Source: Oceanobacillus indicireducens (lineage in GTDB: Bacteria; Bacillota; Bacilli; Bacillales; Amphibacillaceae). From it: a stretch of DNA of 40,180 nt. The translations under genes and the position numbers were made by a program. Below the pieces are notes generated by a model. That model was not told where the DNA came from. It worked only from the letters and a program-made list of their open reading frames with translations, and did not search any database. Shown piece by piece: positions 1 to 40,180 of this stretch. How positions within the stretch are numbered: the first letter of the stretch is position 1; every line of letters starts with the position of its first letter. The stretch spans positions 1-40,180 of the forward strand of contig NZ_BMOS01000030.1 of NCBI RefSeq assembly GCF_014647195.1, read 5' to 3'.

Positions 1-915
1 ATCAAATAAACTGAAAACTGCAATTCCTGACATACTACCAGCAATCATGGCAATTATTGTCAACGGTTTCATCAGTACATATGGGAAATATAATTCATGG
101 ATACCACCAAAGAAGTGAATTATGATAGCACCAGGTGCTGTTCGTTTTGCAGCCTTTTTCCCAAAAACACTAAATGCTAATAGTAAGCCTAGTCCTGCTC
201 CGGGGTTTGATGCTACTGTGAAATAAACCGACTTTCCTGCTTCAAGTGTTTCTTGCATTCCTAAAGGATAATAGATACCTTGGTCGATGACATTATTTAA
301 AAATAACACTTTTGCCGGTTCATTAATAAGAGAGAGTAATGGTAGGAAACCAGTCGCTACCAAAGCCTCTATAGCCACAATTACAAAGTTATTTGCTGAT
401 TCAATAACTGGTCCGATGAAATAAAAGGAAATAACCATTAATATAAACCCTATAATACCTATAGAGAAATTATTTACAATCATTTCAAATCCAGCCGGTA
501 TTTTATTCTCAATTAGCTTATCAAATTTCTTAATGATCCAGCCACCTAAAGGACCAATAATCATAGCCCCAAGGAACATCGGGATATCAGAACCAACAAT
601 TAGCCCGATTGCCCCTATAGCACCCATTACTGCACCTCTTTGGCCGGCAACCATTCTTCCTCCTGTAATGGCTAACATTAGAGGAAGTAAATATTTAATC
701 GCTGGGTCTACGATGGAACCGAGGTCTTCGTTAGGAAACCAACCCGACGGTATGAACAAAGCGGTTAGTAAACCCCAAGCTATAAATGCACCAATGTTAG
801 GAAGTACCATATTAGTTAGAAAGCCACCAACGGCTTGAATTTTCGCTCGCAAGGATGGCTTATTTGTGCCATTTGAATTATTTGTTTCATATGCTAAATT
901 CTCTGTACCTGCCAT
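1..915 (-). CDS. mtlA: PTS mannitol-type EIICB component, 3' end outside window
   Basis: Membrane permease of a phosphotransferase system that imports and phosphorylates a hexitol. The frame is open from an ATG at 915, preceded by a GGGGGA ribosome site, to the window edge: 305 codons without a stop. The translation is hydrophobic and carries MtlA hallmarks: an N-terminal QAVGGFLTNMVLPNIGAFIA stretch, a GRMVAGQRGAVMGAIG loop, and later SNPGAGLGLLLA and HFFGGIHELYFPYV. This is the whole IIC domain apart from its last helix; the IIB part would lie beyond position 1. It is the last visible gene of the leftward sugar operon, 57 bp after the EIIA gene. The family is firmly mannitol-like, but hexitol specificity cannot be read from sequence and the neighbours argue that it may not be mannitol. 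Confidence 0.9.
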   Translation of the reverse strand, partial: MAGTENLAYETNNSNGTNKPSLRAKIQAVGGFLTNMVLPNIGAFIAWGLLTALFIPSGWFPNEDLGSIVDPAIKYLLPLMLAITGGRMVAGQRGAVMGAIGAIGLIVGSDIPMFLGAMIIGPLGGWIIKKFDKLIENKIPAGFEMIVNNFSIGIIGFILMVISFYFIGPVIESANNFVIVAIEALVATGFLPLLSLINEPAKVLFLNNVIDQGIYYPLGMQETLEAGKSVYFTVASNPGAGLGLLLAFSVFGKKAAKRTAPGAIIIHFFGGIHELYFPYVLMKPLTIIAMIAGSMSGIAVFSLFD

Positions 916-972
916 TTCTATTTCCCCCTATCCTATATGAATACAAATGATTATTCGTTACATCCAAAGAAC

Positions 973-1422
973 CTATTCTTCTTCCTCTGCCCGCTGAATA
1001 AGTTCGATAATTTCCTTTTCCGTTTCGGCTTTTTTAAAGCTTTCCATGATATCATCATCGATCAACATAGAAGAAAGATTGGAAATCAACTCCAAATGGC
1101 CATCACTATCTTCTGCTGCTAATACAATAAGAATTGAAACTTCTTTATCCTCCGGGTAGAGAACTGGATTTTTTAATTTCAGCATGGAGACTCCGGTTTT
1201 TTTGACTGCTCCATTATTTTGTGCGTGAGGCATAGCAATTCCAGGTACGATCACGATATAAGGACCATTTTTATGAATATTGTCAATCATATCCTGGATA
1301 TATTGAGATGTAATCAAACCTTCATTCAGTAATGGTTGGGCAGCTTTTTTAATCGATTCCTCCCAAGAGGAAACACTATCAATAAAATTAATATTACCTT
1401 TTAAATAATTACTTAATTGCAT
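973..1422 (-). CDS. PTS EIIA component, ascorbate/fructose-like type
   Basis: Soluble 149-residue phosphocarrier that passes phosphate from HPr to the EIIB domain. The phosphorylated histidine should be the one in PGIAMPHAQ (about residue 66). The text around it (PYIVIVPGIAMPHAQNNGAV, then LKLKNPVLYPEDKEV and ILIVLAAEDSDGHLE) resembles the UlaC/SgaA ascorbate-type EIIA more than the MtlF EIIA of Bacillus, which reads NFIAIPHG at that point. Pairing such an EIIA with an MtlA-type EIICB is unusual. It sits between the dehydrogenase gene (22-bp gap) and the permease gene and should be co-transcribed. The start is an ATG with a GGAAGATG-like ribosome site at a rather long spacing. Confidence 0.85.
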   Translation of the reverse strand: MQLSNYLKGNINFIDSVSSWEESIKKAAQPLLNEGLITSQYIQDMIDNIHKNGPYIVIVPGIAMPHAQNNGAVKKTGVSMLKLKNPVLYPEDKEVSILIVLAAEDSDGHLELISNLSSMLIDDDIMESFKKAETEKEIIELIQRAEEEE

Positions 1423-1444
1423 GATTTTTCATCTTCCTTTCTGT

Positions 1445-2611
1445 TTAAAACGGAAAAGTACCCTTCTTTAATTGTTTATAATTCTCTTTGATTTTATTCT
1501 GAAGATGCTCATTCTCAAGTTCTGTATAATGGGTAATCGCTTTATCAATCCCATACTCACCTATGAATTTTTGCAAAGTCACAGATTCCTCATCTACGGG
1601 ATTATAAAATAAAAATCCAGCAGCAATAGCAACAGTTAAGCGTTCAACAGGAAGTCCCATATCAAATAATTCCCTTGTTGGTTTGACTAGCCGTTCATCA
1701 AAACTTAATTTACGTATTGGATTTCTGCCAACTCGAAACACTTGATCATTTATGTTTTTATTTTTAAATCGCTTTAAAGTCTTTTCAATAAAGTTAGTCA
1801 TTTCCTCACGATTAAAACCAAATTTTGTTTCAACATATTGTGATGCTTCATCCATTGTTTTACTAATGAAATTCGTCCTATCTTTATTTTCCAACGTTTT
1901 TTGAATCGTGGAGTTTCCAGAAAAAAATCCGATATAGGCTGTTGCCGCATGTCCCATATTTACGATATATAATTTTCTTTCTATATATGGTTGTAAATCT
2001 TCCACGTAAATAGCATTTTTTATAGATGGTGCTTTAAAATTAATCATTTCAGATTTGTTAATGATCCACTCGTAATAAGGTTCCACTAGCGTTCTTTCAC
2101 CTTCATCCCTTGTTTCGGATAAAGATAGACGGTCAATAGCTGAGTTTGGAAAACCTGCAATCCCATTGATTTCTTGTATCTCGCTCTCAGAAAGCTGTTT
2201 TTCCATTTCCTGTTTTAAAGTAGTGCTCGCATTAATTGCGTTTTCATTTGCGATCACATCAATTTTACGCTTGTTTTCCTTTACTCTCTTTAACAACCCC
2301 TTTGACAGAATCGGGGCAATCCCGGATAAATTATTTATGCCAACAGATGTGGTGATGATATCTGCATTGACGATTGCCTCTATCACTTTTTCTTTTTGGG
2401 TATTGCTATTTAAAGCAGATACAGGGGATATGGTTTCAACGGTATGGTTATCATCCAATAACTCAACATGATACTTGTGTTTTGCATTAAATTGGTCTAC
2501 TGCTTGTTGATTCACATCCACGAAACAAACATGATATCCAGTCTTATTTAATAATTTGCCAATTAATCCTTTACCAATATTACCAGCGCCAAAATGCAAT
2601 GCTTGCATCAT
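1445..2611 (-). CDS. mtlD: Mannitol-1-phosphate 5-dehydrogenase family protein
   Basis: NAD-dependent polyol-phosphate dehydrogenase of 388 residues, the usual MtlD length. The N-terminus carries the Rossmann motif in ALHFGAGNIGKGLIGKLL (residues 4-21). The catalytic K-x4-N-x2-H signature of the long-chain polyol dehydrogenases is present as KLYIVNMGHAATAY (near residue 213), and VANENAIN is also typical. The family reaction is hexitol 1-phosphate + NAD+ to ketohexose 6-phosphate. It starts at an ATGATG pair behind GGAG. It lies between the hexuloisomerase and EIIA genes. Because two further ketose-phosphate isomerases are encoded upstream, the true substrate may be a hexitol phosphate other than mannitol 1-phosphate; that part is inference. 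Confidence 0.88.
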   Translation of the reverse strand: MMQALHFGAGNIGKGLIGKLLNKTGYHVCFVDVNQQAVDQFNAKHKYHVELLDDNHTVETISPVSALNSNTQKEKVIEAIVNADIITTSVGINNLSGIAPILSKGLLKRVKENKRKIDVIANENAINASTTLKQEMEKQLSESEIQEINGIAGFPNSAIDRLSLSETRDEGERTLVEPYYEWIINKSEMINFKAPSIKNAIYVEDLQPYIERKLYIVNMGHAATAYIGFFSGNSTIQKTLENKDRTNFISKTMDEASQYVETKFGFNREEMTNFIEKTLKRFKNKNINDQVFRVGRNPIRKLSFDERLVKPTRELFDMGLPVERLTVAIAAGFLFYNPVDEESVTLQKFIGEYGIDKAITHYTELENEHLQNKIKENYKQLKKGTFPF

Positions 2612-2647
2612 ATGAACTCCTTTACTTCTCTATTTAAATACCTCAAA

Positions 2648-3208
2648 CTACTCTAGGTTTGCGTGATATCTCCATAGTTCTTTCATATCAATATTTTGTT
2701 CTTTAATCATCATTAATGCCAGTGTGTCACCAAGTAATAGTAAGCTTTGTTCAAATAAGCTAGTCATAGGCTGTACAGATTGGATTTCACCGGGTAAACT
2801 CAGCTTAGAACTTACAGGAATTTTAATAAAACAATCCGTATATTCTTTCATGGAGCTCTCAGGGTTTGTGCCAATATGAGCTACTCTTGCATGGTTGTCC
2901 TTTGCTTTCTTGGCAATAATTAATGGGAAGGCAGTTTCGCCACTTCCTGAACCCACGATTAGTAAATCTTTTTCCGTAATTGCCGGTTCTGTTATTTGTC
3001 CGACGAAATACGTTTTTACGCCAAGATGTGCAAGCCTTTTTGCTATCGCCTTCAAGGATAATAAAACTCGGCCAACGCCCACAAAGAAAACCTTCTCCGC
3101 CTTATTTATTTCATCTAATAACGAATAGATCTCTTCTTCATTTACCTGATTTAAAGTCGTTGTTAATTCGTCGGTAATTTTTTTTGCAGTTTCAACATAA
3201 CTGATCAA
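2648..3208 (-). CDS. 6-phospho-3-hexuloisomerase-like SIS-domain protein
   Basis: A 186-residue SIS-domain sugar-phosphate isomerase similar to HxlB/PHI, which converts D-arabino-3-hexulose 6-phosphate to fructose 6-phosphate. Visible features are KVFFVGVGRVLLSLKAIAKRLAHLG (phosphosugar-binding loop), LLIVGSGSGET and the C-terminal LFEQSLLLLGDTLALMMI helix; the length matches PHI. I place the start at the TTG at 3208: it follows AAGGAGG by 9 bases and comes one base after the stop of the epimerase gene. A longer frame to 3241 would overlap that gene and precede the ribosome site. No hexulose-phosphate synthase is adjacent, so formaldehyde fixation by the RuMP route is not supported here; a role in rare-hexitol breakdown is my inference. 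Confidence 0.8.
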   Translation of the reverse strand: MISYVETAKKITDELTTTLNQVNEEEIYSLLDEINKAEKVFFVGVGRVLLSLKAIAKRLAHLGVKTYFVGQITEPAITEKDLLIVGSGSGETAFPLIIAKKAKDNHARVAHIGTNPESSMKEYTDCFIKIPVSSKLSLPGEIQSVQPMTSLFEQSLLLLGDTLALMMIKEQNIDMKELWRYHANLE

Positions 3209-3209
3209 T

Positions 3210-3914
3210 CTACTTAGCCTCCTTATAAAACCCTTTTTCAATCGCTTGTTCTACTAGTTTTTTATTCTCTGCCAAACTTTGGCCCTTTAAAAACAAGCTA
3301 GTACTTCCTGCTACTAAAATATCGGCACCAGCTCTCACTAAATCCGGAATAGCTTCTAACGAAACCCTACCATCTACTTCTATCTTTGTACTTAATTGCT
3401 TTGTTTGAATTAATTCGTATAAATCTTTTACTTTTTGTATTGAATAAGCCACTTTTTGCTCGTTTTTATCAGTTGCAAATCCTGGATTTATAAGCATAAG
3501 CAAAATAGTATCGCACTCTGGCAAGACGTAATCCAGTACTGTCAATGAAGTTGATGGATTCAAAGCCACCCCTGCTTTTATACCATTTTTCTTTATTAAT
3601 TGAATGTTACGATCAATATGTGTGCTCGATTCGATATGAAATGTTATTTGCTGAACACCTACCTTGACCATTTCTTCTATAAAAAACTCATTGTTATGAG
3701 ACATGATATGAACATCAAAATTCATGTCAGTTATTTTCCTTAGTTGCTTAATCGTGTCAATTCCCAATGGCATACTTGGACTAAAATGCCCATCAATTAA
3801 ATCTAAATGAAGTGTATCAATCCCTTCCTTTTCAATTTCTCTTATGCTTCTTTCCAAATTGCACAAGTCTGCACTCATAAGGGAAGGTGCTATTGTAATA
3901 TTCTTTTTATGCAC
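3210..3914 (-). CDS. Ribulose-/allulose-phosphate 3-epimerase family protein
   Basis: TIM-barrel epimerase of 234 residues. The family residues are visible: APSLMSADLCNLE at the N-terminus, the metal-binding pair in LHLDLIDGHFSPSMPLG, a second histidine in DVHIM, MLINPGFA, and the aspartate in KIEVDGRVSLE; the phosphate site is VAGSTSLF. It could be a ribulose-5-phosphate 3-epimerase, but divergence from housekeeping Rpe and its position in a hexitol operon favour a ketohexose-6-phosphate 3-epimerase such as AlsE (allulose 6-phosphate to fructose 6-phosphate). It is the first gene of the operon and starts with GTG at 3914, behind AAGGAGG at a 7-base spacing. The start codon lies inside the last of four repeated putative operators. 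Confidence 0.82.
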   Translation of the reverse strand: MHKKNITIAPSLMSADLCNLERSIREIEKEGIDTLHLDLIDGHFSPSMPLGIDTIKQLRKITDMNFDVHIMSHNNEFFIEEMVKVGVQQITFHIESSTHIDRNIQLIKKNGIKAGVALNPSTSLTVLDYVLPECDTILLMLINPGFATDKNEQKVAYSIQKVKDLYELIQTKQLSTKIEVDGRVSLEAIPDLVRAGADILVAGSTSLFLKGQSLAENKKLVEQAIEKGFYKEAK

Positions 3915-4026
3915 GTTTGTGCCTCCTTTTAATGCGCTTATGCGCTTGTTATATTCATTTTAGTGCGCTTTCATGCATTTGTAAAGAGATTTTACTCACT
4001 TTTTTTATTTTTATGCATGTTTATGC
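3910..4026. promoter_or_regulatory. Four 13-bp operator-like repeats, TGC(A/G)-N6-TGC
   Basis: Four related 13-mers lie between the divergent genes: TGCACGTTTGTGC (3910-3922), TGCGCTTATGCGC (3933-3945), TGCGCTTTCATGC (3964-3976) and TGCATGTTTATGC (4014-4026). Each is a pair of TGC triplets 10 bases apart, one helical turn, as expected for tandem half-sites. They overlap the epimerase start codon, the region just after the -10 box, the promoter spacer, and the zone upstream of the regulator's likely -10 (TAAAAT, 4046-4051). The natural ligand would be the adjacent DeoR-family protein, which could then repress both operon and itself; this is inferred from position. Confidence 0.65.
3957..3985 (-). 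promoter_or_regulatory. Sigma-A promoter of the hexitol operon
   Basis: On the minus strand TTTACA (3980-3985) is separated by exactly 17 bases from TAAAAT (3957-3962). A copy of the 13-bp repeat fills the spacer, and TGAAAGCG inside it looks like the left half of a CcpA cre site (3960-3973); the right half fits poorly. Transcription would start near 3950. Confidence 0.7.
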
Positions 4027-4079
4027 CTTTTTTTGTCTTTTATGTTAAAATAGAAGAGATTAGTTAGGAGGTTATAACA

Positions 4080-4829
4080 ATGTTGAAAAGAGAACGACAA
4101 GATAAAATTTTACAAATCATAAATGAAGAACACAAAATAATTGCCAGTGATTTAAGTAAACGATTATCAGTTTCAGAAGATACTATACGCAGAGATTTGA
4201 AGGAATTGGACAATCAAGGACTTATTAAAAGAGTCCACAGTGGTGCTCTAAGAATAGGTCCCCCTATTGTTGACTTTTCAGTTAGAGAAAATATATCCAA
4301 TGAAATTAAAATGAAGTTGGGAAAAAAAGTAATTGATATTTTAAAAGAGGATATGGTAATACTAATCGATGGAGGAACAACAAATTTACATTTAGTCTAT
4401 CAAATTCCATTAGATTTTAAGGCTAGTATCATAACAAATAGCCCGCCCATAGCTATGGCTCTAAGGAATCACAAAAATATAGAGGTAATTATGATTGGTG
4501 GAACATTATTTAAACAGTCGATGGTGAACTTGGGAATAGACACTGTCGAGTATTTAAATAATATGAGATGTGATTTATATATAATGGGTATTTATAACAT
4601 CAACCCACAAATTGGAATAAGTGTACCCACTTTATCCGAAGCATCGGTAAAACGAAAAATGGTTTCTATTTCAAGTGAAATCCTAGGTATGGTAACCTCG
4701 GATAAATTAGATACAGCTTCAAACCATATCGTTTGCCCCGTGAACAAATTAACGTATCTCATAACAGAAAATATTAATTCAGATCTAAAATCAACCTATA
4801 ACAGCGAGGAAGTTATCTTTATCGATTGA
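4080..4829 (+). CDS. DeoR-family transcriptional regulator
   Basis: A 249-residue repressor with the family layout: an N-terminal winged helix-turn-helix (RQDKILQIINEEHKI, then LSVSEDTIRRDLKELDNQGLIKRVHSGA, residues 4-55) and a C-terminal sugar-phosphate-sensing domain (DGGTTNLHLVYQ, ITNSPPIAMAL, MIGGTLF). It begins at an ATG preceded by TTAGGAGG at 8 bases. It diverges from the hexitol operon and is the evident candidate to bind the four repeats in the shared 165-bp gap. Typical mannitol operons use the PRD-containing MtlR; a DeoR-type regulator is closer to ascorbate, fructose or galactitol systems, another sign that this is not an ordinary mtl operon. The effector is probably a phosphorylated intermediate of the pathway. 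Confidence 0.88.
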   Translation: MLKRERQDKILQIINEEHKIIASDLSKRLSVSEDTIRRDLKELDNQGLIKRVHSGALRIGPPIVDFSVRENISNEIKMKLGKKVIDILKEDMVILIDGGTTNLHLVYQIPLDFKASIITNSPPIAMALRNHKNIEVIMIGGTLFKQSMVNLGIDTVEYLNNMRCDLYIMGIYNINPQIGISVPTLSEASVKRKMVSISSEILGMVTSDKLDTASNHIVCPVNKLTYLITENINSDLKSTYNSEEVIFID

Positions 4830-5304
4830 TAGAACATTGAGTACGATGATAAATACTTGTCGCCCCTTTCACATTTCTTTTTAGAAGTTTTAGGCATAAT
4901 TATCTCATTGTCCTTTACTTGATGTTTTTGCCGATTGATTGCCTTTGATATTTGTTGGTACTTCATATTTCATGGATTGTAATTTTCAAAGGCTGCAAAA
5001 ATGGCTACTTGTAAAAAAGTCAAGTGAAGGGGTGGATAAATTTAATTCTGTTCGTTCGGAGTTGGCACAATCTATGTCCGGAGATTTCATTCAAAAAGTC
5101 GATAGCCCAAAATTAAAAACATCCCAATCGAGGGATGCTCTTAGCTAAGTTTATCTTTTATTTCTTTTAACGATTTCTTAACAGTAAGATTAGAGTAACG
5201 AGAAATTCTATATATGAAAAATAAACCCACCTTGGTTCGCTTTGTTAAGAGGCGTGGTGGGTAAAATTATAGTTATAATACCTTAGCACGATAAATTTGT
5301 ACGT
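4830..5304. other. Intergenic stretch with two hairpins
   Basis: No convincing gene. Two stem-loops are followed by T-rich DNA on the minus strand: ACCCACC/GGTGGGT (5225-5262, then TTTATTTTT), a plausible terminator for the zinc-ribbon gene starting at 5659, and CATCCC/GGGATG (about 5116-5134, then TTTTTAATTTT). A 69-codon rightward frame at 4939-5148 has no ribosome site or recognisable domain. Confidence 0.4.
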
Positions 5305-5659
5305 TTAATATTCCGCTGAAGCCATACCTAAAAGGATTCCCAATATCGCTCCGGCAACTCCCATAACCATAAGGATAGTACCATGGTTCTCGTTTTGTTT
5401 ATCACTTTTTCTCAGCAAATAACCCATTATAAAAGCGCCTGCTCCAAATATTATCGGAATGAATAATAATGAAACGGCAAAGAAAAACCACCCTAATATT
5501 TTGTATACTAAACCATCACTTTTTGTTTCATTACCAGCTACCGATTGATTATCGAGTACTGCGGAATTTTGTGCCACATCTTCCATTATGCTTTTATCCA
5601 CAGGAAGAACAGTAATTAGCATCTTGATCGATCTGAACACCACATTTAGGACAAAACAT
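5305..5659 (-). pseudogene. Zinc-ribbon small membrane protein with internal frameshift
   Basis: Reading left from the ATG at 5659, behind GGGAGGAG, gives MFCPKCGVQIDQDANYCSSCG: a complete CxxC...CxxC zinc ribbon that stops at once at TAA. The next frame continues without a gap as DKSIMEDVAQNSAV, a hydrophilic linker and two membrane helices (ILGWFFFAVSLLFIPIIFGAGAF and GTILMVMGVAGAILGIL), ending at 5305. The two halves together make the usual Firmicutes zinc-ribbon/two-helix protein of about 120 residues. Restoring the frame takes removal of one base or addition of two near 5598. Either the gene is broken, the assembly has an error here, or expression needs frameshifting. The zinc ribbon cannot be an accident, so the second frame alone is not the native protein. 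Confidence 0.75.
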
Positions 5660-5662
5660 AAC

Positions 5663-5823
5663 GACTCCTCCCTAAGATTTTATTGCTGCCTCTAAATAAA
5701 TGGCAGTATGTTTAATATACTTAAACGATGTAGATATAATGACAATATTTAAGTTGATTAAACACGGCACTTTATCTTTACTTTGAGATGCAATTTTAAC
5801 ATTACTATTCTTAGGGAGGAGTC
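5663..5823. repeat. 15-bp perfect inverted repeat built on a ribosome site
   Basis: TCTTAGGGAGGAGTC occurs at 5809-5823 on the plus strand and as its exact complement at 5663-5677, where it is the ribosome site of the zinc-ribbon gene. The 131 bp between hold smaller palindromes (GTTTAATATACTTAAAC; TGCC/GGCA arms). Possibly the leftover leader of a lost divergent paralogue or the ends of an element. Confidence 0.5.
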
Positions 5824-6021
5824 AAAAGCTGTAACCCCTCTATCTTGGAAGCGCAACTCAAATGAATGACTCAATGGGCTAACTCCAAAGCAAAAAATTC
5901 AAAAAACTGCAAAAATTGATCGAAAACTTCCGCACTGCTATGCGTAAAAAGTATACACATCACTATCCAGTGCATCTAAATTCTACTTAGCATTTCCAGA
6001 TTCAGGCTTGCTTTGTCATTT
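5824..6021. other. Non-coding stretch, nothing recognised
   Basis: About 200 bp of A/T-rich sequence with stops in all frames and no ribosome site, clear stem-loop or repeat. It separates the 15-bp inverted repeat from two gene fragments. Confidence 0.3.
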
Positions 6022-6159
6022 TCAATTTCGTGTCGTGACTAGGCATCCATAATTAATAATATCAAAAACACTCCACACGGTTTCATCACTATCTTCATCC
6101 CAAAAGGCAAATAATTCCGTTATCTTTCCATTTATTGCTCCGTTATAGAATCTAATAAG
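6022..6159 (-). pseudogene. C-terminal fragment of an unrecognised protein
   Basis: A 45-codon leftward open stretch translating to LIRFYNGAINGKITELFAFW followed by DEDSDETVWSVFDIINYGCL and VTTRN, then a stop. It has no start codon or ribosome site but its composition is protein-like. It begins exactly where the rightward beta-protein-like fragment begins (6160), so two unrelated gene pieces meet tail-outward at a sharp junction. I do not recognise the family. Confidence 0.35.
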
Positions 6160-6813
6160 TCAGATATTGCTATCAGAGTTAGATGTCATGACTTCAGTAG
6201 CCCAATTGAAGATGTATTAGTAGAAAGAATTACAGATAAAATTATCACACAAGCTACAAATAAAAGATTCATTATTTTGCTAGACTTCTATGATTCTGCA
6301 ATTAATGAAGAAAGAATAACTACTTCACTTAAAAACTTTTCATTATTAAATCCAGACGAAATTGTTTTAATCCTTACCTCCTGTCCAGAAAATGCGGATA
6401 CTGCACCAGCCAACTCCTTTTCCCTTATCCAAAGTAGAGATGATATAAAAATGTACTTTAAATTAAAAAAGAAATATCCTGATTTAAAATTTGGAGATTA
6501 CACAGTGAGATTAAGACCTGCTCCAGATAGTGCGAGGATAAATTACTACAATACTTACCTTAAGATTTTTTATTCTTCTGAGGATGATTACTACATCGGA
6601 AAATCCACATTAATAGAAAGAAATGGTATTGAGACTTTTAAAAATGTCTGCCAAGAAATAGTGGATAGCGATGTATATAAAAAGCCTGATTTTTCTCTGG
6701 GTGATAAAGCCATATATGATTGTGCCAAAGGAATACTTGAGATTAATAATCACTCTAAGCCAATAGAATATGGAATTAACCACCACATTGAATTAATGAT
6801 TAAACAATTATAA
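6160..6813 (+). pseudogene. 5'-truncated T4 beta-protein / sce7725-like gene
   Basis: The frame is open from the junction at 6160 (SDIAIRVRCHDFSSPIEDV) through FIILLDFYDSA to a stop at 6813, about 217 codons. A TTG at 6277 could give a 178-residue product but has no ribosome site and lies inside the conserved region. The text IAIRVR, KFGDYTVRLRPAPDS and LKIFYSSEDDYYIGKS resembles the C-terminal two thirds of beta-family proteins (T4 beta protein, sce7725), usually about 350 residues and beginning near a YYPxLRGKQ motif absent here. I therefore call it a remnant missing roughly the first 130-150 residues. It converges on the sce7726-like gene, and the two stop codons overlap by six bases. Family assignment is from memory of motifs. 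Confidence 0.6.
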
Positions 6814-7377
6814 ATCCGCTCTCCAATTTTCCCTGGTTTTTAACGATCTATATACATGCTGTTGAATTGTATAAACATCGGCTTCTCTTGAAAAAATTTC
6901 TAGAAGCTGATGTTTCTTTAATTTCTTCATTTTCTTAGGGTAGCCCATTACATCAATAAAATCTTCCAGATCTTCCTTCCATAACAAACTAAGTAGTGTA
7001 TCTTTATCTTGGGTAGACTGCTTCCTTCCTTTTCTCTTCTCGATTAGTCTTGTAGCATCCCAACTAATTATCTTTATTCCCCACCATTTGGGAACCATTT
7101 CAAGAATTTGTTGATAATATTTCCTTGATGATACAATTGTCATACGTTGAAATAGTTTATTATAATATGATATTTGTCTTGGTAACCTGTCGAGTGTGTC
7201 ATAATCACTTTTAATTTCGTAGCCATGAATAATTCCGTTTACCACAGCGACATCCACTCTGGATTTCCCATTATTTATACCTAATTCATTTATTATCCTA
7301 GTATTTGGATCATCACGATACTGAGATTGAAGTTCTTTATCTAATAATTTCCTTACCCCTTTATCATTCAAAAGCAT
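6808..7377 (-). CDS. sce7726-like PD-(D/E)XK nuclease-fold protein
   Basis: A 189-residue protein starting at ATG 7377, preceded by AGAGGTGA at a good distance; an upstream frame to 7455 lacks a ribosome site. Residues about 40-60 read SRVDVAVVNGIIHGYEIKSD, which contains the D...E-x-K arrangement of PD-(D/E)XK nucleases, followed by RLPRQISYYNKLFQRMTIV and PKWWGIKIISW, both typical of sce7726-family proteins. The C-terminus is rich in K and R. The family often occurs beside sce7725-like proteins, and here the neighbour is a truncated gene of that kind. Function is not established; an antiphage or toxin role is speculation from the fold and from the accessory neighbourhood. The gene itself shows no damage. 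Confidence 0.72.
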   Translation of the reverse strand: MLLNDKGVRKLLDKELQSQYRDDPNTRIINELGINNGKSRVDVAVVNGIIHGYEIKSDYDTLDRLPRQISYYNKLFQRMTIVSSRKYYQQILEMVPKWWGIKIISWDATRLIEKRKGRKQSTQDKDTLLSLLWKEDLEDFIDVMGYPKKMKKLKKHQLLEIFSREADVYTIQQHVYRSLKTRENWRADL

Positions 7378-7897
7378 TTTATTCACCTCTAATATATTAT
7401 TATAAAGGTTATAATAAATATCAAGTATATATACTCTTTGAAAGAATTGTGACACGCATTCTGACTAAGCCCCAGCACTTCCAGACTATAATATGCATTT
7501 TGTAAATCGAGGCTTTATTTCTCCACTGTGGCTCTATTTCAATATATCCTTCCTAATTACCCAGGTGAAGATAAGAGATGCTGGTGGATGTTCATAATTT
7601 ATCATCGACAAAGCTAAGTATATTAATTATCCTGAATTATTCATAGAAAAATGCAACTAGCTCTTAACCCTATAACCGCCAATCAACTGTGCAGTTATAA
7701 AAAGCATAATAAAATAAGAACCCATTTCTAATAAGGTCAAATTGCGAAAAATAACCAATAGACAGGGTTCTTAAGTTGTACCGTAAATAACACTTAATCT
7801 CAATCGCAAAGTAAAATTGTCCGACGACGGAGGAGAATTATCCCCAGATGCTGATGGAATTTTTCCGGAATTTGATAGAAAAAATCAGTTTTTCATA
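7378..7897. other. Intergenic stretch with short inverted repeat and possible element scar
   Basis: No supported gene. AAGAACCC (7716-7723) and GGGTTCTT (7765-7772) form an inverted repeat. The 14-mer TGAATTATTCATAG (7633-7646) recurs in the opposite orientation at 19010-19023 beside another scar, hinting at a shared insertion-element end. A leftward 45-codon frame between about 7810 and 7670 has no start or recognisable domain. Confidence 0.3.
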
Positions 7898-9388
7898 CTA
7901 CCTCTCAATATTCACAAACACACTCTTCACTTCTGTATAACTCGCAAGTCCATACTCTCCACCCATTTCTCGGCCGATTCCTGACTTCTTAAAGCCACCA
8001 AATGGCATGGTTTCCCATTCCAATCCAAAGTCATTGATCCACACCGTCCCGGATTTCAGCTTTTTCGCGATATAATGTCCCGTCTTAATATTTTCTGTCC
8101 AGACACTTGCGGCAAGGCCGTAATCACTGTCGTTTGCCCGGCGGATTACTTCTTCTACATCATCAAAAACGAATACCGACATGACTGGCCCGAAGATCTC
8201 TTCACGTGCAATTACCATGTCATCCGTAACATCAGCAAATATCGTTGGTTCTACAAAGAAACCTTTGTCCTTTCCTTTTCCTCCTCCAGTAACAAGCCGA
8301 GCACCTTCTTTCTTGCCCTGCTCAATATAATCCAAGACACGCTTCTGCTGCTTGGCAGAAACAAGCGGACCCATGTTAGTATCCGGATCCAGTCCAGAAC
8401 CGAGGCGGATTTTCTTCACCCGCTCTTCCAGTGCGCGTAAGACCGTATCATAGTGCTTGCGGTGGACAAAGATTCTTGTGGTAGCGCTGCAGTTCTGTCC
8501 ATGATTATACATCGTCCCATTAAATGCACCCTCAATCGCTTCATCCAGGTCTGCGTCTTCCAGAATAATGCTCGGGGATTTTCCTCCGAGTTCCAGCGTT
8601 ATGTCCTTCACCTGATCAGCCGCTCGGTGCATGACTTCTATACCAGTAGCAGTAGATCCGGTAAATGCAATTTTATCAATTCCCTCATGCGTTGTAAGTG
8701 CGTTTCCTGCAACCGGTCCGTCGCCAGGAATGATATTTACTGTCCCATCCGGGAAGCCTGCTTCTTTAAAAAGCTGTCCGACATAAAGCAGGGAAAGCGG
8801 TGTTTCCTGAGCTGGCTTAATGACGACAGTGCATCCGACAGCAAGCGCGGATCCAAGCTTCCATGCAGCCATCAATAACGGGAAATTCCACGGGATAATC
8901 TGACCGACCACCCCAATTGGCTCATGAACGGTATAGGTCACATAATTTGGAGAAACTGATGTCGTTTTTCCGAGTAACTTTGTTGCCCAGCCCGCATAGT
9001 AACGGAATTGCTCAATCGTCCCATCGATATCATCCGTAATCGCAATATGATAAAGTTTGCCGTTATCCAAGGCTTCAAGCTGTGCCAATTCTTCCCGGTG
9101 TTCTTCTAAAAGGTCTGCAAATTTATATATCATGCGGGAACGCTCTGCGGCCTCAAGGTCGGTCCATTCGCCTTCATCAAAAGCTTTTCTTGCTGCCTGA
9201 ACAGCTTTATCAACATCTTCTGCCTGCGCTTCACTAACGGTGGCAATTACCTCTTCTGTCGACGGGTCGAGTACTTCAAACGTTTTTCCACTTTCTGATT
9301 CCACGTAATCACCGTTAATATAGAGACCTTTCACACCTTCTAAAAACTCTTGTACTCTAGGCTTCAAATTATAACCTATAGTTTGCAT
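7898..9388 (-). CDS. Aldehyde dehydrogenase, probable 2-oxoglutarate semialdehyde dehydrogenase
   Basis: NAD(P)-dependent aldehyde dehydrogenase of 496 residues. Conserved positions are the GQIIPWNFPLLMAAWKL cofactor strand, VIKPAQETPLSLL, FTGSTATG, the general-base glutamate in TLELGGKSP and the nucleophilic cysteine in NHGQNCSATTR (about residue 300); EIFGPV and PFGGFKKSGIGRE close the domain. It is the last gene of the leftward operon, 17 bp after the DapA-type deaminase. In 4-hydroxyproline catabolism the last step is oxidation of 2-oxoglutarate semialdehyde to 2-oxoglutarate, and that is the role I assign by context. By sequence alone it could act on other aldehydes such as betaine aldehyde. 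The ATG at 9388 follows an AAAGGAGGGAAAG ribosome site. Confidence 0.85.
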   Translation of the reverse strand: MQTIGYNLKPRVQEFLEGVKGLYINGDYVESESGKTFEVLDPSTEEVIATVSEAQAEDVDKAVQAARKAFDEGEWTDLEAAERSRMIYKFADLLEEHREELAQLEALDNGKLYHIAITDDIDGTIEQFRYYAGWATKLLGKTTSVSPNYVTYTVHEPIGVVGQIIPWNFPLLMAAWKLGSALAVGCTVVIKPAQETPLSLLYVGQLFKEAGFPDGTVNIIPGDGPVAGNALTTHEGIDKIAFTGSTATGIEVMHRAADQVKDITLELGGKSPSIILEDADLDEAIEGAFNGTMYNHGQNCSATTRIFVHRKHYDTVLRALEERVKKIRLGSGLDPDTNMGPLVSAKQQKRVLDYIEQGKKEGARLVTGGGKGKDKGFFVEPTIFADVTDDMVIAREEIFGPVMSVFVFDDVEEVIRRANDSDYGLAASVWTENIKTGHYIAKKLKSGTVWINDFGLEWETMPFGGFKKSGIGREMGGEYGLASYTEVKSVFVNIER

Positions 9389-9405
9389 ACTCTTTCCCTC
9401 CTTTT

Positions 9406-10299
9406 TTATTGTTTTACAACATCAAGACTTCCCATCAATTCAATCAGCTTCGCGTCTTCTTCCTCCGTGAGCCCTAATCTCGGTTTGCGGCATGGTCCTC
9501 CAGCAAGGCCTTTCAGTTCCATTGCCCTTTTCGAAAGCTGCACATACTTTCCAGACTCCTCCAGGTAATTACAAAGCGGAAGCAGCCGATCATACAGCCC
9601 CCATGCCTTGTTTAGCTCACCGCTTTTTACATGTTCATACAACTCAGTCACGAGTCCCGGCACAATATTTCCAGCTGGAGAAATCCACCCGACTGCTCCG
9701 ACTAAGAAGGACTCCAACGCAAGGTCCTCAGAACCACAGAACACTTCAATATCTCCTACTCCCTGCCTGGCAATATCTCTTGCTTTTGTAATGTCGCCAC
9801 TTGATTCTTTAATGTGCGTGATATTAGCGACATCCCTCCCCACCTTTAAAATCGTTTCTGTACTAATATCGACACCTGATGTAAATGGATTATTATAAAT
9901 CATAATAGGAAACTGAACCGATTCAGCAACCGTTTTGAAATGCTCATAGATTTCATGTTCTTTCGGGTGAGCGTAATAAGAGTTAATCAGCAGTGCCGCA
10001 TCTGCACCTGTTTTTTCCGCCTGCTGTGTATATTCGACCGCATCAGCTGTTGTCTCTGCCGCCGTCCCTACAACGAGCGGAATCCGGCCGTTCACCTGAT
10101 CGACCGCTATCTCAACCGCCTTAAAGCGCTCCTCCTTCGTCAAGCTGACAAACTCTCCCGTACTGCCGTTAATCGCGATTCCAGCAACACCTTCCTCAAT
10201 AAAGTGCTCAATGTTTTTCCTGAATCCGTCCCAGTCAATTGCACCATCCTCAAGCATCGGGGTAATTAAAACTGGAAATACACCTTTAATTTTACTCAC
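9406..10299 (-). CDS. DapA-family 1-pyrroline-4-hydroxy-2-carboxylate deaminase
   Basis: Class I aldolase-fold lyase of 297 residues. Family residues: GSTGEFVSLT near residue 46, the tyrosine in YNNPF, and the Schiff-base lysine in THIKESSGD (about residue 165). DapA-family members inside hydroxyproline operons deaminate and dehydrate 1-pyrroline-4-hydroxy-2-carboxylate to 2-oxoglutarate semialdehyde, supplying the neighbouring aldehyde dehydrogenase. A housekeeping dihydrodipicolinate synthase is less likely because the surrounding genes are all hydroxyproline genes. The start ATG at 10299 follows AAGGAGGAAAAAA. It is separated by 21 bp from the carrier gene upstream. Confidence 0.83.
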   Translation of the reverse strand: MSKIKGVFPVLITPMLEDGAIDWDGFRKNIEHFIEEGVAGIAINGSTGEFVSLTKEERFKAVEIAVDQVNGRIPLVVGTAAETTADAVEYTQQAEKTGADAALLINSYYAHPKEHEIYEHFKTVAESVQFPIMIYNNPFTSGVDISTETILKVGRDVANITHIKESSGDITKARDIARQGVGDIEVFCGSEDLALESFLVGAVGWISPAGNIVPGLVTELYEHVKSGELNKAWGLYDRLLPLCNYLEESGKYVQLSKRAMELKGLAGGPCRKPRLGLTEEEDAKLIELMGSLDVVKQ

Positions 10300-10320
10300 T
10301 TTTTTTCCTCCTTATATTCA

Positions 10321-11745
10321 TTAATTTCCTGATACAACATTTTCAATTGGTTTCTCGTCTTTTGCTTCTTCCGTTCTCCAGATAAATGTATTCGTATAGC
10401 CATAAATCAGAGTAATCAGTACGACAAGCAAGTTAAACCAGACAAATGGCAAGTAGCTGAGCGTCGGCACACCGAGCGCTGCTGTCATGAATACCCCACC
10501 GTCAGACCACGGGACAAGCGGTGTGGTGACTGTCCCTCCAGCTTCTGTGTTTCTTGAAAGTACACGCCGGTCAATTTTCATCCTATCGTAGTTGTCTTCT
10601 GTAACTTTTGTTGCTGTAATTAATGAAACATAAGCTGCCCCAAACACATTTCCCATGAATCCACTTATGACAGTGGATGTTGTAAGTCTGCCCGGATTGA
10701 TTGCCCATCTCGCAAGGAAATCTCCTACTGCGCGAATAATGCCGATTTTCGCCATGAGACCGCCAACTCCAAGCGCAAGGATAATTAAAGCAATAACATC
10801 CAGCATAAAAACAATCCCGCCGCGGTTTAGCAATTCATCAATGAACGCTATCCCCGAAGTAATTTCACTGCCTGCATACATAATATTGATCGCACCAAGG
10901 AAAGGTACACCTTGGAAAATAAATGCCCAGATGGAGCCTAATAGTGCGCCGAACATGATAACTGGAATCGAAGGCATTTTCATTGCCAGCATTACCACCA
11001 CCACGACTGCAGGAAGTAGCATATACCAGGCGATATTAAAATGTTCCTTCAAGGAAGCCATTATGGAAGTTGCAGCACTCAGATCACCGCTTCCCTGATA
11101 GAAGAAACCGACAATCAGAAATAGTGCACCAGCAATTACCCAGGCCGGAATACTGACCCGAAGCATGGATTTAATATGTTCAATGATATCTACTTTTGCA
11201 AGAGACGCAGTCATTACCGTAGTATCAGAAATAGGTGACAGCTTATCCCCAACATAACATCCGGAAATGACAGCACCCGCAACAAGCGGAGGAGGGAAAC
11301 CGAAGCTTGCTCCAATCGCCATCATCGCAATCCCCGCTGTTCCTGCAGAGCCGAAAGAAGTTCCTGTTACGATAGATGTCACTGTGCAGATAAAGAAAGC
11401 TGCCAAGAGAAGAATGCTTGGATCAATAATTGACATTCCGTAATAAATTATCGAGGGCACAATACCACCGGCAATCCAGGTACCGATTAAGGCACCAACG
11501 GTAATCAGAATCAATACTGCTTCGAGCCCATCATAAATCCCTCTCAGGAGTCCATCCTGCATCTGTTTATAGCGATAGCCAATTTTCAGTCCGACCGCAA
11601 TGATAAGAAACCATGACACCAGCAATGCCAGGTGAATTGGCAGTTCAAAGAGCACAATAAAAATAAACATCACTGCCCCAAAGCCAATCAGCGCAAACAA
11701 TATCTCGCCACGATTCGGCAGCCTTAATGCCTTCTCAGATTTCAT
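10321..11745 (-). CDS. NhaC-family Na+/H+ antiporter-like carrier
   Basis: Polytopic membrane protein of 474 residues with about 11-12 hydrophobic helices. Motifs of the NhaC/ArsB-like antiporters are seen: SIVTGTSFGSAGTAGIAMMAIG, GAVISGCYVGDKLSPISDTT, and EAGGTVTTPLVPWSDGGVFM. Members exchange Na+ or H+ and several carry organic substrates such as malate/lactate, so in this operon it may import hydroxyproline or a related imino acid; that is inference from position. It lies between the racemase-like and deaminase genes. No other hydroxyproline transporter is present in the locus. Start ATG 11745 behind GAGGAGGAAAAAA. Confidence 0.82.
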   Translation of the reverse strand: MKSEKALRLPNRGEILFALIGFGAVMFIFIVLFELPIHLALLVSWFLIIAVGLKIGYRYKQMQDGLLRGIYDGLEAVLILITVGALIGTWIAGGIVPSIIYYGMSIIDPSILLLAAFFICTVTSIVTGTSFGSAGTAGIAMMAIGASFGFPPPLVAGAVISGCYVGDKLSPISDTTVMTASLAKVDIIEHIKSMLRVSIPAWVIAGALFLIVGFFYQGSGDLSAATSIMASLKEHFNIAWYMLLPAVVVVVMLAMKMPSIPVIMFGALLGSIWAFIFQGVPFLGAINIMYAGSEITSGIAFIDELLNRGGIVFMLDVIALIILALGVGGLMAKIGIIRAVGDFLARWAINPGRLTTSTVISGFMGNVFGAAYVSLITATKVTEDNYDRMKIDRRVLSRNTEAGGTVTTPLVPWSDGGVFMTAALGVPTLSYLPFVWFNLLVVLITLIYGYTNTFIWRTEEAKDEKPIENVVSGN

Positions 11746-11802
11746 TTTTTTCCTCCTCTTTATATGGAATTCCTGTACACCCTGCTGGTCTCTGCTCCAT
11801 GT

Positions 11803-12720
11803 TTACGTTAAGATAAACCCATCCCGCAGCGGATCCGTTTCATCAAATAAGAATTCATGCGTACCGGTTACAATTGCCCGGAGTAGCACGGAATAACGCT
11901 TCTCATCTTCCGGAAGTGTTTCTGCAATAATCGGCTCATCAAAAACACTTCTGTTTTCCAACCACCCCATTTCTGGATACGACTTGCGCAATACTGCAAA
12001 TAACGCAATCGTGCTGTCAACTCCGGCAGAGCGTGTGATACTGCCGTCTGATTCAAACGTTACGGAACGGGCAAGCCCCTGCTGTGCGGCGGCAAAATCC
12101 GCAAGAATTAAACCCGTAAACTCCTCCTTTGCTGCATGCCACTCCTCCACCGTCGTTCTGCCCCATCTTGTTACCTCTGAAATAAAAGTTGTAGTTAACT
12201 CAGGAACTTCTTCCGTAAACGGGAAAACCAGATACTTTCTTTGGCCAGCTACTGTCACTGCCTCGCAGACCGGCATTTTTTCAATAGGGCCGACCTCATC
12301 TGTTTCAAATTGCACCTCCTTTACTTCTCCATTTATAAATGAAGTGTTCAGTTCATAAATACCATGTACCGTTTCCACCCGGTAGACACCGCTTTCATTT
12401 TGACGAATATTTCCTGTTTCGAGCAGTGCAGTAAGTGCAGCCGCAAGCCCCGGATACTTAAACGTCGCTCCGTCATGGCTAAAGAAAAACAGTGAAAAAT
12501 CTGCATGACGAGATGAAGTAACGATACAGCCTGTCATCCCTCTGTGTCCCCGCGGCTCATTGATAAGCAATGCCTTTTCACTAGCGAAGGAAGTCTGCAA
12601 ACGTTCATTATTTGCATACACATCCCTTTCATTCAGCCGAATTGGGGATTGGGTTACAATGCGAAATGGCTCGCCTGCAACATGGGTGTCGATTGTAGAA
12701 AACATTTTAGACAGATTCAT
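11803..12720 (-). CDS. Proline-racemase-family paralogue lacking both catalytic cysteines
   Basis: A 305-residue member of the proline racemase/hydroxyproline epimerase fold: FSTIDTHVAGEPFRIV, LINEPRGHRGMTGCIV and a C-terminal HEFLFDETDPLRDGFIL match the family. The two active-site positions do not. The first motif, usually MCGHGTIG, reads KYPGLAAA, and the second, usually DRSPCGTGTSA, reads TRSAGVDSTIA; both cysteines are gone, as is the Thr/Cys pair of 3-hydroxyproline dehydratases. It starts 1 base after the stop of the intact epimerase (stop 12722-12724, ATG 12720), so the two are probably translationally coupled. It may be a non-catalytic partner, a changed enzyme, or a binding protein. 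It shows no frameshift and normal codon use, so it looks selected for. Confidence 0.8.
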   Translation of the reverse strand: MNLSKMFSTIDTHVAGEPFRIVTQSPIRLNERDVYANNERLQTSFASEKALLINEPRGHRGMTGCIVTSSRHADFSLFFFSHDGATFKYPGLAAALTALLETGNIRQNESGVYRVETVHGIYELNTSFINGEVKEVQFETDEVGPIEKMPVCEAVTVAGQRKYLVFPFTEEVPELTTTFISEVTRWGRTTVEEWHAAKEEFTGLILADFAAAQQGLARSVTFESDGSITRSAGVDSTIALFAVLRKSYPEMGWLENRSVFDEPIIAETLPEDEKRYSVLLRAIVTGTHEFLFDETDPLRDGFILT

Positions 12721-12721
12721 T

Positions 12722-13759
12722 CTATACCCCCTCCCTTGATTGGTCTTGCATTGGCGGAATCAGAAGATAGCCTTCACGGAGCGGATCACTTTCATCATAG
12801 TAAAAGCGGTGCATCCCCATCATCCACGCTGATCCGGTCACCTCCGGAATAACAGCCTCATAGTCTTTGATTTTAATTGCTTCGAGGATTCGGGCTCTGA
12901 ATAAGGATCCGACAATACTTTCGTGGATAAATTCCTCCCCGACACCAAGCTCTCCTCTTACATACATGGTCGCTATTTTTGCGGATGTACCGGTGCCACA
13001 TGGTGAACGGTCAATCCCGCCTGGCGGAACAACCACCGTATTCTTCACATCTGCATCGGGGTGGACCGGGTCAGAGAAGAACTCGATATGTGTCAGGCCC
13101 TGAATAAATGGGAACTCCGGATGTACGATATTTTCAGCCTCATTAATCGCATTACGGATGGTGATGCCTTTTTCAATAATAGTCGAAGCGTTATCCGGCT
13201 CTAAGGAAAGCCCGAGTTTTCTTGCATCTATAATCCCGTAAAAATTCCCGCCGTATGCGATATCACATTCCACTCTGCCGATGCCACTGACGTCGATTTC
13301 AATGGACTTCAGAAGGAAAGAAGGAACATTCGCAAATGTCACTTCCACCGCTTTCCCTCCACTTACTTTAATTTTTGTCTCGACAAGTCCGGCTGGTGTA
13401 TCGATCTTGAGAAACGTATAAGGTTCTTTCACTTCTATCATGCCTGTCTCAATAAGTGCAGTGCAGCAGCCGATTGTATCATGCCCGCACATCGGTAAAT
13501 ATCCTCCCGTTTCAATAAAAATCACACCAATATCTGCATCCGGATGACACGGATCCACAAGCAGGGCCCCGGACATAACGCTATGTCCGCGTGGCTCGTT
13601 CATTAAAAATTTACGGATCCAGTCATAATGCTCATGAATATAGAGCATTTTTTCTGACATCGTGTCTCCTTTCAGTTCCGGCAGACCGCTGATCACCGTC
13701 CGTGTCGGATTACCTCCAGTATGTGTATCAATTGTGGTAAACAGCATGTCAAATTTCAT
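12722..13759 (-). CDS. 4-hydroxyproline 2-epimerase (proline racemase family)
   Basis: A 345-residue enzyme that should interconvert trans-4-hydroxy-L-proline and cis-4-hydroxy-D-proline, the entry step of the pathway. Both catalytic cysteines are present: GGYLPMCGHDTIG (about residue 91) and GGIDRSPCGTGTSAKIA (about residue 256). The signatures FTTIDTHTGGNPTRTV, MNEPRGHSVMSGALL and HRFYYDESDPLREGYLL are also complete. Cys/Cys is found in proline racemases as well as in hydroxyproline epimerases, so the substrate is assigned from the operon. The ATG at 13759 follows directly on the TAA of the oxidoreductase gene (TAAATG), and the intact epimerase is followed by its cysteine-less paralogue. 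Confidence 0.87.
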   Translation of the reverse strand: MKFDMLFTTIDTHTGGNPTRTVISGLPELKGDTMSEKMLYIHEHYDWIRKFLMNEPRGHSVMSGALLVDPCHPDADIGVIFIETGGYLPMCGHDTIGCCTALIETGMIEVKEPYTFLKIDTPAGLVETKIKVSGGKAVEVTFANVPSFLLKSIEIDVSGIGRVECDIAYGGNFYGIIDARKLGLSLEPDNASTIIEKGITIRNAINEAENIVHPEFPFIQGLTHIEFFSDPVHPDADVKNTVVVPPGGIDRSPCGTGTSAKIATMYVRGELGVGEEFIHESIVGSLFRARILEAIKIKDYEAVIPEVTGSAWMMGMHRFYYDESDPLREGYLLIPPMQDQSREGV

Positions 13760-14941
13760 TTAAACTTTCACCCTTTCTCTGAACCTGTCATAGCGAAGTG
13801 GCTCGATTGGTATCGTTTGTTCTTCACCGGAGAGCATCTCCTGAATGACTTTTCCAGTTATTGCTGCAAGACTGATGCCATCCCCCTCATGCCCTGCCGC
13901 CACATAAAAACCAGGCACTTCATCAATATGAGAAATAATCGGCAAGTGATCTTCCGTCCAGGGTCGTAAGCCCGCATACGTACGGATGACCGTCATATCG
14001 CGTATTTTCGGGAAAAAGCGCATGGCCCGATTTGCCATCACCTTTGTCACATCCCAGTTTACGGTGGTATCGTATCCGACAAATTCCCGGCTGCTCCCAA
14101 TCAGGAAGTTTTGCGCAGCAGTCGGTTCGAACACGAGTGCAACACCATATTTCTTTGTCTCTTCATCTACCTGCCGTTCTCCACCAAACTTGGAAAGCAA
14201 GTAACCAAACTCCTGAATTTTACGGATACCGACCGGTTGTTGCCTTGAAGCAACGATAATTTGTCCTTTCCGCGGGCTAATCGGGATCTTCACCCCGACC
14301 ATTTCGCCGATAAAGGGCGCCCAGATTCCCGCGGCATTCACTACTCTTTTCGCCGTATAGTTACCCTGGGTCGTTTCTATTATAAATTCTCCGCTTGTTA
14401 CTTTTTTGAGGCTGGTCACTTCCGTATGTGTATGAATGCGAGCACCTAGTTTCTCTGCCTTGTGAAACAAAGAATATGTCAGCATATAAGGATTTACTGT
14501 TGAATCTGTTTTACATTCCAGCCCGCCAAGCAGATCATCAGCGAAGTATTTGGATTCATTCAGCAGGTCTTCTCTGTCAATCATCCGGAATTCAAGTCCC
14601 GCTTCAACCTGACGTGCAACCCACTTCTCTGCCGCTTCCATTTCTTCTTCATTTTCACAGACAAAGATACTTCCCGGATAACGGTATTCAAAGGGTATTT
14701 CCAGTTCACTGCTCAACTCTCGTACCAGCTTTTGGCTGGCAAAAGACATCTGGCTATCAAAGCCGGGATCTTTATCAATTGCAAGGATATTTCCGTCACA
14801 CCGGGAAGAAGTGCCGCCTGCAAGCTCTCCTTTTTCCAGAACGGTTATTTCCAGTCCTGCCTTGGTACCATAATAAGAAATAGCTGCACCGATAATACCT
14901 CCTCCAATGACGACAATATCCCGATGAGAATTATTGTTCAT
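13760..14941 (-). CDS. FAD-dependent D-amino-acid/D-hydroxyproline oxidoreductase (DAO family)
   Basis: A 393-residue flavoprotein. DIVVIGGGIIGAAISYYGTKAGLEITVLEKG is the FAD-binding fold (residues 8-38), followed by GGTSSRCDGNIL; GLRPWTEDHLPIIS and AAGHEGDGISLAAITGK near the C-terminus are typical of the DAO/glycine-oxidase family. It should oxidise cis-4-hydroxy-D-proline to 1-pyrroline-4-hydroxy-2-carboxylate. In heteromeric D-hydroxyproline dehydrogenases such a subunit works with an HcnB-like flavoprotein and small [2Fe-2S] subunits, all of which are encoded by the rightward operon at 16.9-18.7 kb. The start at 14941 (AGGAGGGGTGCAATG) is clear; the longer upstream frame to 15244 runs through the promoter and the divergent gene and is not coding. 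Confidence 0.87.
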   Translation of the reverse strand: MNNNSHRDIVVIGGGIIGAAISYYGTKAGLEITVLEKGELAGGTSSRCDGNILAIDKDPGFDSQMSFASQKLVRELSSELEIPFEYRYPGSIFVCENEEEMEAAEKWVARQVEAGLEFRMIDREDLLNESKYFADDLLGGLECKTDSTVNPYMLTYSLFHKAEKLGARIHTHTEVTSLKKVTSGEFIIETTQGNYTAKRVVNAAGIWAPFIGEMVGVKIPISPRKGQIIVASRQQPVGIRKIQEFGYLLSKFGGERQVDEETKKYGVALVFEPTAAQNFLIGSSREFVGYDTTVNWDVTKVMANRAMRFFPKIRDMTVIRTYAGLRPWTEDHLPIISHIDEVPGFYVAAGHEGDGISLAAITGKVIQEMLSGEEQTIPIEPLRYDRFRERVKV

Positions 14942-14981
14942 TGCACCCCTCCTTTCATTCCTGACACTCTGTAAATAGTAA

Positions 14982-14997
14982 TGCAAATAACGTGCCA
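14982..14997 (-). promoter_or_regulatory. Sigma-54 (-24/-12) promoter of the leftward hydroxyproline operon
   Basis: The minus strand reads TGGCACGTTATTTGCA, i.e. TGGCAC-N5-TTGCA, matching the sigma-54 consensus at every key base. It lies 41 bp upstream of the oxidoreductase start, and the adjacent divergent gene encodes a sigma-54 activator. Confidence 0.88.
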
Positions 14998-15046
14998 ACT
15001 TAAATAACAGATAATAAATAGTCTTATTGCTTTTTCTATAGATACA

Positions 15047-15084
15047 TGTCAAAATATTTTTAAACTTGTCAATATTAATTGACA
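15047..15084. promoter_or_regulatory. Candidate enhancer (UAS) for the sigma-54 activator
   Basis: TGTCAATATTAATTGACA (15067-15084) is a palindrome with 7-bp arms. A further half-site, TGTCAAAAT, starts at 15047, 20 bp away. The palindrome is about 70-85 bp upstream of the leftward -24 element and 21 bp ahead of the activator's ATG, suitable for both enhancer binding and autoregulation. No comparable copy was seen near the second promoter at 16830. Confidence 0.6.
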
Positions 15085-15104
15085 CTTTGAAAGGAGTAGC
15101 AAAC

Positions 15105-16817
15105 ATGACTTTTTCTCTAAAATTGGAAGAACTAATGGATACCAATGTAAGCGTTTTACAAAGTGAGAAAGATAGAGGGAAAGAGCTGCTGGAAAAGGTG
15201 AGAGCAGTGCAGCCCGGAAAGGTAGTTATTGAGAAAGATGGCACTTCTTATCTTGCGGAATTCGATGAGGAGACCGGAGAACTCCTCTTCCTCTCCTGTA
15301 AAAAAATAAATGCTGCCACAGCTGATATTAGCAAGCTGCTGGAGGAAGTGGAGCATGTGGACCGTTTCTTAATTTATGATGGAAAACGGTGCAAAGGGTT
15401 TATCGATGCACCGAGACTTGCACGCAAGCTCTTTCAATCCTATCAGCGAATGAATGCCTACTTGACCACTATTTTAGAGACCATTGACAGCTCCTGTACG
15501 GTTATTGATGCCAACGAGAATGTGCTGATCTGGACCAAAGGAGCAGAGGACATTTTCTCTGTTAAGCGTGAAGAGATTATCGGCAGGAAGATTACTGATT
15601 TCTTTCATCGGGAACAACTTGAGCTTTTAAGAACATTAAAAGACGGCACCACCCTTTACAGGAGCCAGCATAATGCAAGAGAAAACCTGGTGGTGCTTAT
15701 TAATTCTAACCCGGTTTATCTTCAGGATAAAATTATTGGTGCGGTCGTGTCCGAAGTGGATATAACAAGTCAAATCCAGCTTAATAATGAATTGGCCAAT
15801 ACAACAGAAAAGCTGTTTCATTTGGAGAATACGGTCAAGAAATTAACAGCTACCGAAGAACCATTCGCTGAGATTAAAGGCAACAGCACTTTATTAAAAA
15901 ATACGAAGAAAATGATAAAAAAGGCAGCAACGACCAACACTAATGTGCTAATTCACGGGGAAAGTGGTGTCGGGAAGGAACTATTCGCAAAAGCCATCCA
16001 CATGCTCCGGGAAGGAAATGATGCTCCTTTTATTGCAATCAACTGCGGGGCTATTCCCTCCGCTTTATTCGAGAGTGAAATGTTCGGCTATGAAAAAGGA
16101 GCATTCTCGGGGGCTGATCAAAGAGGAAAAAAGGGGAAAGTGGAACTTGCCAAAGGCGGCACCCTTTTTCTCGATGAAATTGGAGAAATGCCACTTGATA
16201 TGCAAGTGAAAATCCTGCGTCTCCTTCAGGATCATAAGTTTTTCTCTGTTGGGGGAACAAAGGAAAAAGAAGTGGATTTCCGGGTTGTTGCTGCAACGAA
16301 TCGCGACTTGAAGGAAGAGGTTCGGAAGGGAAATTTCCGAGAGGACCTATATTATCGGCTCAATGTTGTCAGTATTGAAGTGCCTCCACTCCGCAAGCGT
16401 CCAGAGGATATTATTGAACTTACACATTACTTTTTATACGAAACATCCGTTAAATATAACAGGCCAATTCATGGTATTTCTCAAGGTATCATGCAGGCTC
16501 TTCTGAAACATGAGTGGCCTGGAAATATTCGTGAATTGAAGAATGTCGTGGAACGGCTTGTCGTTTTTTCTGAAAGTGGAGAAATCAAATCAGAGTACCT
16601 TCCGTTCGAACCCAATAACCATGCTCCGTACAATGACTCTCCGCTGAAGCATTCGGAGGGGCTTTCTCTAAAAGAAAGACTTCAGTTTACTGAACGAGAT
16701 ATTATTTTAAAAGAACTAAATAAAGCGAAAGGGAATAAGCAGACCGCTGCTAAAAACCTGCAGATCACCCGTGCAACTCTTTATAACCGGATGAATAAAT
16801 TAGGACTGGAATTATAG
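15105..16817 (+). CDS. Sigma-54-dependent PAS/AAA+ transcriptional activator
   Basis: A 570-residue bacterial enhancer-binding protein. A hydrophilic N-terminal region (1-110) is followed by a PAS domain (about 120-230: TILETIDSSCTVIDANENVLIW through GAVVSEVDIT). The AAA+ domain has Walker A GESGVGKE, the sigma-54 contact loop as GAFSGA in place of the usual GAFTGA, Walker B GGTLFLDEIGEMP and the arginine-finger region FREDLYYRLNV. The C-terminal Fis-type helix-turn-helix is GNKQTAAKNLQITRATLYNRMNKLG. The start at 15105 has AAGGAG upstream; a TTG at 15066 would begin inside the palindromic UAS. Between two operons with sigma-54 promoters, it almost certainly activates both; the PAS domain or the N-terminal region may sense hydroxyproline or an intermediate (inference). 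Confidence 0.9.
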   Translation: MTFSLKLEELMDTNVSVLQSEKDRGKELLEKVRAVQPGKVVIEKDGTSYLAEFDEETGELLFLSCKKINAATADISKLLEEVEHVDRFLIYDGKRCKGFIDAPRLARKLFQSYQRMNAYLTTILETIDSSCTVIDANENVLIWTKGAEDIFSVKREEIIGRKITDFFHREQLELLRTLKDGTTLYRSQHNARENLVVLINSNPVYLQDKIIGAVVSEVDITSQIQLNNELANTTEKLFHLENTVKKLTATEEPFAEIKGNSTLLKNTKKMIKKAATTNTNVLIHGESGVGKELFAKAIHMLREGNDAPFIAINCGAIPSALFESEMFGYEKGAFSGADQRGKKGKVELAKGGTLFLDEIGEMPLDMQVKILRLLQDHKFFSVGGTKEKEVDFRVVAATNRDLKEEVRKGNFREDLYYRLNVVSIEVPPLRKRPEDIIELTHYFLYETSVKYNRPIHGISQGIMQALLKHEWPGNIRELKNVVERLVVFSESGEIKSEYLPFEPNNHAPYNDSPLKHSEGLSLKERLQFTERDIILKELNKAKGNKQTAAKNLQITRATLYNRMNKLGLEL

Positions 16818-16829
16818 ACAGAAAATAGT

Positions 16830-16845
16830 TGGCACAATTCTTGCA
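16830..16845 (+). promoter_or_regulatory. Sigma-54 (-24/-12) promoter of the rightward hydroxyproline operon
   Basis: TGGCACAATTCTTGCA matches TGGCAC-N5-TTGCA perfectly. It begins 12 bp after the activator stop codon, so the downstream operon has its own promoter. Initiation near 16857 would exclude an ATG at 16855 and supports the start at 16882. Confidence 0.88.
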
Positions 16846-16881
16846 TTGTAATTCATGAAAAGGAGAGAAGGAGTGGATTGC

Positions 16882-17154
16882 ATGCAAAATGAAAAAATGA
16901 TTGTTTGCCGTTGTGAAGAAGTGACATATAAAGAATTAATGGAAACGAAAAAAACCTATAATTGCTCCGCACGAGAACTAAAATTGCGAACTCGGGCAGG
17001 AATGGGCTACTGTGGTGGACGCACCTGCCGTGGCATGATCGATAAAATTGCCATGTTTCAGGATAGTCCGAAGAATAATAAAGAAGTTTCACTAAAATAT
17101 CAGCCACCGATTCGTCCGGTCAGCTTTACTGACTTAGGAGGGGTGAAACAATGA
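16882..17154 (+). CDS. BFD-type (2Fe-2S)-binding subunit
   Basis: A 90-residue protein with the four-cysteine pattern of the bacterioferritin-associated ferredoxin fold: CRCEEVTYKEL (residues about 9-19) and MGYCGGRTCRGMI (about 47-59). In many HcnB/OoxA-type dehydrogenases this domain is fused to the C-terminus of the flavoprotein; here it is a separate gene. Start ATG 16882 follows AAGGAG by 8 bases and lies 25 bp downstream of the predicted transcript start. Its stop overlaps the next ATG (ATGA), which implies coupled translation. The likely role is electron transfer within the D-hydroxyproline dehydrogenase complex. Confidence 0.85.
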   Translation: MQNEKMIVCRCEEVTYKELMETKKTYNCSARELKLRTRAGMGYCGGRTCRGMIDKIAMFQDSPKNNKEVSLKYQPPIRPVSFTDLGGVKQ

Positions 17155-17489
17155 AGCAGCGAATCATCGATCACCCAGTACTTGGAAAGATAGAGGAACG
17201 AAAGTTAATTACATTTAGGTTCAATAATAAAGAATATCGCGGATTTGAACAGGAGTCCATTGCAGCGGCACTGCTCGCCAATGGAGTACGAACCCTGCGT
17301 CATCATGAAGAAAATGGCACTCCCCGAGGTATTTATTGTAACATCGGCCATTGTTATGAATGCAGAGTGGCAGTCAATGGTATACAAGGTGTACGCGCTT
17401 GTCTGACCCCGCTTCAGGAAGGTATGGTGATTGAAAGTGGCGGACGGCTGCCAACTACGGTAAGAGATTGGAGGTCGGAAGATGAATAA
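17151..17489 (+). CDS. (2Fe-2S) ferredoxin-like subunit (HcnA type)
   Basis: A 112-residue small subunit of a flavoprotein dehydrogenase. The plant-ferredoxin-type cluster ligands are visible in GIYCNIGHCYECRVAV and, further on, in VRACLTP. The N-terminal FRFNNKEYRGFEQESIAAALLANG is typical of HcnA/SoxA-like subunits. It overlaps its upstream neighbour by 4 bases and the downstream flavoprotein gene by 8 bases (ATG at 17482), so the three products are probably made in fixed proportion. In the heteromeric D-hydroxyproline dehydrogenase described from Pseudomonas, a subunit of this kind joins two flavoproteins. Confidence 0.86.
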   Translation: MKQRIIDHPVLGKIEERKLITFRFNNKEYRGFEQESIAAALLANGVRTLRHHEENGTPRGIYCNIGHCYECRVAVNGIQGVRACLTPLQEGMVIESGGRLPTTVRDWRSEDE

Positions 17490-18687
17490 GGTAATTATTA
17501 TTGGTGCAGGACCATCCGGTCTCGAAGCAGCGATCACGTGTAGAGAGCAAGGACTTGATGTACTTGTCCTCGATGAGTATATGATAGCGGGTGGAAGGCT
17601 TCTCGGACAGCTCTATGAACAGCCGGACGGTACCTGGTGGAATGGTCTGGAAGAGTCGAAAATTCGTTATGAAAAAGCGCTGGAGCTCGGTACCCGTTTT
17701 CTGCTGAATACGCCTGTAAATAATATTGTACAAACAAACGAGCATTGGACAGTTTACACGGATACAGAGAGCTTTACTGCTAAGCATCTATTGCTTGCAA
17801 CCGGGGCTGCGGAAACACCGGTACCTGTTCCCGGCTGGACGCTGCCCGGGGTGATGTCAGTTGGAGCGGCTCAGGTGATGACAAATGTACATCGAGTAAA
17901 GCCCGGAAACCGCGGAGTAATAATTGGGGTTAATGTGCTCTCTACGGCGATTGCGATGGAACTAAAACTTGCCGGGATAGAAGTTGTCGCTATGACACTT
18001 CCTGTAAACAGCCAGGTTACAAATGAGTCATCACAACCCAAGGAAGTAATGAATTCACTGCTTCATGTCTCCCATATGGCCCCGTCCAAATTTATTAAGC
18101 TTGGCAGCAGACTCATGAAAAATGATTTTATGAAAAATATGGGTGTTACTTTTTTCCCGAAGACTGGAGTGAAAATCTGGGATATTCCGATTCAGCTTCG
18201 GAAAGCGGTTGTAGAGATCTATGGAGATAATGAAGTTCAAGGTGTAATAGTTGCGACAATTGATTCGAAAGGTGATGTTGTTGGAGGATCGGAGGAAAAG
18301 ATTAAAGCTGATTTCGTCTGTATTGCCGGTGGTCTCTACCCGCTTGCAGAATTAGCGGCAGTTGCCGGTTGTTCCTTTTATTACAGCGAGGAGCTCGGTG
18401 GCTACGTTCCATTACATAGCGAGCGCATGGAAACAAATCTCGATGGCCTATATGTTGCCGGGAATATAACCGGAATCGAGGGAGCCAAAGTAGCCATCGC
18501 TCAAGGAAAGACTGCAGGCCTGACGATAGCACATCATGCAGGTATTCCTGGACTTGAAAAGGACATTCAGACTTCCATCGAATCTATTGAAAGAGCCCGC
18601 GACAAAGCCTATATTCAATTCCATCCAGGAGTTAAAAAAGGTAAAGAACTCCTGCTTGCAGAATGGCAAAATCGGTTAGGTGAGTAG
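17482..18687 (+). CDS. FAD/NAD(P)-binding oxidoreductase subunit (HcnB/OoxA-like)
   Basis: A 401-residue flavoprotein. It begins with the FAD dinucleotide fold KVIIIGAGPSGLEAAI, then GGRLLGQLYEQPDGTWW, LLLATGAAETPVPVPGWTLPGVM, a second dinucleotide region (GVIIGVNVLSTAIAMELKLAG) and the closing GLYVAGNITGIEGAKVAIAQGKTAGL. It lacks the C-terminal BFD-like cysteine domain often fused to such proteins because that part is encoded separately at 16882. Taken with the DAO-type protein of the leftward operon it completes a heteromeric D-hydroxyproline dehydrogenase (inference from the known complex). It is the last gene of the rightward operon; a hairpin lies about 100 bp downstream. Confidence 0.86.
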   Translation: MNKVIIIGAGPSGLEAAITCREQGLDVLVLDEYMIAGGRLLGQLYEQPDGTWWNGLEESKIRYEKALELGTRFLLNTPVNNIVQTNEHWTVYTDTESFTAKHLLLATGAAETPVPVPGWTLPGVMSVGAAQVMTNVHRVKPGNRGVIIGVNVLSTAIAMELKLAGIEVVAMTLPVNSQVTNESSQPKEVMNSLLHVSHMAPSKFIKLGSRLMKNDFMKNMGVTFFPKTGVKIWDIPIQLRKAVVEIYGDNEVQGVIVATIDSKGDVVGGSEEKIKADFVCIAGGLYPLAELAAVAGCSFYYSEELGGYVPLHSERMETNLDGLYVAGNITGIEGAKVAIAQGKTAGLTIAHHAGIPGLEKDIQTSIESIERARDKAYIQFHPGVKKGKELLLAEWQNRLGE

Positions 18688-18787
18688 TGCCTGTCACATC
18701 CAATAGCTAACAATCGAACTGTCCCTCTATACATCTGCATCTATTCAGGCAAAAACATTAAATTCAACTTATATAATCAATTAAATT

Positions 18788-18826
18788 AAAACGAGTCATT
18801 GAAGCAAAGTGTTTCAATGACTTGTT
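18788..18826 (+). terminator. Hairpin downstream of the rightward hydroxyproline operon
   Basis: AGTCATTGAA and TTCAATGACT form a 10-bp stem with an 8-9 base loop, flanked by AAAC and GTTTAATT. The T-run is short, so it is a moderate intrinsic terminator candidate about 100 bp after the operon's stop. Confidence 0.55.
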
Positions 18827-18938
18827 TAATTAACTTACTCAACTTTTGCAGAGTAAAAATAATGTCTAATCGTTACCTGTTATAATATTTGCGGTACTTG
18901 ATTATGCTCCTTGACAAGATGTGATTATAAAAGAAAAA

Positions 18939-19026
18939 CACCTCCACTTTTGGTATAGTTTAAATATCGAGAAAAAACGACCAAATAGAAGAGGTGCCTC
19001 CTACTAAAGCTATGAATAATTCAAGG
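18939..19026. mobile_element. Possible insertion-sequence end (scar)
   Basis: CACCTC (18939-18944) and GAGGTG (18991-18996) with inner TTTTGGT and ACCAAA make an imperfect inverted repeat about 58 bp long, followed by CTATGAATAATTCA (19010-19023), which also occurs inverted at 7633-7646. No transposase frame is present. It directly precedes a set of truncated gene tails, which suggests the footprint of a lost element; the identification is tentative. Confidence 0.3.
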
Positions 19027-19032
19027 TAAGAT

Positions 19033-19147
19033 TTATTTTGCTACATGTAACGCTTGTTCAAGCACTTTGTCACCTTGGATCATGCCATATGCAATAGAGT
19101 CAATGATATCTACTTTAATCCCTTTTGGTTCTACAAGTTTACGAAGC
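19033..19147 (-). pseudogene. C-terminal fragment of an unrecognised protein
   Basis: The minus strand reads LRKLVEPKGIKVDIIDSIAY then GMIQGDKVLEQALHVAK and a stop at 19033-19035, about 37 codons. It looks like a genuine protein tail but has no start or ribosome site. It is joined directly to the GH4 fragment upstream, whose own frame runs into a stop a few codons after the junction. I do not recognise the family. Confidence 0.4.
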
Positions 19148-19392
19148 ATCATGATAACTACCTGTAATTGCCGCTTGTACAACTAATTCTTCAAAGTTTT
19201 CCATCTGTAAAATAATACCTTTTACTGCGCTAGGCAATTTTCCTACTGCAATTGGCTTTGGACCGTCTTTTGTAATGACGCTATTTACTTCAATGATCGC
19301 ATCAGCTGGTAGCTCTGGAATTGCCCCATTGTTTAGCGTATTAACCGTTTGCATATCCTCCTTGTTGTTATAAATAGAATCCACTGCACGTT
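19139..19392 (-). pseudogene. Internal/C-terminal fragment of a GH4 6-phospho-glycosidase
   Basis: About 84 codons, from AVDSIYNNKEDMQTVNTLNN through GAIPELPADAIIEVNSVI to LVVQAAITGSYHDA. The NNGAI..LP.DA.VEV block and the VQAA.TG...DA block are characteristic of the C-terminal half of NAD-dependent family 4 glycosidases (LicH/GlvA type). The N-terminal NAD-binding domain and the final 40-50 residues are missing. Upstream it is fused in frame to a sirtuin-like fragment; downstream it runs into an unrelated tail. It is not expected to be functional. Confidence 0.65.
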
Positions 19393-19504
19393 GCCAGCTC
19401 GCACGATATTCTTCACCTTCCAAGAAGTTCCATGGGCGGCCCCATAAATTCATTTCTTCCCCACATTTTGGACAGTAAGGAATCAATTCATTAGGAAAGA
19501 AAAA
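19393..19504 (-). pseudogene. Fragment of a Sir2-like NAD-dependent deacetylase
   Basis: About 35 codons reading NELIPYCPKCGEEMNLW then GRPWNFLEGEEYRA. The ELIPxCPKCG zinc knuckle and following NFLEGEKYR-like text match the zinc-binding module of SIR2-family proteins from Gram-positive bacteria. The catalytic Rossmann domain is absent on both sides. The piece begins immediately after the T-tract of the ABC-operon terminator, as if the breakpoint fell just beyond it. Confidence 0.5.
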
Positions 19505-19505
19505 A

Positions 19506-19542
19506 GGCATCTTTGTTCCTTCCAATCTGGAACAAAGATGCC
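19506..19542 (-). terminator. Strong intrinsic terminator of the sulfur ABC operon
   Basis: GGCATCTTTGTTCC (19506-19519) and GGAACAAAGATGCC (19529-19542) form a perfect 14-bp stem with a 9-base loop. On the minus strand it is followed at once by TTTTTT and a T/C tract, 7 bp after the stop of the binding-protein gene. Confidence 0.9.
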
Positions 19543-19548
19543 CACGAA

Positions 19549-20529
19549 TCACTCCATCCCCTCTAAAATAGAAAGATCAATCATCCCCTCAATATCATTC
19601 GAATCAACATATTCTGCCTCTAGACTAATATCCGCCATTTCCTGAATGACTTGTTCATTCACATCTGTCGTTACACGTAGTCTGGAAAAGGCTGCTGCTG
19701 TTTCTTCTTTATCAATTTCTTTCCCAGTTAAATCCTGAATATGCTGAATCACAATTTGTTGTGCTTCTTCTGGATTTTCTTGGATAAATTCAACTGCACG
19801 TTTATGCGCTTGTAAATACTGCTCCGTGAGCTCGGTATTTTCTTTGAAATCGCTACGGGCAGCTACTACCGTATTGGTTGATTCCTCTCCCCAAGCAAAC
19901 TCATCATAATCCATCAGCAACTCACCGCCAGCCTGCGTCTCCAAGATATATCCCCACGGCTCTTGTGTTGCTGCAGCGTCTACCGAATTTTGAACAAATA
20001 AAGTTGCTGTATCTGCTGGTGCTGCCGCATGCATTTCTACAGTTCCACCACTTGACGTTGCTTCTAAGCCAACTTCTTGTAATGCTTTACGGAGCATCAC
20101 ATCTTGCGTACTACCGATAACCGGAATGGCGACTCGCTTTCCATCTAAATCTTCCAGTGACTCGATGCCACTTTCTTCACTCGTTACAAGTACTGCCCCG
20201 CCATTAACGGCACCAGAAATAATATGAAACTCTGGATTTTGCAGATAAATATTTAATAGTGGACCTGGTCCAACCGTACCGACATCGATTTCATTTGTTT
20301 GCATGGCTTCCATAAATAATCCGCCATTTGAAAATGTTTGTGTTTCAATTGTGATATCTTCCCCAAATTCTTCTGCAAAATAACCTTCTTCCAAAGCAAC
20401 AATCGATGCAACATGTGTCAAATTGGGAAAATATCCAATCGTAACGGTATCCTCGTCATTCGAACACCCTGCCAACACTACTCCGATAACAGCGATTGCT
20501 AACAACAATTGAACAAACCTTTTCATCAT
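19549..20529 (-). CDS. ABC transporter substrate-binding lipoprotein, sulfonate/taurine/nitrate type
   Basis: A 326-residue exported lipoprotein. The signal peptide MKRFVQLLLAIAVIGVVLAGC carries an LAGC lipobox. The mature part has IGYFPNLTHVASIVALEEGYF, TNEIDVGTVGPGPLL, DLDGKRVAIPVIGSTQDVMLRKAL and VDAAATQEPWGYIL, as in SsuA/TauA/NrtA proteins. It starts at an ATGATG pair behind GAGGAGGAATAGG; a longer frame to 20760 only reads antisense to the permease end and is rejected. It is the last gene of a cysK-ATPase-permease-binding protein operon, which argues for an organosulfur ligand such as an alkanesulfonate or taurine rather than nitrate or thiamine precursor. The exact ligand is not decidable from sequence. 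Confidence 0.87.
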   Translation of the reverse strand: MMKRFVQLLLAIAVIGVVLAGCSNDEDTVTIGYFPNLTHVASIVALEEGYFAEEFGEDITIETQTFSNGGLFMEAMQTNEIDVGTVGPGPLLNIYLQNPEFHIISGAVNGGAVLVTSEESGIESLEDLDGKRVAIPVIGSTQDVMLRKALQEVGLEATSSGGTVEMHAAAPADTATLFVQNSVDAAATQEPWGYILETQAGGELLMDYDEFAWGEESTNTVVAARSDFKENTELTEQYLQAHKRAVEFIQENPEEAQQIVIQHIQDLTGKEIDKEETAAAFSRLRVTTDVNEQVIQEMADISLEAEYVDSNDIEGMIDLSILEGME

Positions 20530-20549
20530 CCTATTCCTCCTCAAGTAAT

Positions 20550-21302
20550 CTAACTGATTCCCCATTTTCGTTGAACGGAACGCTCCAACCGTAAGAATAT
20601 AAGTTGGTCCATAATCGTTCCAATCACTGCAATAATAATCATGACAGAGATAACGAGATCCATTTGTCCTAAGGAACGGCCGGCATCGAGTAATTGTCCA
20701 AGACCACCACTGCTCGCCAGTAATTCTCCTGCCATCAAGGCGCGCCAAGAGAATGCCCATGCAATACGCATACCGGATAATAATTGTGGGACAGACGCCG
20801 GGACAATAACTGTTCTTAGAAAATGAAACCCGCTTGATCCATAGGTTTTCGCAACCCGTTGATACAGCCTCGGCACATTTTTAAATCCACTCGATGCATT
20901 CATTGTCATCGTCCATGTGGCACCAATGGTTACGATAAAAAGAATTGCGAACTCATTTAAGCCAAACCAAATAATCGCGAGCGGAAACCAAACAATACTC
21001 GGAATGGATTGTAATGCCGTGACGAGAAAACCTAATGTATCTTCCACCAGCTTATATCGCCAAATTAAATAACCAAAAATAAGACCTATTAAGGTAGCAA
21101 TCGAAAATCCAAGGAGAATCCTCCCAATACTTCTGATCACGGCTGCTGTAATTTGCCCATCGATTAATCCAGTAAAAAGTGTCTCCAGGACAAGGAGTAA
21201 GCTTGGGAACATAAAGTCTGGCAGCCCGGAAACTCTAGATGTTACTTCCCATATCACCGCTATCACTGCGATGAACAGGATTCGCCTTAAAGCTGTAGTC
21301 AT
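20550..21302 (-). CDS. ABC transporter permease (SsuC/TauC type)
   Basis: A 250-residue integral membrane protein with six predicted helices. The EAA-like coupling loop is visible as RVAKTYGSSGFHFLRTVIVPASVPQLLSGMRIAWAFSWR, and the helices before it (GFLVTALQSIPSIVWFPLAIIWFGL) are typical of sulfonate/nitrate permeases. The start ATG at 21302 lies inside the end of the ATPase gene (68-bp overlap), with GGAGG 9 bases upstream, implying coupled translation. It works with the ATPase and the lipoprotein encoded on either side. Confidence 0.9.
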   Translation of the reverse strand: MTTALRRILFIAVIAVIWEVTSRVSGLPDFMFPSLLLVLETLFTGLIDGQITAAVIRSIGRILLGFSIATLIGLIFGYLIWRYKLVEDTLGFLVTALQSIPSIVWFPLAIIWFGLNEFAILFIVTIGATWTMTMNASSGFKNVPRLYQRVAKTYGSSGFHFLRTVIVPASVPQLLSGMRIAWAFSWRALMAGELLASSGGLGQLLDAGRSLGQMDLVISVMIIIAVIGTIMDQLIFLRLERSVQRKWGIS

Positions 21303-22077
21303 CTCCCATTTCCTCCTTTAACACTTTTTCTATTTCTCCCTCTAGGAGGCTTAATATTCTTTGTTCCGTATGTAAAGTAACAGAATCAGGCATGACCCCA
21401 TCTTTTGTCGTTGGTACGGGAATAATTTCTTTTATTTTCCCTGGTCTTGTTGCAAGCACCACCACTTTCTCCGATAATTGCACCGCTTCTCGAATATTAT
21501 GGGTCACAAAAAAGATCGTGACATTTGTTTTCCTCCATATTTCGAGCAACTCCCGGTGCAACACCATTCGGGTTTGTTCATCCAATGCGGAAAATGGTTC
21601 ATCCATTAATAAAATATCCGGTTCCATCACAAGCGCTCTCGCAATCGATACGCGCTGCTTCATCCCACCTGACAATTGGTGAGGGTACGAATCAGCATAA
21701 TTACTCAAATGCACCATTTGCAAGATATCTTTCGCTTTTTTCTCCATCTCATCTTTGGATTGCCCTTTTATTTTCAAGCCATAGGTGACATTATCGAGCA
21801 CCGTCAGCCATGGGAATAAACCGTCCTCTTGGAATACAACAACACGGTCCGGGCCGGGTTTTCTTACTTCTTTTCCAGCAACCGTAATCAATCCTTCATC
21901 TACTTTTTCTAAGCCGGCAATCAAATAAAGCAATGTTGATTTCCCGCAGCCTGAAGGACCAACAATCGAAACGAAACTCCCTTTTTCCACTTCCAGATTA
22001 ATATGGTCCAAGACTTCTAATCTTTCATTGTCTTTTAAGGGAAAGCTTTTCTTAATTTCTTTAATGGATAAATACAT
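21235..22077 (-). CDS. ABC transporter ATP-binding protein (SsuB/TauB type)
   Basis: A 280-residue ATPase subunit. Walker A is GPSGCGKST (about residue 41), the Q-loop follows in VVFQEDGLFPWLTVLDNV, the signature is LSGGMKQRVSIARAL, Walker B is ILLMDEPFSALDEQT and the H-loop FFVTHNIREAV. The EDGLFPWLTVLDN text is typical of the sulfonate/taurine/nitrate branch. It lies 47 bp after cysK in the same direction. The 3' end overlaps the permease start by 68 bases. Confidence 0.92.
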   Translation of the reverse strand: MYLSIKEIKKSFPLKDNERLEVLDHINLEVEKGSFVSIVGPSGCGKSTLLYLIAGLEKVDEGLITVAGKEVRKPGPDRVVVFQEDGLFPWLTVLDNVTYGLKIKGQSKDEMEKKAKDILQMVHLSNYADSYPHQLSGGMKQRVSIARALVMEPDILLMDEPFSALDEQTRMVLHRELLEIWRKTNVTIFFVTHNIREAVQLSEKVVVLATRPGKIKEIIPVPTTKDGVMPDSVTLHTEQRILSLLEGEIEKVLKEEMGDDYSFKANPVHRSDSGDMGSNI

Positions 22078-22124
22078 GTCCTCACCTCCACAACCATCTA
22101 TTTTAATAGCTTGTTATATGTAAA

Positions 22125-23054
22125 TTACACAGAAAATAAATCACTCGTTAAATAACGCTCGCCACTGTCCGGGGCAATACAGACAACCGTTTGACTTGGA
22201 TCCAGTCGTTTTGCAACCTTTAAAGCAGCGAAAACAGAAGCACCACCAGAGGGTCCTAATAAAATCCCTTCCTGACGAGCAAGGTCATAAACGGTATCAT
22301 AAGCATCTTGATCTTCAATTTGAATAATTTCATCATAAATTGACGTATTCAAAATATCCGGAATAAACCCAGGACTCGTTCCAACTAATTTATGTTTTCC
22401 GGGTTCACCACCTGACAAGACAGGAGACCCTGCTGGTTCGACGACAATATTTTGAATCTCTGAATCATACGCTTTTAGTGCTTCTCCCGTTCCGGTTATC
22501 GTCCCACCGGTCCCAGCAGTACAAACAAATGCCGCAAGTTTCTTTTGTTCTTGCTCCACCGCTTCGATAATTTCTTTTGCTGTTGTAATCCGATGAATAG
22601 CTGGATTTGCTTCATTTTCAAATTGCATCGGAATAAAGCTATTTGGTGTCACAGCAGCAATTTCCTTCGCCTTTTCAATCGCTGCCGGCATCTTTCCAGC
22701 TCCCGGTGTAAAGACAACTTCAGCACCGTACGCGCGTAATATGTCGACCCTTTCTTTTGTCGATGTATCCGGTAAGACGATAATCGCTCTATATCCTTTA
22801 GCAGCGGCATTCATCGCTAAACCAATTCCCGTATTTCCCGAAGTCGGTTCGATTATCGTTGCTCCGGGTTTAATTAATCCCTCTTTTTCCGCTCGTTCCA
22901 GCATAGAAAAAGCAGCCCGGTCTTTCACACTTCGGCTAGGGTTAAACAATTCGAGTTTGACGTAAATAGCTGCACCATTTGAATCCGCAATTTTATTTAA
23001 TCTCACTAACGGAGTTTCTCCGATTAATTCAGCAATATTGTTCACTACTTTCAC
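22125..23054 (-). CDS. cysK: Cysteine synthase (O-acetylserine thiol-lyase)
   Basis: PLP enzyme that makes cysteine from O-acetylserine and sulfide; 309 residues. The start NIAELIGETPLVRLN, the PLP lysine in NPSRSVKDRAAFSML (about residue 43), PTSGNTGIGLA, the GTGGTITGTGE phosphate loop and GPSGGASVFAAL are all in place. The typical length and the sequence VKVVNNIAELIG favour the GTG at 23054 preceded by GAAAGGAAGA; a longer frame to 23102 is possible but lacks a ribosome site. It is the first gene of the sulfur operon, so sulfide released from imported organosulfur compounds could feed it directly. A TTGAAT-16-TACAAT promoter candidate lies at 23089-23116. Confidence 0.92.
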   Translation of the reverse strand: MKVVNNIAELIGETPLVRLNKIADSNGAAIYVKLELFNPSRSVKDRAAFSMLERAEKEGLIKPGATIIEPTSGNTGIGLAMNAAAKGYRAIIVLPDTSTKERVDILRAYGAEVVFTPGAGKMPAAIEKAKEIAAVTPNSFIPMQFENEANPAIHRITTAKEIIEAVEQEQKKLAAFVCTAGTGGTITGTGEALKAYDSEIQNIVVEPAGSPVLSGGEPGKHKLVGTSPGFIPDILNTSIYDEIIQIEDQDAYDTVYDLARQEGILLGPSGGASVFAALKVAKRLDPSQTVVCIAPDSGERYLTSDLFSV

Positions 23055-23266
23055 GGTGGATCTTCCTTTCATTAGGTGAGTAATTGTTATTGTACCACAC
23101 AAACATCTCTATTCAACCCTAATTACTTGGGTTTATACAAAAAACAAAAGAACATGTTCATTGCCCCGCTACCTATCCGTCATGGACAACGTAGCTGTAA
23201 AAACAGATTAAGTACTTGGTATAGCCTCTATTGTACTAATAAGCCTTTCCAAACAAGTTTTAATTT

Positions 23267-23386
23267 TAATGAATTTCATAATACGTATGTAATGCTTCAC
23301 CATCACCATATGTAGTTGAGTTAGTTCGTTCCCAACTACATATGGTGATGGAAAAGCCGACTTTGGCAATTATGAAATTAATTCAT
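23267..23386. repeat. MITE-like palindromic element, copy A
   Basis: A 120-bp element with terminal inverted repeats AATGAATTTCATAAT (23267-23281) and ATTATGAAATTAATTCATT (23368-23386, with a short insertion), enclosing a strong hairpin (CACCATCACCATATGTAGTTG against its complement, about 18-20 bp stem). It is nearly identical to copy B at 23916. No coding frame. Located upstream of cysK and of the small zinc-ribbon gene. Confidence 0.85.
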
Positions 23387-23419
23387 TTGTTAAAATATTT
23401 AAATAATAAGGAAATACTT

Positions 23420-23456
23420 TATTCAGTGGGGTTATTATAGAAACGTAAATGCGTGA
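23420..23456 (+). repeat. Internally deleted copy of the 25.0-kb repeat
   Basis: ATTCAGTGGGG joined directly to GGTTATTATAGAAACGTAAA and TGCGTGA. These are the left end and the right end of the 144-bp repeat at 25000-25143 (ATTCAGTGGGG ... GGTATTACAGACCGTTAA TGCGTGA) with about 105 bp missing in between. It ends 17 bp before the ATG of the 31-residue zinc-ribbon gene, so both copies sit in the same place relative to a downstream zinc-ribbon gene. Confidence 0.6.
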
Positions 23457-23473
23457 TGAAGGGAGAGGTAAAA

Positions 23474-23569
23474 ATGAAATGTAAAGCTTGCAACGATAGT
23501 AAATTTGTTGAAGTTCCGGAATTTGAGCAACAATTTACAGTTTGCTTTTCTTGCGGAGAAGTATACTAA
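23474..23569 (+). CDS. 31-residue zinc-ribbon protein
   Basis: A very small gene with ATG at 23474 behind GGGAGAGG at 5 bases. The product starts MKCKACNDSKFVEV and ends VCFSCGEVY: two CxxC pairs 22 residues apart, the arrangement of a minimal zinc ribbon, with a single short linker between. The intact start, ribosome site and cysteine spacing support real coding despite its size. Function unknown; such mini-ribbons may bind nucleic acid or protein. It stands alone between the two MITE copies. Confidence 0.65.
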   Translation: MKCKACNDSKFVEVPEFEQQFTVCFSCGEVY

Positions 23570-23620
23570 TACGTTGATTTATCTAAATTAAAAAAGTACC
23601 TGCCTCCTCGTCCTTCCAGT

Positions 23621-23770
23621 CTAATGGTTAGGTAGTACAAATTTTTCATTTTTCCTTCTTATGCGGCCGTTTTTATCTGTATATATTTTAGTCAAGCCTA
23701 ACTTCTGCGCTTGTTTTAAAAGTTCATGCGTTCGGGAATGGGAAGCAATAATGAAACAATAAGCAGCGAA
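23621..23770 (-). pseudogene. C-terminal fragment of an unrecognised protein
   Basis: A 49-codon leftward open stretch: FAAYCFIIASHSRTHELLKQ, AQKLGLTKIYTDKNGRIRRK, NEKFVLPNH, stop. It is charged and helical-looking like a real protein tail but has no start codon, and a stop lies directly upstream. It sits between the MITE copies and looks like decayed coding DNA. I do not recognise the family. Confidence 0.35.
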
Positions 23771-23915
23771 TCATTGCTAGCTCAGTAATATTTAATTTTG
23801 CTTCAAAAAATCTGAAAAAAGATAGCCATCGGAAACTATCATTTAGTCTCCTCTAGCTATCTACATTTTATTTACAATAAGAAATGGGTTTACTGCATAA
23901 ACGTTAAATTAATTT

Positions 23916-24031
23916 AATGAATTTCATAATACGTATTTAATGCTTCACCATCACCATATGTAGTTGAGTTGGTTCGTTCCCAACTACATATGGTGATGGG
24001 AAAGCCGACTTTAGTAATTATGAAATTCATT
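23916..24031. repeat. MITE-like palindromic element, copy B
   Basis: A 116-bp element with perfect 15-bp terminal inverted repeats, AATGAATTTCATAAT (23916-23930) and ATTATGAAATTCATT (24017-24031). It has the same internal hairpin as copy A and differs from it at only a few positions; both are in the same orientation. It lies 24 bp from the 3' end of the gene at 24055 and could serve as that gene's terminator. A further trace of the terminal repeat (ATGAAATTCATTAA) is at 26976-26989. Confidence 0.88.
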
Positions 24032-24054
24032 CAATTCTATGTATTATTGCTTTA

Positions 24055-24783
24055 TTAGTACACATCCGAGATATACCATTTATCACCGTATTGCATCACT
24101 TCTACACTCACTAATTCTTCTGCATCTTCGGCATCGATAAAGACGGAGTTGTACTTCACAGTCGCTTCAAAATCGATGTAATCCTCGCCAGTGTCTATCT
24201 GTTCAAGATCAAGCAGTTCCATCGTCACATCCAGATTTCCAAGCATCTCCATCGCTTCCATCACATCTTCATCTAGCATTTCCTCCCAAACAAGCGGATC
24301 GACATACTGCTCTATTTTCTCCACATCTCCATCACTAAGTGCTGTGAAAAAATTCTCTATCACTTTTTCCGGACTGTCATTAGATCCCTGGAAGATGAAA
24401 AAAGCGATCAAAACAATAAGAATCCCGCCGATAATAGAAAGATTTCGTTTGCCTAACTTTTGCGCCTTTTGTTTCATGGAATCTACAAAACTATTTTCTT
24501 GTATGGGTTGTACCGCGGGCTGTTGTTGGGGCTCTTGCTTTTGTTTCTCCGACTGATTGGCTTGGGCCAACGCCTCTGCTTGGTCCGTACCTCCTGTTTG
24601 CTCTTCTGTATCAGCAATTGTTTGGGACTCACTTTCGCCCTCTCGCTTCGTCCCACAGTTCAGACAAAAAGCACTCTTACGCTCAAACTGCACCCCGCAT
24701 TCCTGACAAGCTTGGCGCTCCCCGCAATGGCCACAAAACGTAACATCCCCGATTTCTTTGTGGCAATTAAAACATTCATGCAT
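24055..24783 (-). CDS. Zinc-ribbon membrane protein with NTF2-like extracytoplasmic domain
   Basis: A 242-residue protein. The N-terminus has three CxxC pairs (ECFNCHKE, FCGHCGERQACQECG, FCLNCGTK), i.e. tandem zinc ribbons over residues 1-45. An acidic, Q-rich linker is followed by one membrane helix (LSIIGGILIVLIAFFIF, about 115-131) and a small outside domain beginning SPEKVIENFFTALSDGDVEKIEQYVDP, the pattern of NTF2-like/DUF4878 domains. The topology matches the TcaA-like protein encoded divergently at 25175, so they are likely distant relatives. Function unknown; cell-envelope stress or glycopeptide response is suggested only by that resemblance. The ATG at 24783 has only a weak ribosome site (AAAGAGTGA). 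Confidence 0.75.
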   Translation of the reverse strand: MHECFNCHKEIGDVTFCGHCGERQACQECGVQFERKSAFCLNCGTKREGESESQTIADTEEQTGGTDQAEALAQANQSEKQKQEPQQQPAVQPIQENSFVDSMKQKAQKLGKRNLSIIGGILIVLIAFFIFQGSNDSPEKVIENFFTALSDGDVEKIEQYVDPLVWEEMLDEDVMEAMEMLGNLDVTMELLDLEQIDTGEDYIDFEATVKYNSVFIDAEDAEELVSVEVMQYGDKWYISDVY

Positions 24784-24999
24784 ATTATCACTCTTTCTCT
24801 AGTATGATTCACCTACATCGAGATAATAATACACATTCCCGGGACTTTTGTAAAGGAAACTATAGACCTTTAGAATCAATTATGCATTTTTCTAGAGTAT
24901 TTTTAATCACTTTATATTCATTAAATAGTAAAATCAGCTTAACAAACTGGAAATATTAGTCTATACTACTAATGATTGAATAGATGAATAAAGTGAAAC

Positions 25000-25143
25000 T
25001 TCATTCAGTGGGGTTTCCTTACCTTCCCCCACTGAATGTTAGTTGAACAGAATCAGGGATTGCCGGACTGTTTATCTCCACCTTCACCTAGTAGCTTTCC
25101 CTCTTGTTTTGAGGTGGGGGTATTACAGACCGTTAATGCGTGA
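25000..25143 (+). repeat. 144-bp hairpin-bearing repeat upstream of the TcaA-like gene
   Basis: It begins with a perfect 12-bp stem, CATTCAGTGGGG (25002-25013) against CCCCACTGAATG (25027-25038), continues through a non-coding middle and ends GAGGTGGGGGTATTACAGAC CGTTAATGCGTGA. A deleted copy of both ends is at 23420-23456. It lies 32 bp ahead of the TcaA-like ATG and may be either an inserted repeat or a structured leader; the deleted second copy speaks for a repeat family. Confidence 0.6.
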
Positions 25144-25174
25144 AAAATATTTCATATAAAGGAGTCTATCAGAC

Positions 25175-26962
25175 ATGGAAAAGTACTGTCAGGAATGTGG
25201 AGAAGCTATCGATGAATCCTTAAACTTTTGTCAGAACTGTGGGCATAAATTGCACGCCTCTTCGGCACAGGGCACACTTATCCCTCCTAAAAAGCAGCCA
25301 AGAACTTACTCGAAGAAACAAAAAATAATCATAGGTGCAGCTGCCGCTCTTTTGGTTATCATGATTGGCGGCTATACATGGGGGAAGTCATATTTCTCTC
25401 CAGAAAAAACGGCAGAACGGTTCATCACAGCAATAATTGATGAAGATTATGAAAAAGTTCAGGATATGACAAGGATGCAAGGTGAATCGATCTCACAAGC
25501 AGAGGCAGAAGCACTTATCGCGCTTGCAAAAGATGAGGCACATTATATCAACATCGAAACGACGAATTTAGAAGACTTTTCGTACCAGAATGACCTGATG
25601 AAACTAACGGAGAACGGCAAGCATTTATTTATTTTTCCTAAATACCTATTTTCTTTAGTACCGCAATACGCGGACTTCAATCTGCCTTTTGAAAATATAG
25701 AAACAACATTTAATGAGGAAACATTCCCTGCCAAAAAGAACGATGAACGAAATATTGTTTATGGGCCACTCGCACCCGGTAAGTATACAATACATAGCAC
25801 TTACAGCGGGGAATTGACGGAAGCTGAATCAGAGGATGTAGTAATCCTCGGAGACAGCTCTAGTGATACGGTTTATCAGGATATTCAACTGGATGCAGAA
25901 TCGACAACATTCCACTTATATAATGAGAATGGCAGTCCGATTAAAAATGCATATATGGAAGTGAATGAAGAGCAGATCCCCTTCGATGAAAGCCTAAATA
26001 TTGAAGCATTCGGTCCGCTAAACCTGGATGGTTCTGTCACGGCAACCCCAATTATTGAAACAGAATGGGGTAAGGTAACACTAGATGAGATAAAGATTGA
26101 AGAAGATTACTATGAGCTCACCTTGAACACTGTAAGCAAGGAGCTAATGGATCATTTATCAGAAGTAATTTTATTGTATGGAGAAGAATATGTGGAAGCC
26201 CATGCAGCAAATGATGCCACAATCTTTACAGCTGTCACGGAAAACGTAAGAGAAAATTTCCAAGACGACTTTTCCTATAATATCGAGTACGGGAAAAATT
26301 TCACTGGACAATTAGACAAAATTGAAATAAATTATGATGAGCTAACGTTCTATGACAAAAATGAAGTTTCCGTCCCAGCTAATTTCCATTTTACAGCCTC
26401 CACTTTTCATAGTGACGAGCAGCCTGATTTAGAAGAACGAATTGACACCGTAGCACTTCGTATCATTTTCGATGCGGAGGAAGATAAATGGCTGATTGAT
26501 GAAGCAAATTCGTATGGAATGTTTAGCAATACAGATTTTGAAGCTACGGAAACCCTCGAAGGTTCACAGGAACTGCATCAGGCTGCCAAGTCAGCTTCAA
26601 AACCTGCAAGCAATGATGTAGATGCGCAAGTAGAAGAAGCAACGTTAAATTATATTTATAACCTTGTTGAAGCAATTAATGCGGATGATTATGAGCTCGT
26701 TCGTCCATATATCAAGGATGATAGTGCCCTTCATGGCATGCAAGTGGATTTAGTAGATCGCTTAGCGGAAAGTGGCATGAAGCAAGAGGTCATCGATGCA
26801 ACCGTAACAAATATTGAAGAGGACGGTGACGCATGGATTGTAACGACAGACGAAACGATTAAGAAAATTTATAACAGCGGTGAAGAGGAAACTAGTGATT
26901 ATAATTGGAAGTACACCGTAGAATCAGATGGTGATGGGGTGTCGTTGACGAATATAGAGTAA
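25175..26962 (+). CDS. TcaA-like zinc-ribbon membrane protein
   Basis: A 595-residue protein. The N-terminal zinc ribbon (MEKYCQECGEAIDESLNFCQ, NCGHKLH) lies in the cytoplasm, then comes a basic linker, one membrane helix (IIIGAAAALLVIMIGGYTWG, about residues 51-70) and a long outside part. This starts SPEKTAERFITAIIDEDYEKV, contains two Ig-like stretches (GPLAPGKYTIHSTYSGELTE and the following ENGSPIKNAYMEVNEEQIPF region) and ends with NTF2-like segments (YIYNLVEAINADDYELVRPY). This order is that of TcaA, linked in staphylococci to teicoplanin response. Start ATG 25175 behind AAAGGAG. It stands alone, between the 144-bp repeat and a bidirectional terminator. Confidence 0.78.
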   Translation: MEKYCQECGEAIDESLNFCQNCGHKLHASSAQGTLIPPKKQPRTYSKKQKIIIGAAAALLVIMIGGYTWGKSYFSPEKTAERFITAIIDEDYEKVQDMTRMQGESISQAEAEALIALAKDEAHYINIETTNLEDFSYQNDLMKLTENGKHLFIFPKYLFSLVPQYADFNLPFENIETTFNEETFPAKKNDERNIVYGPLAPGKYTIHSTYSGELTEAESEDVVILGDSSSDTVYQDIQLDAESTTFHLYNENGSPIKNAYMEVNEEQIPFDESLNIEAFGPLNLDGSVTATPIIETEWGKVTLDEIKIEEDYYELTLNTVSKELMDHLSEVILLYGEEYVEAHAANDATIFTAVTENVRENFQDDFSYNIEYGKNFTGQLDKIEINYDELTFYDKNEVSVPANFHFTASTFHSDEQPDLEERIDTVALRIIFDAEEDKWLIDEANSYGMFSNTDFEATETLEGSQELHQAAKSASKPASNDVDAQVEEATLNYIYNLVEAINADDYELVRPYIKDDSALHGMQVDLVDRLAESGMKQEVIDATVTNIEEDGDAWIVTTDETIKKIYNSGEEETSDYNWKYTVESDGDGVSLTNIE

Positions 26963-27022
26963 AAGATTACTATAATGAAATTCATTAAACTGTTTTGGAT
27001 TCAATCAGCTTACCACAAAAAA

Positions 27023-27052
27023 CTCGCTATTGTATATAAGTTCAATAGCGAG
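27023..27052. terminator. Bidirectional terminator
   Basis: CTCGCTATTG (27023-27032) and CAATAGCGAG (27043-27052) form a perfect 10-bp stem with a 10-base loop. On the minus strand it is followed by TTTTTTG and on the plus strand by CTTTGT, so it can end both the TcaA-like gene and the converging gene at 27091. Confidence 0.85.
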
Positions 27053-27090
27053 CTTTGTAATTTCTGACATTAATTATGAAAACGCCATTT

Positions 27091-27483
27091 TCACTTTTTC
27101 TTTTTAAATGTCTTAAATAGGAAATAAATGAGTATTGCCACCACCGCATAAATCAAAAACATCACCATAAATCCCCATAGCCCCGCTACTGCATCCGCAA
27201 ACTCCATATTTCCTCTGTTCGTGATTGCTTGCTGCAGTTCGATTGCAAAGACGAGGACAACCATAACGGTAAATGTATAAACAAAGGAAAGAATCGTCGT
27301 ACTCCACTTCATTTTTTCAATGATTTTAAAGAAAAAATACACCATGAAGAACGTTACCATTCCAATAATACCGATGATCCAGAAATGAAGCTGCTTATCT
27401 GTCATATGTAAACCGAACATATCGGTCAATATATCATGGATATCATTCACAATTTCCGCCAATATAATAACTATTTCTTTCAC
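27091..27483 (-). CDS. Small membrane protein of unknown function
   Basis: A 130-residue protein with three strong hydrophobic helices (FWIIGIIGMVTFFMVYFFF, ILSFVYTFTVMVVLVFAI and GLWGFMVMFLIYAVVAILIYFLF) and a lysine-rich C-terminus (FKTFKKKK). It starts with GTG at 27483 behind AGGAGG at 7 bases, which makes it a credible gene. It converges on the TcaA-like gene and shares its terminator. No conserved functional motif was recognised. Confidence 0.7.
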   Translation of the reverse strand: MKEIVIILAEIVNDIHDILTDMFGLHMTDKQLHFWIIGIIGMVTFFMVYFFFKIIEKMKWSTTILSFVYTFTVMVVLVFAIELQQAITNRGNMEFADAVAGLWGFMVMFLIYAVVAILIYFLFKTFKKKK

Positions 27484-27598
27484 TGGAAGCCTCCTAAAAC
27501 TACTTTAAATAACGATAGTCTTAGTTTACTATAAATCTATAATAATAGACATAGGGCTTTACACTACACCTAAAGGTTATGTCCTAACCTCTTCTTCA

Positions 27599-28441
27599 TC
27601 AATCCTTATCTTTCTTGAGTAACTCTTTCGTAAACCGAATATCATCAGTAAAATAACCATCTACATTCAGCTCATACACCCGCTCCTGCTCTTTCCTCGT
27701 TGTCACCTCATCAGTGAAAAACACATGCACTTCTTTCCCTTGCCGGTGTAATTCATTAACACTTTTCATTGTAACGTCCGTTGCTTCTATGCCAATAATC
27801 GGATAATCAGACGTCTTTGCTTTCTTTAAATTGAATTTTTCTTTGCCAAACAGAAGGGTGAGCGGAATTTCTGGTGCTAACGTTTGGATTTTTTCTAAAC
27901 TTTCCTCTGAGAAAGACTGGATTGTGACGAGATCTTGGGAGAGTAAGTCATATTCGAGTAACAGCTCGATTAACGGTTCTTCCATGACAAGTTCCCCATG
28001 AACCAATCTCGTTTCAATATAATAGTGCTCCGTGTCCCGAAACGTTTCGAGAATCTCTCTTAATGTAGGGATTTCTTCCATTGTTCGCTGCTCTCCAAAC
28101 ACTTCCGACGTTTCAAGTTCCTTTATTTCCTGCAATGAATAGTCCGTTGCATTCCCCGTTCCATTCGTTGTCCGGTCGATCGTTTCGTCATGCATAGCAA
28201 TGAGTGCACCATCTGCCGTCATTCGTAAATCAATCTCCAGGGCATCAACACCGTCTTCAGCAGCTATTTTATACGCCGTAATCGTACTTTCATTAAAGCG
28301 ATCATTCGCCCCGCGATGTGCAATAACTTTTGGGGAATCAACGATGGCTGGTTCGGGCTCCACTTCCCGTTCCATAACGAGATAAGCACCAGCGAAAACA
28401 ACACAACTTACACATAAGATACCGATTACCTTTTTAAGCAA
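27599..28441 (-). CDS. Membrane-anchored glycerophosphodiester phosphodiesterase
   Basis: A 280-residue GDPD-family enzyme with an N-terminal hydrophobic segment (VIGILCVSCVVFAGAYLVM) that would anchor or export it. The active-site text is VIAHRGANDRFNEST, then ALEIDLRMTADGALIAMHDETIDRTTNGTG, containing the HR, E, D and H residues of the family. It would cleave glycerophosphodiesters to glycerol 3-phosphate and an alcohol outside the cell. The start overlaps the end of the cytoplasmic homologue by 8 bases; it is the last gene of the ugp operon. A short stem (AGGTTA/TAACCT, 27573-27589) follows. Confidence 0.87.
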   Translation of the reverse strand: MLKKVIGILCVSCVVFAGAYLVMEREVEPEPAIVDSPKVIAHRGANDRFNESTITAYKIAAEDGVDALEIDLRMTADGALIAMHDETIDRTTNGTGNATDYSLQEIKELETSEVFGEQRTMEEIPTLREILETFRDTEHYYIETRLVHGELVMEEPLIELLLEYDLLSQDLVTIQSFSEESLEKIQTLAPEIPLTLLFGKEKFNLKKAKTSDYPIIGIEATDVTMKSVNELHRQGKEVHVFFTDEVTTRKEQERVYELNVDGYFTDDIRFTKELLKKDKD

Positions 28442-29195
28442 GGGATTTCCTTTTATTTCGATCGTTTAGGGCTTCTTCAGGGAAATCCGTAATAATCGCT
28501 TCCACACCCAAATCGAGTAATTGTTTTATTTCATCCTGCTCGTTAACCGTCCAAATCCGCAATTTCTTCACTATATCTCTCCCATAAAAGGTATCGGAAA
28601 ATGCAATCCGTTTGGATACATGTAATGCCTCAAGCTCCAAACTATGTAAATAATCCTCGGGATGCGCTATCCTTTGATCCAGTAACCAAGCAATTTCTGC
28701 ATCCGGGTCCAACTGTTTCATCCGCAAGAGGCTAGGTAAATGAAAAGAGGAATAAATGACTTTGCGACCATTCCCATATTCCTTTACGAGGGCTAATACT
28801 TTTTCTTCGATGCCCTCGTATTGAAAGAGACTGGTCTTTAATTCAATATTTAATTCGATTTTATACGGTGCTAACAGCTCCAGCACTTCCTGAAGGGTTG
28901 GCACACGTTCTGCAGACCAAATCACTCGATCATAATTCTTAAGATGAGCATACTTTACACCTGCACTATATTGTTTGATTTCTTGTAAGGTCAGATCTTT
29001 TACAAATCCGGTTCCATCTGTCGTTCGCTCTAACGTCTCATCATGGATAACGACAACCTCCCCATCTTTTGTAAGTTGTACATCCAGTTCAATCCCATCT
29101 GCGCCTTGGCGGATCGCTTGAAGAAATCCGAGTAACGTATTTTCCGGGAACGTTCCCATACACCCGCGATGCCCATAAATCTTCGTCTCTGTCAT
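28434..29195 (-). CDS. ugpQ: Cytoplasmic glycerophosphodiester phosphodiesterase
   Basis: A 253-residue GDPD without a signal peptide. The catalytic text IYGHRGCMGTFPENTLLGFLQAI, GIELDVQLTKDGEVVVIHDETLERTTDGTG is complete, and WTVNEQDEIKQLLDLGVEAIITDFPE closes the barrel. It should hydrolyse glycerophosphodiesters imported by the transporter encoded directly upstream, giving glycerol 3-phosphate. It follows the binding-protein gene by 84 bp. The anchored homologue downstream suggests hydrolysis on both sides of the membrane. Confidence 0.88.
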   Translation of the reverse strand: MTETKIYGHRGCMGTFPENTLLGFLQAIRQGADGIELDVQLTKDGEVVVIHDETLERTTDGTGFVKDLTLQEIKQYSAGVKYAHLKNYDRVIWSAERVPTLQEVLELLAPYKIELNIELKTSLFQYEGIEEKVLALVKEYGNGRKVIYSSFHLPSLLRMKQLDPDAEIAWLLDQRIAHPEDYLHSLELEALHVSKRIAFSDTFYGRDIVKKLRIWTVNEQDEIKQLLDLGVEAIITDFPEEALNDRNKRKSLA

Positions 29196-29279
29196 CGTAA
29201 CACTTCCCTTTCATGGATAATCAGAAAGGGAATAAAGCATCCGATCATACTTTATTCCCTCTCATTCTTTTATTAAAAA

Positions 29280-30650
29280 TTATTCTCCTCGTGCTGCGTT
29301 TGCTTGTTCGATTGCTGTATTAAATTGATCGACTGCTGTGTTATACGCGTCGTCTACCTCGCCACCGTTATAAACCGTTTCAAGTGCTGTTTCCATAATT
29401 TTACGGCCTTCTGGAATCATATCCATTAATGCGCCTTGGGTTGCGAACGATGACGTTGTTGCTTGTAGTTGCTCAACCGTCACGTTTAATTGTGGCATTT
29501 CTTCGTGTGCATCAACGGCAACTTGCTCATCATATGCAGCCGGATTGATTGCAAAATAACCTGTTCCCACATGCCACTCTGCTTGAATTTCCGGTGTTTG
29601 TAAATACTTCATGAAGTCCCAAGCAGCATTTGTTTCTGCTTCCGGCTTCCCGTCAATCATCCAAAGACTTGCCCCGCCGATGACAACACCTGCGCGTTCT
29701 TTTTCCTCTGGGTGTGGCAAAAATGCGATACCTACTTCAAATGGTGCGTTATCAATCACATCTCTTGAACTAGCTGAAGATTGTAAGAACATCGAGACAT
29801 CCCCTGCTAAGAAACCGGAAACCATGTTGTCACCATTCGTTCCATAGTTAGCGAATGTTTCATCATTAACCATACGCTCTACCCATTCAAAGATTGATTT
29901 CCCTTCTTCTTCTGTCCAGCCAATTTCAGTTGGTGTGTCCGTTCTTCCGTTATCATTGTTTAATAATAAGGCGCCCTGGTTGGCCAGCAGTTGTTCATAT
30001 AACCAGCCATAAGCCTGCAGTGCAAATCCTTTCATGTCTGGATTAGCTTCCACAATTGCCTTACTTGCTTCTTCTACTTCCTCAAATGTTTCTGGTGGAG
30101 CTTCCGGGTCTAGCCCCGCTGCTTCAAAAGCATCCTTATTATAATACATAACCGGTGTGGAAGAGTTGAATGGCATCGAGTAGAACGTTCCATCTAAGGA
30201 ATAATAGTTAATAATATTTTCCTCTAAACCGCTCATATCATAACCATCTGCATCAACCAATTCTTGAATTGGTAAAATGCTGCCACTATTAATCATCGAC
30301 ATCGTGCCAATTTCGAACGTTTGGATAATAGTTGGTGCACTGTCTGTACCGGCAACACTATTAAATTTCGTCAATGCTTCATCATATGAACCTTGGTATT
30401 CTGCATTCACTTGAACTTCATCCTGGGAACTATTATAGCTGTCAACAATCGCATTTAATGCTTCCTGACCAGCCCCACCCATCGAGTGCCAGAATGTAAC
30501 GACTTGTTTTTCGTTATCTCCAGATCCCTCACTTGTACCTTCCGCGCCAGCAGTAGCACTACCAGCTGCCTCGTCCGCGTTTCCATCTGAACCACATGCT
30601 GCAAGGAATAATACGAACCCTAACATAAGTATCGCAAGTATCTTCTTCAT
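29280..30650 (-). CDS. ugpB: Glycerol-3-phosphate/glycerophosphodiester ABC transporter binding lipoprotein
   Basis: A 456-residue extracellular binding protein of the family 1 type. The signal sequence MKKILAILMLGFVLFLAACG has an LAAC lipobox, followed by a G/S/A/E-rich linker. VVTFWHSMGGAGQEALNAIV and YYSLDGTFYSMPFNSSTPVMYYNKDAFEAAG are characteristic of UgpB-like proteins, and the C-terminal region has MPQLNVTVEQLQATTSSFAT. Context (two GDPD genes downstream, UgpE/A/C upstream) assigns it to glycerol 3-phosphate or glycerophosphodiesters. It lies 65 bp after the second permease gene. Confidence 0.9.
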   Translation of the reverse strand: MKKILAILMLGFVLFLAACGSDGNADEAAGSATAGAEGTSEGSGDNEKQVVTFWHSMGGAGQEALNAIVDSYNSSQDEVQVNAEYQGSYDEALTKFNSVAGTDSAPTIIQTFEIGTMSMINSGSILPIQELVDADGYDMSGLEENIINYYSLDGTFYSMPFNSSTPVMYYNKDAFEAAGLDPEAPPETFEEVEEASKAIVEANPDMKGFALQAYGWLYEQLLANQGALLLNNDNGRTDTPTEIGWTEEEGKSIFEWVERMVNDETFANYGTNGDNMVSGFLAGDVSMFLQSSASSRDVIDNAPFEVGIAFLPHPEEKERAGVVIGGASLWMIDGKPEAETNAAWDFMKYLQTPEIQAEWHVGTGYFAINPAAYDEQVAVDAHEEMPQLNVTVEQLQATTSSFATQGALMDMIPEGRKIMETALETVYNGGEVDDAYNTAVDQFNTAIEQANAARGE

Positions 30651-30715
30651 TCTTTCATTACACTCCTTTTTTTATAAAAAATTTCGTTCATCCGCTCATT
30701 TTGAGCAGCTCCAAC

Positions 30716-31531
30716 TTATTTCAAAGCACCTTCCGTTAATCCTTTTTGCAGTTTGCTTTGACCGAGGAATAAAAGAATTAAAGTAGGAATCACAACGATA
30801 ACAGCACCTGCCATGATGACACCCCAGTCATTTAATTGCTCCTGTGTTTGTAATTGCTTTAAGCCGATTTGTACGGTACGAACATTGTCGTTCGTCGTCG
30901 TGAGGAGTGGCCATAAATACATATTCCACGAGGTTAAAAATCCGTACACACCTAAAGTTAGTAAACTAGTTCTCGCAACAGGTAAAACGACTGTCAGATA
31001 GAATTTAAAATCCCCCATCCCAGCAATCTGACTCGCTTCTCTTAATTCTTTCGGTATTTGTTTAAAGTTCTGCCGGAGTAAAAATGTCCCAAACGCCATC
31101 GCAAAGAATGGAACGGTCAGCCCCGGATAGGTATCAATCCACCCCAAATCACGGATGATATGGAAGTTCGGAATAATCGATGCTTCAAAAGGAACCATCA
31201 TCGTCGCGATGAAAACAAAGAATAAGAGATCTCTCCCTTTGAACTCTAAAAAGACAAAGGCATAAGCGGCTAAACTTGATAAAATTAATTGTCCAAGCAT
31301 AATCACTAAGGAAATGATTAAGCTATTCAACAGATATTTAAGTAATGGGAACTGCCCGAACGCCCTGACATAATTATCAAAGGATAACGATGTAGGCAGG
31401 CTTCCCGTCATAATGTCTTTGTTCGACATAAAGCTCATGGCAAACGCCATTAATGTTGGCGCAAAGACGAGAAATCCTGAAATAATCAGTAAGATATAAA
31501 ATATAACTTTTCGACCTGTTGGGATTGTCAT
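30716..31531 (-). CDS. ugpE: ABC transporter permease (UgpE type)
   Basis: A 271-residue MalG/UgpE-type inner permease with six helices. The coupling motif is ELREASQIAGMGDFKFYLTVVLPVARTSL. PFFAMAFGTFLLRQNFKQIP just before it is typical of UgpE. It overlaps the UgpA gene by 4 bases, so translation is probably coupled. It forms the membrane channel with UgpA. Confidence 0.9.
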   Translation of the reverse strand: MTIPTGRKVIFYILLIISGFLVFAPTLMAFAMSFMSNKDIMTGSLPTSLSFDNYVRAFGQFPLLKYLLNSLIISLVIMLGQLILSSLAAYAFVFLEFKGRDLLFFVFIATMMVPFEASIIPNFHIIRDLGWIDTYPGLTVPFFAMAFGTFLLRQNFKQIPKELREASQIAGMGDFKFYLTVVLPVARTSLLTLGVYGFLTSWNMYLWPLLTTTNDNVRTVQIGLKQLQTQEQLNDWGVIMAGAVIVVIPTLILLFLGQSKLQKGLTEGALK

Positions 31532-32472
31532 TGGTAATGAACCTTCCTTTCACCAAACTTGAATTGCAGGAAAGTCATGAGTAATATAATGATGAACAAT
31601 AATACCGCCTGAGCACTTGCCGATCCGAACTTATAGTTTACAAATGCTTCCCGGTATATGGAATAGACGACAAGGTTCGTCGAATTCACCGGACCGCCCT
31701 GTGTTAAAATATCAATCTGCCCAAAGGTTTGAAAGGCATTGATAATCGTTACGGTCACCACAAAGAATAAGGTTGGCGAAAGCATCGGGATCGTAATTCT
31801 TCTTAACTTATAAAAATAACCGGCACCATCAATATCCGCACTTTCATATAAAGAAGAGTCAATCGATTGCAGTCCGCCTAATAAAATGAGAAAGGTAAAA
31901 CCGATATTCATCCATATCGTTGTAATGGCTATCGCAAACAGTGCCCAAGACGTGTCTGTCAGCCAGCCAATCCCCTCTGCACCAATGGCGTTTAACAACA
32001 GATTCAACGGACCCATGGACGGGTGAAATAAATAAAGCCAGAAGACAGACGCGGCCGCAACCGATATCCCCATGGTTGATGAATAAATCGTACGGAAAAA
32101 ACCGATTCCCTTTAATTTCTCATTTGCAATCACCGCCAAAAACAAACTGATAATAATCGTAATCGGAACGGTATATAGGACGAATAAAAAAGTTGATTTC
32201 ATACTCTGTAAGAAAATCGGGGAAGTGAACATCGTCACGTAATTTTCCCAACCAACAAAAACGGTTGTTGCCCCTGCGGCATCCGTTAGGAAAAAACTTA
32301 AATAAATGGTTCGAGCGAGCGGGTAGAATAGAAACACACTAAACAGAATAATTGACGGTAGTAAGAACAACATGCCTTTAGAAAAGTTTTTCATCCGCTG
32401 CTTCTTTTTCACTTGTTCAAAATTTATTTGGCTTTTAGGCGTTTGTTGAATCGCTGTACTATTCATACTCAT
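31528..32472 (-). CDS. ugpA: ABC transporter permease (UgpA type)
   Basis: A 314-residue MalF/UgpA-type permease. The N-terminal basic segment KKKQRMKNFSKGMLFLLPSIILFSVF leads into six helices. The coupling loop is DSSLYESADIDGAGYFYKLRRITIPMLSPTLFF, and the text after it (QTFGQIDILTQGGPVNSTNLVVYSIYREAF) is a UgpA hallmark. It overlaps its neighbours by 4 bases on both sides. It is the partner of UgpE. Confidence 0.9.
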   Translation of the reverse strand: MSMNSTAIQQTPKSQINFEQVKKKQRMKNFSKGMLFLLPSIILFSVFLFYPLARTIYLSFFLTDAAGATTVFVGWENYVTMFTSPIFLQSMKSTFLFVLYTVPITIIISLFLAVIANEKLKGIGFFRTIYSSTMGISVAAASVFWLYLFHPSMGPLNLLLNAIGAEGIGWLTDTSWALFAIAITTIWMNIGFTFLILLGGLQSIDSSLYESADIDGAGYFYKLRRITIPMLSPTLFFVVTVTIINAFQTFGQIDILTQGGPVNSTNLVVYSIYREAFVNYKFGSASAQAVLLFIIILLMTFLQFKFGERKVHYQ

Positions 32473-33584
32473 GCCGTTACGACCTCTTGCTGTTTGCCCG
32501 CTCTTGCCGGCTTGATCAATAATCCTGTATCCGAATCAAAGAAGCATAGATTTTCAATTGCAATATGTACTGGAACCTTCTCCCCTACTTGCACGTCCCA
32601 TTGTCCCGGCCATTTAGCCGTCCAAACTTCCGCACCGACTTCAAACGCAAGCAACGTTTCATTTCCTAACTGTTCTACATTTATCACTTCTACAACATGT
32701 GTAGTGTTTTCTGCAGTTCCAGGGTAAAGATGTTCCGCTCGTATACCAATCGTTACGTTCGGGTAGCGTGGTACATTGTTGATAACGGGATCTATTTCTA
32801 GATGAAGTGCATCATCAATCACAAGTTGATTCCGGTCAGCATGAAAAACAGCCTTCCCCATATTCATTTTCGGTGAGCCGATAAAAGAAGCTACAAATAA
32901 ATTTGCAGGTTCATTATATAAGGTAATCGGTTTTCCGACCTGCTGAATCTTCCCATCATTCAACACCATAATTCGGTCCCCCATTGTCATCGCTTCGACT
33001 TGATCATGGGTCACATACACCATCGTCATCCCCAGCCTTTTTTGCAAACGACGAATCTCCATTCGCATTTGCCCCCGAAGTTTAGCGTCTAAATTGGAAA
33101 GCGGCTCATCCATTAAACAAAGTGGCGCCTCACTCACGACCGATCTCGCTAATGCGACACGCTGCCTCTGTCCTCCTGAAAGCTCCTTTGGCTTCCGTTT
33201 TAACAGCTCACTTAGCCCCATCATTTCTGCAGTTTCGATAAGTCTCTTTTGTTGCTCCTCTTTATCCACTTTTTTCGCATTTAAACCGAAAAGAATATTT
33301 TGCTCCACAGATAAATGTGGATATAGCGCATAATTTTGAAAGACCATCGACAGATTTCTGTCCTTCGGTGGCAGGTGATTCACAACCTCGTTACTAATTT
33401 TCAATGTGCCGGATGTAATATCCTCAAGGCCTGCAATCATGCGAAGTAACGTACTTTTACCAGATCCAGACGGACCAACCAGTACAAAAAACTCCCCTTC
33501 TTCAATGGATAGATTGATTTCGTCTAATACGTTTTTTTGCTTATCGTATGACTTTGAAATATCCACCAAATCAATTTGGCCCAT
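32469..33584 (-). CDS. ugpC: ABC transporter ATP-binding protein (UgpC/MsmX type)
   Basis: A 371-residue sugar-type ATPase. Walker A GPSGSGKST, Q-loop MVFQNYALYPHLSV, signature LSGGQRQRVALARSV, Walker B LCLMDEPLSNLDAKLR and the H-loop VYVTHDQVEAMTM are followed by a C-terminal regulatory OB domain (about residues 240-371: GKPITLYNEPANLFVASFIGSP, IGIRAEHLYPG). This is the MalK/UgpC layout. It is the first gene of the operon and starts at 33584 behind AAAAGGAGGGAGACAT. It may also serve other sugar importers, as MsmX does in Bacillus subtilis. Confidence 0.9.
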   Translation of the reverse strand: MGQIDLVDISKSYDKQKNVLDEINLSIEEGEFFVLVGPSGSGKSTLLRMIAGLEDITSGTLKISNEVVNHLPPKDRNLSMVFQNYALYPHLSVEQNILFGLNAKKVDKEEQQKRLIETAEMMGLSELLKRKPKELSGGQRQRVALARSVVSEAPLCLMDEPLSNLDAKLRGQMRMEIRRLQKRLGMTMVYVTHDQVEAMTMGDRIMVLNDGKIQQVGKPITLYNEPANLFVASFIGSPKMNMGKAVFHADRNQLVIDDALHLEIDPVINNVPRYPNVTIGIRAEHLYPGTAENTTHVVEVINVEQLGNETLLAFEVGAEVWTAKWPGQWDVQVGEKVPVHIAIENLCFFDSDTGLLIKPARAGKQQEVVTA

Positions 33585-33657
33585 ATGTCTCCCTCCTTTT
33601 ATTGAACAAGTTTTATTAAACCATATTTTTTTAGGAAAAAGTTTAAATTTACAGAAT

Positions 33658-33710
33658 CGTTACAAGGGATTAAGGTGGGGTTAATATTATTCATGGTGGG
33701 TTAATATTGG
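33658..33710 (-). promoter_or_regulatory. Candidate PhoP-box-like repeats upstream of the ugp operon
   Basis: On the minus strand TTAACC (33679-33684) and TTAATC (33668-33673) are exactly 11 bp apart, with a TGTAACG nearby; another ATATTAACCC lies upstream. Bacillus PhoP boxes are TTAACA-like hexamers at 11-bp intervals, and ugp systems are often phosphate-regulated. The match is partial and the call is tentative. Confidence 0.3.
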
Positions 33711-33880
33711 GATGTCACGAAAGGGGGAAATATCCATTTTCACAAAAATGCCAAAACGGATAAGATAACAAAACAAACATATAGGTACCGAATTTAAATG
33801 TTAAAGTCATAAAGCCCATGTCTCCTCCACTTTCATTCGTCCGGGCAATCAAGTATAATGTAATAAAGGCGGTGTTTATA

Positions 33881-34444
33881 TTGGGTTTATTAAATGAAAA
33901 ACACAGTAGCTACAACGAATTCATAAATATGAGAAAAGAAACAAATGATGTTCTTGAATATGTTGATGGCGTTGTGTATATGTCTCCTTCGCCGAATATA
34001 AAACATCAACGAATTTCAACTTTTTTACAAGGTGAATTGTACAACGCACTCAAAGATAAAAAATGTGAAGTGTTTTCTGCACCTACAGATGTTCTATTTG
34101 ACGCAGTTAATCATGACGATAAAAAGATAGTTGTTCCAGATCTATTTGTTACGTGTAATCCAGACAATCTAACAGAGAACGAACACATAGGAGCGCCTGA
34201 TTTCATCATAGAAATTTTGAGCCCACCTAACATATCCCACGATATTGTCACGAAACTAAACCTTTATATGAAAAACAATGTAAAGGAATACTGGATTATC
34301 GATCCACTCCAGAAACATATATTGGTATACAACAGAGACAAAAACAATGAAATCAGATATGATGTTTTACATGTTGAGGAGAGTATAAGATCAAAAACAG
34401 TACCCTCTCTAGAGCTAAATTTATCGGATATTTTCCAACTTTGA
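33881..34444 (+). CDS. Uma2-family (DUF820) PD-(D/E)XK-fold protein
   Basis: A 187-residue protein starting with TTG at 33881, 7-8 bases after AAAGGCGGTG, with a perfect TATAAT at 33854-33859 (TTTCAT 17 bp upstream). Family features: LEYVDGVVYMSPSPNIKHQRIS, VPDLFVTC, the nuclease-like PDFIIEILSPP and YMKNNVKEYWIIDP, all conserved in Uma2/DUF820 proteins, a PD-(D/E)XK nuclease superfamily group common in cyanobacteria and in mobile regions. Biochemical role unknown. It stands alone, next to a broken helicase gene, in an accessory zone. A longer frame starting at 33818 would include the promoter and is rejected. Confidence 0.78.
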   Translation: MGLLNEKHSSYNEFINMRKETNDVLEYVDGVVYMSPSPNIKHQRISTFLQGELYNALKDKKCEVFSAPTDVLFDAVNHDDKKIVVPDLFVTCNPDNLTENEHIGAPDFIIEILSPPNISHDIVTKLNLYMKNNVKEYWIIDPLQKHILVYNRDKNNEIRYDVLHVEESIRSKTVPSLELNLSDIFQL

Positions 34445-34562
34445 GCAAAACGTTTAAAATAGAGCACAAGCACACATACCCTATTTTGACGCTAAACAAT
34501 ATACTACGATATTATTTGTACCTTAAAAGAGACCTTCTTTTTTTCAATTCCTTCATAATGTA

Positions 34563-34879
34563 ATGAATCAGATGCAAAAAAGATCGTTACAGTTTAATCT
34601 TAAACCACTTTCAAAAAAGGAAAATAACCATATGGAAGCTTTTCGGAATGATATCGAATTCTGCTATCCATGGCGTTCTTATCAACAAAGGCGCTGAATG
34701 AGGTACATGAACATTTACATACTGGAAAGCTCCATTTAGTGGCACCTCCTGGTTCAGGGAAGACCGTGCTGGGCCTTGAGATCATGCTTCGGTTGAATAA
34801 AGCGACGATACCCGCACGAAAGAAGGAAGGCAACATTTGCTCAAAGCGAGAACAAGATCAATGTCAGCTATTTTTGTGA
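34563..34879 (+). pseudogene. Frameshifted, truncated N-terminus of a DEAD/DEAH-box helicase
   Basis: From an ATG at 34563 or 34572 the frame reads QKRSLQFNLKPLSKKEN to NDIEFCYPWRSYQQR, then hits a stop. In the next frame it continues ALNEVHEHLHTGKLHLVAPP GSGKTVLGLEIMLRLNK. The joined text is the Q-motif (YPWRSYQQ) and Walker A (APPGSGKT) start of a superfamily 2 helicase. Loss of one G in AAAGG|GCGCTG would explain the shift. After KAT the similarity ends (IPARKKEGN), so more than 500 codons are missing. Helicases of this type occur in restriction and other defence modules, but nothing functional remains. Confidence 0.7.
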
Positions 34880-35021
34880 AAAAATTGGAGAGAATTAGTG
34901 AATGGCAATAGTGGCTTATGCTTAATTTTATGGTTATGGTGTGTGATTGTTTAGGGATAGTGCGCTTTGCCCGGTTAGCATGCAGGATGGTTCGGGGAGC
35001 GTAATTTGCTATATTAAAATG

Positions 35022-35059
35022 AAAAAGGAAGCTTGGCTGAAGTGCCTAGCTTCCTTTTT
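35022..35059. terminator. Bidirectional terminator
   Basis: AAAAAGGAAGCT (35022-35033) and AGCTTCCTTTTT (35048-35059) form a perfect 12-bp stem with an inner GGC/GCC pair. T-runs are present on both strands. It lies 10 bp past the stop of the leftward gene fragment at 35070. Confidence 0.88.
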
Positions 35060-35069
35060 CATCTTTCTA

Positions 35070-36248
35070 TTAGCATGTTTCTACATATCTTCCAATACCA
35101 GTAGAAATTTCATCTTCCATTGTATTGTCTTCCATCTCAATGATAACTTCAGCTAAGTCCCCATCTTCATCGTACACATCAACTGGAATTTGATAGGATC
35201 CTGTAATATCAAATGTCGTGAAATCAGATATAGGATGATTGATTGGTGCAGAACCAGCACCTGCCGTCTTTTGGATATGGTCTTCATCCACTACTAATAA
35301 CTGATACGTATCTTGGAAAATCGAAGCAATACCAGATACCGAGACCTTTTCCCCTTCTTCATAATTGCTTACAAATGTTTCATAAGAAATATTCGTTCGA
35401 TCATCGACGCGCACTCTCGTCAAATTTTCACCGTTTCTTACATCAAATTCAAAGGCATTCCAGTAAGACACGATGTTTTCAATTTCACCTTGAAGCGTAA
35501 CACGCTCGCCTTGGTTGGCATCATCTATTTTGTCGACCGCTACAAATTCTGGGAGTTCACTTTCTCCTATAACTTCAATTAGCTCAAGATCTGAAATTTG
35601 CTTTAACCCTTGATGTGTCGAGACGACTCCTTCAGGTTTCACTTTATCTCCAGGACGAAACGCCTCATTATGTTGAAACACATAAATGCCTGCCGTTTCA
35701 TCTTGTACATAAAATCCTTGCCCACCGAAAAGTCCTGGTTCTGTTGTAATCACACCTTCGACTGCAACAGACTTACCATCCGCTAGATTTCGAGCTTCCT
35801 GAATCGAACGTGTTACCGTTTCCTCATTATCTTCTTCCGCTTCACCGATAACCGCAGGATTTGTAATAACGTTTGTTGAACCTTGACGTAAGCGAACATT
35901 CGCATTTCCATCCACATTTTCGTTCAGCTGGACATTTAGCGTATGCCTTGCAATTCCTTCTTCATTTGCTGTAAGTGAAAAATGTTCACTATATCCATAA
36001 TTAGCAGGCCAGCTTCCGTCAAGGTTCTGAACTTTGGCTACTTGTTGTCCACCTTCTAAGTAGATACCTAGATTGTAACCAGTAACCGTTTGACCAGGAT
36101 CCAGACCTTCAGCCACTACGTCAATCGTAAAGACTTCATTATTTGGTAAAACTGACGCAAAATCGAGTGACATTTCCGGTTCTTTAACCGGATCTTCCGA
36201 AGAACCAAAAGAGCCTGCCGCAAATGTAGCTGGGTCAAACCAATCATA
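35070..36248 (-). pseudogene. Fragment of a large secreted nuclease/nucleotidase-type surface protein
   Basis: About 390 codons open from the breakpoint near 36248 (PYDWFDPATFAAGSFGSSED) to a stop at 35070. There is no start codon or signal peptide at the 5' end; an ATG at 36173 is internal. Repeated OB-fold-like units are visible (SVAVEGVITTEPGLFGGQGFYVQD; RVTLQGEIENIVSYW; KVSVSGIASIFQDTYQLLVV), as in YhcR-type or other extracellular nuclease/5'-nucleotidase proteins. The composition is acidic. It ends at its own terminator, so the 3' end may be natural. The N-terminus appears lost at a junction with the oppositely oriented nucleotidase fragment. Confidence 0.6.
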
Positions 36249-36843
36249 AGGAAGAAAGCTCTACATCTGGGGAAAATGGAGAACATACGCTACACTTGTC
36301 CAGAAGAAACGACAGGAAAATGAGCATATGATCGTCCTCGATAATGGTGATTTGATTCAAGGCACACCACTCATGACCCATTACGTAAAAAATCATGCGG
36401 AGAAACCGAATCCGATGATTGCGATTATGAATCAAATTGGTCTCGATGCAGGTGTCCCCGGCAATCATGAATTTAATTTCGGAAAAGCTATTTTACAGGA
36501 CGCTGTCGATCAGTCGAACTATCCATGGTTATCCGCTAATATAGTAGATGAAAAAACGGGTAAACCCTATTTTGGCTCCCCCTATATCATCAAAACATTA
36601 AGTAATGGGGTTAAAGTTGCCATTACCGGCGTGACCACGCATTACGTTCCAAACTGGGAAACACCGGAGCATATTCAAGGCATTCAGTTCGCCGATGCCT
36701 TTACCACTCTAAAAGAGATCGTAAAAGAAATACAATCTAATGAAGACTATGATCTCCTTATTGCCCTCTACCATGGTGGTTTCGAAAGGGATATGGAAAC
36801 AGGAGAAGTAACGGAAACTTCAGGGTTTACATCTACACGCTAA
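36248..36843 (+). pseudogene. Fragment of a 5'-nucleotidase/cyclic-nucleotide phosphodiesterase
   Basis: The frame runs from about 36255 (LYIWGKWRTYATLVQKKRQE) through MIVLDNGDLIQGTPLMTHYV, AGVPGNHEFNFGK and LIALYHGGFERDMETGE to a stop at 36841. The DNGDLIQG and GNHEFN blocks are the second and third metal-binding motifs of calcineurin-like 5'-nucleotidases. The first DxH motif and the export signal are missing upstream, and the region after ETSGFTSTR (the last metal ligands GHxH and the C-terminal domain) is missing downstream. It lies directly against the oppositely oriented surface-protein fragment, with no spacer. Confidence 0.68.
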
Positions 36844-37461
36844 AAATATTGTGAAACTTATTACCCAAGAAATTCCCTCAATTAATCTTCTTCCTGAATG
36901 GATATTAGCTACAATAAATAACCTATGACACTATATTATTTTCCACAGGACCCTTATCTTAGGCAGATTCCAATAACATCTTCACTTTTCTAGCCTACTT
37001 AAAATGATAGACACAACGAAAATAATAACAGTTCCATTCAATTATTTCAATTTATTTTGACGTTTATAATGGAGAGCGACCAGGCTTTAAAAAATAAAAG
37101 GGTTTTCATACACTGGTACTTACGAGGAACGAGTTTCTCGACGATTCCTTAACGTTTAGCCGTGCAAAGGGAGAGACGAGAAAACTGCTCATCATTCGAG
37201 AATAAAATTATTAAAAAAGGATCTATCCCCGCAATATAAAAAATAAAATATAGCTAGAGAGACTGATCCTTGGATTTCTATATAGGTTGAATAGAATTAA
37301 TGATAGGCTAGTTGTGGTGCGCAGTTCTCTGGTAAACGTGTAAATTCTGCCCTTCTCCCATGACTTGCGCACCACCCCAAATGGAGGTATTTGGATAACT
37401 CCCCCAAAACTAGCACGTTTAAATGGTATAATAGCTTTTTATTTATAAGTCATCCACGATA
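36844..37461. other. Intergenic stretch with a possible gene tail and a GC-rich hairpin
   Basis: At 36822-36929 a plus-strand frame reads LHLHAKNIVKLITQEIPSIN then LLPEWILATINNL and a stop, possibly another protein tail. GTGGTGCGCA (37314-37323) and TGCGCACCAC (37366-37375) form a perfect 10-bp stem enclosing 42 bases. No ribosome site or complete gene was found in the remainder. Confidence 0.4.
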
Positions 37462-37989
37462 TTAATACGTCCAAACCTTAACCTCCAAATCCTGCACCCC
37501 AAATTCCAAAGCATCATCCAAGTCTTCTATATAAATATCCAGTCGCCCATTCGTAATTGCACTTCCGCGGTCTTCACAGACATACGTTTCATCCAGTGCT
37601 GGAATATGTATTTTTGTACCGAATGGCAGAGCTTGCGGACACGCCATCGTATGGTTCTCCTGGACAATTTCTCCCGAAGCTGTAATTCCGTAACCAGGAT
37701 CTCCCGGGCGTTTTTTCGTAGATTCATAACCTGCTGTGTATGCCGTTACTCGAAATGGTACACCATCTCTATCCGGTATTTTTATCGTCTGTCCAAATTT
37801 AATATCTGACGGGTTACTAATCGCAGAATTGGCTGCAATTAATGTATTGATATCTACCTGATAGAGTTGAGAAATTCGGAATAAACTTTCTCCCGGCAAT
37901 ACCATATGATTCTTTTCAGCAGAAGCCGTTCCTGCTAAGAATAGAAAACCAATAAAGAATGTGAAAATATAAGAAAAACGCTTGATAAT
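37462..37989 (-). CDS. Secreted LysM-3D domain cell-wall protein with non-AUG start
   Basis: The mature part has a LysM module (VLPGESLFRISQLYQVDINTLIAANS through FGQTIKIP) and a 3D domain (VTAYTAGYESTKKRPGDPGYGITASG, LPFGTKIHIP, YVCEDRGSAI, RLDIYI), as in peptidoglycan-active proteins of the YuiC/YocH/RpfB type. An ATG at 37905 gives 147 residues but no ribosome site. The same frame continues upstream as KRFSYIFTFFIGFLFLAGTA SAEKN, a textbook signal peptide with ASA cleavage, preceded by ATT ATC and, 4-7 bases further, AGGGGAGG. There is no ATG, GTG or TTG between the upstream stop and the signal peptide, so translation probably starts at ATT (37989) or ATC (37986), or an ATG has been mutated or misread. 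Confidence 0.75.
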   Translation of the reverse strand: MIKRFSYIFTFFIGFLFLAGTASAEKNHMVLPGESLFRISQLYQVDINTLIAANSAISNPSDIKFGQTIKIPDRDGVPFRVTAYTAGYESTKKRPGDPGYGITASGEIVQENHTMACPQALPFGTKIHIPALDETYVCEDRGSAITNGRLDIYIEDLDDALEFGVQDLEVKVWTY

Positions 37990-37993
37990 AAAA

Positions 37994-38069
37994 CCTCCCC
38001 TAAAAATTTACAATTCTCCCGGTAGACTATACCCGGTTAGATAACTTGCAAACTTCATTTTAGGGGAGG
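37994..38069 (-). promoter_or_regulatory. Leader inverted repeat that pairs with the ribosome site
   Basis: CCTCCCCTAAAA (37994-38005, the complement of the ribosome site) and TTTTAGGGGAGG (38058-38069) form a perfect 12-bp stem closing a 52-base loop, which holds an imperfect CCGGGTA/TACCGGG hairpin. In the leftward mRNA the ribosome site of the LysM-3D gene would be paired. This may be a regulatory leader; it does not match a riboswitch class I can name. Confidence 0.6.
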
Positions 38070-38161
38070 GCTGGGATTTACTTTCCTTTTTGTCAATTTA
38101 AATAAAGAAGATTAAAAGATGATAAACAACTGAATGAATTTAATGGAAAGTAGTTTATAAA

Positions 38162-38466
38162 ATGTGCGAACCTGAAGCTCCCATGAATTCCCTGGGAGGT
38201 TCGCACATAAAATTCTGTGTTAATATGGTTATTTTATGATTTTAACTTGTTTTAGTGATTGTAAAGATGACAGGATACTATATATAGTATATTAGAGATA
38301 TTTCCGTCAATATCTCGTGCCACTCCCTGTATTGGGAGTGGGAATTGAAATAAAGGAGCTATGCCATAGGTTATGAGGACTTACTCTGAATCTTGGGGAT
38401 TTATACTTCCAATTCATAAAAAACCCCTTATAATTGGGATAGGTAGTTCTATCCCAATTATAAGGG
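38162..38466. repeat. Run of five consecutive palindromes in non-coding DNA
   Basis: Within 305 bp: ATGTGCGAACCT/AGGTTCGCACAT (38162-38208, with CTCCC/GGGAG inside), ATACTATATATAGTAT (38275-38290), GAGATATT/AATATCTC (38295-38316), CCACTCCC/GGGAGTGG (38320-38341) and an 18-bp perfect stem CCCTTATAATTGGGATAG/complement with a 6-base loop (38425-38466). TCCATATGGA follows. There is no credible frame; AAAGGAGCTATG near 38354 leads to a stop after two codons. Confidence 0.8.
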
Positions 38467-38522
38467 AATCCATATGGACAAGAATATTACAAAATCCGCA
38501 ATAAATGAACTGTACAGAAACA

Positions 38523-38810
38523 TCACGACTTACCCCTATTTAATTTTGATCTTCGAATAATTTTTATCGTTGGCCGAACCGTAAGTGCCAGACTTCCAAT
38601 TAAGTAAAGAATTTGACCATAAATGGAAGCTGCCCCAGTTATATTTAAAATACTTCCCGTTACAAAAGATATGCCAGTTAATATATCCCCTATTAATTGA
38701 ATGCTCTCATACTTTTTTATGACATATAAGCTGAATCTGCCATTACTTAACTCGAGATCATATCGGTCTCCATTTTCCTTTGTTTTTATTTTAGGAAGAA
38801 GTGACACCAT
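38523..38810 (-). CDS. YrhK-like small membrane protein
   Basis: A 95-residue protein with an N-terminal beta-rich, soluble part (ENGDRYDLELSNGRFSLYVIKKYESIQ) and two helices, ILTGISFVTGSILNITG and IYGQILYLIGSLALTV, ending RPTIKIIRRSK. The order NDILxxxxFxxGSxLF...GxxLFxIGSxxLxxRPxI is that of YrhK-domain proteins; function unknown. Start ATG 38810 follows AGGAGGGAA. Confidence 0.7.
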   Translation of the reverse strand: MVSLLPKIKTKENGDRYDLELSNGRFSLYVIKKYESIQLIGDILTGISFVTGSILNITGAASIYGQILYLIGSLALTVRPTIKIIRRSKLNRGKS

Positions 38811-38864
38811 TTCCCTCCTAAGTTTTCCTTATTTTATTTTGAAAATCTCCATCATGATAATCAA

Positions 38865-38891
38865 AACCCTCTTGAAACATCCAAGAGGGTT
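38865..38891. terminator. Terminator of the YjzC-like gene
   Basis: AACCCTCTTG (38865-38874) and CAAGAGGGTT (38882-38891) form a 10-bp stem with a 7-base loop. It is followed on the minus strand by TTGATT after GGGTTT and on the plus strand by CACTTTTTT. It lies 17 bp downstream of the leftward YjzC-like stop. Confidence 0.8.
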
Positions 38892-38907
38892 CACTTTTTT
38901 GTTAATG

Positions 38908-39087
38908 CTATACTTTTACCCAATAAGCTGCATCATTACTGGAAGGGGATGGCGGGAATTGTTCCCCTTTTTCGATATTAATTGTTGTGTTATCGTTATT
39001 TCCAGAACCGCCATTCACTAGACTATCAACCTTAAATTCACCGCTTTCAGGTGCTTTTTCACCTGTTTTGAATCTGTTGTCTGCCAT
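38908..39087 (-). CDS. YjzC-like small protein
   Basis: A 59-residue protein. ATG at 39087 follows GGAGGTGAAGAAAG. It begins MADNRFKTGEKAPESGEFKV and ends with IEKGEQFPPSPSSNDAAYWVKV. The RFKxGxKAPxxG start and the KGExFPP...W end match the YjzC family of spore-forming bacilli, whose function is unknown. The middle is rich in G and N. It has its own terminator at 38865. Confidence 0.75.
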   Translation of the reverse strand: MADNRFKTGEKAPESGEFKVDSLVNGGSGNNDNTTINIEKGEQFPPSPSSNDAAYWVKV

Positions 39088-39141
39088 CTTTCTTCACCTC
39101 CAAATTTTTATAGGTTAACTCAACAGTAGGCATAAAAATAT

Positions 39142-39185
39142 CCTTAGTGTTGTTTTTCCTTTTTTTCATAATTTAAACACTAAGG
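39142..39185. repeat. Inverted repeat upstream of the amidase relic
   Basis: CCTTAGTGTT (39142-39151) and AACACTAAGG (39176-39185) are perfect 10-bp arms around a T-rich 24-base loop. Possibly a terminator or an element end; it lies between the YjzC-like gene and the amidase relic. Confidence 0.4.
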
Positions 39186-39205
39186 GTAGCTTTTAGTCTA
39201 ATATA

Positions 39206-39409
39206 AATAGAAGTGGTTCTTCGGGTGGCAGTCGTGCAGCGATTGCAGATGGTTTAATAACTTTGGCTGAAGGGACAGATACAAGAGACTCTAGTCGAAT
39301 TTCTACCGCCTGGTGTAGAATTTATGCAATTCATGAATCAGACAAAAACAGCCAACTTGATGTCCCTTCTGCTACATATTTATTTAAAGTCAATATTAAA
39401 CCCCCTTAA
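39206..39409 (+). pseudogene. Internal fragment of an amidase-signature enzyme
   Basis: A 67-codon open stretch: NRSGSSGGSRAAIADGLITL, AEGTDTRDSSRISTAWCRIY, AIHESD. It corresponds to the amidase signature GSSGGSxAAIAxGLxxLAEGTDxGGSIRIPAAWCGVYG, covering the catalytic serines, but GGS is degraded to RDS. Both the N-terminal region with the catalytic lysine and most of the C-terminus are missing. There is no start codon. After ESD the sequence is no longer amidase-like. It is a clear relic. Confidence 0.7.
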
Positions 39410-39445
39410 TGTTGGTATGTCTTTACTACCAACAATAAGGGGGTT
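39399..39445. repeat. Long hairpin, 19-bp stem with one mismatch
   Basis: AACCCCCTTAATGTTGGTA (39399-39417) pairs with TACCAACAATAAGGGGGTT (39427-39445), one A-A mismatch, 9-base loop. It lies between the amidase relic and the converging toxin gene and resembles in build the 18-bp stem at 38425. There is no T-run, so it may be a repeat rather than a terminator. Confidence 0.7.
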
Positions 39446-39484
39446 AAGCTAGTCACAAAAATCATCTAGTGTGAAAAAAGTGGT

Positions 39485-39853
39485 TTATACTAAATTGGAT
39501 ACTCTTTTGCTAATTAAGGATATTATTTCTCTATTTGGTATATCATCTTGCTCATTTTTAGAATATATTGTAAGTGGATATATTTCATTGTCAGAAGTTA
39601 CTAAATACCAAATAACTCTAAATCCCCCACTTTTACCTTTATTGGCATCGGGGTTTTCCAACCTAGTTTTAAATACTTTATCACCTTTTAATTTTAGTCC
39701 CCGTATATCATTGCCCTCGATATTTCCTTCCTCAAACCTTTCGAATAAACTTGCTACTAAATCAATGGAAGACGGATATTTTCTTGCAATTTTAATTAAA
39801 TCTTTTTCAAATCCTTCGACTTCCATTACCCTATAAAAATTATTGTTCTTCAC
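39485..39853 (-). CDS. RelE/ParE-superfamily toxin
   Basis: A 122-residue toxin-like protein. The N-terminal EVEGFEKDLIKIARKYPSSIDL and the C-terminal NKGKSGGFRVIWYLVTSDNE then IYPLTIYSKNEQDDI are typical of RelE/HigB-like mRNA interferases, where the GKSGGFRVI strand forms part of the core. GTG at 39853 overlaps the antitoxin stop by 14 bases, which fits coupled translation; an ATG at 39826 behind TATAGGG is an alternative start. It follows its antitoxin gene in one operon. It would cleave translated mRNA when the antitoxin is degraded (family knowledge). Confidence 0.8.
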   Translation of the reverse strand: MKNNNFYRVMEVEGFEKDLIKIARKYPSSIDLVASLFERFEEGNIEGNDIRGLKLKGDKVFKTRLENPDANKGKSGGFRVIWYLVTSDNEIYPLTIYSKNEQDDIPNREIISLISKRVSNLV

Positions 39854-39995
39854 TTAACTTTTCTCTAACTCTTGCAATCATATCTTTATAGGACCGTTTA
39901 GGTAACTTACCTTCTCTAATTTGCTGTACTTCATCAAGTGATCTAGATATAGACTGTTCAATATCGACCTTTACATCTTCTACTACATTAGCCAT
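39840..39995 (-). CDS. Antitoxin of the RelE/ParE-type pair
   Basis: A 51-residue acidic-to-basic helical protein: MANVVEDVKVDIEQSISRSL, DEVQQIREGKLPKRSYKDMI, ARVREKLSEEQ. Small size, the position just before a RelE-like gene and the overlap argue for an antitoxin. Start ATG 39995 behind GGGGATGAGG. No DNA-binding motif is obvious in the short chain. A longer frame to 40043 would lack a ribosome site. Confidence 0.72.
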   Translation of the reverse strand: MANVVEDVKVDIEQSISRSLDEVQQIREGKLPKRSYKDMIARVREKLSEEQ

Positions 39996-40087
39996 ATCCT
40001 CATCCCCTTTATTATAGTTACCGTTCTCACACATACACATCACACCTTTTTAGATATGTATATGCAGTGTTACCTCTAATTACTATT

Positions 40088-40116
40088 ATCATAACATAAA
40101 TCACACTATTTGCGAA
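40088..40116 (-). promoter_or_regulatory. Promoter of the toxin-antitoxin operon
   Basis: On the minus strand TTCGCA (40111-40116), 17 bases, TATGAT (40088-40093). It lies about 95 bp upstream of the antitoxin ATG. Further upstream a TTGACA is also present (near 40140), without a well-spaced -10. Confidence 0.4.
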
Positions 40117-40180
40117 TACCTAGCCCCTTCTAGTTTGTGTCAAGATTTTCTCGGTACCCTTTCCACTCCAGTATTTCTGG

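Follow-up and report, generated by a model that had tools for sequence, protein, structure and literature searches.

A conserved operon of Bacillota with mannitol-type transport and two additional isomerases: a candidate route for pentitol utilization

Oceanobacillus indicireducens harbors a predicted operon in which PTS components and a polyol-phosphate dehydrogenase of mannitol type are joined by a Rpe/AlsE-family 3-epimerase, a PHI (HxlB)-like SIS isomerase and a divergent DeoR-family regulator. The current proposal is that it is a pentitol PTS operon feeding the non-oxidative pentose phosphate pathway, with D-arabitol as the favored candidate because its stereochemistry is nearer to that of mannitol than any other pentitol's. 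After phosphorylation, the pentitol would be oxidized to xylulose 5-phosphate, which the epimerase would pass into the pathway, and the PHI-like protein may act as a pentose-phosphate isomerase. We judge this proposal about equally likely to be right or wrong. The relatives suggest that carbon enters the pentose phosphate pathway, and not a route for a rare six-carbon sugar.

Gene organization and conservation

The window, that is, the whole stretch of 40,180 nucleotides that was analyzed, is an entire contig (G000:C30), and the EIIC gene at its edge is therefore incomplete. The regulator gene is divergent from those of the epimerase, the PHI-like protein, the MtlD-like enzyme, the EIIA and the MtlA-like EIIC, in that order, and the epimerase and PHI-like genes overlap by 32 bp:

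1..915, (-) strand: MtlA-type PTS EIIC, N-terminal 305 aa, with the IDQG motif (ORF 915 to 1, open at the window edge, the gene being cut by the contig end; NCBIfam, Pfam)
973..1422, (-) strand: PTS EIIA of the PTS_EIIA_2 family (ORF, NCBIfam, Pfam)
1445..2611, (-) strand: MtlD-like polyol-phosphate dehydrogenase, NEN for CEN, in a clade apart from mannitol MtlD (ORF, NCBIfam, clade, motif)
2648..3241, (-) strand: PHI (HxlB)-like SIS isomerase, GRV for GRS (ORF, NCBIfam, motif)
3210..3914, (-) strand: Rpe/AlsE-family 3-epimerase, β8 loop +1, β6 loop +3, VDGR (ORF, NCBIfam, alignment)
4014..4021, (-) strand: AACATGCA, a weak candidate for a regulator site, between the divergently oriented genes (chance level in the window)
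4080..4829, (+) strand: DeoR-family regulator, divergent (ORF, NCBIfam, Pfam)

The Pfam domains agree with the NCBIfam assignments of the operon genes, and the PTS and dehydrogenase genes share one gene run, for which a single transcript is predicted. A first-pass annotation of this DNA had placed these ORFs correctly, and its gene set and order hold as well: the search of other genomes that it had called for found all six genes in 37 of the 37 loci examined, in identical order in 36 of them. This confirms the gene set, whose conservation exceeds chance. The same annotation had named an MtlA-type EIICB, which stands for the EIIC part; the EIIB, the missing half, is absent from the window and was not found in a search of the host assembly. 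The EIIC scores 395.8 against TIGR00851 (cut-off 468.4), the protein scored being cut at 305 aa. The EIIA had been called ascorbate-type, which is not sustained, since the mannitol IIA model PRK09854 is its best match (107.6 bits, cut-off 192) and outscores the ascorbate model (86.2 bits, cut-off 187), both remaining below their cut-offs.

The DeoR-family protein would act as the local regulator. By eye, 22 of the 37 upstream stretches contain a copy of AACATGCA separate from the start codon, single-base shuffles giving a mean of 0.52 loci. The sequence was nevertheless rejected as a shared operator, because the other copies in relatives are in many cases just the epimerase start codon, it was found in 0/10 upstream regions of transketolase (TKT) genes, and its single occurrence in the window does not exceed chance expectation.

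The gene set is already in print. Streptococcus uberis SUB0285-SUB0289 comprises rpe, hxlB, mtlD and a two-gene mannitol-type PTS annotated as mannitol-specific, the same five genes as one operon (PMC2657157). This locus is known by annotation, the part of the paper drawn on here mentions no regulator, and the likeness is one of gene content as described. That part, the sole description found in the literature examined, contains no substrate test for the gene set (PMC2657157), and no named phenotype for the operon was found in excerpts of the literature on E. raffinosus, S. uberis, L. casei, sourdough and L. pentosus.

Linkage to pentose phosphate enzymes

The pentitol proposal draws on linked genes. 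In 11 of the 35 assessable loci, TKT accompanies the operon, either flanking it or within it: downstream of EIIC in eight, upstream beside DeoR in one, inside the operon in one, and as a degraded remnant in one, at the same upstream place and in the sister of the upstream-TKT locus. On the tree, the fewest state changes that explain this linkage are five. Transaldolase (TAL) is found in four loci; it adjoins TKT in L073, L086 and L119, and in L070 it lies at the far end of the small contig that both share. One relative (G977) presents the gene run RPE-PHI-TAL-TKT-RPE-MtlD-EIIA-EIIC. The eight genomes with a full-length operon TKT each hold another full TKT. In the stretch read, no TKT was seen in the other 24 of the 35 loci, the annotated Enterococcus raffinosus locus included, which counts against the proposal, as does the presence in the host genome of a canonical Rpe and an RpiB-like ORF (the latter named by eye). 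The window's contig stops before the downstream place where TKT occurs in relatives. The host's two full TKT genes were considered as operon members and show no sign of it, one being located on C25 beside other genes and the other on C3 in a DhaK/DhaL-RpiB-GlpX-TalC-TKT run.

Known pentitol systems provide another line of evidence, the nearest analogue being a PTS operon for pentitols that also encodes enzymes of pentose phosphate metabolism. Listeria monocytogenes has what we take to be a D-arabitol/D-xylitol operon (lmo2659-2668), reportedly described by Kentache et al. in 2016, and a sister locus (lmo0498-0508). One Listeria pentitol-type locus contains PTS, dehydrogenases, rpiB, rpe, tkt and rpe; the second contains rpiB, rpe, tal, a SIS protein (nearest KpsF/GutQ, under the cut-off), PTS, rpe and a dehydrogenase. 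They share with the operon a PTS, a polyol-phosphate dehydrogenase, epimerases, an isomerase, and a transketolase or transaldolase, but they have a Gat-type PTS, galactitol-phosphate-type/zinc dehydrogenases, a BglG-type regulator and RpiB where the operon has an MtlA-type PTS, an MtlD-type dehydrogenase, DeoR and the PHI-like SIS protein. In Bacillus methanolicus, arabitol taken up by the PTS enters as xylulose 5-phosphate and then follows the non-oxidative pathway (PMC7511216), so that its atl operon resembles the proposed route in all three respects, PTS uptake of a pentitol in Bacillota, xylulose 5-phosphate and the non-oxidative pathway, whereas its PTS is galactitol-type, its dehydrogenases are MDR enzymes, and the eight induced genes tabled in the parts of these papers used here include no epimerase or PHI (PMC6685057, PMC7511216). 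The Paraburkholderia graminis relative of the epimerase (about half identical) also supports the pentitol proposal, as its neighbors are a xylulokinase (493, cut-off 380) and a gene annotated as alcohol dehydrogenase, with an hxlB of GRS type ~6.6 kb away.

From this gene content we infer the following pathway. The pentitol would be imported and phosphorylated by the EIIA and EIICB, and the MtlD-like enzyme would oxidize the pentitol phosphate to xylulose 5-phosphate, from which the Rpe-family epimerase would produce ribulose 5-phosphate. The PHI-like protein may then serve as pentose-phosphate isomerase, in the place that RpiB occupies in the Listeria pentitol-type loci, and TKT and TAL, operon-linked in some relatives, would lead to fructose 6-phosphate and glyceraldehyde 3-phosphate.

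The epimerase and the rare-hexitol alternative

The epimerase is nearer to Rpe overall (35-42% identity) than to E. coli AlsE (28%), which favors the pentitol proposal. Its β8 loop, however, is one residue longer than that of Rpe and AlsE-like, with one variant spelling among the 37 loci, and Chan et al. reportedly showed in 2008 that this longer loop makes AlsE prefer hexulose 6-phosphates. Against the rpe equivalog model TIGR01163 it scores 209.4, narrowly missing the cut-off of 212.6, as do E. coli AlsE (212.4) and both AlsE-loop Listeria proteins, while the host's canonical Rpe reaches 314 and the plain Rpe proteins tested are well above. Loop and missed cut-off both count against the pentitol proposal. 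The broad Rpe subfamily model NF004076 is passed (198, cut-off 165), also by E. coli AlsE (209.6), and the AlsE model NF007266 is missed (158, cut-off 271; E. coli AlsE, 428). The E. coli als (allose) system thus has in common with the operon the epimerase family and the β8 loop length, but AlsE differs by the extra β6 insertion and VDGR of the operon enzyme, and the als genes provide an RpiB isomerase and an ABC transporter.

These features support the alternative proposed in the first-pass annotation, namely that a rare hexitol (e.g., D-altritol or allitol) yields allulose 6-phosphate or a 3-ketohexose phosphate, which the epimerase and the PHI-like protein convert to fructose 6-phosphate. 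The PHI-like protein passes TIGR03127 (184, cut-off 160), a hexuloisomerase model, which favors this route over a pentose one, and the fixed EIIC and MtlD motif changes are consistent with it. D-altritol would be the best candidate by stereochemistry, as its oxidation at C2 would give allulose 6-phosphate and at C3 the normal PHI substrate. This alternative would nonetheless leave one of the two isomerases superfluous, the AlsE cut-off is missed, and an endpoint at fructose 6-phosphate explains neither the TKT and TAL linkage nor the xylulokinase beside the Paraburkholderia relative. Taken by itself, the β8 loop is a weakened argument for a hexitol, because both Listeria pentitol-type loci carry an AlsE-loop epimerase (alignment, read by eye); there a plain Rpe stands beside it, and therefore the AlsE-loop enzyme may have another role. 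The annotation's idea thus keeps its support from the loop and the Rpe score and fails to account for the linked genes, and a rare hexitol appears unlikely as the substrate.

Relation to mannitol utilization and other routes

Mannitol genes are also present at a separate site in the host genome, the mtl locus at G000:C11 (mtlA, EIIA, mtlD). The MtlA and MtlD encoded there score above the cut-offs of their models and are homologous to the operon's EIIC (55% identical) and dehydrogenase (40%). The operon differs from this locus by the MtlD-like clade, separate from mannitol MtlD, by DeoR, by the added epimerase and isomerase, and by changed motifs. In the EIIC, IDQG replaces INHG in 37/37 loci (NH→DQ fixed); the host's own mannitol MtlA carries INHG, whose N and H presumably bind mannitol. 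In the dehydrogenase, NEN is found in 37/37 operon loci versus CEN in 29/29 non-operon MtlD loci. Because of these two fixed changes, and because a second MtlD-family gene is present in 32 of 35 operon genomes, the operon is probably not a mannitol operon. The first-pass view that this is not the ordinary mannitol route is therefore probably correct, as is its view that the product needs both epimerase and isomerase.

A second mannitol operon, with fructose 6-phosphate as product and the two isomerases as accessories, would fit the mannitol-1-phosphate dehydrogenase model NF002652, which the MtlD-like enzyme passes (394 bits, cut-off 356), the three of 35 genomes in which a further MtlD-family gene is not seen at E<=1e-40, and the annotation of SUB0285-0289 in the part of the S. 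uberis genome paper cited (PMC2657157). It would, however, give no use to epimerase, isomerase, TKT and TAL, and together with the DeoR regulator, the additional MtlD-family genes and the altered motifs this makes it quite improbable.

A heptitol (volemitol or similar) converted to sedoheptulose 7-phosphate, which TKT and TAL use directly, would explain these two genes and an enlarged epimerase site, and one end of volemitol would have mannitol stereochemistry; as the epimerase and the PHI-like protein would have only indirect roles, this reading is very improbable. A place in the RuMP (formaldehyde) pathway, with the PHI-like protein as partner of HPS, is hardly credible, since, although the cycle includes PHI, Rpe, TKT and TAL and the PHI model is passed, no HPS over cut-off was found in the host genome (a gapped assembly; best 27 bits versus 200, at the canonical rpe), nor any HPS-like match in the 37 operon loci, whereas ordinary PHI copies (36-45% identical) have HPS in all seven loci read, adjoining in six. 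A formaldehyde role was accordingly rejected for the host genome.

Implications

Under the pentitol proposal, the PHI-like protein could be a pentose-5-phosphate isomerase of a novel type, derived from a hexuloisomerase and not related to RpiA/RpiB, which is possible but rather doubtful. The geometry would permit it, because the distance to the phosphate is the same for C2/C3 of fructose 6-phosphate and for C1/C2 of a pentose 5-phosphate. To our knowledge, such activity is without precedent in the PHI family, and this also counts against the pentitol proposal. If the isomerase does act in this way, its combination with the epimerase and with operon-linked TKT and TAL would amount to a self-contained non-oxidative pentose phosphate pathway, serving a pentitol that enters via a mannitol-type transporter.

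The operon is kept across many Bacillota and, where its annotation was looked at, is labeled as genes for mannitol use, Rpe and RuMP. Knowledge of its substrate would correct these labels and explain how a transporter and a dehydrogenase for mannitol came to serve another polyol, and it would test whether a SIS hexuloisomerase can turn into a pentose-phosphate isomerase.

Organization and distribution of the operon

The window is one entire contig (G000:C30) that the operon leaves at base 1, so that the MtlA-type EIIC is present as its first 305 residues; a search of the rest of the host assembly found no missing EIICB half. Assigned to families with NCBIfam and Pfam, the genes read as follows from the regulator outward:

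DeoR regulator, divergent from the other five genes
epimerase
PHI-like SIS isomerase, whose gene overlaps the epimerase gene by 32 bp
MtlD-like dehydrogenase
EIIA
MtlA-type EIIC

At 6277-7455 the window also holds a Beta_protein ORF (PF14350) and, on the opposite strand, an ORF with no match in Pfam, which we take to resemble an sce7726-type partner.

Counting the host's own each time, a PHI-like protein of the close type occurs in 6 of 98 relatives (at least 65% identity), in 28 of the 397 genomes drawn from the order (E<=1e-50) and in 5 of the 398 drawn from the class (E<=1e-40). The epimerase search of 398 phylum genomes left ten above threshold, namely the host itself, G449 and G977, the last with two copies, plus seven whose matches are 41-46% identical; two of these seven (G1099 and G1102) are ordinary Rpe amid housekeeping genes, and the remaining five are left out of the operon count. 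The genome draws overlap, and the distinct operon genomes number 35, which together with a Virgibacillus contig (L022) and one (L117) of five Enterococcus raffinosus megaplasmid records give 37 loci. All six genes are present in every one of them, and the window's order is kept in 36, the sole exception being G977, with DeoR at the opposite end. The operon is real and conserved, and the five-gene set with its regulator and order, as read in the first-pass annotation, is borne out. The gene set is partly published already and annotated as mannitol use: in Streptococcus uberis it is interpreted as a mannitol operon (PMC2657157), where the passages on the gene set give no substrate test behind this annotation. 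Unannotated and unverified 'Listeria phage' records in a public collection also match the operon, among them OR848250.1 (L161; 54% of 4829 bases at 69% identity), most likely as host DNA in the assemblies.

Linkage to transketolase and transaldolase

Pentose phosphates are preferred as the intermediates because transketolase and transaldolase genes are linked to the operon. A transketolase gene lies at the operon in 11 of 35 assessable loci (the window and L022 end too early to be counted); the other 24 show none within the stretch read, which counts against this reading. The gene follows the EIIC match by ~65-550 bp in eight loci, including L028, where its start alone is visible at the contig end. 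In L086 it is intact beside DeoR, where the sister locus L102 (G680:C11 near 292885) has a degraded remnant upstream of DeoR, and in G977 it lies within the operon, in the run RPE-PHI-TAL-TKT-RPE-MtlD-EIIA-EIIC. Transaldolase-family genes occur in four loci, adjoining transketolase in L073, L086 and L119, and in L070 standing on the operon's strand at the far end of a 12.5 kb contig, beyond another transketolase piece. This contig (G237:C37, 12545 bases) carries one part of a transketolase at each end, which would fit a circular molecule or a break at a repeat.

On the tree, the transketolase state requires a minimum of five changes, and the differing positions of the gene argue for repeated recruitment. 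Where the operon transketolase is full length, in eight genomes, the genome always has another full one, which makes the operon copy an additional gene; given one to three full genes per genome, we infer a chance of about one in a thousand that one is an immediate neighbour. Elsewhere in the host (G000:C3, about 147-157 kb; L129:1-9351 and L127) there is a run of DeoR, dehydrogenase, MFS transporter, DhaK, DhaL, RpiB, GlpX, TalC and transketolase genes, which may encode a further pathway for a short, erythritol-like polyol; GlpX, TalC and transketolase are confirmed by model, and the other genes were recognized by eye.

Alternative substrates

By alignment to Rpe, the epimerase retains residues that we take to have metal and acid-base roles. 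It differs from the canonical Rpe of the host and from E. coli Rpe in three features found in 37/37 loci: a β8 loop longer by one residue, as in E. coli AlsE (with a variant sequence in L102), a β6 loop longer by three, and VDGR in place of VDGG. The extra β8 residue of AlsE presumably gives room for hexulose 6-phosphate, and its removal reportedly moves the preference to ribulose 5-phosphate. Against the Rpe equivalog model (cut-off 212.6) the epimerase scores 209.4, E. coli AlsE 212.4 and two AlsE-loop Listeria proteins 199.7 and 209.1, while plain Rpe proteins reach 246 to 314. The β8 loop and this AlsE-like score just below the cut-off favour the earlier proposal of a rare-hexitol pathway, in which the epimerase and the PHI-like protein act on ketohexose phosphates; this support is weakened, however, as the epimerase shares more overall identity with Rpe (35-42%) than with AlsE (28%), and both of these Listeria epimerases sit in loci of pentitol-type gene content.

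The operon is probably not for mannitol, since the host has a separate mtl locus whose MtlA and MtlD both pass their models, and 32 of the 35 operon genomes carry another MtlD-family gene (E<=1e-40; G047, G241 and G117 have just one). The operon MtlD proteins also form one clade apart from the tree's three mannitol enzymes and carry NEN in 37/37 rows at the position of the mannitol-enzyme CEN, which is found in 29/29 non-operon MtlD loci, the host's own included. The same conclusion draws on the operon EIIC, with IDQG in 37/37 versus INHG in the host's MtlA, a motif whose N and H presumably bind mannitol. Adjoining the operon of G015 (L031:386-5000) is a different second set with an MtlA-like EIIC (50%), EIIA, DeoR (48%), a distant MtlD relative (25%) and an ORF that by eye is HAD-phosphatase-like.

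Formaldehyde fixation is rejected for this genome, because the host's gapped assembly has no HPS over the cut-off of 200 bits (the canonical rpe gene gives the only hit, with 27 bits) and none of the 37 operon loci has an HPS-like match, unlike ordinary PHI copies (36-45% identical), where all seven loci read (L033, the query source, and six matches) have one, adjoining PHI in six. Eight positions of the PHI alignment divide 31 operon rows from 9 ordinary rows, including the change from GRS to GRV, the latter found in 37/37 operon loci; we take the serine of GRS to touch phosphate, as in SIS structures.

Related systems and proposed pathway

Listeria monocytogenes has two PTS loci (lmo2659-2668 and lmo0498-0508) with a dehydrogenase, epimerases, RpiB, and transketolase or transaldolase; the first reportedly serves D-arabitol and D-xylitol, in work by Kentache et al. 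in 2016, and in the second there is also an SIS protein whose best match is KpsF/GutQ (150 bits, under the cut-off of 204). PMC6685057 cites the Listeria work for arabitol PTS uptake and oxidation, and Bacillus methanolicus oxidizes PTS-imported arabitol to xylulose 5-phosphate, followed by epimerase, isomerase and transaldolase (PMC7511216). In Paraburkholderia graminis, an epimerase relative (48-51% identical) sharing the β6 insert and DGR adjoins genes for an ABC transporter, for an annotated alcohol dehydrogenase and for a xylulokinase that passes its cut-off; an hxlB at a distance of ~6.6 kb, on the opposite strand, retains GRS where the operon protein has GRV.

The proposed pathway, putative in every reaction, is that the PTS would convert a pentitol to pentitol phosphate, which the MtlD-like enzyme would turn into xylulose 5-phosphate and the epimerase into ribulose 5-phosphate; the PHI-like SIS protein would then yield a pentose 5-phosphate, and transketolase and transaldolase would complete the route. 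The PHI-like step is the boldest, although the distance to the phosphate is the same for the carbons on which PHI acts and for C1 and C2 of a pentose 5-phosphate, and arabinose 5-phosphate isomerases occur among the other SIS proteins. D-arabitol is favoured as the putative substrate, since it agrees in stereochemistry with one end of the mannitol molecule, and the operon is rated as a PTS polyol operon with pentose-phosphate enzymes.
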